From contig JAGBEA010000039.1 in assembly GCA_017937195.1 (NCBI GenBank), forward strand, positions 1-56,074: a stretch of 56,074 nt of DNA, read 5' to 3'. The notes under the pieces are model-generated. The model made no database searches. It had not been told where the DNA came from and worked only from the letters and a program-made list of their open reading frames with translations. The position numbers and the translations under genes were made by a program. This DNA comes from Oscillospiraceae bacterium (GTDB lineage Bacteria > Bacillota > Clostridia > Oscillospirales > Oscillospiraceae). Shown piece after piece: positions 1-56,074 of the stretch; positions within the stretch are counted from its first letter, which is position 1, and each line of letters opens with the position of its first letter.

Positions 1-56
1 CGTTTCGTTCATTGTTTAATTTACAAGGTACACGTCCCAATCGCGGAACAGTCATT

Positions 57-85
57 ATATTAACATATGCCTTCTATCTTGTCAA
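57..85 (-). promoter_or_regulatory. Sigma-A-like promoter firing out of the window
   Basis: On the minus strand TTGACA (80-85) is followed after 17 bases by TAATAT (57-62). It would drive a gene to the left that is not included here. Confidence 0.5.
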
Positions 86-244
86 CTTATTTTTTCAAAT
101 TTTGTCAACTTTTTTTAGAAGCCATCTGTCAGCCCCCGCTCGCGCGGACAGCTTTGTTAGAATACCACGCCTTACCCCCATTGTCAACACCTTTTTTTAC
201 GGGTTTTCAACTTTTTTCGTGCGTTTTCCAGACCGTGCTCACAG

Positions 245-273
245 ATGACAATTGCCGCCTTTTATGTTATACT
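245..273 (+). promoter_or_regulatory. Promoter of the YhaN-like gene
   Basis: ATGACA (245-250), a 17-base spacer and TATACT (268-273) form a good sigma-A-type promoter about 40 bases before the gene's start codon. Confidence 0.55.
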
Positions 274-313
274 GTACATATATAATATATACGCCTTTGA
301 GGAGGTGTTTTCT

Positions 314-2503
314 ATGCGCATTGATAAAATGACCGCCACCTTTGGCAAACTGAATAACGCCTCGCTGGAGCTGCAGCCGGGGCTGAACCTGATCTACGCG
401 CCCAACGAGTCCGGCAAGTCCACATGGTGCGCGTTTCTCCGCACCATGCTGTACGGGCTTCCTACGCGGGAACGAGGGTTGTTGGCAGATAAGAACCGCT
501 ACGCACCGTGGAGCGGTGCGGCTATGCGCGGCTCGATGGAGCTGACCGCCGGCGATCTGCGCTGTACCGTTGTCCGCGACACCTTGCGTGCTAACGCCCC
601 TATGGGCGAGTTTTCCTGCACCTACACCGGCACAGCAGATCCCGTTGCCCATATGACCGCGCAGGAACTGGGGGAGAATTTGCTGGGTATCAGCCGCGAG
701 GTGTTTGTCCGCAGCGCTTTCATCGGGCAGAGCGGCCTGACGCTGGATCAGGACGCGGATCTGGAGCGGCGCATCTCCGCGCTGGTCACCTCCGGCGAGG
801 AGGATGTGGCATTCTCGCAGGTCTATGAGCGGCTGAAGAAGCAGCGCAATCTCCGCAAGCACAACAAAACCGGCCAGATCCCCCAGCTTGAGGAAGAGAT
901 CGCGCAGCTGCGCGATACACTTGTATGGTTGCAGGAGCAGCACCGGCAGGAAACTCTTGCCCGCGAGCAGCTGCAGCAGTACGAGCGGCAGGCAGAAGAG
1001 ATTCAGCTGCGGCTGGAGCAGTGGGAGGCACTGCACAAGCAGGATGCGCTGCGTCAATACCTCCACGCACAGCGTCAGCAGGCAGATGCCGCGCAGCACG
1101 CCAACAAACTGCAAAAAGCACATCCCACGCTGCCTGATATGACAGAACTGGGTCGTTTGGAGGGTATGGCATCCGCATTGGACCAAACTCTCGCCGCTGC
1201 GGAAGCCGCAGGCGAGGAGGCAGTAGAAAAACAGACTGCCGCCACCCAAAGCCGCGGGCACTGGCATCAGCATCCGCTGTATCCGGCAGATGAGGCGCAC
1301 CTGGCAGCACAGCGCAGCGCCATCACTGCCGCCGTCCGCCCATTTTCTGTGTGGCTCACGCTGTTGGCTCTGCTGTTGGGTGGAGGCACCGGCGCCCTCG
1401 TCTGGCTATGGCAGCACAGCATCCCCGTCGGCGCGGGCGCAGGCGCAGCTATCGCCGCACTGACGCTCCTTATATATAATAGTATCCGCCGGCGCAAAAA
1501 TCGGATCGCCGCGCAGGATGCAGAAGCCAAGCTCGCCGCCTTTGACAGGGAGGTCGATGCCTATCTGCGCCTGCAGCAGCAGGCGGAGGATGCGTGCAGC
1601 GAGGCGGAGCGGGCCGCCGCAGCCGCCCACACACTGCACCGCAGCTGCCGCGAGGGGCTTTTGCAGCTGCTGGGGCGTGTGCAGCCCTTTGCGCCGGAGA
1701 CCACCAACCTGACCAATGTGCGCGCCGCACTGGACAACGCCGTGCGCCTGCGCCGGCAGATCGACGAAGCAAACCACACAGCGCAGGAGCTGCAGATGCA
1801 TTGTCAAATGCTGCACCGACATCTGCCCAGCGGTACACTGCCGGATGCCGAGGCAGTGCTGCCCCGACCTGCCACTACATATGAACAGCTGCGCGATGCA
1901 CTGCCCCGGGCGATCGCAGGCGTGCAGGCTGCCCGCTCCCAGTTGGACACTTTGGCGGGACAGCTGCAGGCAATGGGCGAGCGCGACGTGCTGGAAAGCC
2001 GACTTCAGGAAAAGGAGTTCGCACTTGCGCAGCTGCAAAGTGAATACGACGCGCTCTCCGCCGCAATGGCGGCGCTGGAAACCGCGGATCAGACGCTGCA
2101 AAACCGTTTTTCCCCCGCGCTCGGTCAGCGGGCAGCGGAGATATTCTCGGGGCTGACCAATGGCAAATACGACCGCGTGCTGTTTCGCCGCGATTTCTCG
2201 CTGTCGGCGCAGTCTGAGGGCGACACCGTCCCCCGCGAGCTGCCGCTGTTGAGCCAAGGCGCAGCCGATCAGCTGTATCTGGCAGTGCGCCTCGCCGTTT
2301 GCGATATGGTGCTGCCGAAGGAAAATGCCGTGCCCATCATATTGGATGATGCCCTCGCCAATTTTGACGAAACGCGTATGGCAGCGGCGCTGGATTGGCT
2401 GGTGGAGGAGAGCCGCAAACGGCAGATCCTGCTGTTCACCTGCCAGAAGCGGGAGGGCGAATACCTGAAAGATCACGGCGGCGTCCACCGTTTGACGCTG
2501 TGA
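314..2503 (+). CDS. YhaN-like AAA ATPase with coiled coil and transmembrane hairpin
   Basis: This is a 729-residue SMC/Rad50-type ATPase. The start at 314 follows GGAGGTG (301); an in-frame ATG at 245 lies inside the promoter and is rejected. Visible parts are: an N-terminal nucleotide-binding half with a Walker A-like motif PNESGKST around residue 36; long Gln/Glu/Ala-rich coiled coils on both sides of the middle; two hydrophobic segments near residues 345-395 (around LLALLLGGGTG); and a C-terminal half with the ABC-type signature LSQGAADQLYLAVRLA and Walker B PIILDDALANFD. This matches the YhaN family, whose Bacillus members act with the nuclease YhaO/SbcD in DNA end processing. No SbcD-like nuclease gene is adjacent, so a DNA-repair role is inferred from family only. 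The membrane hairpin suggests tethering to the membrane. Confidence 0.75.
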   Translation: MRIDKMTATFGKLNNASLELQPGLNLIYAPNESGKSTWCAFLRTMLYGLPTRERGLLADKNRYAPWSGAAMRGSMELTAGDLRCTVVRDTLRANAPMGEFSCTYTGTADPVAHMTAQELGENLLGISREVFVRSAFIGQSGLTLDQDADLERRISALVTSGEEDVAFSQVYERLKKQRNLRKHNKTGQIPQLEEEIAQLRDTLVWLQEQHRQETLAREQLQQYERQAEEIQLRLEQWEALHKQDALRQYLHAQRQQADAAQHANKLQKAHPTLPDMTELGRLEGMASALDQTLAAAEAAGEEAVEKQTAATQSRGHWHQHPLYPADEAHLAAQRSAITAAVRPFSVWLTLLALLLGGGTGALVWLWQHSIPVGAGAGAAIAALTLLIYNSIRRRKNRIAAQDAEAKLAAFDREVDAYLRLQQQAEDACSEAERAAAAAHTLHRSCREGLLQLLGRVQPFAPETTNLTNVRAALDNAVRLRRQIDEANHTAQELQMHCQMLHRHLPSGTLPDAEAVLPRPATTYEQLRDALPRAIAGVQAARSQLDTLAGQLQAMGERDVLESRLQEKEFALAQLQSEYDALSAAMAALETADQTLQNRFSPALGQRAAEIFSGLTNGKYDRVLFRRDFSLSAQSEGDTVPRELPLLSQGAADQLYLAVRLAVCDMVLPKENAVPIILDDALANFDETRMAAALDWLVEESRKRQILLFTCQKREGEYLKDHGGVHRLTL

Positions 2504-2506
2504 CAC

Positions 2507-2535
2507 TGGACACTGCTCCACTTTGGTGGTATAGT
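2507..2535 (+). promoter_or_regulatory. Promoter of the Mrp-type ATPase gene
   Basis: TGGACA (2507-2512), 17 bases, then TATAGT (2530-2535). It sits in the 92-base gap after the YhaN-like gene, so mrp is probably transcribed on its own. Confidence 0.45.
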
Positions 2536-2595
2536 AGACACAAGCAAAAACGGCGGATGCATCCGCATCCACCGACCAAAAAGGAGATTTCTATT

Positions 2596-3417
2596 ATGAG
2601 CGAATGCAATCACAATTGCAGCACCTGCGGTGAAAACTGCAGCGAGCGTGAAAACAACCCCTTCCAGATCAAGCCTCTGCGTGACGGTTGCCGTGTGGGC
2701 AAGGTGTTTGGCGTGGTGTCCGGCAAGGGCGGTGTAGGCAAGTCTATGGTCACCAGCCAGCTGGCGGTGACGATGAGCCGCCGCGGTTACCGCGTGGCGG
2801 TGCTGGACGCCGACATTACCGGCCCTTCCATCCCTAAGGCTTTCGGCGTACACGAGCGCGCCTGCGGCGCCGGCGACGCCATTCTCCCCGTGGAGACCCG
2901 CACCGGCATCCAGCTGATGAGCGTGAACCTGCTGCTGGAGAACGAGACCGACCCCGTGGTGTGGCGCGGTCCCGTCATCGGCGGCGTGGTGCAGCAGTTC
3001 TGGGGCGATGTGATCTGGGAAGATGTGGACTATATGTTCGTGGATATGCCCCCCGGAACCGGCGATGTGGCGCTGAATGTGTTCCAGACCCTGCCGGTGG
3101 ATGGCGTGATCATCGTCACCTCTCCGCAGGAGCTGGTGAGCATGGTTGTGGAGAAGGCCGTGAAGATGGCACAGCTGATGAACATCCCCGTGGTGGGTCT
3201 GGTGGAGAATATGAGCTACCTCTCCTGCCCCGATTGCGGCAAGAAGCTGTATCTCTTCGGCGAGGGCAAGACCGACGAGGCCGCCGAGCGCTACGGTCTG
3301 CGCACGTTGGCCAAGATGCCTATCGATCCCGCACTTGCCAAGCTGGTGGACGCCGGCGACATCGAGTCTTTTGAGGGCAACTGGCTGGACGGCGTGGCCG
3401 ATCTGATTTCCCAGTAA
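2596..3417 (+). CDS. Mrp/Nbp35-type Fe-S cluster carrier P-loop ATPase
   Basis: A 273-residue ParA/MinD-superfamily ATPase of the Mrp (ApbC/Nbp35) group. These proteins hold a labile [4Fe-4S] cluster and pass it to apo-enzymes in the cytoplasm. The sequence has an N-terminal cysteine cluster (CNHNCSTCGENC, residues 4-15), the deviant Walker A GKGGVGKS near residue 45, the switch region DMPPGTGD and a late CPDC pair near residue 215, which is the usual cluster-binding CxxC. The start at 2596 follows AAAAAGGAG. An upstream in-frame extension overlaps the previous gene and is rejected. The N-terminal cysteine-rich tail is the Nbp35-like form common in anaerobes. Confidence 0.88.
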   Translation: MSECNHNCSTCGENCSERENNPFQIKPLRDGCRVGKVFGVVSGKGGVGKSMVTSQLAVTMSRRGYRVAVLDADITGPSIPKAFGVHERACGAGDAILPVETRTGIQLMSVNLLLENETDPVVWRGPVIGGVVQQFWGDVIWEDVDYMFVDMPPGTGDVALNVFQTLPVDGVIIVTSPQELVSMVVEKAVKMAQLMNIPVVGLVENMSYLSCPDCGKKLYLFGEGKTDEAAERYGLRTLAKMPIDPALAKLVDAGDIESFEGNWLDGVADLISQ

Positions 3418-3460
3418 AGCTTTTTAGGAAGAGAGAGAAAATTTTAGGAGGATATGGAAA

Positions 3461-4138
3461 ATGAAGCAGCTTCGTCGCGCTTTGGCATGCCTGCTGGCAA
3501 TGCTGATGATCGTGTCCGCTACCGCCTGCGGCGTGGTGGACTCTGCTCTGGAGGAATCTATGGCGAATCTGGTGCAGGGCAATTTGGACTGCATCTATCT
3601 GGGCAAGGTCACCAAGGACTATGCCGAGTCTGTGGATTCTACTGTAGAGGAGTGTCTGGCCGACTACGAGGCCGGTCTGGAGGTGGAGGCGCAGTATTTT
3701 GCCAACTATTTTGACATCGAATACTACACCGATGACATCAAAGCAAAGCTCATCGATCTCTATCGAGAGATCTACTCCTACTCCAACTTCACAGTAGGCG
3801 CTGCCTCCCGTCTGGATGACAGCACCATCGTGGTGAAAGTGGACGTCAAGCCCATTGATATCTTTGCACAGCTGACCGATCAGTCCGATGTACTGCTGGC
3901 TGACTTCTACAACAAGTACACCCAGGATGTAGTCGACGCTATGTCCGACGCCGAGTATCAGGCATACGACAAGGAGTGGGCAGAGACCCTTATCAACGCC
4001 TGCAAGAAGCTGCTGCCCAATGTGGGCTACGAGGAGTCCGTTTCTCTGGCGATGCAGGTGGTTTTGGAGGATGATGCGTGGGTCATCGCCGACGAGAGCA
4101 TGGGCGATATCGACAACGAGATCATCTATTATCCCTGA
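3461..4138 (+). CDS. Putative lipoprotein, function unknown
   Basis: A 225-residue protein with a clear lipoprotein signal: basic start MKQLRR, hydrophobic stretch and lipobox SATAC with the modified Cys near residue 24, so it should be anchored outside the cell membrane. The mature part is acidic and largely helical. I do not recognise a catalytic motif; the general look (alternating Asp/Glu-Tyr rich segments) resembles the small clostridial lipoproteins grouped in DUF5105-like families, which is only a guess. It begins 43 bases after mrp with an AGGAGG site and is followed directly by a strong terminator, so it may be co-transcribed with mrp. Confidence 0.7.
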   Translation: MKQLRRALACLLAMLMIVSATACGVVDSALEESMANLVQGNLDCIYLGKVTKDYAESVDSTVEECLADYEAGLEVEAQYFANYFDIEYYTDDIKAKLIDLYREIYSYSNFTVGAASRLDDSTIVVKVDVKPIDIFAQLTDQSDVLLADFYNKYTQDVVDAMSDAEYQAYDKEWAETLINACKKLLPNVGYEESVSLAMQVVLEDDAWVIADESMGDIDNEIIYYP

Positions 4139-4147
4139 TTCTGACAC

Positions 4148-4179
4148 AAAAAAGACGGCGCGATGCGCCGTCTTTTTTT
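4148..4179 (+). terminator. Rho-independent terminator after the lipoprotein gene
   Basis: Eight-base GC stem GACGGCGC/GCGCCGTC with a 3-base loop, followed by seven T. It lies between convergent genes. Confidence 0.85.
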
Positions 4180-4187
4180 ATCTCTCT

Positions 4188-4910
4188 TTACAACTGCTGT
4201 AACAGCAGAATCAGCCCCGACACGCCCACGAAGATGTAGGTTGCCACCCGCATCGCATCGGCATTGAGCCTGCGGCAGATCCGCTCGCCCAACCACATTC
4301 CTGCCATCGTGCCCACAATGCCCACCGCCACATAGGGCACGAGTTCCGCGCGGAACATTCCGCTGCAGACCCGCGATCCCAAGCTGACGATACCGGTCAC
4401 CACGAACAGAAACTGCAGACAGCCCATATAGGTGTCGTGATCCTTGGCAGCCGCCAGAAAATACAGCACCATCGGCGGCCCTCCCACGCCGAAAAGCCCG
4501 CCGGTAACGCCTGCCACACTGCTGCACGCCACCCCCAGCATCATACTGCCGCGTACCTTGATGCGCTTTGCAAACGCCAGAAAGTATACACTCAGCGCCA
4601 TCAGCAGCACCGCCAGTGCGATGGCCAGCGCACGCACCTCGATATCGCCGATCAGCCGCACCATCACCGCTGCCAGCACAGAATAGATAGCTGTGGGCAG
4701 CGCCGCCAGCTTCAGATCCACATATTTGCGGAATTTCCACAGCAGCGCCACCGTGTAGAGAATGTTGATGGAAAGCGCCAGCGTAGGGGCGTCCACAATG
4801 CCGAAAAAGTAGGGCAGCACCGACATCAGCACCACCACGGCGCCAAAACCGGTGACTCGCTGCACCGCGCCGGCCACTGTCGCGCTCAGCGCAACCACAA
4901 ACCAAGCCAT
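4188..4910 (-). CDS. TauE/SafE-family (DUF81) membrane permease
   Basis: A 240-residue polytopic membrane protein with about seven to eight hydrophobic helices. Two similar glycine-rich repeats, near GAVQRVTGFGA (residue 14) and VAGVTGGLFGVGGPP (residue 130), are the family hallmark. TauE/SafE proteins export or import sulfite, sulfonates or other small organic anions. The substrate cannot be read from sequence. No sulfur-oxidation gene lies beside it, although cysteine degradation genes occur about 30 kb away. It starts at ATG 4910 after AAAGGGTGA and is separated from the liv operon by a terminator. Confidence 0.82.
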   Translation of the reverse strand: MAWFVVALSATVAGAVQRVTGFGAVVVLMSVLPYFFGIVDAPTLALSINILYTVALLWKFRKYVDLKLAALPTAIYSVLAAVMVRLIGDIEVRALAIALAVLLMALSVYFLAFAKRIKVRGSMMLGVACSSVAGVTGGLFGVGGPPMVLYFLAAAKDHDTYMGCLQFLFVVTGIVSLGSRVCSGMFRAELVPYVAVGIVGTMAGMWLGERICRRLNADAMRVATYIFVGVSGLILLLQQL

Positions 4911-4925
4911 ACTTTCACCCTTTCC

Positions 4926-4964
4926 GAAAAACAGACCTGCCGGATATGGCAGGTCTGTTTTTTC
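4926..4964 (-). terminator. Terminator of the liv operon
   Basis: An 11-base stem ACAGACCTGCC/GGCAGGTCTGT with a 6-base loop right after the livF stop, with a T run on the minus strand (4926-4930). A T run also exists on the plus side. Confidence 0.8.
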
Positions 4965-5678
4965 TTACTTCTTTTTCTTGCCCAGATAGGCTTCCTTGAT
5001 GGATTCATCTGCCAGCAGCTCAGCGCCGGTGCCGGTCTTGGTGATCACGCCGGTCTCCAGCACGTAGGCCAGATCTGCGATCTTCAGCGCCATATTGGCG
5101 TTCTGCTCGATCAGCAGCACGGTCACGCCCTGCTGGTTGATGGTGCGGATGATATCAAAGATGCCCTGCACCACCAGCGGTGCCAGACCCAGAGAGGGCT
5201 CATCCATCATCAAAACCTTGGGACGGCTCATCAGCGCACGACCCACAGCCAGCATCTGCTGCTCACCGCCGGACAGCGTGCCGGCCAGCTGCCAGTGGCG
5301 CTCCTCCAGACGGGGGAACAGAGAGTACACCCACTGGATATCCTTCTCAATCTCCGCCTTATCCTTGCGCAGATAGGCGCCCACCTTCAGGTTTTCCAGT
5401 ACCGTCAGGTCTGCAAACACGCGCCGTCCCTCCGGAACCTGCGCAATGCCCTCTTCCAGCACCTTGTTGATAGGCTTGCCCAGCAGCTCGTTGTCGTTAT
5501 AGGTGATACTGCCGCTATCGGCCTTCACAAGACCGGAGATAGTACGCAGCAAGGTGGACTTACCGGCGCCGTTGGCACCGATCAGCGTGACGATCTTGCC
5601 ATCCGGCACTTCCAGATCCACGCCGCGCAGTGCGCGGATACCGCCGTAGGATACGTGCAGGTCTTTAATCTTCAGCAT
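4965..5678 (-). CDS. livF: Branched-chain amino-acid ABC transporter ATPase LivF
   Basis: A 237-residue ABC ATPase, one of the two nucleotide-binding subunits of the LIV-I (HAAT-family) importer for leucine, isoleucine and valine. It shows Walker A GANGAGKST (residue 34), signature LSGGEQQML, Walker B VLMMDEPSLGLAP and the switch histidine region LLIEQN. Its length is typical. It is the last gene of the operon and overlaps the end of livG by 14 bases, so translation is probably coupled. Confidence 0.92.
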   Translation of the reverse strand: MLKIKDLHVSYGGIRALRGVDLEVPDGKIVTLIGANGAGKSTLLRTISGLVKADSGSITYNDNELLGKPINKVLEEGIAQVPEGRRVFADLTVLENLKVGAYLRKDKAEIEKDIQWVYSLFPRLEERHWQLAGTLSGGEQQMLAVGRALMSRPKVLMMDEPSLGLAPLVVQGIFDIIRTINQQGVTVLLIEQNANMALKIADLAYVLETGVITKTGTGAELLADESIKEAYLGKKKK

Positions 5679-6615
5679 CGTCAGCCACCCCCAGATATGC
5701 GTCGATGACGCGCTCGTTATTCTGAATCTCAGCAGGCACGCCCTGAGCGATCAGCTTGCCGAAGTCCAGCACATAAATGCGGTCGGAAATATCCATGACC
5801 AGATCCATATGGTGCTCAATGAGCAGGATGGTCATATTGAATTTATCGCGAATCTCACCGATGAAGGCGGTCAGCTCCTGCGTCTCCTGCGGGTTCATGC
5901 CGGCAGCAGGCTCATCCAGCAGCAGCAGGCTGGGATTGGTTGCCAGTGCGCGGGCGATCTCCAGCCGGCGCTGCTTGCCGTAGGGCAGGCTGGTTGCCAG
6001 CTCGTCCTTCACATCCTCCAAGCCCACGATACGCAGCAGTTCCATAACCTCTTCGCGCTGCTTCTGCTCTTCCTTGAAATTCAGGTGCAGCGTAGCCGTC
6101 AGCAGATTGCTGGAGCGGCGCATATGCTTGGCGATCAGCACGTTGGTGAACACCGTCTGGCTCTTCCACAGACGGATATTCTGGAACGTACGGGCCATAC
6201 CCAACTTGGTGATCTTGTCGGGCGTAGGCTCCAGCACCTTATCACTTCCCACGAAGGGATCGCGCGCGTGCTCGGCATCGTTCCAGATCTTGGTGGCCTC
6301 CTCATCCTCGATGGAGGGACGGCCGTCAGGGATGTAGGCGGCGGTGTACATAGTTGCCACCTCGCCCTTATACAGTTTCTTCATCTTGCCCTGAGGATGG
6401 TTGCGCACGATGGGCTTGCCGCCGAAGCTGACCAAGCCGTTGGTGGGGGCATACACACCGGTGATCACGTTAAAGGCCGTGGTCTTGCCGGCGCCGTTGG
6501 GACCGATCAGCGCGACGATCTCGCCCTGATTGACCTCCATGGACAGATTATCCACTGCCACCACGCCACCAAACTGCATAGTGACATTTTCAACTTTCAG
6601 TACATTCTTGCTCAT
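5665..6615 (-). CDS. livG: Branched-chain amino-acid ABC transporter ATPase LivG with an insertion
   Basis: A 316-residue ABC ATPase, the second nucleotide-binding subunit of the Liv importer. Walker [10 protein letters not shown] lies near residue 36, signature [11 protein letters not shown] near 211 and Walker [14 protein letters not shown] near 231. Typical LivG proteins have about 255 residues. Here some 55-60 extra residues (roughly 66-125, rich in charged residues) sit between the Walker A half and the conserved [12 protein letters not shown] block. The start at 6615 shares its first A with the stop of livM (TAATG) and has GGAGGT just upstream; an ATG further upstream is rejected because it overlaps livM deeply. 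Confidence 0.9.
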
Positions 6616-7682
6616 TACGCGACCTCCTTCTTCGAGGCCTTCTTCAAGGCTTTCTTGGGACGCTTCTTCCAAAGGTCGGGCAATTCCTTATCGCCCATAA
6701 TACCCTTGCGGAAGAACAGCACCACTACCATGATCACCACGGAGAACACCAGCATGCGGAAACCGCCGCGCATGAAGGGGATCTGCACGCCCAGATAGGG
6801 CAGCGGGTCGTCCAGGAAACGCAGCCACCACTCGGAGCAGGCCACGAACAAAAACGCACCCATCACAGAGCCGGTGACAGAGCCGATACCGCCGATAACC
6901 ACGATCAGCAGAATCTCATAGGTCATTGCGGAGGTGAAGGCCGCTGCCTGCACGCTGGACTGGAACATAGCCAGCAGCGCGCCGCCGATACCGGCGAAGA
7001 AGGCGCTGGTCATAAAGGCGATCATCTTGTGCTTGGCAAGATTGATGCCCATTGCTTCGGCTGCGATCTCGTCATCACGGATCGCCTTGAAGGCGCGGCC
7101 GTAGGTGGAGTTGATCATCAGCACGATGATGGCGATGCACACCGCAGAAACCACCATAGGGAACAGAATGTTCTCGTAGTTGGCAAAGCGCTTGAGCAGG
7201 TTGGAGGAGTTGGTCAGGGGACCAAGGTTCTTCCACTGGATGATGGCGCGCATAATCTCAGCGAAACCCAGCGTCGCGATGGCCAGATAGTCGCTCTTCA
7301 GCTTCAAAACGGGCTTGCCGATCAGCCACGCAAACAGCATAGGCACGATACCCGCCAGCACCAGACCCACCGCCATGGGCAGGCAGAACTGGATAATACC
7401 GCCGTCAAAGTACTGGTACACCGCGATACGCTCCGCCACCGGAATGGTGAGGATGGCGTAGGTGTAGGCACCCAGCATCATAAAGCCGGCCTGACCCAGA
7501 GAGAACAGACCCGTAAAGCCGTTGAGCAGGTTCAGTGCCACGGCCACCAGTGCGTAGATGGCGCCCTTCTGCAGCACGGATGCCAGCATGGAATAGCGCA
7601 TATTGGCGTTAACATACAGAACGCCCACGATACAGACGGCAGCCAGGATCAAAGATACAATCAAAAACTTTTTATTCTTCAT
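6615..7682 (-). CDS. livM: Branched-chain amino-acid ABC transporter permease LivM
   Basis: A 355-residue integral membrane permease with about ten hydrophobic helices. The central EAA-like region (FKAIRDDEIAAEAMG) is the loop that docks on the ATPases. The family motif LLNGFTGLFSLGQAGF is present near residue 53. The lysine-rich C-terminal tail (KKRPKKALKKASKK) is somewhat extended. It begins 3 bases after livH and ends on the livG start codon. Confidence 0.92.
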   Translation of the reverse strand: MKNKKFLIVSLILAAVCIVGVLYVNANMRYSMLASVLQKGAIYALVAVALNLLNGFTGLFSLGQAGFMMLGAYTYAILTIPVAERIAVYQYFDGGIIQFCLPMAVGLVLAGIVPMLFAWLIGKPVLKLKSDYLAIATLGFAEIMRAIIQWKNLGPLTNSSNLLKRFANYENILFPMVVSAVCIAIIVLMINSTYGRAFKAIRDDEIAAEAMGINLAKHKMIAFMTSAFFAGIGGALLAMFQSSVQAAAFTSAMTYEILLIVVIGGIGSVTGSVMGAFLFVACSEWWLRFLDDPLPYLGVQIPFMRGGFRMLVFSVVIMVVVLFFRKGIMGDKELPDLWKKRPKKALKKASKKEVA

Positions 7683-7685
7683 ATC

Positions 7686-8573
7686 TTACACCTTCTCCGT
7701 CATTTTCTCGCCGAACAGACCGTTGGGTCTGAACAGCAGCACGCAGATCAGCAGTGCGAAAGTGAAGGCGTTGGAGAACACAGAGAAGGTCTCGTTAGCC
7801 TTGATGAAGGATTCGCACACACCGATGATGTAAGCGCCGATCACTGCGCCGGGGATAGAGCCGATGCCGCCGAACACTGCGGCGACGAAGGCCTTCAAGC
7901 CGGGCATAGCGCCGATCATCGGACTGACCTGACCGTAGTTGGTGAAGTACAGCACAGATGCAACAGCCGCCAGGAACGAACCGATGATAAAGGTCACGGA
8001 GATGACGTTGTTGATCTTGATGCCCATCAGCTGCGCCGTTTCAAAGTCACGGGACACAGCGCGCATGGCCATACCGATCTTGGTATGGTTGATCAGCAGC
8101 ACCAGCACCACCACCAGCAGGATGGTCAGCACGGGAGTGATGATGGTGATCCAGTTGACGCTGACACTGCCCAGCTGGATGGTGTTTTTCAAACCGGGGA
8201 TCTCGGGGTAAGCACGCGCCAGACCGCCGGTCACATAGGTGGCCAGATTCTGCAGCAGATAGCTCACACCGATGGCGGAGATCATAACCGACATACGGGG
8301 CGCCGTACGCAGCGGCTTATAGGCCGCGCGCTCAATCAGCACACCCAGAATCACCGTCATGATCAGCACCAGCGGCAGCGCCACCAGCGGACTCATACCC
8401 GTGCACAGATACACCATGAAGAAGCCTGCCATCATAAAAATGTCGCCGTGGGCGAAGTTGATCAGACGCAGGATTCCGTACACCATTGTGTAGCCGATGG
8501 CGATCAGCGCATACAAACTGCCCACCGTAATACCGGAGAGCAGCAATTGGATGTAATAGCTTGCCTCATGCAT
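7686..8573 (-). CDS. livH: Branched-chain amino-acid ABC transporter permease LivH
   Basis: A 295-residue permease, partner of LivM in the Liv channel. It has about eight hydrophobic helices, the N-terminal motif YALIAIGYTMVYG and the coupling region FETAQLMGI. Its ATG at 8573 is preceded by AGGAGGG. It follows livJ after a 185-base structured gap, which may let the binding protein be made in excess over the membrane parts. Confidence 0.92.
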   Translation of the reverse strand: MHEASYYIQLLLSGITVGSLYALIAIGYTMVYGILRLINFAHGDIFMMAGFFMVYLCTGMSPLVALPLVLIMTVILGVLIERAAYKPLRTAPRMSVMISAIGVSYLLQNLATYVTGGLARAYPEIPGLKNTIQLGSVSVNWITIITPVLTILLVVVLVLLINHTKIGMAMRAVSRDFETAQLMGIKINNVISVTFIIGSFLAAVASVLYFTNYGQVSPMIGAMPGLKAFVAAVFGGIGSIPGAVIGAYIIGVCESFIKANETFSVFSNAFTFALLICVLLFRPNGLFGEKMTEKV

Positions 8574-8594
8574 ATAAGGAAACCCTCCTCAAAG

Positions 8595-8725
8595 CGGTGC
8601 GTACACCGCCGGAATTCAGAGTCTTGCGCTTTCAGAAACCGGGAATCAGCACCTCGGCTTCTTAAAACGCAAGAATCACAAAGAGCATCCAAAGGAGGGG
8701 AGTTCGACTCCCCTCCTTTGGCCAT
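8595..8725. other. Hairpin-rich spacer between livJ and livH
   Basis: Three foldable segments lie in the gap. CGGTG/CACCG (8595-8608) is short. A long imperfect stem pairs GAGTCTTGCG (about 8621) with CGCAAGAATC (about 8667), extending inward over about 26 base pairs. A perfect 15-bp stem (8689-8703 with 8707-8721) has a 3-base loop, followed on the plus strand by GCCATTTTT. In the minus-strand liv transcript these would form an intercistronic stem-loop block, typical of attenuators or mRNA stabilisers after a binding-protein gene. On the plus strand the last hairpin resembles a tRNA T-arm plus acceptor and CCA, but the loop is not canonical. Confidence 0.55.
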
Positions 8726-8758
8726 TTTTGTATGTTGCGTATTTCAGCTCAAACCGAA

Positions 8759-9943
8759 TTAGCCGTTATAGGTGTCGTGATAGACGATCTGGCCGTCCTT
8801 GATGGTCTTGATAACGGCGTAGTTCTTCACGGCATCGCCGTTGCTGTCGAACTTCAGGTCGCCGGTAACCAGACCGGGAACTTCCAGAGTCACCAGAGCC
8901 TTCTGGATATCCTCGCCCTTGGTGGAGTTGGCAGCCTCGATGGCCTTGATGGCAGCGATGTAAGCATCGTAGCCGCAGGGAGTCACGCTGGAGATAGCGT
9001 CGGTCACGCCGCCGTTGTCAGCGGTGCGGGCAGCGTCAGCTGCGACCCACTTCAGGAAGCCGTCGGTGAATTCCTTACCGGCAGCATTGGAGGTATCGGA
9101 AGAATCGAAGAATGCGGAGAAGTAAATGTCGGAAGCCTTGTCACCGGTACGCTGAGCGATGGAGATATCGTCCCAGGTATCGCCGGCCATGATGGGAGCA
9201 GTGAAGCCTGCATCGCGGGCCTGGCTGATGATCATAGCAGCGGTCTCGATGGACACGGGAGCAAAGATGCCGTCATAGTTGCCGGACTTGATGGTAGCCA
9301 TCATGGTGGTGAAGTCGGTCTCGCCCTTCTGGAACTCGATCACCTTGGAGGCGCCGCCCAGACGGGTCATTTCCTTCTCGAAGTAGTTACCGAAACCGGC
9401 GGAGTAGTCATCGCCGGACTCGATCACGATGGCGACATTGCGGCTGTTCTGCTTGGTGTAAGCATAGTTGGCCATCACAGCGCCCTGGAAGGGATCGATA
9501 TAGCTGATGCGGAAGTAGTAGTCATTGCCCAGAGTGACCTGAGGATTGGTGCAGGAAGTACCAATGGCAGGGGTCTTGGCGTTCTTGAAGATGTCGCCGG
9601 CAGCGATGGCGCAGCCGGAGCCGTAAGTACCCAGAACCACGGACACGCCCTGGCTGATCAGCGTCTGAGCAGCGGAAGGTGCCTTGGAAGCGTCGGATGC
9701 GTTATCGGCGACCACCAGCTCCACCTTGTACTCCTCGCCGTTGATCTTAACGGTGGGATACAGGGAGTTGGCATACTGGATGCCCAGGATCTCCTTCTTA
9801 CCGCCGGCGCCGTTCTGGCCGGAAGTGGGCTCAAACACACCGATCTTGACGACCTTCTCGTCGTCCTTGCTGCCGCTGTTGCCGCAGGCAGCCAGGCCCA
9901 GAACCATAATCAGGGCCAGCATCAGAGCCAAAAACTTTTTCAT
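8759..9943 (-). CDS. livJ: Branched-chain amino-acid binding lipoprotein LivJ/LivK
   Basis: A 394-residue periplasmic-binding-protein-like type I receptor, the extracellular substrate-catching part of the Liv importer. It has a lipoprotein signal (MKKFLALMLALIMVLGLAAC, lipobox LAAC with Cys 20) followed by a Gly/Ser/Asp linker, then the Peripla_BP_6 fold with the characteristic start KIGVFEPTSGQNGAGGKKE. It is the first gene of the operon with a GGAGGAAAC ribosome site and its own promoter. Confidence 0.92.
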   Translation of the reverse strand: MKKFLALMLALIMVLGLAACGNSGSKDDEKVVKIGVFEPTSGQNGAGGKKEILGIQYANSLYPTVKINGEEYKVELVVADNASDASKAPSAAQTLISQGVSVVLGTYGSGCAIAAGDIFKNAKTPAIGTSCTNPQVTLGNDYYFRISYIDPFQGAVMANYAYTKQNSRNVAIVIESGDDYSAGFGNYFEKEMTRLGGASKVIEFQKGETDFTTMMATIKSGNYDGIFAPVSIETAAMIISQARDAGFTAPIMAGDTWDDISIAQRTGDKASDIYFSAFFDSSDTSNAAGKEFTDGFLKWVAADAARTADNGGVTDAISSVTPCGYDAYIAAIKAIEAANSTKGEDIQKALVTLEVPGLVTGDLKFDSNGDAVKNYAVIKTIKDGQIVYHDTYNG

Positions 9944-10402
9944 GTTGTTTCCTCCTAAAACTTTTTTCCTTTAAAGCCAAAGCAAGAGATTGCTTTTTTC
10001 GGAATAGAAACATTTTATAGGAATTTGTGCATTTTTACAAGAGGTAATTTGCAATAAAAAATCGGCTGCGGCAGAGGACGAAAAAATCGCTTTGTCCGTC
10101 CTTTTTGCCGTTTTTGTCCGCACATTGCGGACACCCGCCGCTTTTCCGGGGTACAAATATTTTTCAGCACAATTCTTTGTGCAACAAATAACCTTTCAAA
10201 TTCTTGCTTTTTCTCTTTTTTCCGCCTTTCGTTGAATGATTCACCCCGGTTTCTATTTCCCCGCCGCTTTTCGCCCAAAAGCAGACTTATGCACCGCGGT
10301 CCACCCGCCTCTCGTTTTTGTCCCTCCTTGAAACACACTCTTTTTCGTCAAAATGCACAATTTCCTTCTTCTTTTTTCCACTAAACCGACACCGGAAATC
10401 TT
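9944..10402. other. Long gene-free liv upstream region
   Basis: About 460 bases between livJ and the ftsH terminator carry no believable gene. The plus strand is strongly pyrimidine-rich. Short open frames here lack ribosome sites and have biased composition. The livJ promoter lies at the left end; the rest could bind regulators, but I see no clear operator or riboswitch. Confidence 0.45.
10012..10040 (-). promoter_or_regulatory. Promoter of the liv operon
   Basis: TTGTAA (10035-10040), 17 bases, then TAAAAT (10012-10017) on the minus strand, about 70 bases before the livJ start. Confidence 0.5.
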
Positions 10403-10440
10403 AAAAAAAGCACCGGAAACATCTCGTTTCCGGTGCTTTT
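10403..10440 (-). terminator. Terminator after ftsH
   Basis: A 14-base stem (10407-10420 with 10426-10439) directly after the ftsH stop, ending in a T run on the minus strand. It closes the gdpP-to-ftsH block. Confidence 0.85.
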
Positions 10441-10446
10441 AGTCAG

Positions 10447-12273
10447 TTATTCGGTTTCGCTCTGCTCTTTTTTTGCAAAAATCTGCTCAAACTCCTCGCC
10501 CGTCATGGTTTCGTGTGCCAGCAGATACTCTGCCACCTCCACCAGTTCGGCGCGGTACTGCCGCAAAATCTCCTCGCAGCGCGCGTATGCCTCGTCGATC
10601 ATACGGCGGATCTCCTCGTCCATCTCTGCCGCTGTCTTCTCGGAATAGGGGCGGGTCTGCGCCATAGACTTACCGATGAACACCTCATCGTGTCCGGCAT
10701 CGAAGGCCACAGCGCCGATCTTCTCGCTCATACCGTAGGTGCCCACCATCTTGCGCGCCATCGCGGTGGCCCGCTGCAGATCGTTGGAGGCGCCGGTAGA
10801 GATGTCACCCAGCATCAGCTGCTCGGCCACGCGGCCGCCCAGCAGTGTGATGATCTGCTCCTCCATATACCGCTTGGAGAGGTAGGATCGATCCTCGTCC
10901 GGCAGATAGATGGTCATACCACCTGCCTGACCGCGGGGTACGATGGTGATCTGATGCACCGGATCGTGCTCGGGCAGGGCGCGGGTAACGATGGCGTGTC
11001 CTGCCTCGTGATAGGCGGTGAGCCTGCGCTCCCGCTCAGGAACCACGCGGCTGCGCTTCTCCGGACCTGCGATCACCTTGATCACCGACTGCTGCACATC
11101 CTCCATAGTGATGGCAGCGCGGTCATTGCGGCCTGCCAGCAGCGCCGCCTCGTTCATCAGGTTCTCCAGATCCGCGCCGGTGAATCCGGGAGTGCTGCGG
11201 GCGATCTTGGCGATGTCTACATCCTCCGCCAGCGGCTTGTTGCGGACGTGGATCTGCAAGATCTCCTCACGCCCCTTGATGTCGGGCAGACCCACATAGA
11301 CCTGCCGGTCAAAGCGACCCGGGCGCAGCAGCGCCGGATCGAGAATATCCACACGGTTGGTGGCGGCCATCACCACAACGCCCTCGTTGCTGCCAAAGCC
11401 GTCCATTTCCACCAGCAGCTGGTTCAGCGTCTGCTCACGCTCATCGTGACCGCCGCCCAAGCCGCTGCCGCGCTGACGGCCCACCGCGTCGATCTCATCG
11501 ATGAACACGATGGCAGGGGCATCCTTCTTGGCCTGCGCGAACAAATCGCGCACACGGCTTGCGCCTACACCCACATACATCTCCACAAAGTCGGAGCCGG
11601 AGATGGATAGGAATTTTACACCTGCCTCACCTGCCACCGCCTTTGCCAGCAGCGTTTTACCGGTACCGGGAGGGCCCACCAACAGCACACCCTTGGGGAT
11701 ATGGGCGCCCAGATCCAGATACTTATCCGGTTCACGCAGGAAATCCACGATCTCCTGCAGCTCTTCCTTCTCCTCATCGGCGCCTGCCACATCGCGGAAG
11801 GACTTCTGGCTCTTCTCTCCTGCCTGCGTCCGCGCCTCGCCAAACCGCGCCATCCGGTCGTTCTGTACACCGGCACCGCGGTTCATAAAGCCCATAATAA
11901 AGAACAGCCCCAGCAGCACCAGACCGCAGGGCAACAAAATCTCCAGCCAGTTGGTGGAGTGGTCCGCCCAGTAGTTATAATTGGTGATGATGCCGTCCGC
12001 CGCCTGCTGCTGTACCAGCTGGTGCAGATCATCGTAGAACAGCTGGAAGCTGACCAGATCGCAGCCAACGGTGCTGCCATCGGACAGCTTGGCCGTCAAG
12101 CGCTCATCGCTGATGGAAAACTCCTGCACCTTCTCCTGCTGAAAGAGAACGCGCAGCTCATAATAGGTAACATCATTGCTCCGGCGCAGATTGCCTATCA
12201 CATTGATCAGCAACAGAATTGCCAGGCCAAACAGCAAGATCCTGCCGGGATTGATGCGTCTTTGTTCGTTCAA
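10447..12273 (-). CDS. ftsH: ATP-dependent zinc metalloprotease FtsH
   Basis: A 608-residue membrane AAA+ protease that degrades misfolded or short-lived membrane and cytoplasmic proteins. Two N-terminal membrane segments flank an external domain (segments near residues 10-30 and 105-125). The AAA domain has Walker A GPPGTGKT, Walker B IVFIDEID and SRH arginines. The peptidase has the zinc site HEAGH. The start is taken as TTG at 12273 because AAGGAGG lies nine bases before it; an in-frame ATG at 12318 would overlap lepB by 28 bases and lacks a ribosome site. It is the last gene of the block, in the conserved tilS-hpt-ftsH order with lepB inserted. Confidence 0.93.
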
Positions 12274-12290
12274 CTGTTTGTTCCTCCTTG

Positions 12291-12884
12291 TCAGCCGGCC
12301 GTTCGCACGCCGCGCCAACTGTTATCCTTGTGCACAGAGATGATCACCATTACCTTCGCCTTCACATCCTCCAGCGAAACATAGGGGTCATCCCAGAAGC
12401 GGCTGTCGTCCGACGAGCCGCGGTTGTCGCCCATCATAAAAAGGCTTCCCTCCGGCACACGGAACACAGTTCCGTTGCGCACAGTGGTGATGCCCTGCCG
12501 ATCCAGATACGGCTCGGACAGCTTCACTCCATTCACATATACATAGCCGCCGTCAAAGGAGATCTCATCCCCTGCCACGCCCACAACGCGCTTGACCAGC
12601 AGCTTATCCAGTTCATCGCTCCAGAAGGTGATGATGTCGCCCTGCTCCACCTCCGGATCGCCCACCAGATAGGGCAGGCGGTACGCCACCAGCAGTGAGC
12701 GGGTGGGGATGGTGGTCTCCATAGAGCCGCTGGGCACCCACGCCAACTGCAGTACCACGCGGAAGATCACCATGGCGACCAGCGCCGTCACCACAACGGT
12801 GAGGATGTCCTGAATCAGTGTCGTTTTCTTGCTGGCAGGAGCCACGCGCCTGCCGCGATAACGGCGATACCCTGTGTTTTTCAT
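12291..12884 (-). CDS. lepB: Signal peptidase I
   Basis: A 197-residue type I signal peptidase that cuts signal peptides of exported proteins on the outer face of the membrane. One N-terminal membrane anchor (residues 25-48) precedes box B with the nucleophile Ser ([11 protein letters not shown]) and box D with the general-base Lys ([10 protein letters not shown]). Box [12 protein letters not shown] follows. The length fits the short Gram-positive SipS type. It lies 17 bases before ftsH and 19 after hpt, inside the same transcription unit. Confidence 0.92.
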
Positions 12885-12903
12885 AGGGCTGCCCTCCTTT
12901 TGC

Positions 12904-13464
12904 TTACTCCTCGTTCCTCTCGTAGACCTGAGGCTTCAGAACGCCGATGTAGGGAATATTACGGTACTGCTGACCGTAGTCCAGACCGTAACCCACCACA
13001 AACTCGTCGGGTACGATGAAGCCGGCGATATCGGCGGTGATGGCCTTTTCGCGGCGGGAAGGCTTGTCCAGCAGTGTGACGATGTTCACGGTGGCAGCTC
13101 CCTTGGCCAACAGATATTTCTTCAAAAACGCCAGCGTATTGCCGGAATCCAGAATATCCTCCACCACGATCAGGTTGCGGCCGTGAATGTCGCTCTGCAG
13201 GTCGCGGGTGATCTGCACTACACCGGAACTCTTCACGCCGTTCTGGTAAGAGGACAGGCCGATAAACTCCAGCTGACTCTTCATCTGAGAGGCGCGCACC
13301 AGATCTGCCATAAAGATAAAGCAGCCGTTCAGCACGCCCACAAAGAGGGGGTTCTTGTCGTGGAACTGGTCGTACAGCGCATCACCCATCTCCTGCACGC
13401 GGGCTTTGATCTCCTCTTCGGTGTACAACACCTTCAGGATATCCTGTTCCATATTGCTTTTCAT
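12904..13464 (-). CDS. hpt: Hypoxanthine phosphoribosyltransferase
   Basis: A 186-residue purine salvage enzyme that joins hypoxanthine or guanine to PRPP. The PRPP-binding motif VVEDILDSGNTL is clear near residue 100, with the family C-terminal motif EFVVGYGLDYGQQYRNIPYIGVL split over the end of the protein. The start at 13464 is chosen for the TGGAGG eight bases upstream; an earlier in-frame ATG (13485) lies in the end of tilS. The neighbour order tilS-hpt-ftsH is conserved across Firmicutes. Confidence 0.92.
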   Translation of the reverse strand: MKSNMEQDILKVLYTEEEIKARVQEMGDALYDQFHDKNPLFVGVLNGCFIFMADLVRASQMKSQLEFIGLSSYQNGVKSSGVVQITRDLQSDIHGRNLIVVEDILDSGNTLAFLKKYLLAKGAATVNIVTLLDKPSRREKAITADIAGFIVPDEFVVGYGLDYGQQYRNIPYIGVLKPQVYERNEE

Positions 13465-13481
13465 CACTATTTCCTCCATCT

Positions 13482-14801
13482 TCATCTCTCTATTGGGCAG
13501 ATGATGATTTCTGCCGCCTCACCGGTCTTTGCCGGCACGAATTCCAGATCTGTTCCCACAGCGTATACCGCCGCGGCCTTCCCCTCCACACGGATGCAGG
13601 GGATGTGGGCGCGCTGCTCCGGCGGGATGCCTCGCTCCGTCAGCAGCCGCTTCACGCTGCGCGCGCCGCGGCTGTCCGGCAGCGTCAGCCGGTCGCGGCT
13701 GTTCCACCGGTCCGCCTGCATCTGCGATACATCACTGCGCAGATACAGTGCGTTCTCTTTTTTCTCTGCATTGCACGGTACACGGCGCACCGTGATCTCC
13801 CAGCCGCCCCAGCAGTTTTGTCCCTCTGCCAAAGAAACGGCATCGGCAGGTGCGTTCTGTTCCGTCAGCAGCAGCTGTCCGTCGCGGCACAACGCCACCA
13901 TTCCGGCAGGCAGGCTGACCATGCCGCCGCGGCACTCCTCCGCCATACGCACCACCGCCTCTATATGGGTGGCGGACACATCCTTTTTCCCCGTCTCCAG
14001 CCGCGCCATCAGCAGCCGCACGATCCGCGGACGCAGCACACTTGGTGCCGAGCGGATACTGTCGCAGGGAAGCCGCGTCCCCTCCTTAGGCAGGTACTCC
14101 CCTGCCAGCCGGTTGAGATATTCGTCCTCGCCGCGCACGATAGCCGCCGTGCGGGCGATGTTCTGCCGCAGCGCCGGATTGATTTGCTCCAGCTCCGGCA
14201 AAACAGTGCGGCGCAGCCGGTTGCGGGCGAAGGCCATACTCTCGTTGGTCTCGTCCTCCACGTGCTGCAGGCCGTTGCGCTGCAGATACAGTTCGATCTC
14301 CTGCCGCGGCGTGTTCAGCAGCGGGCGGATCAATCTTCCGCGCACCGGCGGAATGCCGGCAAGTCCCTCCGGACCCGTGCCGCGCAGCAGGTTCAGCAGC
14401 ACCGTTTCCGCCTGATCGCCCATATGGTGGGCGGTGGCGATGCGCTGCGCACCGATCCGGTCTGCCAGCTCCTGCAAAAAGGCGTAGCGCAGCTCGCGCC
14501 CCGTTTCCTCCACGCCGCGCCCCGTCTTTTCCGCCACGGCCACAACATCCGCGCCGTCAGTATAGAAGGGCACGCGCAGCTGGCGGCACAGCCGGCGGAC
14601 AAAATCCTCATCCCGCTGCGCCGTGGGGCGCATATGGTGGTTATAGTGCGCCGCCGCCACAGCAAAGCCACAATCATCGGCGATACTGTGCAGATAATGC
14701 AGCAGACAGACGGAGTCCCGTCCGCCGGACACGGCACACAGAACGGTGCCGCCGGTGGGGGGCAGCATATTCCATTGTTCCATCCAGCCAAGAAGCTCCA
14801 T
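13482..14801 (-). CDS. tilS: tRNA(Ile)-lysidine synthetase
   Basis: A 439-residue PP-loop ATPase that converts cytidine 34 of the AUA-reading tRNA-Ile to lysidine. The PP-loop SGGRDS lies at residues 25-30 and HHMGDQAETVLLNLLRG is the second family block. The middle helical domain and the C-terminal substrate-binding domain are present, so the protein is full length. It is followed 17 bases later by hpt. Confidence 0.92.
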   Translation of the reverse strand: MELLGWMEQWNMLPPTGGTVLCAVSGGRDSVCLLHYLHSIADDCGFAVAAAHYNHHMRPTAQRDEDFVRRLCRQLRVPFYTDGADVVAVAEKTGRGVEETGRELRYAFLQELADRIGAQRIATAHHMGDQAETVLLNLLRGTGPEGLAGIPPVRGRLIRPLLNTPRQEIELYLQRNGLQHVEDETNESMAFARNRLRRTVLPELEQINPALRQNIARTAAIVRGEDEYLNRLAGEYLPKEGTRLPCDSIRSAPSVLRPRIVRLLMARLETGKKDVSATHIEAVVRMAEECRGGMVSLPAGMVALCRDGQLLLTEQNAPADAVSLAEGQNCWGGWEITVRRVPCNAEKKENALYLRSDVSQMQADRWNSRDRLTLPDSRGARSVKRLLTERGIPPEQRAHIPCIRVEGKAAAVYAVGTDLEFVPAKTGEAAEIIICPIER

Positions 14802-14827
14802 AGCCGTCCCCCGCAGATGTTGTTGCC

Positions 14828-16174
14828 TTATTCCTCGTTGCCGTAGCGATGCTCGATGGTGCCGAAAGAGGTGTAATCGGGCAGCCAGCGCAGCTCCACC
14901 TTGCCGGTCTCACCGTGTCGGTTCTTTGCCACGATGCACTCGGCAATGTTGCGCTTTTCGGAATCCTCATTATAGTAGTCATCGCGATAGATGAACATGA
15001 CGATATCGGCGTCCTGCTCGATAGAGCCGGATTCACGCAGGTCAGACAGCATCGGACGCTTGTCCTCGCGCTTTTCGTTGGCACGGCTCAGCTGCGACAG
15101 ACACAGCACCGGCACCTGCAGCTCCTTGGCCATGATCTTCAGCATACGGGAGATGTCCGATACCGCCTGCTGACGGTTTTCGCCGCTGTAGCCCTTGCCG
15201 CCGGCAGAGGTCATCAGCTGCAGATAGTCGATGACCACCAGCCCCAGATTGTCAAGGCGGCGGCACTTGGCATTCATATCCGCCACCGTCAGCAGTGGGT
15301 TATCGTCGATACGGATGTCCAGACGGCTCAGCGTAGAGGCCGCCTCGGCGATCTTCACCCAGTCGCTCTCACGCAGATTGCCGGTGATAAGGCGGGTGTT
15401 CTCCACCAACCCCTCGGCGGCGATGAGGCGCGTGACCAGCTGATCGCGGGACATTTCCAGCGAGAAGATGGCCACCGTTTTGCCCGACGCCTTGGCCGCG
15501 TTCAGCGCGATGTTCAGCGCAAGGCTGGTCTTACCCATACCGGGACGGGCAGCCAACAGCAAAAGGTCGGACTTGTTCATACCGTTGATCTTACCGTCAA
15601 TGGCGCTCAAGCCGGTGGAGAGACCGGGCAGCGTATTGCCGCCGGCAGCGGTCAGCTCCGCCAGACGCTCCATCACTTCCTGCAGCACCACACTGATGGT
15701 GACCATATTCTGTGCGTTGCGTCCGCGGCGGATGGCATACACCTTCTGCTCGGCAGACTCCAGCACATCGCCGGCAGCGCCGGAGCCCTCCTGCACCATG
15801 GCGGTGATCTCCGCGGCAGCGGAGGCAACCGAGCGCATCAGTGCCTTCTCCCGCACGATGCGGGCATACTCCAGCACGTTGGCGGAGGTGGGAGTCACCT
15901 CCATCAGCTGCAGAAGATACGGGCGGGTATTATCGTTATAAAGGCCATTCTTCTCCATCTCACCGGCGACGGTAACGCCGTCGATGGGCTTGGAGTAGAT
16001 GAACATCGAGTAGATGGTTTCAAAGATCTCCCGATTCTGCCGCAGATAAAAATCCTGCGGCTGCAGCTGATCCATCACATCCTTGACGCAATCGGAATCG
16101 ATCAGCATCGAGCCCAGCACCGCCTGCTCCGCCTCCGGAGAATGGGGCATCTGGCGCACCAGCAGTTCATCCAT
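14828..16174 (-). CDS. dnaB: Replicative DNA helicase DnaB
   Basis: A 448-residue hexameric helicase that unwinds DNA at the replication fork. The N-terminal domain starts with the usual PHSPEAEQAVLGSML. The RecA-like domain has Walker A ARPGMGKTS near residue 210, Walker B LVVIDYLQLM and the arginine-finger region. The start at 16174 has AGGAGG upstream. Gene order gdpP-rplI-dnaB is the standard Firmicutes arrangement. Confidence 0.95.
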   Translation of the reverse strand: MDELLVRQMPHSPEAEQAVLGSMLIDSDCVKDVMDQLQPQDFYLRQNREIFETIYSMFIYSKPIDGVTVAGEMEKNGLYNDNTRPYLLQLMEVTPTSANVLEYARIVREKALMRSVASAAAEITAMVQEGSGAAGDVLESAEQKVYAIRRGRNAQNMVTISVVLQEVMERLAELTAAGGNTLPGLSTGLSAIDGKINGMNKSDLLLLAARPGMGKTSLALNIALNAAKASGKTVAIFSLEMSRDQLVTRLIAAEGLVENTRLITGNLRESDWVKIAEAASTLSRLDIRIDDNPLLTVADMNAKCRRLDNLGLVVIDYLQLMTSAGGKGYSGENRQQAVSDISRMLKIMAKELQVPVLCLSQLSRANEKREDKRPMLSDLRESGSIEQDADIVMFIYRDDYYNEDSEKRNIAECIVAKNRHGETGKVELRWLPDYTSFGTIEHRYGNEE

Positions 16175-16230
16175 GGTCGTTCCTCCTCACAAGCTGCCCC
16201 GCAGGGCAGTTTTCCGTAATCTGCGGAGAA

Positions 16231-16680
16231 TTACTTCTCCTCCACCACCAGCACATACACCGTGCCGCTGATCTCAAAGCCCAGCTTGGCCTTTACCTCA
16301 TAGCTGCCAAAGGACTTGATGGGTTCCGCCAGCACCAGCTTCTTGCTGTCGATCTCCATGGCGAACTGCTCCTTCAGCGCGGCGGAGATCTCCTTGCCGG
16401 TAACGGCGCCGAACAGCTTGCCGCCTGCGCCGCCCTTGGCAGCGATCTTCACCTGACAGCTCTTCAGCTTCTCGGCGATGGCGGTGGCAGCGGCCTTGGC
16501 CTCGGCGTCCGCCTTGGCCTTTGCCTTAGCCTGCAGATTCATGGTATTCATCGCATCGGCAGTAGCCAGCACGGCCAGCTTCTGGGGCAGCAGAAAGTTG
16601 CGGGCATAACCCTCTGCCACGTCGATCATCTGACCCTTCTTACCCTTGCCTTTTACATCTTTTTGCAAAATCACTTTCAT
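16231..16680 (-). CDS. rplI: Ribosomal protein bL9
   Basis: A 149-residue large-subunit protein with the bL9 signature ([20 protein letters not shown]) in the N-terminal domain, a long alanine/lysine-rich connecting helix and a C-terminal rRNA-binding domain. The length is normal. It sits 17 bases after gdpP and 56 before dnaB. Confidence 0.95.
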
Positions 16681-16697
16681 AATGATACCCTCCGGTG

Positions 16698-18689
16698 TCA
16701 GTTTTCAAAATACTTGTCGATAGACTTGAGCAGCTGCTCCTTGGCCTGCTCCACATCGCTGTAGTGCAGATAGCCGCCGGCTGTGGTGGAATTTCCGCCG
16801 CCGCCCAGCTCCTCAACGATGACCTGCACATTCACATCGCCCAGCGAACGGGCGGAGATGTACACACTCTCCCCCTTGGGATACAGCACAAAGGACGCAC
16901 ACACGCCCTTGATGGTCAGCAGCTCGTCCGATGCCTTAGCGGCGGTGACGCGGTCACACTCCTCCTCCAGCACGGCGATAGCCAGATCCTCGCGGTAGAG
17001 CTGCGCCTGACGGATGATGTCATAGCGGGAGATCATATCCTCCAGATTGCTCTGGAACATCCGCTGCACGTCGGATGTATCCGCGCCGGTGCGGCGCAGA
17101 TAGGCCGCCGCCTCAAAAGTGCGTCCGCCGGTGCGGTTGGTGAAATTCTTGGTGTCCAGCACAATACCTGCCAGCAGTGCCTCCGCCTCCGGACGCAGCA
17201 GGTCCGTCGGATCGATAAGATAGCCCAGCAGCTCCGTCACCAGCTCACAGGTGGAGGAGGCGTAGGGCTCGTGGTAGTTCAGCGCCATCTTGTCGATGTA
17301 GCTGGTGCCGCGGCGATGGTGGTCGATGACCGCCACGCGGGTGCAGGCATCCAGCAGCTGCTCGGATTCCACGCTGCCGGGGCGGTTGGTGTCCACCACC
17401 ACCAGAAGCGTATCGGGATGGGCGCGCAAAAATGCCTCGCCGCCGCTGACAAAGGTGTTGGCATACTCCGGCAGTGTCTGCAGCGACTTGAGCGCCGGAT
17501 GCACCGCGTTATTCTCAGTATCAATGACGATCTGCGCCTTCTTGCCCCGCTTGCGGGCGATGGCAACGATACCCACCGCCGCGCCAAGGCTGTCCATATC
17601 GGCGTACTTATGACCCATCACATAAACCTGACCGGCCTCGTCCATCAGATCGCCCAGCGCACCCGCCATCACACGGGACTTGACCTTGGTGCGCTTCTCC
17701 GTCAGCTTGGAGCGTCCGCCGTAGAAGGAGAAGTTGGTGCGGTCCTTCACCACAGCCTGATCGCCGCCGCGGGAGAGCGCCATTTCCAGTGCCAGCGCCG
17801 CGTTTTTCAGCAGCGCATCGTAGGAGTCGGCGTCGCGGCCGATGCCGATGGACAGTGTAGCTGCCACGCCGTCATCCGCCACCACCTCGCGGGCGCTGTC
17901 CAGCAGATCAAAGCGACGCTCGGCATAGGCGCCGAAACTGCGCTCTTCAAAGAGGAAGAGATAGCGGTCGCGCTCGTACTTGAGCAGCATACCGTCCGCG
18001 CCGGCCGTCCACGCGCCGATTTTCTCCTCCAGCGCCGCCAGAACGGCACTGCGCTTGCTCTCGGGCGTACCCTTCATCAGTTCTTCGTAGTTATCCAGCA
18101 TCAAAATGGCTGCCACGGGTTGGGTGTCGCGGATCTTGGCGCGCATCTCCTCCGTTTCGGTGACATCCATCCAATAGGTCGTCGCCAACGCGGAGCCCTT
18201 GGTGCCGGCCATCTCATCGGAGCGGCCCAGGCTGCCAAACACACGGTACTGCCGGTCATTCCACACCACCAGCTCGGGGCATTCGCCCTTGCCCTCCACC
18301 AGCCAGTGGGTGTGGAACTCGGGTACCACCTGATCCACCTGACTGTCAAAAATAGTCTGCTCCTGCGCCGCCAGAGCGATGAACCGGTCGTTGGCCCACA
18401 GCACATCGCCGCTGTGGATGTCAAAGACCATCATACCCAGCGGAGCATACAGCATATTGCTGGAGCGGGCGCTGTCCAGACCGCCGGCAAAGCGATCCAT
18501 ATACTGCCGCACGCTCTTCTGCGCCGCGCGGCTGTTGCGGCGGCTGATGAGAATGATCAGCACCGCGGCAACGCCCTCCGCCGCCGCCAAAATGGGGGAA
18601 ATGGGGATAGCCGCCAGCGCAAATGCCACAAGGCACAGCGAGTATAAAACGATATTGGTTCTGAGGATCCGGGAGATTTTTTTGTTCAT
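16698..18689 (-). CDS. gdpP: Cyclic-di-AMP phosphodiesterase GdpP
   Basis: A 663-residue membrane-anchored enzyme that hydrolyses c-di-AMP. Two N-terminal helices (residues 12-52) are followed by a PAS-like part, a degenerate GGDEF domain (about 175-310) and the DHH/DHHA1 phosphodiesterase (about 345-655) with [18 protein letters not shown] and IDHHRRG. In the DHHA1 motif the usual GGGGH reads GGGGN (near residue 630), so a histidine that is normally conserved is replaced by Asn. ATG 18689 is preceded by AAGGAG. First gene of the block gdpP-rplI-dnaB-tilS-hpt-lepB-ftsH. Confidence 0.92.
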
Positions 18690-18760
18690 GATCCGTTCTC
18701 CTTATCGACAAATGCGGTAAATACCGGAATAGCGATATGTATCCAATTTAATATTTGTAG

Positions 18761-18789
18761 ATTATACCACAGATTTGCCTCCACTTCAA
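18761..18789 (-). promoter_or_regulatory. Promoter of the gdpP block
   Basis: TTGAAG (18784-18789), 17 bases and a perfect TATAAT (18761-18766) on the minus strand, about 70 bases before gdpP. Confidence 0.65.
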
Positions 18790-18862
18790 CGGCAATTGCG
18801 CCGGATATTGCCGATTTTTCCGGTGCGAAGCGCCCTTGTCGAATGGCGGCGAGGAAAAAAGC

Positions 18863-18891
18863 TGTACATTTGTGGTAAAATGTGCTATACT
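18863..18891 (+). promoter_or_regulatory. Promoter of the RNase J gene
   Basis: TGTACA (18863-18868), 17 bases and TATACT (18886-18891). It implies an mRNA leader of about 235 bases. Confidence 0.45.
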
Positions 18892-18897
18892 GCCTTT

Positions 18898-19133
18898 GAA
18901 CTGTGGGTTTTCCACACTTTCTTTGTGCGTTTTGCGCCGCTGATGGCGCAATGAAATAGACGGGCTTTGCCCGATCCAATTACATACACGGCAGATGGGC
19001 GTGCACCCCTCTGTCCCAAGGCGATGCAGGGCCGACGGGACACGGAGCGCCTTTCTTTTGCTACGCATTTTTCGTGTTGCTGCGCCTTTTTTGCCGTGGA
19101 AATGCTGTAAATATTAAAGGAGAATTTACCCCT
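18898..19133 (+). promoter_or_regulatory. Long folded leader of the RNase J mRNA
   Basis: The leader has a small GGGC/GCCC hairpin near 18960 and two interleaved helices at 19010-19060. One pairs CTCTGTCCC with GGGACACGGAG; the other pairs AAGGCG with CGCCTT, the latter followed by TCTTTT. They cannot form as two simple hairpins, so they are either alternatives (terminator against anti-terminator) or a pseudoknot. I do not recognise a known riboswitch class. The final ribosome site AAAGGAG serves the ATG at 19134. Confidence 0.4.
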
Positions 19134-20792
19134 ATGGCTGAAAAACTGAAAATCATTCCTCTTGGCGGTCTCAACGAGATCGGCAAGAATATGACCGTGT
19201 ACGAGTACGGCGGCGAGATCATCGTGGTGGACTGCGGTATGGCATTCCCCGGCGACGATATGTACGGCATCGACTGTGTCATCCCCGACGTCAGCTACCT
19301 CATCAAGAACAAGAATCGCCTGCGCGGTCTGTTCATCACCCACGGACACGAGGACCACATCGGCGCCATCCCCTATGTGCTCAAGCAGGTCAACATGCCC
19401 ATCTACTGCACCCGCCTGACGGCAGGACTCATCAAGCTCAAGCTCACCGAGCACGGGCTGGTGAATTCCACCAAGCTGATCACCGTGGAGGCGGGGCAGA
19501 GCATCCGCGCCGGTAAGTTTACCGTGGAGTTCATCCATGTCAACCACTCCATTGCCGACTCCGTGGCCTTCGCCATCCACACCAAGATGGGCACTGTGGT
19601 CCACACCGGCGACTTCAAGATCGACTCCACCCCCATTGACGGCGAGGTGATCGACCTGGCCCGCTTTGGCGAGCTGGGCAAAAACGGCGTGCTGGCGCTG
19701 CTGGCGGACTCCACTAATGTGGAGCGCGCAGGCTATACCGCCAGTGAAAGCGCTGTGGGGCAGACCTTTATGCGCCAGTTCAGCAATTGTGACAAGCGCA
19801 TCATCGTCACCACCTTTGCCAGCAATGTCCACCGCATCCAGCAGGTGCTGGACGCTGCGGCGGCCTGCGGACGCAAGGTGGCGGTGACGGGGCGCAGTAT
19901 GGAAAATATTATGAAGGTAGCCACCGAGCTGGGCTATCTGAAGGTCCCCAAGAACACCATCATGGAGATCAACCGCATCAAGGGCCTGCCCTTGAACCAG
20001 CAGGTGATCGTCACCACCGGCTCTCAAGGCGAGGAGATGAGTGCGCTGTATCGTATGGCCTTCTCCACCCACAAGCAGGTGGACATCGGCGCCGGCGACA
20101 AGGTCATCATCTCCGCCAGCGCCATCCCCGGCAACGAGGTGACGGTGGGCCGCGTGATCAACGAGCTGTTCCGCAAGGGTGCGGACGTGGTGTATAACCG
20201 CGCCGATATGCTGCACGTGTCCGGTCACGCCTGCCAGGAGGAGCTGAAGATCATCCACGCGCTGGTGCGCCCCCGCTTCTTCATCCCCCTCCACGGCGAG
20301 CAGCGTATGCTGCAGATCCACGGCCGTCTTTCCCAGCAGATGGGCGTTGCCCCCAACCACATCATCATCGCCAACAATGGCGGCGTCATCGAGCTGACCA
20401 CCAAGCACATCAAGTGCGAGACCTCCGTGCCTGCCGGCGAGGTGTTCGTGGACGGCGGCGGCGTGGGCGAAGTGGGCAGCGTGGTGCTCAATGACCGCCG
20501 GCTGCTGGCGGAGGACGGTATGGTGGTGGTAGTGCTGACCATCTCCTCCCACGATAACCGCCTGCTGGCTGAGCCCGAGATCGTCAGCCGCGGCTTTGTG
20601 TATGTCAAGGAATCCGAGGATCTGCTGCAGGAGCTGCGGAATGTGGCCTACGACACGGTGGAGGCAATGCCCGCACGCCGCCGCAAGGATGAGGGCGAGA
20701 TCTGCCGCGCCGTGCGCAGCGCTGTCAGCAGCTATCTGCACAAGAACACCCGCCGCAGCCCTATGGTGATCCCTATGGTGACCAAAATCTGA
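19134..20792 (+). CDS. rnj: Ribonuclease J
   Basis: A 552-residue metallo-beta-lactamase/beta-CASP ribonuclease with 5'-to-3' exo- and endonuclease activity for mRNA decay and rRNA processing. It has the zinc motif THGHEDHIGAIPYV (near residue 70), HTGDFKID, the beta-CASP motifs and the C-terminal HxxH region VSGHACQEELK. The C-terminal domain is complete. The ATG at 19134 was preferred over an in-frame upstream start at 19074 because it has a ribosome site and the conserved N-terminus EKLKIIPLGGLNEIGKN. Only one RNase J is seen here. Confidence 0.94.
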   Translation: MAEKLKIIPLGGLNEIGKNMTVYEYGGEIIVVDCGMAFPGDDMYGIDCVIPDVSYLIKNKNRLRGLFITHGHEDHIGAIPYVLKQVNMPIYCTRLTAGLIKLKLTEHGLVNSTKLITVEAGQSIRAGKFTVEFIHVNHSIADSVAFAIHTKMGTVVHTGDFKIDSTPIDGEVIDLARFGELGKNGVLALLADSTNVERAGYTASESAVGQTFMRQFSNCDKRIIVTTFASNVHRIQQVLDAAAACGRKVAVTGRSMENIMKVATELGYLKVPKNTIMEINRIKGLPLNQQVIVTTGSQGEEMSALYRMAFSTHKQVDIGAGDKVIISASAIPGNEVTVGRVINELFRKGADVVYNRADMLHVSGHACQEELKIIHALVRPRFFIPLHGEQRMLQIHGRLSQQMGVAPNHIIIANNGGVIELTTKHIKCETSVPAGEVFVDGGGVGEVGSVVLNDRRLLAEDGMVVVVLTISSHDNRLLAEPEIVSRGFVYVKESEDLLQELRNVAYDTVEAMPARRRKDEGEICRAVRSAVSSYLHKNTRRSPMVIPMVTKI

Positions 20793-20822
20793 GATATTTC
20801 GTCTGAAATCGAGGTGTGGGAT

Positions 20823-21626
20823 ATGAAATTTCTGCAATTTTACAAAAACGGCGAAGCGGCACTGGGTCTGGTGACCGAGGGCGGCATCGTGGATGTGGGC
20901 GCCAACGAGGGCTGCCCCAAGACTATGCTGGAGCTGTGCCGCAGCGGCGATGTGGCGGCGCTCAAAAACCTGACCGCTCCCATCGTGGATGAAGCAAGCA
21001 TCACCTACGCCCCCATCGTAACGGGTCTGGAGAAGATGCTGTGCGTGGGACTGAACTACCGCGCCCACGCGCTGGAGTGCGGGATGGCGCTGCCTGCCGA
21101 GCCCACCATTTTCTGCAAGCTGAACAACGCCCTCGCCGCCCACAACGAGACCATCCCTATGCCCTGCGGCGCGGTGGAGGTGGACTATGAGGCGGAGCTG
21201 GTGCTGATTATGGGCGAAAACGGCAAGATCTTCGCCGCCACCTGCGGCAATGACTTCTCCGTCCGCGAATGGCAGAAGGCCACCACCCAGTGGCTGTGCG
21301 GCAAGAGCTGCGACGGCTTCGGGCCCATCGGCCCCTATGCGGTGGATTGGGCAACGCTGGGCGATGGCGGCTTGGCCATCTCCTGCCGCGTCAACGGCGA
21401 GCTGCGCCAGAACTCCCGCACCGATGATCTCATTTTCAACGCACAGCAGATCGTGGACTACCTGATGCCCCGCATTCCGCTGAAGGCGGGCGATGTGATC
21501 TTCACCGGCACACCCAGCGGCGTAATGATGGGCTGGCCGGAGGACAAGAAGCAGTGGCTCAAATCCGGTGACACGGTGGACGTCACCATCGAGGGTATCG
21601 GCACCCTGACCAACACATTGGCATAA
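20823..21626 (+). CDS. Fumarylacetoacetate hydrolase family enzyme
   Basis: A 267-residue member of the FAH family, which includes fumarylpyruvate and acylpyruvate hydrolases and HHDD isomerase. Visible motifs are GLNYRAHALECG (near residue 76), the metal-ligand region VDYEAELVLIMG, and FTGTPSGVMMG near the end. The exact substrate cannot be deduced; metal-dependent C-C bond cleavage of a 2-keto acid, or oxaloacetate clean-up, is likely. It starts at ATG 20823 after GAGGTG, 30 bases after rnj, and ends at a strong terminator, so it may share the rnj transcript. Confidence 0.85.
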   Translation: MKFLQFYKNGEAALGLVTEGGIVDVGANEGCPKTMLELCRSGDVAALKNLTAPIVDEASITYAPIVTGLEKMLCVGLNYRAHALECGMALPAEPTIFCKLNNALAAHNETIPMPCGAVEVDYEAELVLIMGENGKIFAATCGNDFSVREWQKATTQWLCGKSCDGFGPIGPYAVDWATLGDGGLAISCRVNGELRQNSRTDDLIFNAQQIVDYLMPRIPLKAGDVIFTGTPSGVMMGWPEDKKQWLKSGDTVDVTIEGIGTLTNTLA

Positions 21627-21636
21627 CTGCATAAAC

Positions 21637-21672
21637 AAAGACCCCCGACACAGCCGTGTCGGGGGTCTTTTT
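21637..21672. terminator. Bidirectional terminator between convergent genes
   Basis: A 15-base stem (21637-21651 with 21656-21670), AGCC loop and T runs on both sides. It serves the FAH-family gene on plus and the small membrane protein on minus. Confidence 0.88.
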
Positions 21673-21675
21673 CAT

Positions 21676-22029
21676 TTAATCGTCTTTCAGCTTGTCCACT
21701 TTCAGCCACAGCGGCGTAACAACGGCCAGCAAAATGCAGGTCACGACGGAAAAGATCAGCTCGCCCTCGGTAGGCGGCTGGCACCACGAGCCTTTTTCAC
21801 ACAGCAGCAGCGCCAGAAGCAGCATCACTGCCATCGCGACGGTCATTATGGCGGCAAAGAGGGGTTTTTCTTTCAATGCAATTTTTGCGGTGAAAAAGCC
21901 GAACATCGCAAAGTAGGATATCTGCCGCAGATCCAGCGAAGGCATCATTGCGCCCGTCAGGCGCAGAATCAGCACCGCCAGCATCACGCACCACAGCAGG
22001 ATCAGCAGAATATTTCCCGGTTTTTTCAT
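21676..22029 (-). CDS. Small membrane protein, unknown function
   Basis: A 117-residue protein with four predicted membrane helices (near residues 5-25, 38-55, 58-80 and 88-110), a short basic start and a charged C-terminus KVDKLKDD. I recognise no family. GAGGTG precedes the ATG. It is separated by 37 bases from another small membrane gene on the same strand, so the two may be co-expressed. Confidence 0.6.
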   Translation of the reverse strand: MKKPGNILLILLWCVMLAVLILRLTGAMMPSLDLRQISYFAMFGFFTAKIALKEKPLFAAIMTVAMAVMLLLALLLCEKGSWCQPPTEGELIFSVVTCILLAVVTPLWLKVDKLKDD

Positions 22030-22066
22030 TTCGTCACCTCTGTTTTATCCTATACCACAAGTGTCT

Positions 22067-22360
22067 TTATCGCGTTTTCCGGATTTCCAGTACCCGCCCC
22101 ACAGCAACGACGCCGTGTGCAATGCATGCTGCAATCGCAAGGATAAAATTCCACAGATCCGGAATCTCGCCAAACACACCGCGGATATGCAAAAGCAGCA
22201 CGCCCGCCATCAGCAGCATCAGTATGACATTTACGACGATACACGCGATATGTTTTCGCTTGAAAACAATTGTGCTTACTTTTCCCAGCGCCAATGAGAT
22301 CACGGGAAATATGGTCATATCCGACAGAATAATCCAAATATATGTATGTAGCTTCTCCAC
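22067..22360 (-). CDS. Small membrane protein, unknown function
   Basis: A 97-residue protein with about three hydrophobic helices (residues 5-28, 38-60 and 70-88). The start is a GTG at 22360, chosen for AAGGAGG seven bases upstream. No family is recognised. Its position directly before the other small membrane gene suggests a joint transcript. Confidence 0.55.
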   Translation of the reverse strand: MEKLHTYIWIILSDMTIFPVISLALGKVSTIVFKRKHIACIVVNVILMLLMAGVLLLHIRGVFGEIPDLWNFILAIAACIAHGVVAVGRVLEIRKTR

Positions 22361-22417
22361 CTCGCGCCCTCCTTTATCTTATAACCGAGTTTCGGCGGCA
22401 GAGGGTTGCATTCCTCC

Positions 22418-22921
22418 TTATTTCCAGCCGAAGAAATTGCGCTCCAAAAGATTACGGGCGGCAGTCTTCATATCTTCGCTGAAATTCTCGCCCTCCAGCA
22501 CCTGCCGCAGCTGCTGCTCGGTGCAGCGCTCAAAGGTACGCTCATACTTCAGCACCGGCGCATCGGGCAGTTCCTCCTTATCCGGCAGCACACCCAAACA
22601 CCACACCAGCTCCGTGCGGCGGCACTTGGGGCACACATACATGTCCAGCGGCAGCAGCGACAAACTGTCGGGGTCATCCTCGTCTTCAAAAAGACTCATA
22701 AGGCTGCCCGGTCCGTAGTAGCCCTCCAGCTGCAGCTTAAGATTTCGGAAAAACTTCATCTCCGTATCAGTGCAGCGCAGGCACATCCGTGGCTCGCGAG
22801 GCTCGGCAGGAGCCGACTCTTTCTCCTCCGTCGGCACACCAAACATCGGCGTTTCCGGTTCATCGCCGCCAAAGAGGCGAAACTTCTTCTTTTTGGGGGC
22901 GTAATCGGGATACATCGCCAT
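22418..22921 (-). CDS. Zinc-ribbon protein, paralogue of the next gene
   Basis: A 167-residue soluble protein. Two Cys pairs (CLRC near residue 47, CPKC near 96) can form a split zinc ribbon. The C-terminal 36 residues, YERTFERCTEQQLRQVL to the end, closely match the C-terminus of the neighbouring gene product. The N-terminus is basic and proline-rich. I know no function; a small zinc-binding adaptor is one possibility. It begins with GAGGAGG and lies 19 bases after its paralogue. Confidence 0.65.
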   Translation of the reverse strand: MAMYPDYAPKKKKFRLFGGDEPETPMFGVPTEEKESAPAEPREPRMCLRCTDTEMKFFRNLKLQLEGYYGPGSLMSLFEDEDDPDSLSLLPLDMYVCPKCRRTELVWCLGVLPDKEELPDAPVLKYERTFERCTEQQLRQVLEGENFSEDMKTAARNLLERNFFGWK

Positions 22922-22940
22922 ACGCGCACCTCCTCTAAGT

Positions 22941-23291
22941 TCATTTCTCTCTGCGGCGCAGCAGATTCCGCGCCGCCTTTTTGGCGTCCTCTACATAACC
23001 TTTGCCATCGATGACCTTTTGCAGCTGCTTTTCGGAGTAGTCACGGAAGGTATATTCAAACTGCTTCACCGGGTCATCGATGCTCTCCCGTTCCGCCTGC
23101 TCCTGCTCCAACTGCTCGACGGCGGTCAGCGGCTCCACCCATTCCAGATGGCGGCAGCGCGGACAGCGATACAGCTCCACACCAATATAGTCCGGCGACG
23201 GAGAGATCAGCTTTTCCTTCATATACAGAACGCCTGCGTAGCGCAGGGCCATTTCCTCCCGACAGCTGGGGCAAATACGCACCTCGCCCAT
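22941..23291 (-). CDS. Zinc-ribbon protein, paralogue of the previous gene
   Basis: A 116-residue protein with CPSC near residue 7 and CPRC near residue 40, a split zinc ribbon, and the C-terminal helix FEYTFRDYSEKQLQKVIDG ending in ARNLLRR that it shares with the adjacent protein. The start at 23291 follows AGGAGG; an upstream in-frame start is rejected because it runs into the next gene. It lies 11 bases downstream of the DUF6440 gene. A tandem duplication followed by divergence explains the pair. Confidence 0.7.
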   Translation of the reverse strand: MGEVRICPSCREEMALRYAGVLYMKEKLISPSPDYIGVELYRCPRCRHLEWVEPLTAVEQLEQEQAERESIDDPVKQFEYTFRDYSEKQLQKVIDGKGYVEDAKKAARNLLRRREK

Positions 23292-23302
23292 ACCGCACCT
23301 CC

Positions 23303-23497
23303 TTAATACTCCGGCGCTTCCGGTGCAGACCGATGCAACAGCGGCTTGCCCTCGGCATCCACCAGCACGCACATACCGCCGGCATAGCCCGATGCGTGGA
23401 AGAAATACTGCACGCCGGTCTGGGTATCCACCCAGATCTCGCTGCCGCTCATCGCGCCGTCACTATGCACCTTTTCAAAACGCTTTTCTTTTGCCAT
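23303..23497 (-). CDS. DUF6440-family small protein
   Basis: A 64-residue protein with the compact pattern EIWVDTQTGVQYFFHASGY followed by GGMCVLVDAEGKPL, which I recognise as the DUF6440 type, small single-domain proteins of unknown role. A good GGAGGA ribosome site precedes the ATG at 23497. It heads a three-gene cluster with the two zinc-ribbon paralogues. Confidence 0.7.
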   Translation of the reverse strand: MAKEKRFEKVHSDGAMSGSEIWVDTQTGVQYFFHASGYAGGMCVLVDAEGKPLLHRSAPEAPEY

Positions 23498-23515
23498 TAT
23501 ACTTTCCTCCGGTTC

Positions 23516-23545
23516 AAAAAAGGGCAGGCTGCCGCCTGCCCTTTT
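23516..23545 (-). terminator. Terminator after the SPFH gene
   Basis: Stem AAAAGGGCAGGC/GCCTGCCCTTTT with a 4-base loop right after the SPFH stop, with a T run on the minus strand. Confidence 0.8.
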
Positions 23546-23556
23546 CCGTTGTGTGT

Positions 23557-24477
23557 TTACTCGGCGGCCTTGTCGCTGCCCAGCAGACCCTGCGCGGCAC
23601 CTGCAAGACCTGCAAGGCCCTGAATCTCGCTGGGGATGATGATCTTGGTGGCCTTGCCGTCGGCTGCCTTCTGGAATGCCTCCAGCGCCTTGAGCTTAAT
23701 GACCTGATCGTTGGGAGCGGCCTCGTTCAGCATACGCATAGCGTCTGCCAGTGCCTGCTGCACCTTGAGGATGGACTCCGCCTCAGCCTCGGCAGCCATA
23801 ATGCGTGCCTGCTTGGCGGCATCGGCGCGCAGAATCGTAGACTGCTTTTCGCCCTCTGCCACCAGAATCTGGCTGGCCTTCTGACCTTCTGCCTGCAGGA
23901 TGGATTCGCGGCGCTCACGCTCGGCCTTCATCTGCTTTTCCATAGCGTTCTGGATCTCACGGGGAGGCAGAATGTTCTTCAGCTCCACGCGGTTGACCTT
24001 GATGCCCCAAGGATCGGTGGCCTCGTCCAGAATGGCGCGCATCTTGGCATTGATCACATCACGGCTGGTCAGGCTCTGATCCAGCTCCATATCGCCGATG
24101 ATGTTACGCAGCGTGGTGGCGGTCAGATTCTCGATAGCGTTCATGGGGTACTCCACGCCGTAGGTGTACAGCTTGGGGTCGGTGATCTGGAAGTAGATGA
24201 CGGTGTCGATCTGCATGGTGACATTATCCTTGGTGATTACGGGCTGGGGATCAAAATCCGCCACCTGCTCCTTCAGCGACACTTTCTTGACGATACGGTC
24301 AATGAAGGGGATCTTCACGTGGATGCCAACACCCACCACCGCCTGGAACTTACCAAGGCGCTCCACCACATAGGCGCGGGACTGCTGCACCACATAGATG
24401 TTCTTCACGACCACCAGCAGCACCAACACCACGATGATCGCAACAACGATGAAACCAAATCCAGGGATTCCGGGCAT
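23557..24477 (-). CDS. Stomatin-like SPFH/Band 7 membrane protein
   Basis: A 306-residue protein of the SPFH (stomatin/prohibitin/flotillin/HflKC) superfamily, closest in pattern to QmcA/stomatin. An N-terminal membrane anchor (residues 8-28) is followed by the band 7 domain with VVERLGKFQAVVGVG and DQSLTSRDVINAKMRAILDEATDPWGIKV, then the coiled-coil region with MEKQMKAERERRESILQAEGQ. Such proteins form ring-like membrane scaffolds. The adjacent upstream gene encodes an NfeD-type protein, the usual partner of stomatins, 41 bases away in the same direction. Confidence 0.92.
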   Translation of the reverse strand: MPGIPGFGFIVVAIIVVLVLLVVVKNIYVVQQSRAYVVERLGKFQAVVGVGIHVKIPFIDRIVKKVSLKEQVADFDPQPVITKDNVTMQIDTVIYFQITDPKLYTYGVEYPMNAIENLTATTLRNIIGDMELDQSLTSRDVINAKMRAILDEATDPWGIKVNRVELKNILPPREIQNAMEKQMKAERERRESILQAEGQKASQILVAEGEKQSTILRADAAKQARIMAAEAEAESILKVQQALADAMRMLNEAAPNDQVIKLKALEAFQKAADGKATKIIIPSEIQGLAGLAGAAQGLLGSDKAAE

Positions 24478-24518
24478 AATAAGTACCTCCTAATTTTATA
24501 AATTTTATAATAGTATGT

Positions 24519-25343
24519 TTATACTTCTTCCTCCACAAAAAGGCGGACGCCCTCCATACGGGTGACGCGCACCATCGTGCCTGCGGCGATGTTCTCGCCG
24601 TTTTCGCTGCGGGCGGACCAGGTCTTGCCGTCCACATACACCGCGCCCACGGGCACTGTGTTGTCAATACTCTCCGTCACGCGGGCGGTAGCGCCCAGCA
24701 CGCGGTCGGCATTGGTGGCAGTGGTGTCCTGATTGATATACTTGACCACCAGCGGACGGGCAGCGATCAGCGCCGCAATAGATACCACAAAGAATACCAC
24801 CAGCTGCAGCCAGATCTGTCCGCCGCACATTGCCACGATCAATCCGCCCAGCGCACCCACCACGAACCAAATAGAGGTAAGTCCCACGGTGGCAGCCTCC
24901 AGCACGCCGAAGACCACCATAGCACCCACCCAGATCAACGGGATCATATCTGTACTTCCTCCTTTCAAAAACGCGCCGATCAGCAGCGAGAGCACCGTCG
25001 TACCCAACACCGCACCCAGCGCCAGCCATTTGTTGGCAGGGGACAAATTGGAGAGGAAGGCTCCCAGTGCCGTCTGCAGCGTAGTCTTTTTCAGCGGCGG
25101 CTTCTCTTTTTCAGTGGAATCTGTCTGTTCCGCCGTGCAGCGGGGGATCTCCTCACAAAAGAGGTCATTGGGCGTCACACCGTAGTAGTTGCAGATGTAA
25201 AGGATCTTCTCCATCTCGGGGTAACCCCGTCCGGACTCCCACTTGGATACCGCCTGACGGGAAACCTTCAGCTCCTCGGCAAACTGCTCCTGTGTCAATC
25301 CTGCTGCGCGGCGTACCGCCTGCAGCTGATCACCAAACGACAT
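24519..25343 (-). CDS. XRE helix-turn-helix domain fused to an NfeD-like membrane protein
   Basis: A 274-residue fusion. Residues 1-62 are a cro/C1-type HTH (LTQEQFAEELKVSRQAVSKW, then YICNYYGVTPNDLF). After a charged linker come hydrophobic helices near 94-117 and 122-185, matching the NfeD membrane part. The C-terminal 60-70 residues (starting DRVLGATARVTESIDN) form the OB-fold NfeD domain ending VRLFVEEEV. NfeD proteins usually lack a DNA-binding domain and pair with stomatins. The following gene encodes that partner. The start at 25343 follows AAGGAGG; translation upstream of it has no family match. Two copies of a CAACTTGAA dyad-like motif lie upstream, probable self-binding sites. Confidence 0.85.
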   Translation of the reverse strand: MSFGDQLQAVRRAAGLTQEQFAEELKVSRQAVSKWESGRGYPEMEKILYICNYYGVTPNDLFCEEIPRCTAEQTDSTEKEKPPLKKTTLQTALGAFLSNLSPANKWLALGAVLGTTVLSLLIGAFLKGGSTDMIPLIWVGAMVVFGVLEAATVGLTSIWFVVGALGGLIVAMCGGQIWLQLVVFFVVSIAALIAARPLVVKYINQDTTATNADRVLGATARVTESIDNTVPVGAVYVDGKTWSARSENGENIAAGTMVRVTRMEGVRLFVEEEV

Positions 25344-25371
25344 CGGCGCTCCCTCCTTCCTCTTTGACTCT

Positions 25372-25459
25372 ATGATAGCGCACCAAGGCACGCGCCGTCT
25401 ACCAACTTGAATTTGCGCTGGGCAATTTTCTCGCCATTTTCTGCGCAACTTGAAGTTGC
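25372..25459 (-). promoter_or_regulatory. Promoter and putative operators of the HTH-NfeD gene
   Basis: A TATCAT -10 box (25372-25377, minus strand) is preceded by two related sites, CAACTTGAATTTGCG (25403-25417) and the near-perfect dyad GCAACTTGAAGTTGC (25445-25459). The nine bases CAACTTGAA are identical in both, 43 bases apart (four helical turns). The first lies just behind the -35 region. They are good candidates for binding by the HTH domain of the adjacent gene. The -35 itself is poor. Confidence 0.5.
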
Positions 25460-25579
25460 AGCACCTCTATTCTGTCTTCAGCTTTATTATAACGCATTTG
25501 CGTTGTGTGCGCTACTGTTATTTGCGGCGGTTATCTGTTAAGATTTTGTTAAGAGTGCTAAAGATGTGGGGTGTCTTTC

Positions 25580-25608
25580 TTGCACTTTTCACAAAGGTCA
25601 TATATGAT
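25580..25608 (+). promoter_or_regulatory. Promoter of the rRNA methyltransferase gene
   Basis: TTGCAC (25580-25585), 17 bases and TATGAT (25603-25608), 35 bases before the start codon. Confidence 0.55.
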
Positions 25609-25642
25609 ATTGTTGTAAAATAACGCAAGTGAGGTGACCGCG

Positions 25643-26758
25643 ATGGCGAAATATCTGATTCCCTGCCTGCTGGGTCTGGAAAAACTGGTTGGCGACGAGA
25701 TCAAACGGCTGGGTCTGCAGGACGTGCAGGTGGAAAACGGGCGCGTGCTGTGCCGCGGCACAGACGCTGACGCCGCGCGGCTGAACATCAATCTGCGCTG
25801 CGGCGCACGGGTGCTGCTGGTGCTGGGTGAGTTTCCCGCCCGCAGCTTTGAAGAGCTGTTTCAGGGCACGAAAGCCATCGCGTGGGAGGACTATCTGCCC
25901 CGCGATGCCGCCTTCCCCGTGAAGGGCTACTCTATCTCTTCCCAGCTCCACGCCGTCAGCGCCTGCCAGTCCATCATCAAAAAGGCTATGGTGGAGCGGC
26001 TGAAGGCACACTACCATATGGAGCAGTTCCCCGAGACGGGCACGAAATATCAGGTGCGCTTCTCGCTGTTCAAGGATCAGGCGGCCATCTGTCTGGATAC
26101 CAGCGGCGAGGGGCTGTATAAGCGGGGCTACCGCGCTGTGGGTGTAGAGGCGCCGCTGCGCGAAACGCTGGCAGCCGCTATGGTGATTTTGTCCCGCTAC
26201 CGGGGTCGTGATCCCTTCTGTGATCCCTTCTGCGGCAGCGGCACCATCCCCATCGAGGCGGCGCTGATCGCCAAGAACCGCGCGCCCGGTCTGGATCGCA
26301 GCTTCGACGCTCAGAAGTGGGGCTTCCTCTCCGCCAATATTTGGTTGGAAGCCGCGGAAGAGGCCATGGATAAGGAGTTCCACGGCACCTACGATATCTG
26401 GGGCGGCGATGTGAATCCCAAGGCAGTGGCCATCGCCCGCGACAATGCCCGCAAAGCAGGCGTGGAGGATATCGTGCGCTTTGAGGTGGCGGATATGAAA
26501 GACTTCCGCCGTGACAGCGAATACGGTCAGTTGGTAACCAATCCTCCCTACGGCGAACGCCTGCTGGAGCGGCAGGAGGCAGAGGAGCTGTACCGCCAGC
26601 TGGGCAAAATGTGGCAGACACTGCCGCCCAAATGGCGCACGCTGGTGCTCAGCAGCCACACCGAGTTTGAGCGCACCTTCGGCCGCACCGCCGACAAGAA
26701 GCGCAAGCTATACAACGGCATGATCAAGTGCGATCTGTTTATGTATGGCAACGTGTGA
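25643..26758 (+). CDS. THUMP-domain class I SAM-dependent 23S rRNA methyltransferase (RlmL/YpsC family)
   Basis: A 371-residue RNA methyltransferase of the YpsC/RlmKL type, predicted to make a base N2-guanosine methylation in 23S rRNA. An N-terminal THUMP domain (about residues 1-160) is followed by the Rossmann methyltransferase with FCDPFCGSGTIPIEAA (SAM site near residue 195) and the catalytic NPPY motif (VTNPPYGERL near residue 300). ATG 25643 follows GAGGTG. The last 14 codons (26719 onward) are duplicated 208 bases downstream with only two synonymous changes. Confidence 0.9.
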   Translation: MAKYLIPCLLGLEKLVGDEIKRLGLQDVQVENGRVLCRGTDADAARLNINLRCGARVLLVLGEFPARSFEELFQGTKAIAWEDYLPRDAAFPVKGYSISSQLHAVSACQSIIKKAMVERLKAHYHMEQFPETGTKYQVRFSLFKDQAAICLDTSGEGLYKRGYRAVGVEAPLRETLAAAMVILSRYRGRDPFCDPFCGSGTIPIEAALIAKNRAPGLDRSFDAQKWGFLSANIWLEAAEEAMDKEFHGTYDIWGGDVNPKAVAIARDNARKAGVEDIVRFEVADMKDFRRDSEYGQLVTNPPYGERLLERQEAEELYRQLGKMWQTLPPKWRTLVLSSHTEFERTFGRTADKKRKLYNGMIKCDLFMYGNV

Positions 26759-26760
26759 GC
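26719..26760 (+). repeat. Direct repeat, copy 1: 3' end of the methyltransferase gene
   Basis: 42 bases covering the last codons and stop of the methyltransferase gene. Copy 2 lies at 26927-26968 with two differences, both at third codon positions (TAT/TAC and AAC/AAT). Confidence 0.9.
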
Positions 26761-26926
26761 GCTGCCAATCCTTTCTCTTTTGACAGATGACGGATCATGC
26801 CGTTGTCCGCCGCGATATGCGGCGGCAAGCATTTTGCCGAAGGCGAAATCTTGAAACGGACGGAATTCACTTTCGTCCGTTTGAGTCCAATACAGGGCTC
26901 CCGCAAAAGTCCCGCTTTTGTGGGAA
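26761..26926. other. Hairpin-dense insert between duplicated gene ends
   Basis: The 166 bases between the direct repeats contain no gene but fold almost completely. Segment 26793-26806 is the exact inverse of 26712-26725 in copy 1. Further stems are CCGCCGC/GCGGCGG (26807-26825), ATTTTGCC/GGCGAAAT (about 26831-26849), AAACGGACG/CGTCCGTTT (26854-26882) and CCCGCAAAAG/CTTTTGTGGG (26900-26924). This is typical of a small non-coding dispersed element. No ribosome site or long open frame is present. Confidence 0.6.
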
Positions 26927-26968
26927 CATGATCAAGTGCGATCTGTTTATGTACGGCAATGTGTGAGC
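26927..26968 (+). repeat. Direct repeat, copy 2: orphan methyltransferase gene end
   Basis: Repeats the final 42 bases of the upstream gene, 208 bases downstream, without any reading frame leading into it. The two base changes keep the encoded amino acids the same, as expected if this copy was once the working gene end. Confidence 0.88.
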
Positions 26969-27061
26969 ATCGCGTAAATTCCCGGTTTGTTCACTCTTTT
27001 CCTGCCGCCGCATTAAAAGGGCGGTTGGGAACTCACTTCCGAAGGGTTTGGAGGTTTTACC

Positions 27062-27994
27062 ATGAAACATGTTTTTATTATCAACCCCACCGCAGGCAAG
27101 CAGGACAGCCGCCAGCGGATCTACGATATGGCGGACATCCTGCGTGACAAGCACGGACTGGAGGTACAGTGCATCCTCACCAAAAAGCAGGGTCACGCCA
27201 CGGAGCTGGCGCGCAAGCTGTGTGAAAGCGGTGAAGAACTGCGTTTCTACGCCTGCGGCGGTGACGGCACTATCAATGAGGTGGCCAACGGCATCCTCGG
27301 CTATGACAACGCCGCTATGACCTGCATCCCCGTGGGTACGGGCAACGACTTTTTGAAAAATTTCGGCGAGGACGCCGCCAAGTTTTCCGATGCAGAGAAT
27401 CTGTGGAACGGCCCCCAGTTCCCCATCGACGTGATCGATGTGGGCGGTCGCGTCGCCCTGACCATCGCCTGCTCCGGCATTGATGCGCGTATTGGACGCG
27501 ATGTACATAAATACAGCGAAAGTCCCCTGCTGGACGGCAAGAGCAGCTATGTGGTGTCGCTGATCGTCAACTTCATCTTCAAAAATCTGGCCTCCCACTG
27601 GACGGTGGAGCTGGACGGCGAAGCGGTGGAGGGCGATTATGCGGTGGTCAGCGTGTGTAACGGACGCTACTACGGCGGCGGCTTTATGCCTATGCCCGAG
27701 GCGCGGATGGATGACGGCATTATGAACGTGATGATCGTGGATAAGATCAGTAAGCTGCAGTTTTTGCGCTTTGTGGGTCTGTACTCCAAGGGACAGTACC
27801 GCAAGGTGCCCCACGTGGCCCACGGCTACACCCCCAAGGTGGTACGCATCCGCTCGGAGCAGGAGGACATCGTCACCTGTCTGGACGGTGAGAGTATGGT
27901 GAGCAGCGATATCACCATCAAGCTCAGTGACAAGCGGCTGAACTTCTTCGGCCCCGCAGGCTGCAGCTGCAACCGCACCGCGTGGGATCAGTAA
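27062..27994 (+). CDS. Diacylglycerol kinase family lipid kinase
   Basis: A 310-residue DagK/YegS-type lipid kinase that phosphorylates diacylglycerol or a related lipid, feeding it back to phosphatidic acid. It has the N-terminal INPTAGKQ motif (residues 6-13), the nucleotide-binding GGDGTINEVANG (near residue 65) and PVGTGNDFLKNF. The C-terminal half has the second family block RMDDGIMNVMIVDK. The ATG at 27062 follows GGAGG. The gene lies behind the hairpin element and in front of groES. Confidence 0.88.
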   Translation: MKHVFIINPTAGKQDSRQRIYDMADILRDKHGLEVQCILTKKQGHATELARKLCESGEELRFYACGGDGTINEVANGILGYDNAAMTCIPVGTGNDFLKNFGEDAAKFSDAENLWNGPQFPIDVIDVGGRVALTIACSGIDARIGRDVHKYSESPLLDGKSSYVVSLIVNFIFKNLASHWTVELDGEAVEGDYAVVSVCNGRYYGGGFMPMPEARMDDGIMNVMIVDKISKLQFLRFVGLYSKGQYRKVPHVAHGYTPKVVRIRSEQEDIVTCLDGESMVSSDITIKLSDKRLNFFGPAGCSCNRTAWDQ

Positions 27995-28038
27995 ATTTTG
28001 CCGTTTTGTGAACTTTTGCGAATTTTCCTTTTTTCCCC

Positions 28039-28066
28039 TTGAAAATCACGGATAGTGTGGTATGAT
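28039..28066 (+). promoter_or_regulatory. Promoter of groESL
   Basis: TTGAAA (28039-28044), 16 bases and TATGAT (28061-28066), directly in front of the CIRCE operator. Confidence 0.7.
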
Positions 28067-28074
28067 TATCAGCG

Positions 28075-28101
28075 TTAGCACTCGACAATCTTGAGTGCTA
28101 A
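28075..28101 (+). promoter_or_regulatory. CIRCE operator (HrcA binding site)
   Basis: A perfect TTAGCACTC, nine bases, GAGTGCTAA just downstream of the -10 box. HrcA repressor binds CIRCE and is released on heat or protein-folding stress. hrcA itself is not in the window. Confidence 0.97.
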
Positions 28102-28137
28102 CGCTGAATTTGTTTTTCAATGAAGATAAAGCTATAA

Positions 28138-28434
<297 letters not shown>

Positions 28435-28466
28435 AACAACAAGTTTCTATTCCCGTTTGGAGGTAA

Positions 28467-30104
<1,638 letters not shown>

Positions 30105-30121
30105 TCGGATCCCCCACAAGC

Positions 30122-30156
30122 AAAACACCGGAAGGCATTGCCTTCCGGTGTTTTTT
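30122..30156. terminator. Terminator between groEL and the EcsC-family gene
   Basis: 15-base stem (30122-30136 with 30140-30154) with a 3-base loop and T runs on both strands. It serves groEL and the convergent minus-strand gene. Confidence 0.88.
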
Positions 30157-30157
30157 C

Positions 30158-30973
30158 TTATTTCCGCGTTCTTTCCTGCTTCAAGATCTGCCAGAGATAG
30201 CGCTTGCGGTATTTCACATCAACGCTGCGCATTACCTTTTGATAATATATGCCGTTGGCGGCGCCGCCCAAAATGCCCACCACGGGCAGACCCTGGATGA
30301 ACTTCAGCAGCAGCATATCCATGGCAAAGGCGGAGGCCGTCTGCTGCAGCTGCTGGGCAAACACCTCGTCGGATACCGGTGTCGGTCCGTGGACAAGCAG
30401 CTTGTCCACCTCTGTGTGCAGCCGCTCCCAATCCTCGCCGCTGGCAAGGGATGCCTCCATCATCTTCAGAATCAGCATCTGCTCGGCGCGGCTTTCGTAG
30501 GAATAGCCGTAGTGCAGTGCCGTTTCATAGATACCCTTGAGCAGTGTTGCGATAAACAGCACGATGTCCGGCAGTCCGATGCCCAGCGCACCCAAGCCGA
30601 TGCCCTCCACAGTGGTCATCGTCAGGTTGCCCAAATTGGCGTAGCCGGCGCTTTTTTTCATATAGCGCAGCTCGCTGCGGCTGCCGCGGCGGCGCACCGC
30701 CTCATCGCTGACGCGGTGGTCGGCCAAGATCTCCTCCTTGCGGAAGGTCTTTTCCAGCAGGGGGCTGCCCTTTTGGAACACCAGTGAAAACGCCTTGCAA
30801 AAGGCGCTCTCCAAGCCGGCATATACCTTTTCCGGCAGCTTGCTCTCCAGCTCCTGCTTCCAGCGCGGGGGCCTGCTTCGCAGCGCGGCCATCCGGCGGC
30901 GCTCCTCCTTGCGGGCAATGGCGTGCAGCTCGCGGCTGATGGCGGCAAGGCGGCGCGTATTCTGGATGTTCAC
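30158..30973 (-). CDS. EcsC-family protein
   Basis: A 271-residue protein of the EcsC type. The family hallmark is visible in the middle: a glycine-rich hydrophobic stretch (VEGIGLGALGIGLPDIVLFIATLLKGIYE) preceded by a basic helical region and followed by ALHYGYSY. EcsC-like proteins are membrane-associated and of unknown biochemical role; in Bacillus the gene neighbours an ABC exporter, but no transporter is adjacent here. The start is taken at GTG 30973, since GAGGAGG sits at proper distance; GTG 30979 is too close. Confidence 0.8.
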   Translation of the reverse strand: MNIQNTRRLAAISRELHAIARKEERRRMAALRSRPPRWKQELESKLPEKVYAGLESAFCKAFSLVFQKGSPLLEKTFRKEEILADHRVSDEAVRRRGSRSELRYMKKSAGYANLGNLTMTTVEGIGLGALGIGLPDIVLFIATLLKGIYETALHYGYSYESRAEQMLILKMMEASLASGEDWERLHTEVDKLLVHGPTPVSDEVFAQQLQQTASAFAMDMLLLKFIQGLPVVGILGGAANGIYYQKVMRSVDVKYRKRYLWQILKQERTRK

Positions 30974-31083
30974 GGCCACACCTCCTCTCCCCTATTATGA
31001 TAGCGGAAATCACCGCGGATGCAACAAGTTTTTTCTTCTGCGGGCGGCCGCAGAAAAAACTGCACTTTTTCCGAAAAAAAGTG

Positions 31084-31113
31084 TTGACAATTGCCGTTGC
31101 TGTGTGTTATATT
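31084..31113 (+). promoter_or_regulatory. Strong promoter of the tRNA cluster
   Basis: Perfect TTGACA (31084-31089), 18 bases and TATATT (31108-31113; TTATAT at 17 is an alternative), 28 bases before the first tRNA. Confidence 0.75.
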
Positions 31114-31140
31114 AACTCTTGCCTTGTCGAGGTACGATAT

Positions 31141-31217
31141 GGCGGCGTAGCTCAGTTGGCTAGAGCATGCGGTTCATACCCGCAGTGTCACCGGTTCGAA
31201 TCCAGTCGCCGCTACCA
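31141..31217 (+). tRNA. tRNA-Met (CAT)
   Basis: 77-base cloverleaf with encoded CCA. Acceptor GGCGGCG pairs with CGCCGCT (one G-U), the D arm is GCTC/GAGC and the anticodon loop is TTCATAC. The first acceptor pair is G-U rather than the C-A mismatch of an initiator, so it is the elongator type. The T stem has one C-A mismatch. Confidence 0.93.
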
Positions 31218-31271
31218 TCACCGGCGAGATGTGAAAGCATCTCGCCGGTACCCTTCAAGGGACACTTCTCC

Positions 31272-31346
31272 GGCCCGTTGGTCAAGTGGTTAAGACACGG
31301 CCCTTTCACGGCTGTAACATGGGTTCGAGTCCCGTACGGGTCACCA
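31272..31346 (+). tRNA. tRNA-Glu (TTC)
   Basis: 75-base cloverleaf with encoded CCA. Acceptor GGCCCGT/ACGGGTC, anticodon loop CTTTCAC, T loop GTTCGAGTC. Confidence 0.95.
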
Positions 31347-31348
31347 AT

Positions 31349-31425
31349 GGAGGCTTAGCTCAGCTGGTTAGAGCGCCTGCTTCACACGCAGGAGGTCACT
31401 GGTTCGAGTCCAGCAGTCTCCACCA
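31349..31425 (+). tRNA. tRNA-Val (CAC)
   Basis: 77-base cloverleaf with encoded CCA. Acceptor GGAGGCT/AGTCTCC, anticodon loop TTCACAC. It starts two bases after tRNA-Glu. Its 3' end is duplicated 277 bases downstream. Confidence 0.94.
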
Positions 31426-31426
31426 A
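31408..31426 (+). repeat. Direct repeat, copy 1: 3' end of tRNA-Val
   Basis: 19 bases of the T arm, acceptor and CCA of tRNA-Val, repeated exactly at 31685-31703. Confidence 0.9.
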
Positions 31427-31427
31427 T

Positions 31428-31462
31428 AAAAATGCCTGCCCTTATGGGCGGGCATTTTTATT
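31428..31462 (+). terminator. Terminator of the tRNA cluster
   Basis: 14-base stem (31428-31441 with 31446-31459), 4-base loop and a T-rich tail, directly after tRNA-Val. Confidence 0.85.
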
Positions 31463-31684
31463 TGCTGTGAGATTCTCGGGAGAAACAGCGGTTCGACCCA
31501 CGACACCCCAAAAATACAAGCCGTAGGCACCGGATTTTTGGCTGGTGGGGAGTAAGGCGACCACCGCCTGTGGCGGAAACAGGGAGCCGAGCGAGTGGCC
31601 GCGGTCGAAAAAATCGAGGGAAGCATAAGCCCGATGATTTTTTCGGTAACCGCAACAGGAGTGCGAGCGCGTCAGCGCGTAGCT
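31463..31684. other. Structured non-coding insert downstream of tRNA-Val
   Basis: About 220 bases without a credible gene. Foldable parts include CCAAAAAT/ATTTTTGG (near 31508-31541), CCGCC/GGCGG (near 31565) and a long stem pairing GCGGT-C-GAAAAAATC (near 31601) with GATTTTTTC-GGTA-ACCGC (near 31660). It is bounded by two exact copies of the tRNA-Val 3' end, each followed by a terminator hairpin. Confidence 0.55.
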
Positions 31685-31703
31685 GTCCAGCAGTCTCCAC
31701 CAA
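31685..31703 (+). repeat. Direct repeat, copy 2: orphan tRNA-Val 3' end
   Basis: Exact 19-base copy including CCA, without the rest of a tRNA upstream. Confidence 0.9.
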
Positions 31704-31704
31704 G

Positions 31705-31741
31705 CAAAAGAGTCCACCCAATAGGGTGGGCGCTTTGTTTT
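31705..31741 (+). terminator. Second terminator after the orphan tRNA end
   Basis: Stem built from CCACCC/GGGTGG with flanking CAAAG/CTTTG and a T-rich tail. Its position after the orphan CCA mimics the terminator after the real tRNA. Confidence 0.65.
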
Positions 31742-31821
31742 CCCCCGCGTGCATTGCTTTTTCCTCCGCTTTATGGTAATTTATTGTCATATCAGGCGTT
31801 TTACCGCAAGGAGGTCTTTTT

Positions 31822-32841
31822 TTGAGCTTAAACAAAAAGATCGTTTCCCTGCTGCTGGTGCTGCTGGTCATCATCGGTGCAGGTCCGATCCAGCAATATT
31901 TGCGCGATGACTTGACTTTGGTGGGCGAGTTCCAATTCGCCGAGGACATTGACCACTTTGTGTTTTATTCCCCCCATCAGGATGACGAATCCATTTTCTT
32001 TTCCCAGACCGTGCAGGCCGCCATCGACAAGGTGGGCAGCGACCGTGTGACGGTAGTCCTCCTCTCCGACGGCGCCGCCTCCGGCGCGCAGGAGCTGCCG
32101 GAGATCGCACAGCCGCTGGATGCTGTTACCTCCACCGTACAGCAGCTTCTTATCCAAAGCAGCGCCGCTCCCCTGACGCAGGAGGAGATCGCAGATGCCA
32201 AGCGGCTGCTGTTTTCCAAGGCGCGCACCAACGAATTCATCGCCGCACTGGAGGCGCTGGGCGTAGGGCACTATGAACTGCACACGCTGCCCGACGGCGA
32301 TCTGGCAGGCAGCATTGAGGAGATCAATTCCATTATCCGCGGCAAGCTGGGCACAGAGGGCCGCGTGGCACATCTGACCTACTCCTACTATTTTGACCCC
32401 CACGCCGACCACTGCGCCACCGGACAAGCGCTGCAGGAAATCAGCGCCGAGGACGGCTTTGGCGACCACAACACCGCCTATTTTATGGTGAAGATGGAGC
32501 CGGCTACACTGGCAAACTACTATCCCCAGCCGATATTCTATAAAAAGGCCCACTTCCGCCTGCTGCAGCAGCAGACGGGCTCGCAGCAGATCGCTGCCGC
32601 CGCCGCAGAGTATGGCGTGCGCTGCACCGATATGGATGCCGCGACACAACAGATCGCCGCAGCCTTGTATGACACGATGCAGCGCGACGGCTGCACACTG
32701 CTGCAGGCCATCGAAACCACCTCCGCTGTTTCCACACTGCGATTGGGCGTGGGGCATCTCTCCGTCAAGGACTTCTTCACCATGACCGATGCCCATTTGA
32801 CCAATCAATCTCTGGTCACTCTCATTCATACACCTTTTTAA
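31822..32841 (+). CDS. PIG-L family (LmbE-like) deacetylase, membrane-anchored
   Basis: A 339-residue zinc-dependent amide hydrolase of the PIG-L/LmbE/BshB class, which removes acetyl groups from GlcNAc-type substrates. The metal motif reads SPHQDDES (residues 50-57, variant of HPDDE), and the distal ligand block is DPHADHCATG near residue 193. Residues 5-22 form a hydrophobic signal anchor, so the enzyme probably works outside the membrane. The start is TTG at 31822 after AAGGAGG. It is 15 bases upstream of a membrane acetyltransferase-like gene. The exact sugar is unknown. Confidence 0.85.
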   Translation: MSLNKKIVSLLLVLLVIIGAGPIQQYLRDDLTLVGEFQFAEDIDHFVFYSPHQDDESIFFSQTVQAAIDKVGSDRVTVVLLSDGAASGAQELPEIAQPLDAVTSTVQQLLIQSSAAPLTQEEIADAKRLLFSKARTNEFIAALEALGVGHYELHTLPDGDLAGSIEEINSIIRGKLGTEGRVAHLTYSYYFDPHADHCATGQALQEISAEDGFGDHNTAYFMVKMEPATLANYYPQPIFYKKAHFRLLQQQTGSQQIAAAAAEYGVRCTDMDAATQQIAAALYDTMQRDGCTLLQAIETTSAVSTLRLGVGHLSVKDFFTMTDAHLTNQSLVTLIHTPF

Positions 32842-32856
32842 GGGAGGAAAATCACG

Positions 32857-33975
32857 ATGAACAACACCGAACTGCAGACCCCCGCACCCAAGAAGCGGTA
32901 TCTATCCGTTGATATCGTGCGCGGCTTCGCCATGGCTTTTGTGGTGGGCGGCGTGACACTGGTGATGGACTTCGCCAACCTGCTGCCGTGGAACGATCTG
33001 GCTGATTTCATTATCACCCAGTGGACCCACGCCCACTGGGACGGCATCCGTCTGGGCGAAACCTTTACCCTGCTGGTATTTATCTCCGGCATGTCCGTTG
33101 CGCTGCACGGCAAAAGCACCGGCAAGCTGGAGAAAAAGACCATGAAAAAGCTGCTGCTGCGCACGCTGCAGCTGATTGTACTGGGCATCATTTATAACGG
33201 TCTTTTCAATCTGGATTTTGCCAATATGCGCTATTGCAGCGTGCTGTTCCGCATCGGCGGATCTGTGGCGCTGGCCTCCATCATTTTCTACAAGACCACC
33301 ACCCAGCGCGCCCGCATTTTGTGGGTGACCGGTATTCTGACGGTCTATGCCGTGCTGTCCCTTGTGCTGGTGGCGCCCGATGCCGCCGGAGCAAGCCCCC
33401 TGACTATGGAAGGCAACTTTGGCTGCTGGCTGGACCGCACTCTGCTGGGCGCACACTGCTACGATCCGCTGTATGATCCCGAGGGCATCGTGGGCACGCT
33501 GGCAGCCACCTCCACCGCACTGATCGGCGCCATCGTCGGCGGCTTTATCACCGACGAGCGCTACAGCGATAACAAGCGCATCCTTGTGATCGTGGGCGTG
33601 GCGATCGCCATGTGCGTGGTGGCCTATCTGCTGCGCGGCATCATCCCCGTGAACAAGAAGCTGTGGTCCAGCACCTATGTGCTGATGCTGACCGGCGTTT
33701 CCATGCTGATCTTCGCCGCTTTCTACTGCATTGTGGAGAAGTGGAAATTTACCTTCGGTTTGAAGTGGCTGATCTCGCTGGGGCGCAACTCCATCGCCGC
33801 CTATTTCGTCCACCGCATCTTTGATTTCACCTCCGCCAGCGAGTTTTTCCTGGGCGGTCTGTGCCGCTATCTCCCCACCTATATGACCAAGCCGCTGATC
33901 GACATCGGCGCGTTTGTGATTCTGGTCGGTATCTTCTGTTTCCTGGACAAGAAGAAGATTTATTTCAAGGTTTAA
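32857..33975 (+). CDS. HGSNAT-like (DUF1624/DUF5009) transmembrane acyltransferase
   Basis: A 372-residue protein with about ten to eleven hydrophobic helices. The N-terminal RYLSVDIVRGFAMAFVVGG block, followed by THAHWDGIRLGETFTLLVFISG with its conserved histidine, and DPEGIVGTLAATSTALIGAIVGG in the middle, are typical of the heparan-alpha-glucosaminide N-acetyltransferase/YeiB-like families, which carry acetyl groups from cytoplasmic acetyl-CoA across the membrane onto amino sugars. Immediately downstream of a PIG-L deacetylase, it suggests a shared amino-sugar substrate in the envelope. A strong terminator follows. Confidence 0.82.
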   Translation: MNNTELQTPAPKKRYLSVDIVRGFAMAFVVGGVTLVMDFANLLPWNDLADFIITQWTHAHWDGIRLGETFTLLVFISGMSVALHGKSTGKLEKKTMKKLLLRTLQLIVLGIIYNGLFNLDFANMRYCSVLFRIGGSVALASIIFYKTTTQRARILWVTGILTVYAVLSLVLVAPDAAGASPLTMEGNFGCWLDRTLLGAHCYDPLYDPEGIVGTLAATSTALIGAIVGGFITDERYSDNKRILVIVGVAIAMCVVAYLLRGIIPVNKKLWSSTYVLMLTGVSMLIFAAFYCIVEKWKFTFGLKWLISLGRNSIAAYFVHRIFDFTSASEFFLGGLCRYLPTYMTKPLIDIGAFVILVGIFCFLDKKKIYFKV

Positions 33976-33986
33976 TGACTATACGC

Positions 33987-34019
33987 AAAAAGACGCCGCC
34001 CATCGGGCGGCGTCTTTTT
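33987..34019. terminator. Bidirectional terminator
   Basis: About 15-base stem (33987-34001 with 34005-34019) between convergent genes with T/A runs on both sides. Confidence 0.87.
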
Positions 34020-34028
34020 GCTCTGTTG

Positions 34029-35318
34029 TCAGCCTTGATCCTTCTCCATCATAATTTCCAGAATGGTCTTATCCGTCGGCACCATACCGGGGGTGCTGAC
34101 GCGACCCATATTGCGGATCACCTGCTCCGCCGTATCGGCGCAGATGCCGTCAGTTGCCTGCAGACACACGCCGTCCGCCGCCAGCAGCGCGCACATCATC
34201 GCCGCGTTGGTGGCGGTGGCCAGCTTCAGCGCGCAGCCGATCTTTCCGCCGTCGCAGATCATACCGGTGAGATTGCCGCTCATATTGGTGATAGCCGCGG
34301 CGATCTTGCTGTCATCACCGCCCAGCAGCCATGTCATTGCCGCCGAGGATGCGGTAGCCGCAGACACGCCGCAGCCGCAGGTGGCGGACAGCTTGCCGGT
34401 GAAAAGCTTGATATACACAGTGAGGGCGTGGGAAAATGCCAGCGCCTTCTCTAATTGCACACGGCTGGCGCCCACATACTTGGCCATCTCCACCACGGGA
34501 ATGATAGCGGTCAAGCCGTGGTTGCCGGAGCCTGCCGAGGACATTACCGCATAGGGGCAGCCGCTCATACGGCCCTCGGCGCTGCTGGCTACGCGCAGCA
34601 TGGTGCGGGTAATAAGGTTGTCCCCCATCCCCCCCTGCTCCACATGGCGGCGCAGCGCGGATGTAATGCCGATGCCGATGTCGTGCTGCAAACCGTAATC
34701 CGCCAGCACGCCGTTCATCGTTTCGCCCTCCAGCATATAGGCAAGCTCCTCCTCGCTGCACTGATCCACCAGCGCGCGAATCCCTGCCACGGTCATCTGC
34801 TTCATTTTGGCGTGCAGCTCATCCTCGCCGCCGGGCGTGTATTCCTTTTTCAGCAGTGTTTCATGGTTGCGGCGGGTATAGATAATATTAGAGTGGGTTC
34901 CGCGGATCTCGCTGATGCCGATGCCGGCTGTGGTAATGATCTCCGCCCGGGCATAGAGCGCTGTCTCCTCCGGCTTGATCATCACCACCACATGGCGATC
35001 CTCCACCAGTTGGATGGCTTTGGCGATGATCTCGTCGTTGATATCCTCCAGCAGCTCCAGTTTCTTCTCCGGATTGCACAGGAATGTGCCCAGCGCGGCG
35101 GCGTACTTCAAGCCCACGCGGGGAAACCCGGGGATGCCCACAGACATACCGTTTTTGTAAATACCTGCGTTTACCTCCACCTTCACGCTCACCACATCTC
35201 CCCCGATGGCGTGGTAGGCATCCGCCGCTGCCAGCGCCACGCATACCGGCTCTGTGCAGCCCAGTGCGGGGACAACATCCTGATGCAGGATCGTCAACAG
35301 TTCTTGCTTCGTCAGCAT
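34029..35318 (-). CDS. L-cysteine desulfidase family protein (CyuA/YhaM, UPF0597)
   Basis: A 429-residue protein of the serine-dehydratase-like alpha group formerly called UPF0597. The family's [4Fe-4S] cysteines are visible: LGCTEP near residue 18, the later [17 protein letters not shown] block and CGCGVSAAT. Members break L-cysteine into pyruvate, ammonia and sulfide (CyuA), or deaminate serine-like substrates. The start at 35318 follows GGAAGG; a GTG three codons upstream is rejected. It is divergent from patB and ridA, which act on related chemistry. Confidence 0.88.
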
Positions 35319-35461
35319 CGAAAACACCCTTCCGTTGTTTGATTTTGGCTATATCTAATTGTATCATACTACAAAAATTTGCACTTTTCCACCAGTTTTT
35401 TATATGAATATTGCTTTGTGGGAAGGCGTGGCGGATCACACCCAAACCTTTGTGTTTTACC

Positions 35462-35490
35462 TTGAAAACCCTTGCGATCTATGGTTAAAT
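35462..35490 (+). promoter_or_regulatory. Promoter of patB-ridA
   Basis: TTGAAA (35462-35467), 17 bases and TTAAAT (35485-35490), 32 bases before patB. A weaker minus-strand candidate (TGGAAA-17-TATGAT, about 35364-35392) would serve the desulfidase gene. Confidence 0.45.
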
Positions 35491-35522
35491 ATAGAGAGAA
35501 CAAAGGAAAGGAATCCGTTTTT

Positions 35523-36692
35523 ATGATCTACAATTTTGACGAAATCATTGACCGCAACGGAAACCACAGCGCCAAGTATGACGAGCGTATGAAAAAGTTC
35601 GGAACCAACGATGTGCTTCCTCTTTGGATCGCCGACATGGATTTCCGTACCGCCCAACCCATCATTGACGCGCTGACCGCCCGTGCGCAGGAGGGTCTGT
35701 GGGGCTACACAAACCGCCACGATGGCTACTTTGAGGCTATCGCCGCTTGGCAGAAGCGCCGCAACGGATGGGATATCGACACTTCGCTGATGAGCTGGAG
35801 CCTTGGTGTGGTGCAGACCATCAGCGCCATGGTGCATATCTGCGTGCCGGTAGGCGGCAATGTGCTGATCCAGACCCCCGTCTACTCCGAGTTCTACGAT
35901 ATGGCGGAGCTGGCAGGGCGCAACGTGATCGAAAACCGGTTTGTGGAGCGCGACGGCGTATGGCAGATGGACTGGGCAGACTTTGAGGAAAAGCTGCAGA
36001 CCGCCGATCTCTTTTTGCTGTGCAATCCCCACAACCCGCTGGGCATGGTGTGGGATCCTGCCGACCTGAAGCGTATGGTGGAGCTGTGCATCCGCTATCA
36101 TGTGCCGGTGCTGTCCGATGAGATCCACTCCGACCTCATTTTCCACGGCAAGAAGCACACCCCCACCGTCTGCGTGTCCGAAGATGCCAAAAACTATGTG
36201 GTGACCGCTATCTCCGGCACCAAGACCTTCAATCTGGCAGGTCTGCAGGCCAGCAGCGTGGTGTTCCCCAACAAGTATATGAAGCAGAAGTTTGACCGCT
36301 TCTGGTTCAATATGGATATCCACCGCAACAACGCCTTCTCCCTCACCGCGATGGAGGCCGCCTTCAACCACGGCGAGGAGTGGCTGGAGCAGCTGCTGCC
36401 CTATATCAGCGCTAACTTTGACTATGTGGTCAGCTACTGCCGCGAGCATATCCCCCAGATCAAGACCTATGCACCCGATGCCACCTACCTGATGTGGCTG
36501 GACTGCCGCGAGCTGGGTCTGGATAACGAGGCGCTGCGCCGCTTTATGATCGACAAGGCCAAGCTGGGTCTGAACGAAGGCTGGAGCTTCGGCCGCAGCC
36601 TCAATGGCTTTATGCGTCTGAACGCAGCCTGCCCCCGCAGCGTACTGGAGCAGGCGATGAAGCAGCTGGAAGAAGCGGTCAAATCGCTGTAA
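35523..36692 (+). CDS. patB: PatB/MalY-type cystathionine beta-lyase
   Basis: A 389-residue PLP-dependent C-S lyase, class I aminotransferase fold. It has the start NFDEIIDRNGNHSAKYD, PLWIADMDF, substrate/PLP region NPHNPLGMVW and SDEIHSDLIF, and the PLP lysine in SGTKTFNLAGLQ near residue 229. The product of such enzymes is homocysteine, pyruvate and ammonia from cystathionine, or sulfide from cysteine. ATG 35523 fits family length. It precedes ridA by 33 bases. Confidence 0.92.
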   Translation: MIYNFDEIIDRNGNHSAKYDERMKKFGTNDVLPLWIADMDFRTAQPIIDALTARAQEGLWGYTNRHDGYFEAIAAWQKRRNGWDIDTSLMSWSLGVVQTISAMVHICVPVGGNVLIQTPVYSEFYDMAELAGRNVIENRFVERDGVWQMDWADFEEKLQTADLFLLCNPHNPLGMVWDPADLKRMVELCIRYHVPVLSDEIHSDLIFHGKKHTPTVCVSEDAKNYVVTAISGTKTFNLAGLQASSVVFPNKYMKQKFDRFWFNMDIHRNNAFSLTAMEAAFNHGEEWLEQLLPYISANFDYVVSYCREHIPQIKTYAPDATYLMWLDCRELGLDNEALRRFMIDKAKLGLNEGWSFGRSLNGFMRLNAACPRSVLEQAMKQLEEAVKSL

Positions 36693-36725
36693 ATACGCAA
36701 AATATTGAGTAAGGAGTGCAATATC

Positions 36726-37094
36726 ATGAAAGTTTTGGAAACCAAGAACGCCCCCGGCGCCATCGGCCCCTATTCTCAGGGTTTTGAAGTGAACGGCTTT
36801 GTGTTCACCAGCGGTCAGATCCCCGTGGATCCCGTCAGCGGTGAAGTGCCCGAGGGCATTGCCGCGCAGGCGGAACAGAGCTGCAAGAACGTAGGCGCCA
36901 TTCTGGAGTGCGCCGGCATCGGCTTTGAAAATGTGGTCAAGACCACCTGTTTCCTGGCCGATATGGGCGACTTTGCCGCCTTCAACGAGGTCTATGCTCG
37001 CTACTTTATCTCCAAGCCCGCCCGCAGCTGCGTGGCGGTGAAGGCACTGCCCAAGGGTGTGCTGTGCGAGATCGAAGCCATCGCAGAAAAGTAA
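36726..37094 (+). CDS. ridA: RidA-family reactive imine/enamine deaminase
   Basis: A 122-residue YjgF/RidA trimeric enzyme that hydrolyses 2-aminoacrylate and related enamines formed by PLP lyases, protecting other PLP enzymes. The family pattern NAPGAIGPYSQGFEVNGFVFTSGQIP, the arginine in KPARSCVAV and the final CEIEAIAE are present. Start at 36726 after AAGGAG. Its place behind a C-S lyase fits direct disposal of the lyase's enamine product. Confidence 0.93.
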   Translation: MKVLETKNAPGAIGPYSQGFEVNGFVFTSGQIPVDPVSGEVPEGIAAQAEQSCKNVGAILECAGIGFENVVKTTCFLADMGDFAAFNEVYARYFISKPARSCVAVKALPKGVLCEIEAIAEK

Positions 37095-37104
37095 TCTGCC
37101 CAAT

Positions 37105-37138
37105 AAAAAGCCGCGTGACTTTCGTCACGCGGTTTTTT
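37105..37138. terminator. Bidirectional terminator after ridA
   Basis: Stem CCGCGTGAC/GTCACGCGG with a 4-base loop, A run before and T6 after. The stop codon of the convergent EamA gene lies inside it. Confidence 0.85.
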
Positions 37139-38039
37139 CTTCGTTTTCGCCTTTTTCCGGACGGGAGATCTGCCACACGCCAAAAAGAATCAGCGCCGTA
37201 CCTACACCTGATTGCAGCGAGAAGGGTTCTTTCAAAATCAGCACCCCCGACAGCGTAGACACCAGCGTCACAATAGAACTGAATACCGACAGCTTGGCCA
37301 CGGTCAGCCGGGACGCAGCATAGTTGACCAGTATATTGGCGGCAACGGAGCATAGCAAACACAGCGCCAGCACCGGCAATATGAAGCGCGGCGTGGTCAG
37401 CGGCACCAGATAAGCCGACACATCCCCCTTTACACTGATCAGCGCCGCAGCGGTGAACACCACCGCGCACACCAGCAGCACCGCATAGGTGCGCTCAAAG
37501 GAGGAGAAATTCCGCCCCGACCAGCGGTTGAAAAGGCGGTAAAACGCCATCGACAGGCAATCCAGCACCAGAAACACAACGCCGATAGCTGTCACCACGC
37601 CCAGCGATTTGCCCGCCAGCACGGTGACGATCACGCCCACCACCGTCAGCAGACACAGCAGGATCTGCCGCCGCGTGGGGTATTCCTTCAGGATCAGCGC
37701 CGCCAGCGCCATAGCCACAATGGGAGTAACCGCCACGAACACGCCGGCAAAGGTGGCGTTGGTATATAAGATGCCGTAGCTCTCGGTGAAAAACACCATA
37801 GTTTCCGCCACCGCCATACCGATCAGCGGCAGCAGGGGCTTTCCTTTGAACGACAGCTTTTCTCTGCCCAGCAGCAGCGGCACACTCATCAACAGCAGCG
37901 AAATGGTAAAGCGGACGGACAGCATAATCTCCGGTGTGGTCACCTGCAGCGCCGTGCGGGTAAACAGATAGCTGACGCCCCAAAACATGTTGCCCAATGC
38001 CGCCGTTACCAGCGGCAGCACCACTCTTTTGCGATCCAA
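37125..38039 (-). CDS. EamA/DMT-family membrane transporter
   Basis: A 304-residue drug/metabolite transporter with ten predicted helices in two EamA repeats (LGNMFWGVSYLFTRTALQ at the start and a second repeat from VVFLVLDCLSMAFYRLFNRW). Family members export amino acids or other metabolites. The substrate is unknown, but the position next to the cysteine/cystathionine genes may hint at a thiol or amino acid. The start is taken as TTG 38039 because GGGAGGT lies six bases before it; a GTG 18 bases upstream overlaps that site. Confidence 0.85.
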   Translation of the reverse strand: MDRKRVVLPLVTAALGNMFWGVSYLFTRTALQVTTPEIMLSVRFTISLLLMSVPLLLGREKLSFKGKPLLPLIGMAVAETMVFFTESYGILYTNATFAGVFVAVTPIVAMALAALILKEYPTRRQILLCLLTVVGVIVTVLAGKSLGVVTAIGVVFLVLDCLSMAFYRLFNRWSGRNFSSFERTYAVLLVCAVVFTAAALISVKGDVSAYLVPLTTPRFILPVLALCLLCSVAANILVNYAASRLTVAKLSVFSSIVTLVSTLSGVLILKEPFSLQSGVGTALILFGVWQISRPEKGENEEKTA

Positions 38040-38178
38040 GCGAAGACCTCCCTCCACACTCTCTCGTTTCGTATTGTATAAAACGGGTGAAAATAAGTCA
38101 ATACGCTGATTTTCGTTGCACCGCGCCGCCTTGCCGTTTATAATAGAATTGTTAGGATAGGTGTTTTTTCAACAATCG

Positions 38179-38221
38179 TTGAACTTTGGTTGAATTTCAG
38201 TTGATACAGATTTGCTATGAT
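38179..38221 (+). promoter_or_regulatory. Promoter with PhoB-box-like 11-bp direct repeats
   Basis: Three hexamers TTGAAC, TTGAAT and TTGATA start at 38179, 38190 and 38201, exactly 11 bp apart. The third lies nine bases before TATGAT (38216-38221). A usual -35 is missing. This is how OmpR/PhoB-type response regulators activate promoters, and the downstream gene is such a regulator. Confidence 0.55.
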
Positions 38222-38272
38222 GTGCCATATTGGTGAGATAGCGCCAACATGGCCTTGCAGGAGGGTTTCTCT

Positions 38273-38944
38273 ATGTTCAAGATCCTGATCGCCGAGGATG
38301 ACCGCGAGCTGCGCCAGCTTTTTGAGCATGTGCTGGAAAAGAACGGCTACGCGGTGAAAGGCGTGTCCAACGGGCAAGAGGCGCTGCAGGCGCTGGATGA
38401 TCACTATTTTGACCTGATCATCTCCGATATTATGATGCCGGTGATGGATGGCTACGAGCTGGTACAGTCGCTGCGTCAGGCCGGCAGCAGCATTCCCGTG
38501 CTGATGATCACTGCCAAGGGCAGCTTTGACGATATGCGCCAAGGCTTTCTCTCCGGCAGCGATGACTATATGGTCAAGCCCGTCAATGTCAATGAGATGG
38601 TGCTGCGGGTGGGCGCACTGATGCGCCGTGCACAGATGATCAACGAGCGGCGACAGACCATCGGCGGCACGGTGATGGAGTGTGATTCGCTGACGGTCAG
38701 CCGCAACGGTGAGAGCATGGTACTGCCCCAGAAGGAGTTTATGCTGCTTTATAAGATGGCATCGTTTCCCGGCAAGATCTTCACCCGTCAACAGCTGATG
38801 GATGAGATCTGGGGCTATGACTCCGACAGCGACACCCACACGGTGGATGTGCATATCGGCCGCCTGCGTGAGCGGTTCCGTGACAACAGCGATTTCCGCA
38901 TTGTGACTATGCGCGGCGTTGGTTACAAGGTGGTCAAGGCATGA
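38273..38944 (+). CDS. OmpR/PhoB-family response regulator
   Basis: A 223-residue two-component regulator. The receiver domain has the acidic pair EDD near residue 7 and phospho-acceptor Asp in SDIMMPVMDG near residue 51, plus the Lys in YMVKPV. The C-terminal winged helix reads QKEFMLLYKMASFPGKIFTR and TVDVHIGRLRERF. ATG 38273 follows AGGAGGG; an earlier in-frame start is rejected. It overlaps the kinase gene by 4 bases (ATGA). The 11-bp repeats in front of it suggest self-activation. Confidence 0.93.
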   Translation: MFKILIAEDDRELRQLFEHVLEKNGYAVKGVSNGQEALQALDDHYFDLIISDIMMPVMDGYELVQSLRQAGSSIPVLMITAKGSFDDMRQGFLSGSDDYMVKPVNVNEMVLRVGALMRRAQMINERRQTIGGTVMECDSLTVSRNGESMVLPQKEFMLLYKMASFPGKIFTRQQLMDEIWGYDSDSDTHTVDVHIGRLRERFRDNSDFRIVTMRGVGYKVVKA

Positions 38945-39963
38945 AAAAGACAACTAAGGCCCGTCTGGGCGTACACATCTACTATGTGCTGATTGCGCTG
39001 GCAGAGATCGTCATTGCCGGCGTGGTGGCGCTGCTGCTGACGCTGCTGCTGGATAATGTGCTGGAGATCCAGCTTTCGCCGGTGCTGTGGGTGCTGGTAT
39101 TCAGCGCCATTTTGAGCTGCGTTCTGGGCTTTTTGCTCAGTTCGCTGTTCTTCACCCCTATCGCACGGCTCAGCCGCGCTATGCGTCAGGTGGGCGGCGG
39201 CGATTTCTCCATCCAGATAGATCCCCCCAACCGCATCCGCGAGGTGCGCGATCTGTATGAAAACTTCAATCTAATGACCCGTGAGCTGGGCGCTACGGAG
39301 ATCATTCAGTCCGATTTCGTGTCCAATGTGTCCCACGAGTTCAAAACGCCCATCAATGCCATCGAGGGCTACGCCATGCTGCTGCAGGACGGCCAGCAGA
39401 GCGAGGAGCAGGAGATGTATGTCAAGAAGATCCTGCTGAACACCCAGCGCCTGAGCGAGCTGGTGGGCAACGTATTGCTTTTAAGTAAGGTGGACAATCA
39501 AGCCATCAGCGGCAGTTCCGTCACCTATCGTCTGGACGAACAGATCCGTGAAGCACTTTTGCTGCTGGAACCCAAGTGGGTTGAGCGGGAGGTGGAGTTC
39601 GATGTGGAGCTGCAGGAGCTGGAATACACCGGCAGTCAAAGTATGCTGCTGCATGTGTGGGTCAACCTGATCGACAATGCCATCAAGTACGGGCCTCACG
39701 GCGGGCTGATCCGCCTGCGGCTGTTGGCAGAGGGTCAGCAAGCGGTCTTCACCATCGATGACTGCGGCACCGGTATCCCCGAGGAGCTGCAGCACCATAT
39801 TTTCGACAAATTTTATCAGATCGACAGCTCCCATACGGCAGAGGGCAACGGTCTGGGTCTGGCACTGGTAAAGCGGGTGCTGGATGTCTGCGGCGGCACC
39901 ATCGACGTGGAAAACTTGCCGACCACCGGCTGCCGTTTCACGGTAACTCTGCCCAACAAGTAA
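38941..39963 (+). CDS. Sensor histidine kinase (EnvZ/PhoR-like)
   Basis: A 340-residue membrane kinase. Two helices (residues 9-40 and 46-68) with almost no external loop are followed by a HAMP region (residues 75-120), the HisKA box SNVSHEFKTPINAIEGYAML and the ATPase with NLIDNAIKYGPHGG and DDCGTGIP. The very short extracellular part suggests it senses a signal in the membrane or through a partner. It begins on the stop of the regulator gene (4-base overlap), so the two form a pair. Confidence 0.92.
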   Translation: MKKTTKARLGVHIYYVLIALAEIVIAGVVALLLTLLLDNVLEIQLSPVLWVLVFSAILSCVLGFLLSSLFFTPIARLSRAMRQVGGGDFSIQIDPPNRIREVRDLYENFNLMTRELGATEIIQSDFVSNVSHEFKTPINAIEGYAMLLQDGQQSEEQEMYVKKILLNTQRLSELVGNVLLLSKVDNQAISGSSVTYRLDEQIREALLLLEPKWVEREVEFDVELQELEYTGSQSMLLHVWVNLIDNAIKYGPHGGLIRLRLLAEGQQAVFTIDDCGTGIPEELQHHIFDKFYQIDSSHTAEGNGLGLALVKRVLDVCGGTIDVENLPTTGCRFTVTLPNK

Positions 39964-39995
39964 TCTATCCCCCATTATTTCAGGAGGTTTCTATT

Positions 39996-40844
39996 ATGGC
40001 CAAAATCAAAATTACCTGCGACTCCACCTGCGATCTGACGCAGGAGCTGTATACCGAGCACAATGTGGAGGTCATTCCCCTGACCGTCACCCTCAACGAC
40101 AATCCACATCACGACGGCGTGGATATTACCGCCGATGATCTGTTTGCTTTTGTGAAGGAGACCGGCACCCTGCCCAAGACCGCCGCCATCTCTATGGGCG
40201 AATATCTGGACGTGTTCAGCAAGTACACCGCTGAGGGGTATGAGGTTATCCACATCAACCTCTCCGGCAATCTGTCCGCCTCCCATCAGAACGCCGTGCT
40301 GGCATCTCAGGAGCTGGAGGGCGTATATGTAGTGGACAGCCGCAATCTGTCCAGCGGCAGCGGTCTTTTGGTGCTGGAGGCCTGCGAAATGGTACAGCAG
40401 GGTCTGAGCGCCGCCGAAATCGTGGAGAAGGTGAAGGCTTTGGCCGAGCGCGTGGACGCCAGTTTCGTGCTGCAGACGCTGGAATATCTGCAGAAGGGCG
40501 GCCGCTGCTCCAGCGTGACGGCGCTGGGTGCCCGTGCACTGCAGCTGCGCCCCGAGATCCGCGTACACGACGGCGGTATGGGCGTGGGCAAGAAGTATCG
40601 CGGCAATCTGGACAAATCCGTGGCGGACTACATCCGCGGTCGTCTGGAGGGTCGTACCGATATCGGCAAGACCCGCATCTTCGTCACTCACTCCTCTATG
40701 GCGGCAGAGTCCGTCGCCAAGGCCAAGGAGCTGGTGCATCAGCTGCAGCCCGAGGCTGAGGTGCTGGAATCCAGCGCCGGCTGCACCATCTGCAGCCACT
40801 GCGGCCCCAATTGTCTGGGCGTGCTGTTCATTCCCAAGGCATAA
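39996..40844 (+). CDS. DegV-family fatty-acid-binding protein
   Basis: A 282-residue DegV protein. Members bind fatty acids for the FakA/FakB-type kinase system. The start ITCDSTCDLTQEL and the ligand loop SGNLSASHQNA are typical, as is RCSSVTALGA. The C-terminal block contains four cysteines in eleven residues (CTICSHCGPNC near residue 265), where other DegV proteins usually have few or none. ATG 39996 follows CAGGAGG, 32 bases after the kinase gene. No fakA gene is in the window. Confidence 0.88.
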   Translation: MAKIKITCDSTCDLTQELYTEHNVEVIPLTVTLNDNPHHDGVDITADDLFAFVKETGTLPKTAAISMGEYLDVFSKYTAEGYEVIHINLSGNLSASHQNAVLASQELEGVYVVDSRNLSSGSGLLVLEACEMVQQGLSAAEIVEKVKALAERVDASFVLQTLEYLQKGGRCSSVTALGARALQLRPEIRVHDGGMGVGKKYRGNLDKSVADYIRGRLEGRTDIGKTRIFVTHSSMAAESVAKAKELVHQLQPEAEVLESSAGCTICSHCGPNCLGVLFIPKA

Positions 40845-40862
40845 AATCCCCTTTTATCATAA

Positions 40863-40896
40863 GCGCACCTTCTCTTTTGGGGGAGGGTGCGTTTTT
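40863..40896 (+). terminator. Terminator after the DegV gene
   Basis: Stem CGCACC/GGTGCG extended by G-U pairs, loop rich in T, then T5. Confidence 0.7.
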
Positions 40897-40992
40897 CTTC
40901 CGCTTTTTGCCCGAAATTGCGAAATTGTGGTAGCAAACAAACATTTTTTGTGATACAATAAATTTGATATCTTGCAGCAAAGGGGTTTTGCT

Positions 40993-42087
40993 ATGGAACG
41001 CCAATATCCAAGACTGGAAGTCAATCTGCCGCTGTTGCGGGAGAATATGGAAAAGATCGTGGATAACTGCGGCAAATTCAATATCAGTGTCTGCGGCTGC
41101 ATCAAGGGCTGCAGCGGTCTGCCGGAGGTAGGCAAGCTGTTCCGCCAGTGCGGCTGTACGGAGCTGGGCAGCAGCCGCATTGAGGAGATCGTGGACTGCC
41201 GCAAGGCCGGTGTGCCGGGTCCCTATCTGCTGCTGCGCGTGCCCATGATCTCAGAGCTGGACGATGTGGTGCGCTGGTGCGACACCTCGCTGCACAGCGA
41301 CCTGACGGTGCTGGACGCGCTGGAGGCCGCCTGCTGCCGCATCGGCAAGAAGCACCGCGTGATCATTATGGCAGATCTGGGCGACCTGCGGGAGGGTTTT
41401 TGGAACCGCGACGAGATGGTGAATGCCTGCGTCTATGTGGAAAAGAACCTGCCCCATGTGCATCTGGCCGGTGTGGGTGTGAATCTGGGCTGCTACGGCT
41501 CGATCCAGCCTACCGCTGACAAGATGCGTTCGCTGCTGACCATCGCCCACCACGTGGAAGCGCTGATCGGACGTGAGCTGGAGGTGATCTCCGGCGGCGC
41601 CAGCAGCTCCTACACGCTGGTACACTGGGGCAGTATGCCCGAGGGCATCAACCATCTGCGCATCGGTGAAACGGCGCTGAACGCCCGCGACCTGCAGGTG
41701 GAGTGGGGCATTGCCAATATGGGTCTGCATATGAACACCTTCGTCCTCAAGGGCGAGGTGCTGGAGGTGCGTACCAAGCCCTCCTACCCCGTGGGACAGA
41801 TCGTCATCGACGCCTTTGGCCGCCGCCCCTCCTATGTGGATCGCGGCAACCGCAAGCGCTGTCTGGTGGGCTTCGGCCGCGCCGATGTGGGCGATATGGA
41901 ACGTCTGCGCCCCTTGGATCAAGGCGTGATCGTGCTGGGCGGCTCCTCCGACCACTGCATTCTGGACATTGAGGACTGCCCGCGCAATCTGAAGGCCGGC
42001 GATATTATGGACTTTGCACTGGCGTACAATAATATGCTGTATGCCACCAACCGCAGGGACATTCCCATCAAGTTCCTGTACGAATAA
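40993..42087 (+). CDS. Alanine/ornithine-racemase-family PLP enzyme
   Basis: A 364-residue fold-type III PLP protein. It begins with the family pattern PRLEVNLPLLRENMEKIV, has the PLP lysine in CGCIKGCSG near residue 42 and a typical ADLGDLREGFW block, followed by the phosphate-binding SGGASSSY region near residue 200. This places it with the YhfX/ornithine racemase (Orr) branch rather than classic Alr. The substrate is unknown. Length and the C-terminal beta domain (GRADVGDMERLRP) are normal. ATG 40993 after AAAGGGG; a small membrane gene follows 14 bases later. Confidence 0.85.
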   Translation: MERQYPRLEVNLPLLRENMEKIVDNCGKFNISVCGCIKGCSGLPEVGKLFRQCGCTELGSSRIEEIVDCRKAGVPGPYLLLRVPMISELDDVVRWCDTSLHSDLTVLDALEAACCRIGKKHRVIIMADLGDLREGFWNRDEMVNACVYVEKNLPHVHLAGVGVNLGCYGSIQPTADKMRSLLTIAHHVEALIGRELEVISGGASSSYTLVHWGSMPEGINHLRIGETALNARDLQVEWGIANMGLHMNTFVLKGEVLEVRTKPSYPVGQIVIDAFGRRPSYVDRGNRKRCLVGFGRADVGDMERLRPLDQGVIVLGGSSDHCILDIEDCPRNLKAGDIMDFALAYNNMLYATNRRDIPIKFLYE

Positions 42088-42101
42088 GAGGAGGGTTTTA
42101 T

Positions 42102-42512
42102 ATGGGCGATATGGGTTTGATGTTTTATTACCTTGTTGTTACCTTGTTTTCCTTTTTCGTGGTAGGTCCCTGCATTCTCAACACAATCTCCCTCTTCGGC
42201 GTGCAAAAACGTTTCGCCAAGGCGATGGTGGAAGAAGGTGTGATCACGCAGGAAGCTGTTGACCGGATCCATCCGAAAAAACAAATTGCCGGTGTGGTCA
42301 TCTCCGTAGTCGTTACGGCGGCACTGATTTATCTGGCATACCGCACCGCTCCCATCGGTTATCTTTGTGCCGGCATTGCACAGATTGCCAGCATCATGAA
42401 GTATTACCGCGTTGCACAGTACAACAGCTTAACGGTGAAGCGCTTCCGCAATACCTACGAAAACGAGTTGGATACTAAAAAGTTCAACCAGTTTGTGAAC
42501 AAAAACTTTTAA
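42102..42512 (+). CDS. Small membrane protein downstream of the racemase gene
   Basis: A 136-residue protein with hydrophobic helices near residues 6-30 and 60-95. Between them is a charged helix with KRFAKAMVEEGVITQEAV. I recognise no family. GAGGAGGG precedes ATG 42102, 14 bases after the racemase gene, so both are likely on one transcript. Two terminators follow. Confidence 0.65.
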   Translation: MGDMGLMFYYLVVTLFSFFVVGPCILNTISLFGVQKRFAKAMVEEGVITQEAVDRIHPKKQIAGVVISVVVTAALIYLAYRTAPIGYLCAGIAQIASIMKYYRVAQYNSLTVKRFRNTYENELDTKKFNQFVNKNF

Positions 42513-42517
42513 CAACC

Positions 42518-42549
42518 AAAGGCCCTGCACCATAAGGCGCAGGGCTTTC
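42518..42549 (+). terminator. Terminator after the small membrane gene
   Basis: Stem GCCCTGC/GCAGGGC with loop ACCATAAGGC and a short T run. Confidence 0.6.
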
Positions 42550-42562
42550 TCACTATAATATG

Positions 42563-42595
42563 AAAAGATGCGCCGCAAATGCGGCGCATCTTTTT
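42563..42595. terminator. Bidirectional terminator before the nhaC stop
   Basis: 10-base stem GATGCGCCGC/GCGGCGCATC with AAAT loop, T5 on plus and T4 on minus. Confidence 0.8.
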
Positions 42596-42625
42596 GTTTA
42601 TTTGCTATGTAAGGTTTGACCGGAA

Positions 42626-44314
42626 TTACTTGGCCAGAACCTTATTGGCCTCAGCCATTTCAGCAAAGATACCGGCGTTCTTCTTGGAAACGATAGCCTT
42701 GATGACCAGCAGAGTGCCAACCATCAGAACAATACCGATTGCCAGGCAAATCACGGCATTCTGGACGAAGCCGGCGATCAGGAAGGACACGAAGGACACA
42801 ACACCCACGGTGATTGCATAGGGCAGCTGGGTGAACACATGGTTCAGGTGGTAGCAGTGAGCACCGGCAGAAGCCATGATGGTGGTGTCGGAGATGGGGG
42901 AGCAGTGGTCGCCCATAACGCCACCGGCGCAGGCAGCAGCCAGGCCGATCACGCACAGAGTCTGCTGAGCGGGATCGTCATAGTTGAACACATTGACGAC
43001 GATGGGAGCCATGATGCCGATGGTGCCCCAGGAGGTACCGGTAGCGAAACCGATAAATGCACCAATCAGGAAGATAATGGCGGGCAGGATGTTCAGCAGG
43101 GAGCCAGCACCCTCCATAGCAGCAGTGACGAACTCCATAGAATACAGACCGTAGCGAGTCACACCGCACAGAGTCCAAGCCAGGCACAGAATCAGGATGG
43201 GGGCGATCATCTGGATGAAGCCGTTGGGGATGGACTCCATAGACTTCTCGAAGCCGATAGCGCCGCGCAGCCAGAAGTACACAAAGGTGAACACCAGCGC
43301 GATCAGGGAGCCGATGCACAGACCGGGGCCGGCAGAGCAATCAGCAAAAGCGTCAATAAAGGACACGCCATCAAAGAAGCCGCCAGTGTAGATCAGACCA
43401 ACGATGCAGGATGCAATCAGCACGACCACAGGCAGGACCAGATCCAGCACGGAACCCTTCTTTGCGCCTTCTTCGTAATCGTCAGCGCCGGCGAAGGGAC
43501 GCTCCTCGGTGGTGAACAGATCGCCCTTGACCTGGGCGTTGTACTCATGCTTCAGCATGGGACCGTAGTCAATGTTCAGCAGGGAGATGGTGACGATCAT
43601 CACCAGAGTCAGCAAGCAGTAGTAGTTGTAGGGGATCTGCTTGATGAACAGCTCAATGCCGTTTACGGAGTCAGACTGGACATAGCCGGCAACGGCAGCA
43701 GCCCAGGAGGACACGGGAGCGATCATGCAGACGGGAGCGGCAGTGGCGTCGATGACGTATGCCAGCTTGGCACGGGAGATGTGATGGGACTCGGTCACGG
43801 GACGCATCACAGCGCCGACGGTCAGGCAGTTAAAGTAGTCGTCCACGAAAATCAGGACGCCCAGCAGCATAGACATCAGCTGTGCGCCGCAGCGGGTCTT
43901 GACGGACTTGGAAGCCCAACGGCCGAAAGCAGCGGAGCCGCCGCCCTTGTTCATCAGGTCGACCATGATGCCCAGCAGCACCAGGAACATCACGATGGAG
44001 AAGTCTGCATTGGCAACGATACCCAGATCGCCGGCTGCGATCTCAACGACAGTATTCCAGGGATTGAACTGGGTGTACAGCAGAGTGCCAACCAGCACAC
44101 CGATGAACAGGGAAGAATACACTTCCTTGCTGATCAGGGCCAGCACGATAGCCACCACGGGGGGCAGCAGGGACCAGACAGTGCCTGCAAAGGGAGTAGT
44201 TGCATCTTCGACCAGAATGGGAGCATCCTTAAAAGAAACGCCCAGAATGACCAGCAGAACAACCACAACCGCACAAGCTACCAAATAGGCAATCTTTGTG
44301 CTTTTCTTACTCAT
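42626..44314 (-). CDS. NhaC-family Na+/H+ antiporter-like transporter
   Basis: A 562-residue polytopic membrane protein with about eleven to twelve helices. It fits the NhaC/YuiF-type group: VFIDD-like region in LIFVDDYFNCLTVGAVMRPV, the gapped motif AAPVCMIAPVSSWAAAV and FATGTSWGTIGIMAPIV are characteristic. Family members exchange Na+ for protons or organic acids. The substrate cannot be fixed here. Strong promoter at 44348-44376 and GAGGAGG before the ATG. It has its own terminator, so it is monocistronic. Confidence 0.88.
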   Translation of the reverse strand: MSKKSTKIAYLVACAVVVVLLVILGVSFKDAPILVEDATTPFAGTVWSLLPPVVAIVLALISKEVYSSLFIGVLVGTLLYTQFNPWNTVVEIAAGDLGIVANADFSIVMFLVLLGIMVDLMNKGGGSAAFGRWASKSVKTRCGAQLMSMLLGVLIFVDDYFNCLTVGAVMRPVTESHHISRAKLAYVIDATAAPVCMIAPVSSWAAAVAGYVQSDSVNGIELFIKQIPYNYYCLLTLVMIVTISLLNIDYGPMLKHEYNAQVKGDLFTTEERPFAGADDYEEGAKKGSVLDLVLPVVVLIASCIVGLIYTGGFFDGVSFIDAFADCSAGPGLCIGSLIALVFTFVYFWLRGAIGFEKSMESIPNGFIQMIAPILILCLAWTLCGVTRYGLYSMEFVTAAMEGAGSLLNILPAIIFLIGAFIGFATGTSWGTIGIMAPIVVNVFNYDDPAQQTLCVIGLAAACAGGVMGDHCSPISDTTIMASAGAHCYHLNHVFTQLPYAITVGVVSFVSFLIAGFVQNAVICLAIGIVLMVGTLLVIKAIVSKKNAGIFAEMAEANKVLAK

Positions 44315-44347
44315 GAGTGATTTACCTCCTCAAAAATTGGTAAGTAC

Positions 44348-44376
44348 ATCATACTTTTTTTTGTGTGAAATGTCAA
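44348..44376 (-). promoter_or_regulatory. Promoter of the nhaC-like gene
   Basis: Perfect TTGACA (44371-44376), 17 bases and TATGAT (44348-44353) on the minus strand. Confidence 0.7.
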
Positions 44377-44543
44377 GATTTTGATGAGCGGTTCCGCATA
44401 TTTTTTGAACAAATTGTTAACTGCTTTTTCGTTCTTTTCACCAAGAAAGAGTCAGGATAACGATTTTTTCTTGCGAAAATAAAAATTTTTCGTGTTTTCT
44501 TGTCGATTTCTTAACATTCGCTTCGCTCCATAGCTCCAAACAA

Positions 44544-44571
44544 CAAAAGAGCGGACATATTGTCCGCTCTT
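44544..44571 (-). terminator. Terminator after the KdpDE-like pair
   Basis: 11-base stem AAGAGCGGACA/TGTCCGCTCTT with a 3-base loop and T run on the minus strand. Confidence 0.78.
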
Positions 44572-44605
44572 CCTCAATTTCCATTTTTTTGCAGCGTTTT
44601 GCGGG

Positions 44606-45313
44606 TCAATCGCTCTCGCGCATACGGTAGCCCACACCCACCTCGGTGAAAATGTATTCGGGCTGACCGGGATTCTCCTCGATCTTGCGGCGGATATTGG
44701 CCATATTCACACGCAGGATCTGGTTGTCCGTGCGGGCTTTGGGTCCCCACAGCTCACGGATGATAAAATCATAGGTCAGCACCTTGCCGGCATACTTGCC
44801 CAGCAGCGCCACGATCTTATATTCATTCACCGTCAGCTTGGCATTTTCCCCGCGGATCAGCACCTGATGCTTGTCATAGTCGATGGTCAGATCGCCGGTG
44901 ACAAACTTGCCGGATTGCGCGATCTGACTGTTAGCCAGCGTGGTGCGGGTATGGCGGATGGCGGTGCGGATGCGTGCCAGCAGCTCCGCCGTGCCGAAAG
45001 GTTTGACCAGATAATCGTCCGCGCCCAGGTCCAGCGCCTCCACTTTGTCGCTTTCGTGCTGACGGGCGGAGACTACCACCACGGGCAGATTAGACCACTT
45101 GCGCACAGATTTCAAGACCTCCAAGCCGTCCATATCCGGCAGCCCCAGATCCAGCACAATCAGGTCGGGACAGTGGGAGGTGACCATAGTCAGCGCCTCC
45201 TCACCACTGCGGACAATGATGGTGTCGTACCCGTTGGCGGTCAGCACCGTGGAAATAACGTTGCTGATGCTCTGTTCGTCTTCTACAATCAAAACCTTAT
45301 CCTTGATTTTCAT
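44606..45313 (-). CDS. KdpE-like OmpR-family response regulator
   Basis: A 235-residue regulator. Receiver motifs: EDEQ near residue 9, phospho-Asp in LIVLDLGLPDMDG, Lys in YLVKPFG. The winged helix (LTVNEYKIVALLGKYAGKVLTY, RVNMANIRRKIE) resembles KdpE, and the partner kinase is KdpD-like. No kdpFABC genes are in the window, so the target may be something other than Kdp. The start at 45313 follows GGAGGA and overlaps the end of the kinase gene by 17 bases. Confidence 0.9.
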   Translation of the reverse strand: MKIKDKVLIVEDEQSISNVISTVLTANGYDTIIVRSGEEALTMVTSHCPDLIVLDLGLPDMDGLEVLKSVRKWSNLPVVVVSARQHESDKVEALDLGADDYLVKPFGTAELLARIRTAIRHTRTTLANSQIAQSGKFVTGDLTIDYDKHQVLIRGENAKLTVNEYKIVALLGKYAGKVLTYDFIIRELWGPKARTDNQILRVNMANIRRKIEENPGQPEYIFTEVGVGYRMRESD

Positions 45314-46421
45314 TGTAATCCTCCTCCATAGGCAACACGATCCGAAACATTGCGCCGCCCGTTTCTTTATTCTCTGCATAGATGCTGCCGCCGTGCGCCA
45401 TCACAATGGTACGGCAGACGGAAAGTCCGATGCCCATATTGCGCTTCATATCGCCCCACGAGCCGCTGTCGGCACTGCCGTCAAAAAGCGTGGACATTTT
45501 TTCCTTAGCAATGCCGCAGCCGTTATCCGTCACATAGATCACCGCATATTCGCTGGATTTTTCCAAAGAAATCGTCACCTGCGTAACACCACCTCCGTGG
45601 ATCGCCGCATTTTCCAACAGATTGGTCAGCACCTGCTGCATCAAAAGCGGATCCATGGGAACCAGCAAAAGCTCATCCGGCACCATTACCTTAACAGTGA
45701 TCTCCGGATGGCGCTTGGCAAATTTCGCAGTTGCCCCTTCGATGACCTCCTCCGGCGCCTCCCACGACTTGTTCAGCTTCGCCACCTCGCCGCCGATGCG
45801 GGTCACCGACAGCAGGTTCTCCACCACGCGGATCAGCCATTGTGCATCCTCGTGCGCATCCGTCAGCAGCGCACGGCGCTGCTCCTCTGTCAGCTCCCCA
45901 TCCTGCTCCAGCAGCACATTGGTGGCGCCCATAATGCCTGTCAGCGGCGTGCGGATATCGTGGGACACGGCGCGCAGAAGATCGGCGTAGGTGCGCTGCC
46001 GCTCCGCCTCTCTGGCCACCGCCGCCGCCTTACGGGCACGGCTGACGATCATACCGGTGGCAATGGAGATGAACATCATCACGAAGAAGGTCAGCGGAAA
46101 GCCGGTGATCACAAAGCTGACCGCCCAGTAGGGCGCCGTGAACACATAGTCCACCGCCAGCACGCTCATCACCGCTGACAACACGCTGAAGAAATACCCC
46201 TCCGTCAGCATAGCGGTCAAAAACACATCCAGCAGGAAGATCACCGCCACATAGCTGGTATCGTTGGCTCGATCCAGCTCACGCAGCAGCAGACAAAGCA
46301 CCGTTGTCAGCAAAAACAGCGTCACCGATACTGTGCCGTCAATGGCGAGCCCCGGAACCTTCCTTGACAAGGTGCGGCGATACTCAAACCAGTTCTCCAA
46401 CAGCTGTGCATTCTTTCTCAT
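45297..46421 (-). CDS. KdpD-like sensor histidine kinase lacking the N-terminal KdpD domain
   Basis: A 374-residue kinase. It starts with four membrane helices of the DUF4118 type (residues 30-135, ending with VDYVFTAPYWAVSF), followed by a linker, HisKA box AVSHDIRTPLTGIMGATNVLL and an ATPase with NLLENAAIHGGG and DNGCGIAKEK. Classic KdpD carries about 360 residues of KdpD plus Usp domains in front of DUF4118; these are absent. The preceding gene encodes the matching regulator with a 17-base overlap. Likely an envelope- or ion-related sensor. Confidence 0.9.
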   Translation of the reverse strand: MRKNAQLLENWFEYRRTLSRKVPGLAIDGTVSVTLFLLTTVLCLLLRELDRANDTSYVAVIFLLDVFLTAMLTEGYFFSVLSAVMSVLAVDYVFTAPYWAVSFVITGFPLTFFVMMFISIATGMIVSRARKAAAVAREAERQRTYADLLRAVSHDIRTPLTGIMGATNVLLEQDGELTEEQRRALLTDAHEDAQWLIRVVENLLSVTRIGGEVAKLNKSWEAPEEVIEGATAKFAKRHPEITVKVMVPDELLLVPMDPLLMQQVLTNLLENAAIHGGGVTQVTISLEKSSEYAVIYVTDNGCGIAKEKMSTLFDGSADSGSWGDMKRNMGIGLSVCRTIVMAHGGSIYAENKETGGAMFRIVLPMEEDYNENQG

Positions 46422-46538
46422 CCCGCACCTCCTTTCTATAGTTAAGACAGTATATCACACTTTTGTGTTAAAGTCCCGTAAAGAACAAAATTCTCCGCAG
46501 TTCTTTCGACTTTTTTTCTTTTTCCGCTCTTTTTCGCC

Positions 46539-46567
46539 TTGACAATCCCGATTTTGCCTGCTATATT
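46539..46567 (+). promoter_or_regulatory. Strong promoter of the glp operon
   Basis: Perfect TTGACA (46539-46544), 17 bases and TATATT (46562-46567). It gives a leader of about 105 bases before the first gene. Confidence 0.75.
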
Positions 46568-46630
46568 GATACACGGTTAAAATTCCATATATGCAATGAG
46601 TGTTTGAGTCATGCAGGAACAGCGCGGTTC

Positions 46631-46659
46631 GCCCGTGCGGTTGCGGCGTGGCTTTTTTT
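46631..46659 (+). terminator. Leader terminator (putative GlpP-controlled attenuator)
   Basis: Stem CCGTGC/GCGTGG (46633-46638 with 46646-46651, two G-U pairs) and seven T (46653-46659) between promoter and first gene. A terminator in front of a glp gene is the arrangement controlled by GlpP antitermination in Bacillus. A GlpP homologue is encoded in the same cluster. Confidence 0.6.
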
Positions 46660-46679
46660 GTTGAAAGGAGAAAGAAACG

Positions 46680-48113
46680 ATGTATGATGTGGTGATTATC
46701 GGCGGCGGCGTGATCGGCTGCGCCATCGCCCGCGAGCTGAGCCGCTATCAGCTGTCGCTGTGCGTGGTGGAGCGGGAGGAGGATGTGTGCTGCGGCACCT
46801 CCAAGGCCAACAGCGCCATCGTCCACGCCGGCTTTGATGCCGAGCCCGGCTCGAAAAAGGCGCTGTTCAATGTGCAGGGCAGCCAGATGATGGAGCAGCT
46901 GTGCCGTGATCTGGATATTTCCTATGACCGCTGCGGCTCGCTGGTGCTGTGCTTTGATGAGCAGGACCTGCCCCGTCTGGAGGCGCTGCGCCTGCGCGGC
47001 ATCGAAAACGGCGTGGAGGGTCTGGAGATTCTGGACAGCGCCGCGCTGCACAAGATGGAGAGCGCCGTGTCCGACAAGGCGGTTGCCGCTTTGTATGCCC
47101 CCACCGGCGCCATCATCTGCCCCTTCGGTCTGACCTATGCGCTGGCGGAAAATGCTGCCGATAACGGCGCGCAGTTCCGCTTTGACACCTGCGTAGAGCG
47201 CATTGAGCGCACCGCTGAAGGTTTTGCCATCCACACCAGCAACGGCGTGCTGGAGAGCCGCACCGTTGTCAACGCCGCCGGCGTCTATGCCGACGAGCTG
47301 CACAATCAGCTGTGTGACAGCAAGCTGCGCATCGTACCTCGCCGCGGCGAATATTGCCTGCTGGACCGCAAGGACGGCAAGCTGGTCAGCCACACCATCT
47401 TTCAGCTGCCCTCCGCACTGGGCAAGGGCGTGCTGGTGACCCCCACCGTACACGGAAATCTGCTGCTGGGTCCCACCGCTGCCGATCAGGAGGACAAGGA
47501 GAACACTGCCACCTCCGCTGCCGGCATCGCCGCACTGACCGCCGCCGCCGCGCTCAGCGTATCCAATCTGCCGATGCGCGATGTGATCACCGGTTTCACC
47601 GGTCTGCGCGCCCACATCACCGAAGGTGCTGACGACTTTGTCATCGGCGAGAGCGCCGAGGGTTTCTTCGACGCCGCCGGTATCGAGTCCCCCGGCCTGA
47701 CCTCCGCCCCCGCCATCGGCGCATATCTGGCGCAGCTGGTGGCTCAAAAGCTGCAGGCGGCTGAAAAAGAGAATTTCATCGCCACCCGCCGCGGCATCAC
47801 CCCCGTAAAGGAACTGCCCTTCGAAGAGCGCCGCGCCCTGATTGAGCGCGATGCCGCCTACGGCCAGGTGATCTGCCGCTGCGAACAGATCACCGAGGGC
47901 GAGATCGTAGAGGCGATCCGCCGCGGCGCCCGTTCGCTGGACGGCGTGAAGCGCCGTGTCCGCGCCGGTATGGGTCGCTGCCAGGGCGGCTTCTGCGCCC
48001 CCCGCGTGATGGAAATCATCAGCCGCGAGCTGGGCGTTGCCCAGACGGAACTGACCAAGAGCGGCGGCGAAAGCCGCCTGCTGGTAGGTTACACCAAGGA
48101 GGTGCAGGAATGA
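46680..48113 (+). CDS. Glycerol-3-phosphate dehydrogenase-type FAD oxidoreductase (GlpA-like)
   Basis: A 477-residue FAD enzyme predicted to oxidise glycerol-3-phosphate to DHAP. The N-terminal dinucleotide motif VVIIGGGVIGCAIARELSRY is at residues 4-23. A DAO-family fold follows, and a BFD-like [2Fe-2S] domain closes the protein (VICRCEQITEGEIVEA, then GRCQGGFCAPRV). This architecture is the anaerobic form. The gene overlaps the next by 4 bases. First gene behind the leader. Confidence 0.88.
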   Translation: MYDVVIIGGGVIGCAIARELSRYQLSLCVVEREEDVCCGTSKANSAIVHAGFDAEPGSKKALFNVQGSQMMEQLCRDLDISYDRCGSLVLCFDEQDLPRLEALRLRGIENGVEGLEILDSAALHKMESAVSDKAVAALYAPTGAIICPFGLTYALAENAADNGAQFRFDTCVERIERTAEGFAIHTSNGVLESRTVVNAAGVYADELHNQLCDSKLRIVPRRGEYCLLDRKDGKLVSHTIFQLPSALGKGVLVTPTVHGNLLLGPTAADQEDKENTATSAAGIAALTAAAALSVSNLPMRDVITGFTGLRAHITEGADDFVIGESAEGFFDAAGIESPGLTSAPAIGAYLAQLVAQKLQAAEKENFIATRRGITPVKELPFEERRALIERDAAYGQVICRCEQITEGEIVEAIRRGARSLDGVKRRVRAGMGRCQGGFCAPRVMEIISRELGVAQTELTKSGGESRLLVGYTKEVQE

Positions 48114-49375
48114 TGCGTGAAGTACAGCTTGCCATTATCGGCGGCGGACCTGCCGGTCTTGCTGCCGCCATCGCCGCCCGTGAAAGCGGCGTGCAGGATA
48201 TCGTCATCATCGAGCGCGACCGTGAGCTGGGCGGCATCCTCAACCAGTGCATCCACGCCGGTTTCGGTCTGCACACCTTCGGCGAGGAGCTGACCGGTCC
48301 CGAGTACGCCGCACGCTTCATTGCGCAGGTGCGTGCGCTGGAGATCCCCTGCCTGCTGGATACGATGGTACTGGATCTCAGCGAGGATCGGGTACTGACC
48401 GTCACCAGCCGCAAAGAGGGTCTGCAGCAGATCAAGGCGGGCGCTGTGATCCTCGCCATGGGCTGCCGCGAGCGTCCCCGCGGCGCACTGAACATCCCCG
48501 GTTTCCGCTGCGCAGGCGTCTGGTCTGCCGGCACGGCACAGCGCCTTGTGAATATGGAGGGTATGATGCCCGGCCGCGAGGTGGTCATCCTCGGCAGCGG
48601 CGACATCGGTTTGATTATGGCGCGCCGTATGACCATGGAGGGCGCTAAAGTCAAGGCCGTGGCGGAGGTGCTGCCCTACTCCGGCGGTCTGAAACGCAAC
48701 ATCGTGCAGTGTCTGGAGGACTTTGACATCCCGCTGCTGCTGAGCCACACCGTGGTGGATATCCACGGAAAGAAGCGTCTGGAGGGCGTGACGCTGGCGC
48801 AGGTGGATGAAAACCGCGCCCCCATCGCCGGCACGGAGCAGTATATCCCCTGCGACACCCTGCTTTTGAGCGTGGGTCTGCTGCCGGAAAACGAGCTGAG
48901 CAGCTCCGCCGGCGTGTCCCTCAGCCCCATTACCGGCGGCCCCGTGGTGGGTGACGATCTTGCCACCTCCATTGACGGCGTATTCGCCTGCGGCAATGTG
49001 CTGCACGTCCACGATCTGGTGGACTTTGTCTCTCAGGAAGCAAAGCAGGCCGGTGAAAGCGCCGCCCGCTATCTGCAGCAGCACACCCAGATCGGTCAGC
49101 GCACGGAGCTGCGCGCCGTAAACGGCGTGCGCTACACCGTGCCCCAGCACATTGACCTTGCCCATATGGGCGAGGAGGTGACGGTGCGTATGCGCGTGGG
49201 GCAGCCCTACCGCCGCGCCGCTATCTGCGTGTATGCCGACGGTACGCTGCTGCGCCGTCTGCCCAAGCTGGTGCTGGCACCGGGCGAGATGGAGCGCGTG
49301 ACGCTGCGCCGCGACCAGATCCCCGCCGGCACCAAAGAGATCACTTTCTGCATTGAGGAGGGCGAAACGAAATGA
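48110..49375 (+). CDS. FAD-dependent NAD(P)H-type oxidoreductase subunit of the glp cluster
   Basis: A 421-residue pyridine-nucleotide-disulfide oxidoreductase-like protein. It has FAD-binding AIIGGGPAGLAAAIAARESG (residues 8-27), ILNQCIHAGFG and the second nucleotide site VVILGSGDIGLIMARRM. In clostridial glp operons such a protein accepts electrons from the GlpA-type dehydrogenase. It starts with ATGATG on the stop of the previous gene and overlaps the next by 4 bases, so the three subunits are translationally linked. Confidence 0.85.
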   Translation: MMREVQLAIIGGGPAGLAAAIAARESGVQDIVIIERDRELGGILNQCIHAGFGLHTFGEELTGPEYAARFIAQVRALEIPCLLDTMVLDLSEDRVLTVTSRKEGLQQIKAGAVILAMGCRERPRGALNIPGFRCAGVWSAGTAQRLVNMEGMMPGREVVILGSGDIGLIMARRMTMEGAKVKAVAEVLPYSGGLKRNIVQCLEDFDIPLLLSHTVVDIHGKKRLEGVTLAQVDENRAPIAGTEQYIPCDTLLLSVGLLPENELSSSAGVSLSPITGGPVVGDDLATSIDGVFACGNVLHVHDLVDFVSQEAKQAGESAARYLQQHTQIGQRTELRAVNGVRYTVPQHIDLAHMGEEVTVRMRVGQPYRRAAICVYADGTLLRRLPKLVLAPGEMERVTLRRDQIPAGTKEITFCIEEGETK

Positions 49376-49737
49376 GTGAACGCATTCTCACCTGCATCGG
49401 CTGCCCGATGGGCTGTATGCTGACCGCCGTACTGGAAAACGGCACTGTCACCTCCGTCAGCGGCAATACCTGCCGCCGCGGCGACGATTACGCGCGCAAG
49501 GAGTGTGTCGCCCCCGAGCGCACCGTCACCGGCACCGTCCGCGTGGCAAACGGCAGCGCACCGGTCATCTCTGTGCGCACCGCCTCCCCCATCCCCAAGG
49601 ATAAAGTGATGGAGGCTGCCCGCGTGATGGCGTCCACCGCTGTCAGCGCACCCATCTCCGCCGGTGATACCGTCATCGCTAATCTCGCCGGCACCGGCGT
49701 GGCACTGATCGCCACCCGTGGCTGCGAGGCTCGCTAA
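49372..49737 (+). CDS. DUF1667 cysteine-rich protein of the glp cluster
   Basis: A 121-residue protein with CIGCPMGC at residues 8-15 and further cysteines (Cys 33, Cys 43), suggesting an Fe-S or zinc site. The pattern matches DUF1667, which commonly follows the two FAD enzymes in anaerobic glycerol-3-phosphate oxidation operons; the role is probably electron transfer or assembly. ATG overlaps the preceding stop by 4 bases. Confidence 0.85.
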   Translation: MSERILTCIGCPMGCMLTAVLENGTVTSVSGNTCRRGDDYARKECVAPERTVTGTVRVANGSAPVISVRTASPIPKDKVMEAARVMASTAVSAPISAGDTVIANLAGTGVALIATRGCEAR

Positions 49738-49757
49738 ACAATTCTGTCTTGCAACCG

Positions 49758-49796
49758 CTTCCCGCCCGTGTTACCATACGGGTGGGAAGTTTTTTT
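49758..49796 (+). terminator. Terminator directly in front of glpP
   Basis: 12-base stem CTTCCCGCCCGT/ACGGGTGGGAAG (49758-49769 with 49778-49789) and seven T, two bases before the ribosome site AAAGGAG of glpP. It either ends the operon or serves as a second attenuator. Confidence 0.8.
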
Positions 49797-49812
49797 GAAA
49801 GGAGCTGCAGCT

Positions 49813-50376
49813 ATGGCACATCCTCTCATTCACATTTTAGAGCGCAATCCGGTGATCCCCGCGCTGAAATCTCAACAGCAGCTGCCGCAGTGTACCGCCT
49901 GCCCCTGCGAGGCGGTGTTTGTGCTGTGCGGCGATATCCTCAACATCGGTGAAATTATCGCCCAGCTTCACGCGGCCGGCAAAAAGGTGATCGTCCACGC
50001 CGACTTGGTCAACGGTCTTGCCCAGCGGGAGATCGCCGCAGATTTCCTGCTGCGCTGCGGTGCCGACGGCATCATTTCCACCCGTCCCCATCTGGTGCGG
50101 CGCGGACACGAATTAGGGCTGCTGGCGGTGCTGCGTGTGTTTGCCATCGACTCCAAGGCGGTGAACAACCTGAAGAGCGAAGCGGAGATCGGCTGCCCCG
50201 ATATGATCGAGGTGCTGCCCGCCCCCCTGCCCCGGGTGATCGCGCGGCTGCAGCGGGAGATGAAGACGCCCCTGATCGCAGGCGGTCTGCTGGAGGATAA
50301 GGCGGATGTGCTTTCGGCACTGCGCGCCGGCGCTATGTGCGTGTCCACCAGCGACAGCGCACTGTGGGAGATCTGA
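49813..50376 (+). CDS. glpP: Glycerol-3-phosphate-responsive antiterminator GlpP
   Basis: A 187-residue GlpP-family protein. GlpP binds glycerol-3-phosphate and then leader mRNA, allowing RNA polymerase to pass a terminator. It has the family features ILERNPVIPALKS at the start, IVHADLVNGLAQREIAADFL, ADGIISTRPHLV and the end GGLLEDKADVLSALRAGA. ATG 49813 follows AAAGGAG; earlier in-frame starts lie inside the terminator. It lies in the same cluster as the glp oxidoreductases. Confidence 0.9.
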   Translation: MAHPLIHILERNPVIPALKSQQQLPQCTACPCEAVFVLCGDILNIGEIIAQLHAAGKKVIVHADLVNGLAQREIAADFLLRCGADGIISTRPHLVRRGHELGLLAVLRVFAIDSKAVNNLKSEAEIGCPDMIEVLPAPLPRVIARLQREMKTPLIAGGLLEDKADVLSALRAGAMCVSTSDSALWEI

Positions 50377-50377
50377 T

Positions 50378-51019
50378 ATGAAAGAGAAGCTGTTGAGCAT
50401 CTGCACCTCAGTGCTGACGGCGCTGGCGGTGCTGACCGGCTCTATCGCCGTGCCGCTGCTGGTGCGTCCGTTTTACTGGCTGCACATCAAGCCCTTCGGC
50501 TTGGAGCGCACCGGCTTGACGGCAGAGCAGATCCGTCAGGCATATGACGGAGTGATGGACTTCTGTCTTGGTCTGCGTGATACCTTTTCCGCAGGAGTAC
50601 TGCCCTTCTCGGCGGAGGGCGCGTCCCATTTTGCCGATGTGCGCCGGCTGTTTCTGCTGGATCTGGTTGTGCTGGGCATCAGCCTTGCCGCGCTGCTGCT
50701 TTTGTGGATCTACCGCCGTCATCAAGCGGTGGAGCTCCACCGCTTCCGCGGCCGCGGAAGCGCTTTTTGGGGCTGTGTGGGCTTAGGCGCCGCCTTTCTG
50801 GTGATCGGCGCTGCCGCCGCGGTGGATTTTGACCGCGCCTTCACCGTCTTTCACACCTTGTTCTTCCCCGGAAAGGACAATTGGCTGTTCGACCCCTATT
50901 ACGATCCGGTGATCCTGCTTTTACCTCAGGAGTTTTTCCGCAACTGCGCCATTTTGATCCTTGCCGTGCTGCTGATCACCTGCGCGATGCTGATGCTGCG
51001 GGATAAGCGCAAACGGTAA
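50378..51019 (+). CDS. DUF1461 (TIGR01906) integral membrane protein
   Basis: A 213-residue membrane protein with about five helices. The pattern VRPFYWLHIK near residue 28, GVLPFSAEGASHFADVRRLF and FHTLFFPGKDNWLFDPYYDPVI is typical of the TIGR01906 family of unknown role. It starts one base after glpP, so translation is coupled. A terminator ends the unit. Confidence 0.85.
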   Translation: MKEKLLSICTSVLTALAVLTGSIAVPLLVRPFYWLHIKPFGLERTGLTAEQIRQAYDGVMDFCLGLRDTFSAGVLPFSAEGASHFADVRRLFLLDLVVLGISLAALLLLWIYRRHQAVELHRFRGRGSAFWGCVGLGAAFLVIGAAAAVDFDRAFTVFHTLFFPGKDNWLFDPYYDPVILLLPQEFFRNCAILILAVLLITCAMLMLRDKRKR

Positions 51020-51025
51020 ATCACG

Positions 51026-51055
51026 ATACCCACCCTTGGCAGGGTGGGTATTTTT
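51026..51055 (+). terminator. Terminator after the DUF1461 gene
   Basis: 10-base stem TACCCACCCT/AGGGTGGGTA, TGGC loop and T5. Confidence 0.85.
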
Positions 51056-51128
51056 CGTCTTCGCCTTGCCTTTTTCGGGCATACTATTATATAATAGGTT
51101 ATTATGCGTGCAGAAAGGCGGCGGCAGG

Positions 51129-51977
51129 ATGAAACGGAAAAAAATACGGCGCGTACTGCTTGCCCTTTTATTGTTGGCGGCGCTGGCGTTTTGGCACAGC
51201 AACTGCACCTTGAGCGTGGAGCATTACGATTTCTCCTCCCCCACCCTGCCCCAGGGCTGGGACGGCGGAAAAATCGTGCATCTCAGTGACCTGCACGGCA
51301 AGGAGTTCGGCAAAGACAACGCGCGGCTGCTGCGCGCCGTGGAATCTGCCGCACCCGACCTGATTGTCATCACCGGTGACATCGCCGATGCCCAAAGCGG
51401 CTTGGAGTTTGCCCCCGCCCTTTTGCAGGGTCTTGCCGCCATCGCCCCCACCTACTATGTTTCCGGCAACCACGAGTGGGCAGCAGGGCTGATCACACAG
51501 CTGCGCACGCTTTTAGAGGATGCCGGCGTGGTGTGGCTCTACAACGAATACGTCCCCTTGCAGCGCGGCGGCGACACCATCGTGCTGGCGGGGGCGGATG
51601 ACCCCAACGGCACCACCACGCAATCGGACACGGAGGCGATGGCCGCGCAGCTGCGCGCCGAGTATGGCGAGGTCTTCTGGATGCTGCTGGCACACCGCAA
51701 CAATCTCTTTTCCCAGTATTACTGCCGCCTTGGTGCCGACCTGACCCTCAGCGGTCACGGACACGGCGGCATCTGGCGCCTGCCCTTCACTGACGGGCTC
51801 ATCAGTCCCCTGCGGGAGTGGTTCCCCTCGTGGACGGACGGGTTTTACACCTGCGACGCCGGAGATTGCGGCGGCTCCCCCGTATTTGTCAGCCGCGGAC
51901 TGGGCAATTCCCCCCGCGTGCCGCGACTGTTCAATCCGCCGGAGGTGGCGGTACTGACTCTGCACTCTACACCGTAA
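51129..51977 (+). CDS. Calcineurin-like metallophosphoesterase (YkuE-like)
   Basis: A 282-residue metal-dependent phosphatase with an N-terminal signal anchor (residues 8-22), so it likely faces the outside. The motifs are HLSDLHGKEFG, ITGDIADA, SGNHEWAAG and the late GHGHGGIWRLP. The relatives work on lipid or nucleotide phosphates. It lies 12 bases before mnmG, which is not its usual partner. The start at 51129 follows GAAAGGCGG. Confidence 0.85.
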   Translation: MKRKKIRRVLLALLLLAALAFWHSNCTLSVEHYDFSSPTLPQGWDGGKIVHLSDLHGKEFGKDNARLLRAVESAAPDLIVITGDIADAQSGLEFAPALLQGLAAIAPTYYVSGNHEWAAGLITQLRTLLEDAGVVWLYNEYVPLQRGGDTIVLAGADDPNGTTTQSDTEAMAAQLRAEYGEVFWMLLAHRNNLFSQYYCRLGADLTLSGHGHGGIWRLPFTDGLISPLREWFPSWTDGFYTCDAGDCGGSPVFVSRGLGNSPRVPRLFNPPEVAVLTLHSTP

Positions 51978-51989
51978 GAGGTTTCGATT

Positions 51990-53870
51990 ATGAAAGAATT
52001 TTTGGCAGGAACATATGATGTGGCCGTTATCGGCGCCGGTCACGCCGGCATTGAGGCGGCGCTGGCAACGGCGCGGCTGGGCTTGGAGACCATCTGCTTT
52101 ACCATCAATCTGGACGCGGTGGGCAATATGCCCTGCAACCCCGCCATCGGCGGTACCGGCAAGGGCCATCTGGTCCGGGAGCTGGACGCGCTGGGCGGTG
52201 AGATGGCAAGGGCTGCCGACAAGGCCTGCATCCAATACCGGATGCTCAACCGCGGCAAAGGTCCGGCGGTACACTCCCTGCGGGCGCAGGCTGACCGCCG
52301 CACCTATCAGCAGGTGATGAAGCACACACTGGAGCGGCAGGAGCATCTGGTGCTGCGGCAGGCGGAGGTTGTGGACATCCGCGTGACAGACGGCCGCGTT
52401 TCCCACGTTGTCATCCACACCGGCGCGGTGTTTGAAGTGCGCGCCGCCATCATCTGCACCGGCACCTATCTGCAGGGACGCACCATCGTGGGCGAGTGCA
52501 TTGAGGAATCCGGTCCCGACGGAATGCACGCCTCCGGTCCCCTCACCGACGCCCTTTTGCGTCTGGGTCTTCCCCTGCGGCGGTTCAAGACCGGCACGCC
52601 CCAGCGCATCAACGCCCGCAGCATCGACTTCTCCCAGATGGAGGTGCAGGTGGGCGACGATGACCCCCAGCCTTTCAGCTTCACCACAGAGAAGGCACCG
52701 GAAAACCGTGCCGTCTGCTATCTCACCTATACCACGCCGGAGACCCACCGCATCATTCTGGACAATTTGGACAGAAGCCCCATCTATTCCGGCGTCATCG
52801 AGGGCATCGGCCCCCGCTACTGTCCCTCCATCGAGACCAAGGTGGTGCGATTTGCCGACAAGCAGCGCCATCAGCTGTTCATCGAGCCGATGGGTCTTGA
52901 CACGGAGGAGATGTACATACAAGGCTTCTCCTCCTCTATGCCTGAGGAGGTGCAGCTGGAGATGCTGCACTCTATCCCCGGATTGGAGCGGGCGGAGATT
53001 ATGCGCCCCGCCTATGCCATCGAATACGACTGCATCGACCCCCTCGCCCTGCACCCCACACTGGAGGTAAAGGCGGTGGAAAACCTCTACGGCGCGGGAC
53101 AGTTCAACGGCTCATCCGGCTATGAGGAGGCGGCGGTGCAGGGCTTTGTGGCAGGCGTGAATGCCGCTATGAAGCTCTTAGACCGCGAGGCGCTGATCCT
53201 TAAGCGCAGCGAAAGCTATATCGGCACGCTGATCGATGACCTTGTCACCAAGGGTACCAACGAGCCCTACCGAATGATGACCTCCCGCTCGGAGTATCGG
53301 CTGCTGCTGCGGCAGGACAACGCCGATGAGCGGCTGTGTGCCATCGGTCACCGCATCGGCCTTGTCAGCGATGATCGGCTGGCGCAGGTGCAGGCAAAAT
53401 ACGACGCCGTTGCCAAGGAGATCCGCCGTCTGGAGCATACGGGCGTCCCCACCAGCGATGCCCTTAACGCGCTTTTGACCGAAAAAGGCACCACCCCCGT
53501 CACTGAGGGTGCGCGGCTGATCGATCTTTTGCGCCGCCCCCAGCTGACCTACGCCGATCTCGCCCCCTTTGATCCCGCCGCGCCGCAGCTGTCCGCCGCC
53601 GTGCGCGAGCAGGTGGAGATCAGCGTAAAATATGAGGGCTATATCCGCCGCCAGCTCAAGCAGGTGGCAGAATTTGAGAAGCTGGAGCGCCACGGGCTGC
53701 CCGAGGACTTTGACTACAGCGCCATTCAGGGTCTGCGCTTGGAGGCGCGGGAGAAACTGGCAGCGGTGCAGCCCCGCAATCTGGGGCAGGCCAGCCGCAT
53801 CTCAGGCGTGTCCCCTGCGGACATCGCCGCGCTGATGATCGCTTTGGAGCGCGCGCGGCAGGAGAAATAA
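51990..53870 (+). CDS. mnmG: tRNA uridine-5-carboxymethylaminomethyl modification enzyme MnmG
   Basis: A 626-residue FAD protein that with MnmE modifies uridine 34 of several tRNAs. It has [22 protein letters not shown] (residues 11-31), [22 protein letters not shown] and the C-terminal motif [22 protein letters not shown]. Normal length. In Firmicutes mnmG often lies near oriC with mnmE and rsmG, but neither is present here. The sequence right of it turns AT-rich and fragmentary. Confidence 0.95.
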
Positions 53871-53915
53871 ACAAAAAAGACTTGGAGCAAATGGCGGGGA
53901 GTCATAAAACAGTTG

Positions 53916-53950
53916 CACTCCCGGCAGAATTATCTGCCGGGAGTGTTCTT
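53916..53950 (+). terminator. Terminator after mnmG
   Basis: 13-base stem (53916-53928 with 53933-53945), ATTA loop and a weak T-rich tail. Confidence 0.55.
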
Positions 53951-53979
53951 GTATAACGAAACACCCACCGAATATATCT

Positions 53980-54290
53980 TCAGTGGTTGTTTTTTTGATT
54001 TTCAACTAAATATATGTTATCAAGCGCCGTAGCAATAATGGTAGTCAAATATCCCGCGACTTTTTCTCTGTCGTGTTTATCCTTTTGCTGAATCCAATCA
54101 ATGAGCATTCCAGCAAGTGCTTCTGTGTAAAATTTGGCTACATATTCCTTGAAATCTGAGTCAAATCTTTTCCGATTCTTATTTCAACCGAATTAATAAC
54201 AGAGGTTATAATACCAAGAAAATCAGCACAAAAGAAGCGTTTCATCTTATCTCGGCCAATAGAGTTATATAAACTCTCCGATATTCTGAC
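53980..54290 (-). pseudogene. Frameshifted C-terminal remnant of a TetR-family regulator
   Basis: Reading the minus strand, 54290 to about 54190 gives a TetR C-terminal half (ESLYNSIGRDKMKRFF, then LGIITSVINSVE). A single missing A in GAAAAT breaks the frame near 54186, after which the next frame continues with FKEYVAKFYTEALAGMLIDW and ends at the stop 53980. No N-terminal HTH is present upstream. The sequence is AT-rich and foreign compared with mnmG. It must be nonfunctional. Confidence 0.7.
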
Positions 54291-54540
54291 CGATGACGGT
54301 TATCCTGATGTACAGGTATTTATGAAAACTTACCGCAAAGCAGAGGCTATTGTGACACAGTATAACCAAGACCTTGCAGAATGGGAGCAGGCAGTTAAGA
54401 ACGGACAGAAACCTGCCGCGAAACAGCACAGACCGCCCGAAAGACAAAGTGTGCGTAACAGGCTCAGACAGCTTCAGGAAGAGGGCAAACAGAACTCTCA
54501 GCCGAAGCAGAGAAAGAAATCCCAAGACAGGGACAGATAA
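54265..54540 (+). pseudogene. C-terminal fragment of a conjugative-element protein (relaxase-like)
   Basis: An open frame running in from 54265 (LYKLSDILTDDGYPDVQVF) through ATG 54322 to the stop at 54540. It is hydrophilic and ends in a basic tail (RKKSQDRDR), as in relaxase or mobilisation proteins of clostridial conjugative elements. No catalytic domain remains. The family call is from general appearance only. It partly overlaps the tetR remnant on the other strand, marking a recombination junction. Confidence 0.4.
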
Positions 54541-54606
54541 TCACGACATAGAAAATGACACCGCAGGGCAACCTGCCTTGCGGTCTTACATATATTCTGA
54601 CAGTAA

Positions 54607-54642
54607 AACACCCTGCAAGATTTTTGCGTCTTGCAGGGTGTT
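54607..54642. terminator. Perfect hairpin in the mobile-element debris
   Basis: 13-base stem AACACCCTGCAAG/CTTGCAGGGTGTT with a 10-base loop. A second 9-pair hairpin lies at 54560-54584. Either could end transcripts from both sides; no long T run follows. Confidence 0.5.
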
Positions 54643-54732
54643 ACTTTGAATATTAAATAAATTTTATATATCTTTTTTCGCTCAATTTAATTCTGACATA
54701 AATCTTATTCATTTCCTGTATTACAGTAGCTA

Positions 54733-55527
54733 TTATCGTTTGTATATTGGTAGTTTTTCCTTGTCCTTTGAATGAAAATAAATTTCAGTTCGTGCTCCCA
54801 ACTTAACGGTATCATACATATCTACTAATTCATATCCGTTGGGGCAAGTGCTGGGTGTTTTCATTGTAAAGTCAGGATATTCCAGAGGGTAACAACGCCC
54901 ATATAACATTTTTTCTAAGTTGCTGAAAATGATTTCCCAGTCATTTTGATTTTTTTCTATCATATCAAAAACAGAGAGCAACTCTTTCTTATAAAGAATT
55001 TTTCCATTTCCATCGTCTAAAATAATTTCGTCTGGCATTTTTTTGAGATATTGTTGTAAGGATAGTTCTTGTTTATATGGATAATAAGGATCATCCTCAT
55101 TTTTCGCACCATCAAACTCATATCTGCCAATTTCACTACGATATTGAAAATTGCAGACAACTTTTTTGCCAACAGCAACCGCAAAACAAAAGTCAAAATG
55201 CCCGTTGGGAAATTGTTCAACGACAAAGCACACCGCAGTTCCTTTTGTATGTTGACCATAGTCTGTAGCATAAAAATGTGCCGCACACGGCCTGCACTGT
55301 GGAGCTAATCGTAAGAATGTAAAATGGTTTTCTTGTAGCAAACACGCACCAACGGAAGCAATCTCTTTGTCAGTATGCCCGAATTGCTCCTGATAATATT
55401 GCATCTCATGTCTGGCATTACACGTTGCAAACCTTTCCGCTTTTCTAACTTGTGGTGTGTAGCAATGAACAACCATAAACTTGAATGTATCCCATTTGTT
55501 TAACGGCGTATTAGTAGTCTCTTTCAT
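54733..55527 (-). CDS. Hypothetical AT-rich protein in the mobile island
   Basis: A 264-residue soluble protein of unknown family. No signal peptide or membrane helix is seen. It is rich in aromatic residues and has cysteines in CRPCAAHF near residue 84. Codon use is AT-rich, unlike the rest of the window, which supports recent transfer. ATG 55527 follows GGAGAG; the earlier in-frame ATG lies before this ribosome site. The gene appears intact and is the only complete gene in the island, so it may be cargo. Confidence 0.65.
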   Translation of the reverse strand: MKETTNTPLNKWDTFKFMVVHCYTPQVRKAERFATCNARHEMQYYQEQFGHTDKEIASVGACLLQENHFTFLRLAPQCRPCAAHFYATDYGQHTKGTAVCFVVEQFPNGHFDFCFAVAVGKKVVCNFQYRSEIGRYEFDGAKNEDDPYYPYKQELSLQQYLKKMPDEIILDDGNGKILYKKELLSVFDMIEKNQNDWEIIFSNLEKMLYGRCYPLEYPDFTMKTPSTCPNGYELVDMYDTVKLGARTEIYFHSKDKEKLPIYKR

Positions 55528-55717
55528 ATTATCTCTCCACAAATCTATAATCAAAGTATATAGCGAACAAAAATCCTGTTATCGTAATTATTATAGCACT
55601 CTAATACTAAAAAAGATAGATACCGATAGCAAAATACGCAATACCATCAATGGTCTCGATGAACAGTGCAAGCACTGCCATTGGTGGTATTTCTTTATTT
55701 TGCTCATAGGCAGACAA

Positions 55718-55748
55718 GGGCGATAAGCCATGAACTGGCTTACCGCCC
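55718..55748 (-). terminator. Hairpin downstream of the tnpV remnant
   Basis: GGGCG-A-TAAGCC pairs with GGCTTA-C-CGCCC around a 7-base loop, 17 bases after the tnpV stop. Probable element terminator. Confidence 0.5.
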
Positions 55749-55764
55749 CCAATCACTTATTCTG

Positions 55765-56074
55765 TTATGCGTTAATAATCTCGCTGTAAATGATTTCTCT
55801 AACTCTGGACTGAATTTCATTTATTTTCTGCACCCACAGCATAGCATTATCTGCTTTCGGTTGCTCGGTCACATTTTCCTGCTCTGCAATCTGCTTTGTC
55901 AGCAGGAGCAAATGCTCCTGTGCCTGTCTGTCAATATCTGCAAGGTAGGAGTTTAGTGTACCCTCAATTAGCATCGTGGTGTAAACAATGTGCCTATGCT
56001 CTTTCAGTTACTGCTTGTGGCGTTGTCCCCATAAGCCGATAGGCCGTGTTTCTTCTTCGGAAAGTATCAGACAA
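55765..56074 (-). pseudogene. TnpV-like transposon protein with an internal stop, cut by the window edge
   Basis: The minus strand from the window end reads RPIGLWGQRHKQ, then a TAA stop (56008-56010) where related proteins have Tyr, then LKEHRHIVYTTM and the C-terminal part with LNSYLADIDRQAQEHL and QIAEQENVTEQPKADNAMLW. This is the pattern of TnpV, a small protein encoded beside recombinases of clostridial transposons (Tn4451-like). The gene is dead or would restart at ATG 55974 to give 69 residues. Confidence 0.75.

Follow-up and report, generated by a model that had tools for sequence, protein, structure and literature searches.

An XRE helix-turn-helix domain fused to NfeD beside its stomatin-like SPFH partner in Oscillospiraceae: a putative membrane-bound regulator with paired upstream palindromes

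An open reading frame in the window, by which we mean the whole 56,074-nucleotide stretch of Oscillospiraceae DNA analysed here, joins an XRE-type helix-turn-helix (HTH) domain to an NfeD membrane protein next to the gene for its stomatin-like SPFH partner, and is preceded by a pair of palindromes that accompany the fusion across genomes. On the best reading of the sequences, the fusion would be a transmembrane regulator of the BcrR kind in which an SPFH partner forms the membrane half, and it would have a definable small regulon. The original prediction was of a one-component switch acting on its own SPFH operon; of this, autoregulation gains strong comparative support, as the tandem palindromes track the fusion and hold a fixed place relative to the promoter, while DNA binding, its sign and a signal from SPFH/NfeD are the parts that we infer.

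Architecture of the fusion and its SPFH partner

The fusion gene lies on the minus strand within an open frame spanning 25448 to 24519, and its translation likely starts at the ATG at 25343, giving 274 aa (Table 1). Pfam places HTH_31 (55.8 bits, cut-off 27) and HTH_3 (51.8 bits, cut-off 23) on residues 3–61 and NfeD on residues 212–271 (59.6 bits, cut-off 29.1), so that the predicted identity of the C-terminus was upheld by domain search. Assignment to the XRE/Cro-CI family is supported by the HTH_3-type domain exceeding its cut-off and by solved XRE relatives recovered both by sequence and by fold. The NfeD domain is matched at E ≤ 0.001 in all 22 aligned fusion members, and the fusion is the sole NfeD match at this threshold in the window's assembly (1.6 Mb, 92% complete).

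An AlphaFold2 model built from the window protein and 21 relatives (mean pLDDT 77.9, with a pTM of 0.36 at which the arrangement of the domains is not predicted) contains the HTH at residues 3–61, a loose low-confidence linker, a short helix at 89–99, four long helices (102–127, 134–153, 155–172 and 177–203) and an OB barrel at 211–272. The last three long helices are, by AlphaFold2 prediction, the membrane helices that stand ahead of the OB domain in the NfeD family. Together with Pfam the model thus bears out a single frame that joins an XRE HTH, membrane helices and a C-terminal NfeD OB domain, and it places an HTH and a multi-pass membrane domain in one chain as in transmembrane one-component regulators; by hydropathy alone, three membrane segments are seen in 16 of the 22 members, while five members show four and one shows two, and the charges counted in the loops did not settle the topology. 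The top Foldseek match of the model is the E. coli QmcA-YbbJ SPFH-NfeD complex (8z5g, E 6.9e-06), followed by three NfeD-type OB domains and then mainly by XRE domains.

The adjacent gene, 41 nt from the fusion gene, had been read as encoding a stomatin-like SPFH protein, in agreement with its Band_7 match (Table 1); among solved structures its sequence comes closest to that of E. coli QmcA (2.7e-59). An SPFH motif occurs downstream of the fusion gene in 29/29 fusion loci as judged by sequence motif, and in the window by Pfam as well. The hairpin behind the SPFH gene is one of 3 terminator-like hairpins in the scanned region, where 2.1 were expected. Just past it a 64-aa DUF6440 protein is encoded (23306–23497, minus strand), and two small proteins further on (22418–22921 and 22941–23372, both minus strand) both carry paired CxxC motifs of zinc-ribbon-like type and resemble each other in their C-terminal stretch; they look like paralogues by eye, and they match no Pfam family over its cut-off. 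On the other side, a divergent gene with RlmL-like methyltransferase domains (25634–26758, plus strand) shares with the fusion gene the intergenic region that holds the operators.

Table 1 Features of the fusion locus, in window coordinates
Feature	Position	Strand	Description
HTH-NfeD fusion gene	24519..25343	-	274 aa; XRE HTH, linker, four predicted membrane helices, NfeD OB
Ribosome-binding site AGGAGG of the fusion gene	25352..25357	-	8 nt 5' of the ATG; good; read from the sequence
HTH domain, residues 1–62	25158..25343	-	Pfam and dN/dS; most constrained part of the protein
NfeD OB domain, residues 212–272	24528..24710	-	AlphaFold2, Pfam (partner-binding according to Pfam), Foldseek
Stomatin-like SPFH (Band_7) gene	23557..24477	-	306 aa; Pfam 149.6 bits (cut-off 23.6)
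Terminator-like hairpin and T run	23523..23536	-	just 3' of the SPFH gene; consensus match only
Promoter P2 (predicted)	25372..25401	-	-35 TAGACG directly after O2, spacer 18, -10 TATCAT
-10-like TATAAT of a possible upstream promoter P1	25486..25491	-	-35 weak here
Operator O1 (putative)	25446..25458	.	perfect palindrome CAACTTNAAGTTG
Operator O2 (putative)	25403..25415	.	CAACTTNAAGTTG palindrome with one mismatch; 43 bp from O1, centre to centre

Distribution, origin and constraint of the fusion

The fusion is rare within its family. A survey of 200 family genomes found matches to the query in 198, and the full-length fusion, in a count that very divergent fusions could escape, in eight of the 200 among the matches listed (G000, G036, G187, G154, G080, G034, G140 and G005); the other best matches among those listed start at residue 39 or later, nearly all at about residue 130, which corresponds to NfeD alone. 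In a named genome collection 80 loci were kept out of 99 confirmed, and 21 more full-length fusions were used (L053–L064 and L066–L074), labelled Oscillospiraceae, Oscillibacter, Dysosmobacter and uncultured Clostridia and including one from an isolate, Oscillibacter valericigenes An411 (L066). L065, whose contig begins inside the gene, was excluded both from the fusion set and from the control. The 29 fusion loci used (the window and 28 others) are all distinct, so that the architecture has 28 further full-length copies in Oscillospiraceae and relatives, and a sequencing error or artefactual joining of two genes at this frame is ruled out. A wider scan of the class matched Pfam NfeD in 306 of 391 genomes, and among the matches listed three frames measured 250–350 aa: the window fusion, G617 and G818. 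The latter two were rejected as further fusions, no HTH being visible by eye, and no other HTH-NfeD frame occurs among the matches listed for the 391 class genomes.

One genome of the same genus, G125, encodes an unfused NfeD with 66% identity that begins just before the counterpart of the second membrane helix of the fusion. On a tree of the NfeD core (109 rows and 149 columns, made by a quick method and with many open forks) this locus (L010) is nested inside a fusion clade, and it has probably lost its regulatory half, as it has neither the HTH nor the extra helix. A single fusion clade was rejected, given that the same tree needs 7 state changes, at least 3 of them forced by starred branches. 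We nevertheless regard one origin of the fusion followed by loss or transfer as more likely, though not proven, than repeated identical fusion, because an NLS motif stands ahead of the extra helix in 29/29 fusion loci. A separate stretch, G124:C28:5285-6010, matches fusion residues 39–271 with six internal stops and is either a decayed fusion or an alignment artefact.

Selection differs among the parts of the protein. Across the 231 pairs formed by 22 sequences, the HTH has a median dN/dS of 0.18, the OB domain one of 0.30, the membrane parts 0.44–0.46 and the linker 0.91; the recognition helix reads SRQAV in 22/22 aligned members and SRQSV in L003 and L004. This combination of the lowest dN/dS and a conserved recognition helix indicates that the fused HTH is in use.

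Paired putative operators and a linked predicted promoter

The two putative operators upstream of the fusion gene were compared across loci by a pair score that takes the best two CAACTTNAAGTTG-like sites 28–46 bp apart and is 24 for a perfect pair. With a consensus derived from the window and its nearest relatives, and with the loci counted without correction for relatedness, the score was at least 17 in 28 of 29 fusion loci and at least 18 in 26; in shuffles the 99th percentile was 16–17 and the maximum 19. L005 and L006, which score 17, are weak, lying over the 99th percentile of their shuffles (16) and under the shuffle maximum, and L072 is a fusion locus that has no operators (score 14). 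Upstream of unfused NfeD genes the pair was found in none of 79 loci, the highest score being 16. This control, which replaces an earlier one of 59 loci with a rough start rule, scored 79 of 80 loci and skipped L097 for having too little upstream sequence.

The 26 loci that score at least 18 fall into two spacings, 30–34 bp in 13 and 41–43 bp in 13. Such distances correspond to about three or four helical turns and would bring both sites onto one face of the DNA; Rayleigh p-values for this spacing ignore relatedness and are not relied on. A strict tandem pattern was found in 4 of the 200 family genomes, all of them fusion carriers (4/8 known fusion genomes and 0/192 others), and its reversed control gave no match in the 200. 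A lone palindrome with one mismatch allowed was not enriched over its reversed control in seven of eight genomes, the exception being G140 (9 to 0); in the window's genome the counts were 4 to 1. Single one-mismatch palindromes in G080 (C12, C42), G036 (C11), G154 (C5, C12), G140 (C19) and G000 (C39) were dropped as chance because they lie in or over open frames and have no tandem layout; those at G005 C11/C13/C16, G125 C1, G036 C12 and G140 C24:2728 were left out of that assessment.

The inner operator is linked to a predicted promoter. When the 29 loci are anchored on the GTTGGTGG-like end of this operator, which is present in all, its TGG or TAG stands where the -35 element should start, and a -10 hexamer follows this -35 by 16–18 nt in 28 of the 29 (500 shuffles: mean 1, maximum 4). 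The centre of the inner site would therefore lie at about -43 relative to the predicted promoter, next to a weak -35. The GGTGG end may be part of the promoter and not of protein recognition, since the outer site ends in TTGCGC instead. A P1-like -10 hexamer lies upstream of O1 in 26 of the 29 loci.

A candidate second target gene and a small candidate regulon

The only other exact palindrome in the window's genome (G000:C50:13607) is the inner site of a full tandem operator and promoter, which precede a gene whose 268-aa product has a zinc ribbon at its N-terminus as well as a hydrophobic segment; the neighbours of this gene resemble rplQ and secG by eye. The same tandem operator and promoter also precede zinc-ribbon homologues in G556, G557, G558 and others. 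A homologue is present in 22 of 30 genomes searched (the 29 with the fusion and G125), and in 13 of the 21 fusion genomes that have it the operator and promoter score at least 21 (shuffles: maximum 20, 99th percentile 17), one of the 13, L202, having an odd geometry. The remaining eight loci, mostly distant homologues, score below 21, one at 18 and seven at background. Scores were likewise at background for the second zinc-ribbon copies in two fusion genomes and for the zinc-ribbon gene of the same-genus G125, the sole unfused control. The gene itself is rare: at E 1e-12 it occurs in 4 of the 200 family genomes, which all belong to a single genus. Several of its promoters have a good -35 (TGGACA).

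Across 21 fusion genomes a relaxed tandem pattern gave 34 matches and its control 36. Sixteen of the 34 are the fusion's own promoter, 16 resemble chance and two resemble further targets, namely the zinc-ribbon gene of G556 and a gene for a DUF2812 protein in G575. In G140 a tandem site lies ahead of a 112-aa gene, and contig 48 of the same genome (L180) has tandem operators at 3349–3393 and 12032–12076 and a palindrome at 13574–13586 at the contig end; the L180 operators precede similar-looking membrane- or lipoprotein-type genes, which may represent a locally larger regulon in G140. Five target-side proteins were scanned and matched no Pfam family over its cut-off. As the lone palindrome is mostly unenriched and the relaxed tandem pattern is no commoner than its control, the signal appears to be a tandem site at a few promoters and not a large regulon; any regulon of the fusion would be small.

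Proposed mechanism and alternatives

We consider it likely that the fusion is a membrane-bound regulator acting at O1/O2-type sites, whether as activator or repressor. By gaining an XRE HTH together with a linker and an additional membrane helix, the NfeD protein that partners a stomatin-like SPFH protein would have become a transmembrane one-component regulator. Unfused relatives begin near the counterpart of the fusion's second membrane helix; having three helices and a cytosolic OB domain, they would have their N-terminus outside, and the extra helix would serve to place the HTH in the cytoplasm. The NfeD OB domain of S. aureus is cytosolic, dimerises and binds flotillin (PMC11222466), and since it dimerises and faces the cytoplasm we posit that the fusion is dimeric, its HTH most likely binding both palindromes, which would share one face of the DNA. 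The bound inner site would then control the promoter of the fusion's own HTH-NfeD/SPFH operon and, in closer relatives, the fusion would also control that of the zinc-ribbon gene. Class II activators and lambda CI at OR2 occupy a position like that of the inner site. Activation by the fusion, a finely balanced proposition, is favoured over repression because of this position and because the -35 is kept at the non-consensus TGG/TAG.

What the regulator senses would probably be the condition of the SPFH-NfeD assembly, with the HTH being held or released accordingly. The QmcA complex consists of 26 copies (PMC12624060), and holding the regulator in or at a QmcA-like cage would be a plausible off state. 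We tentatively advance, as a possibility that falls short of probable, a self-reporting microdomain in which a QmcA-like SPFH cage holds the OB domain of the regulator and, when the scaffold is engaged elsewhere or scarce, HTH dimers reach O1/O2 and raise the scaffold together with a small envelope regulon. If this is true, a raft scaffold would set its own abundance without a sigma factor or a two-component system.

The same protein and sites could also work with the opposite sign, as a sub-case of the regulator favoured here. In such an autorepressor, which we hold to be rather unlikely, O2 binding would hinder the P2 -35 and, with O1, block read-through from P1, until the protein is released by envelope stress or by engagement of SPFH. 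Repressors are common among XRE proteins, O2 abuts the -35, the operators lie between the P1-like and P2 promoters, and several zinc-ribbon P2 boxes are near consensus, all of which fits repression. However, O2 sits just upstream of the promoter core and not over it, and the -35 of the own operon is weak and kept as TGG/TAG, unlike that of a promoter that needs only silencing.

Alternatively, the palindromes could be the sites of a different XRE regulator, a soluble one whose recognition helix is similar, leaving the fused HTH as a leftover or a dimerisation module only. In its favour, the genomes encode further proteins of the XRE kind, the window's genome alone having 12 matches to the query, but the sites follow the fusion, being absent from all 79 unfused NfeD loci including that of the same-genus G125 and, as the strict pattern, from the 192 other family genomes; the HTH, moreover, is the most constrained region and keeps its recognition helix (SRQAV in 22 members, SRQSV in L003 and L004), which together make this explanation improbable. 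It is very improbable indeed that the protein simply partners SPFH as other NfeD proteins do while its fused domain has no function, or that the assembly is chimeric: although such a reading would suit the rarity of the fusion (8/200 family genomes among the matches listed), it is opposed by the 29 distinct loci with isolate An411 among them, by purifying selection on the HTH and by the conserved operators.

Relation to known systems and significance

BcrR is of the XRE type, with four helices and paired inverted repeats. The fusion, as predicted, resembles it in combining DNA-binding and multi-pass membrane domains in one protein that would act from the membrane, a likeness at the level of predicted architecture. 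It differs in that its membrane half is an NfeD with a C-terminal OB domain and that its operon encodes a membrane scaffold, whereas that of BcrR encodes an ABC transporter. BcrR-type transmembrane one-component regulators of Enterococcus are included in a survey of the field (PMC10269533), and BcrR has been shown to interact with bacitracin directly and to activate the RNA polymerase of B. subtilis in vitro (PMC3968067).

SPFH-NfeD operons such as E. coli QmcA-YbbJ, S. aureus FloA-NfeD and NfeD1a-SPFH1a (PMC2636767) share with the fusion locus the joint occurrence of NfeD and SPFH genes and the OB domain. Unlike the fusion, they are described without mention of a DNA-binding domain in the accessible portions of PMC2636767 and PMC11222466, the terms helix-turn-helix and HTH being absent from the former paper. 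Such operons have separate regulators in Bacillus (sigma W; PMC8581546) and Salmonella (SdiA; PMC11619404). In LytTR systems some Bacteroides operons similarly encode a membrane protein with an NfeD-like domain along with a DNA-binding regulator, as far as the available text describes them (PMC6193735), but these comprise two proteins, a regulator of LytTR type, DUF2154 and direct repeats, whereas the fusion is one XRE-NfeD protein with palindromes and an SPFH partner. No separate-protein LytTR domain was found here, HTH_3 sitting in the NfeD chain itself by Pfam.

The accessible open-access literature yielded no description of an HTH-NfeD fusion, which the architecture pages of domain databases may list, and no paper on membrane-bound one-component XRE regulators. 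What appears new here, judged from comparative genomics, is the palindrome pair that tracks the fusion, the promoter linked to it and the second target gene. SPFH-NfeD pairs are very widespread in bacteria (PMC11222466), and the operators, the second target and the unfused sister species would together offer a ready reporter of what an SPFH-NfeD assembly responds to. The fusion would also bring the partner of a membrane scaffold into the class of multi-pass transcription factors.
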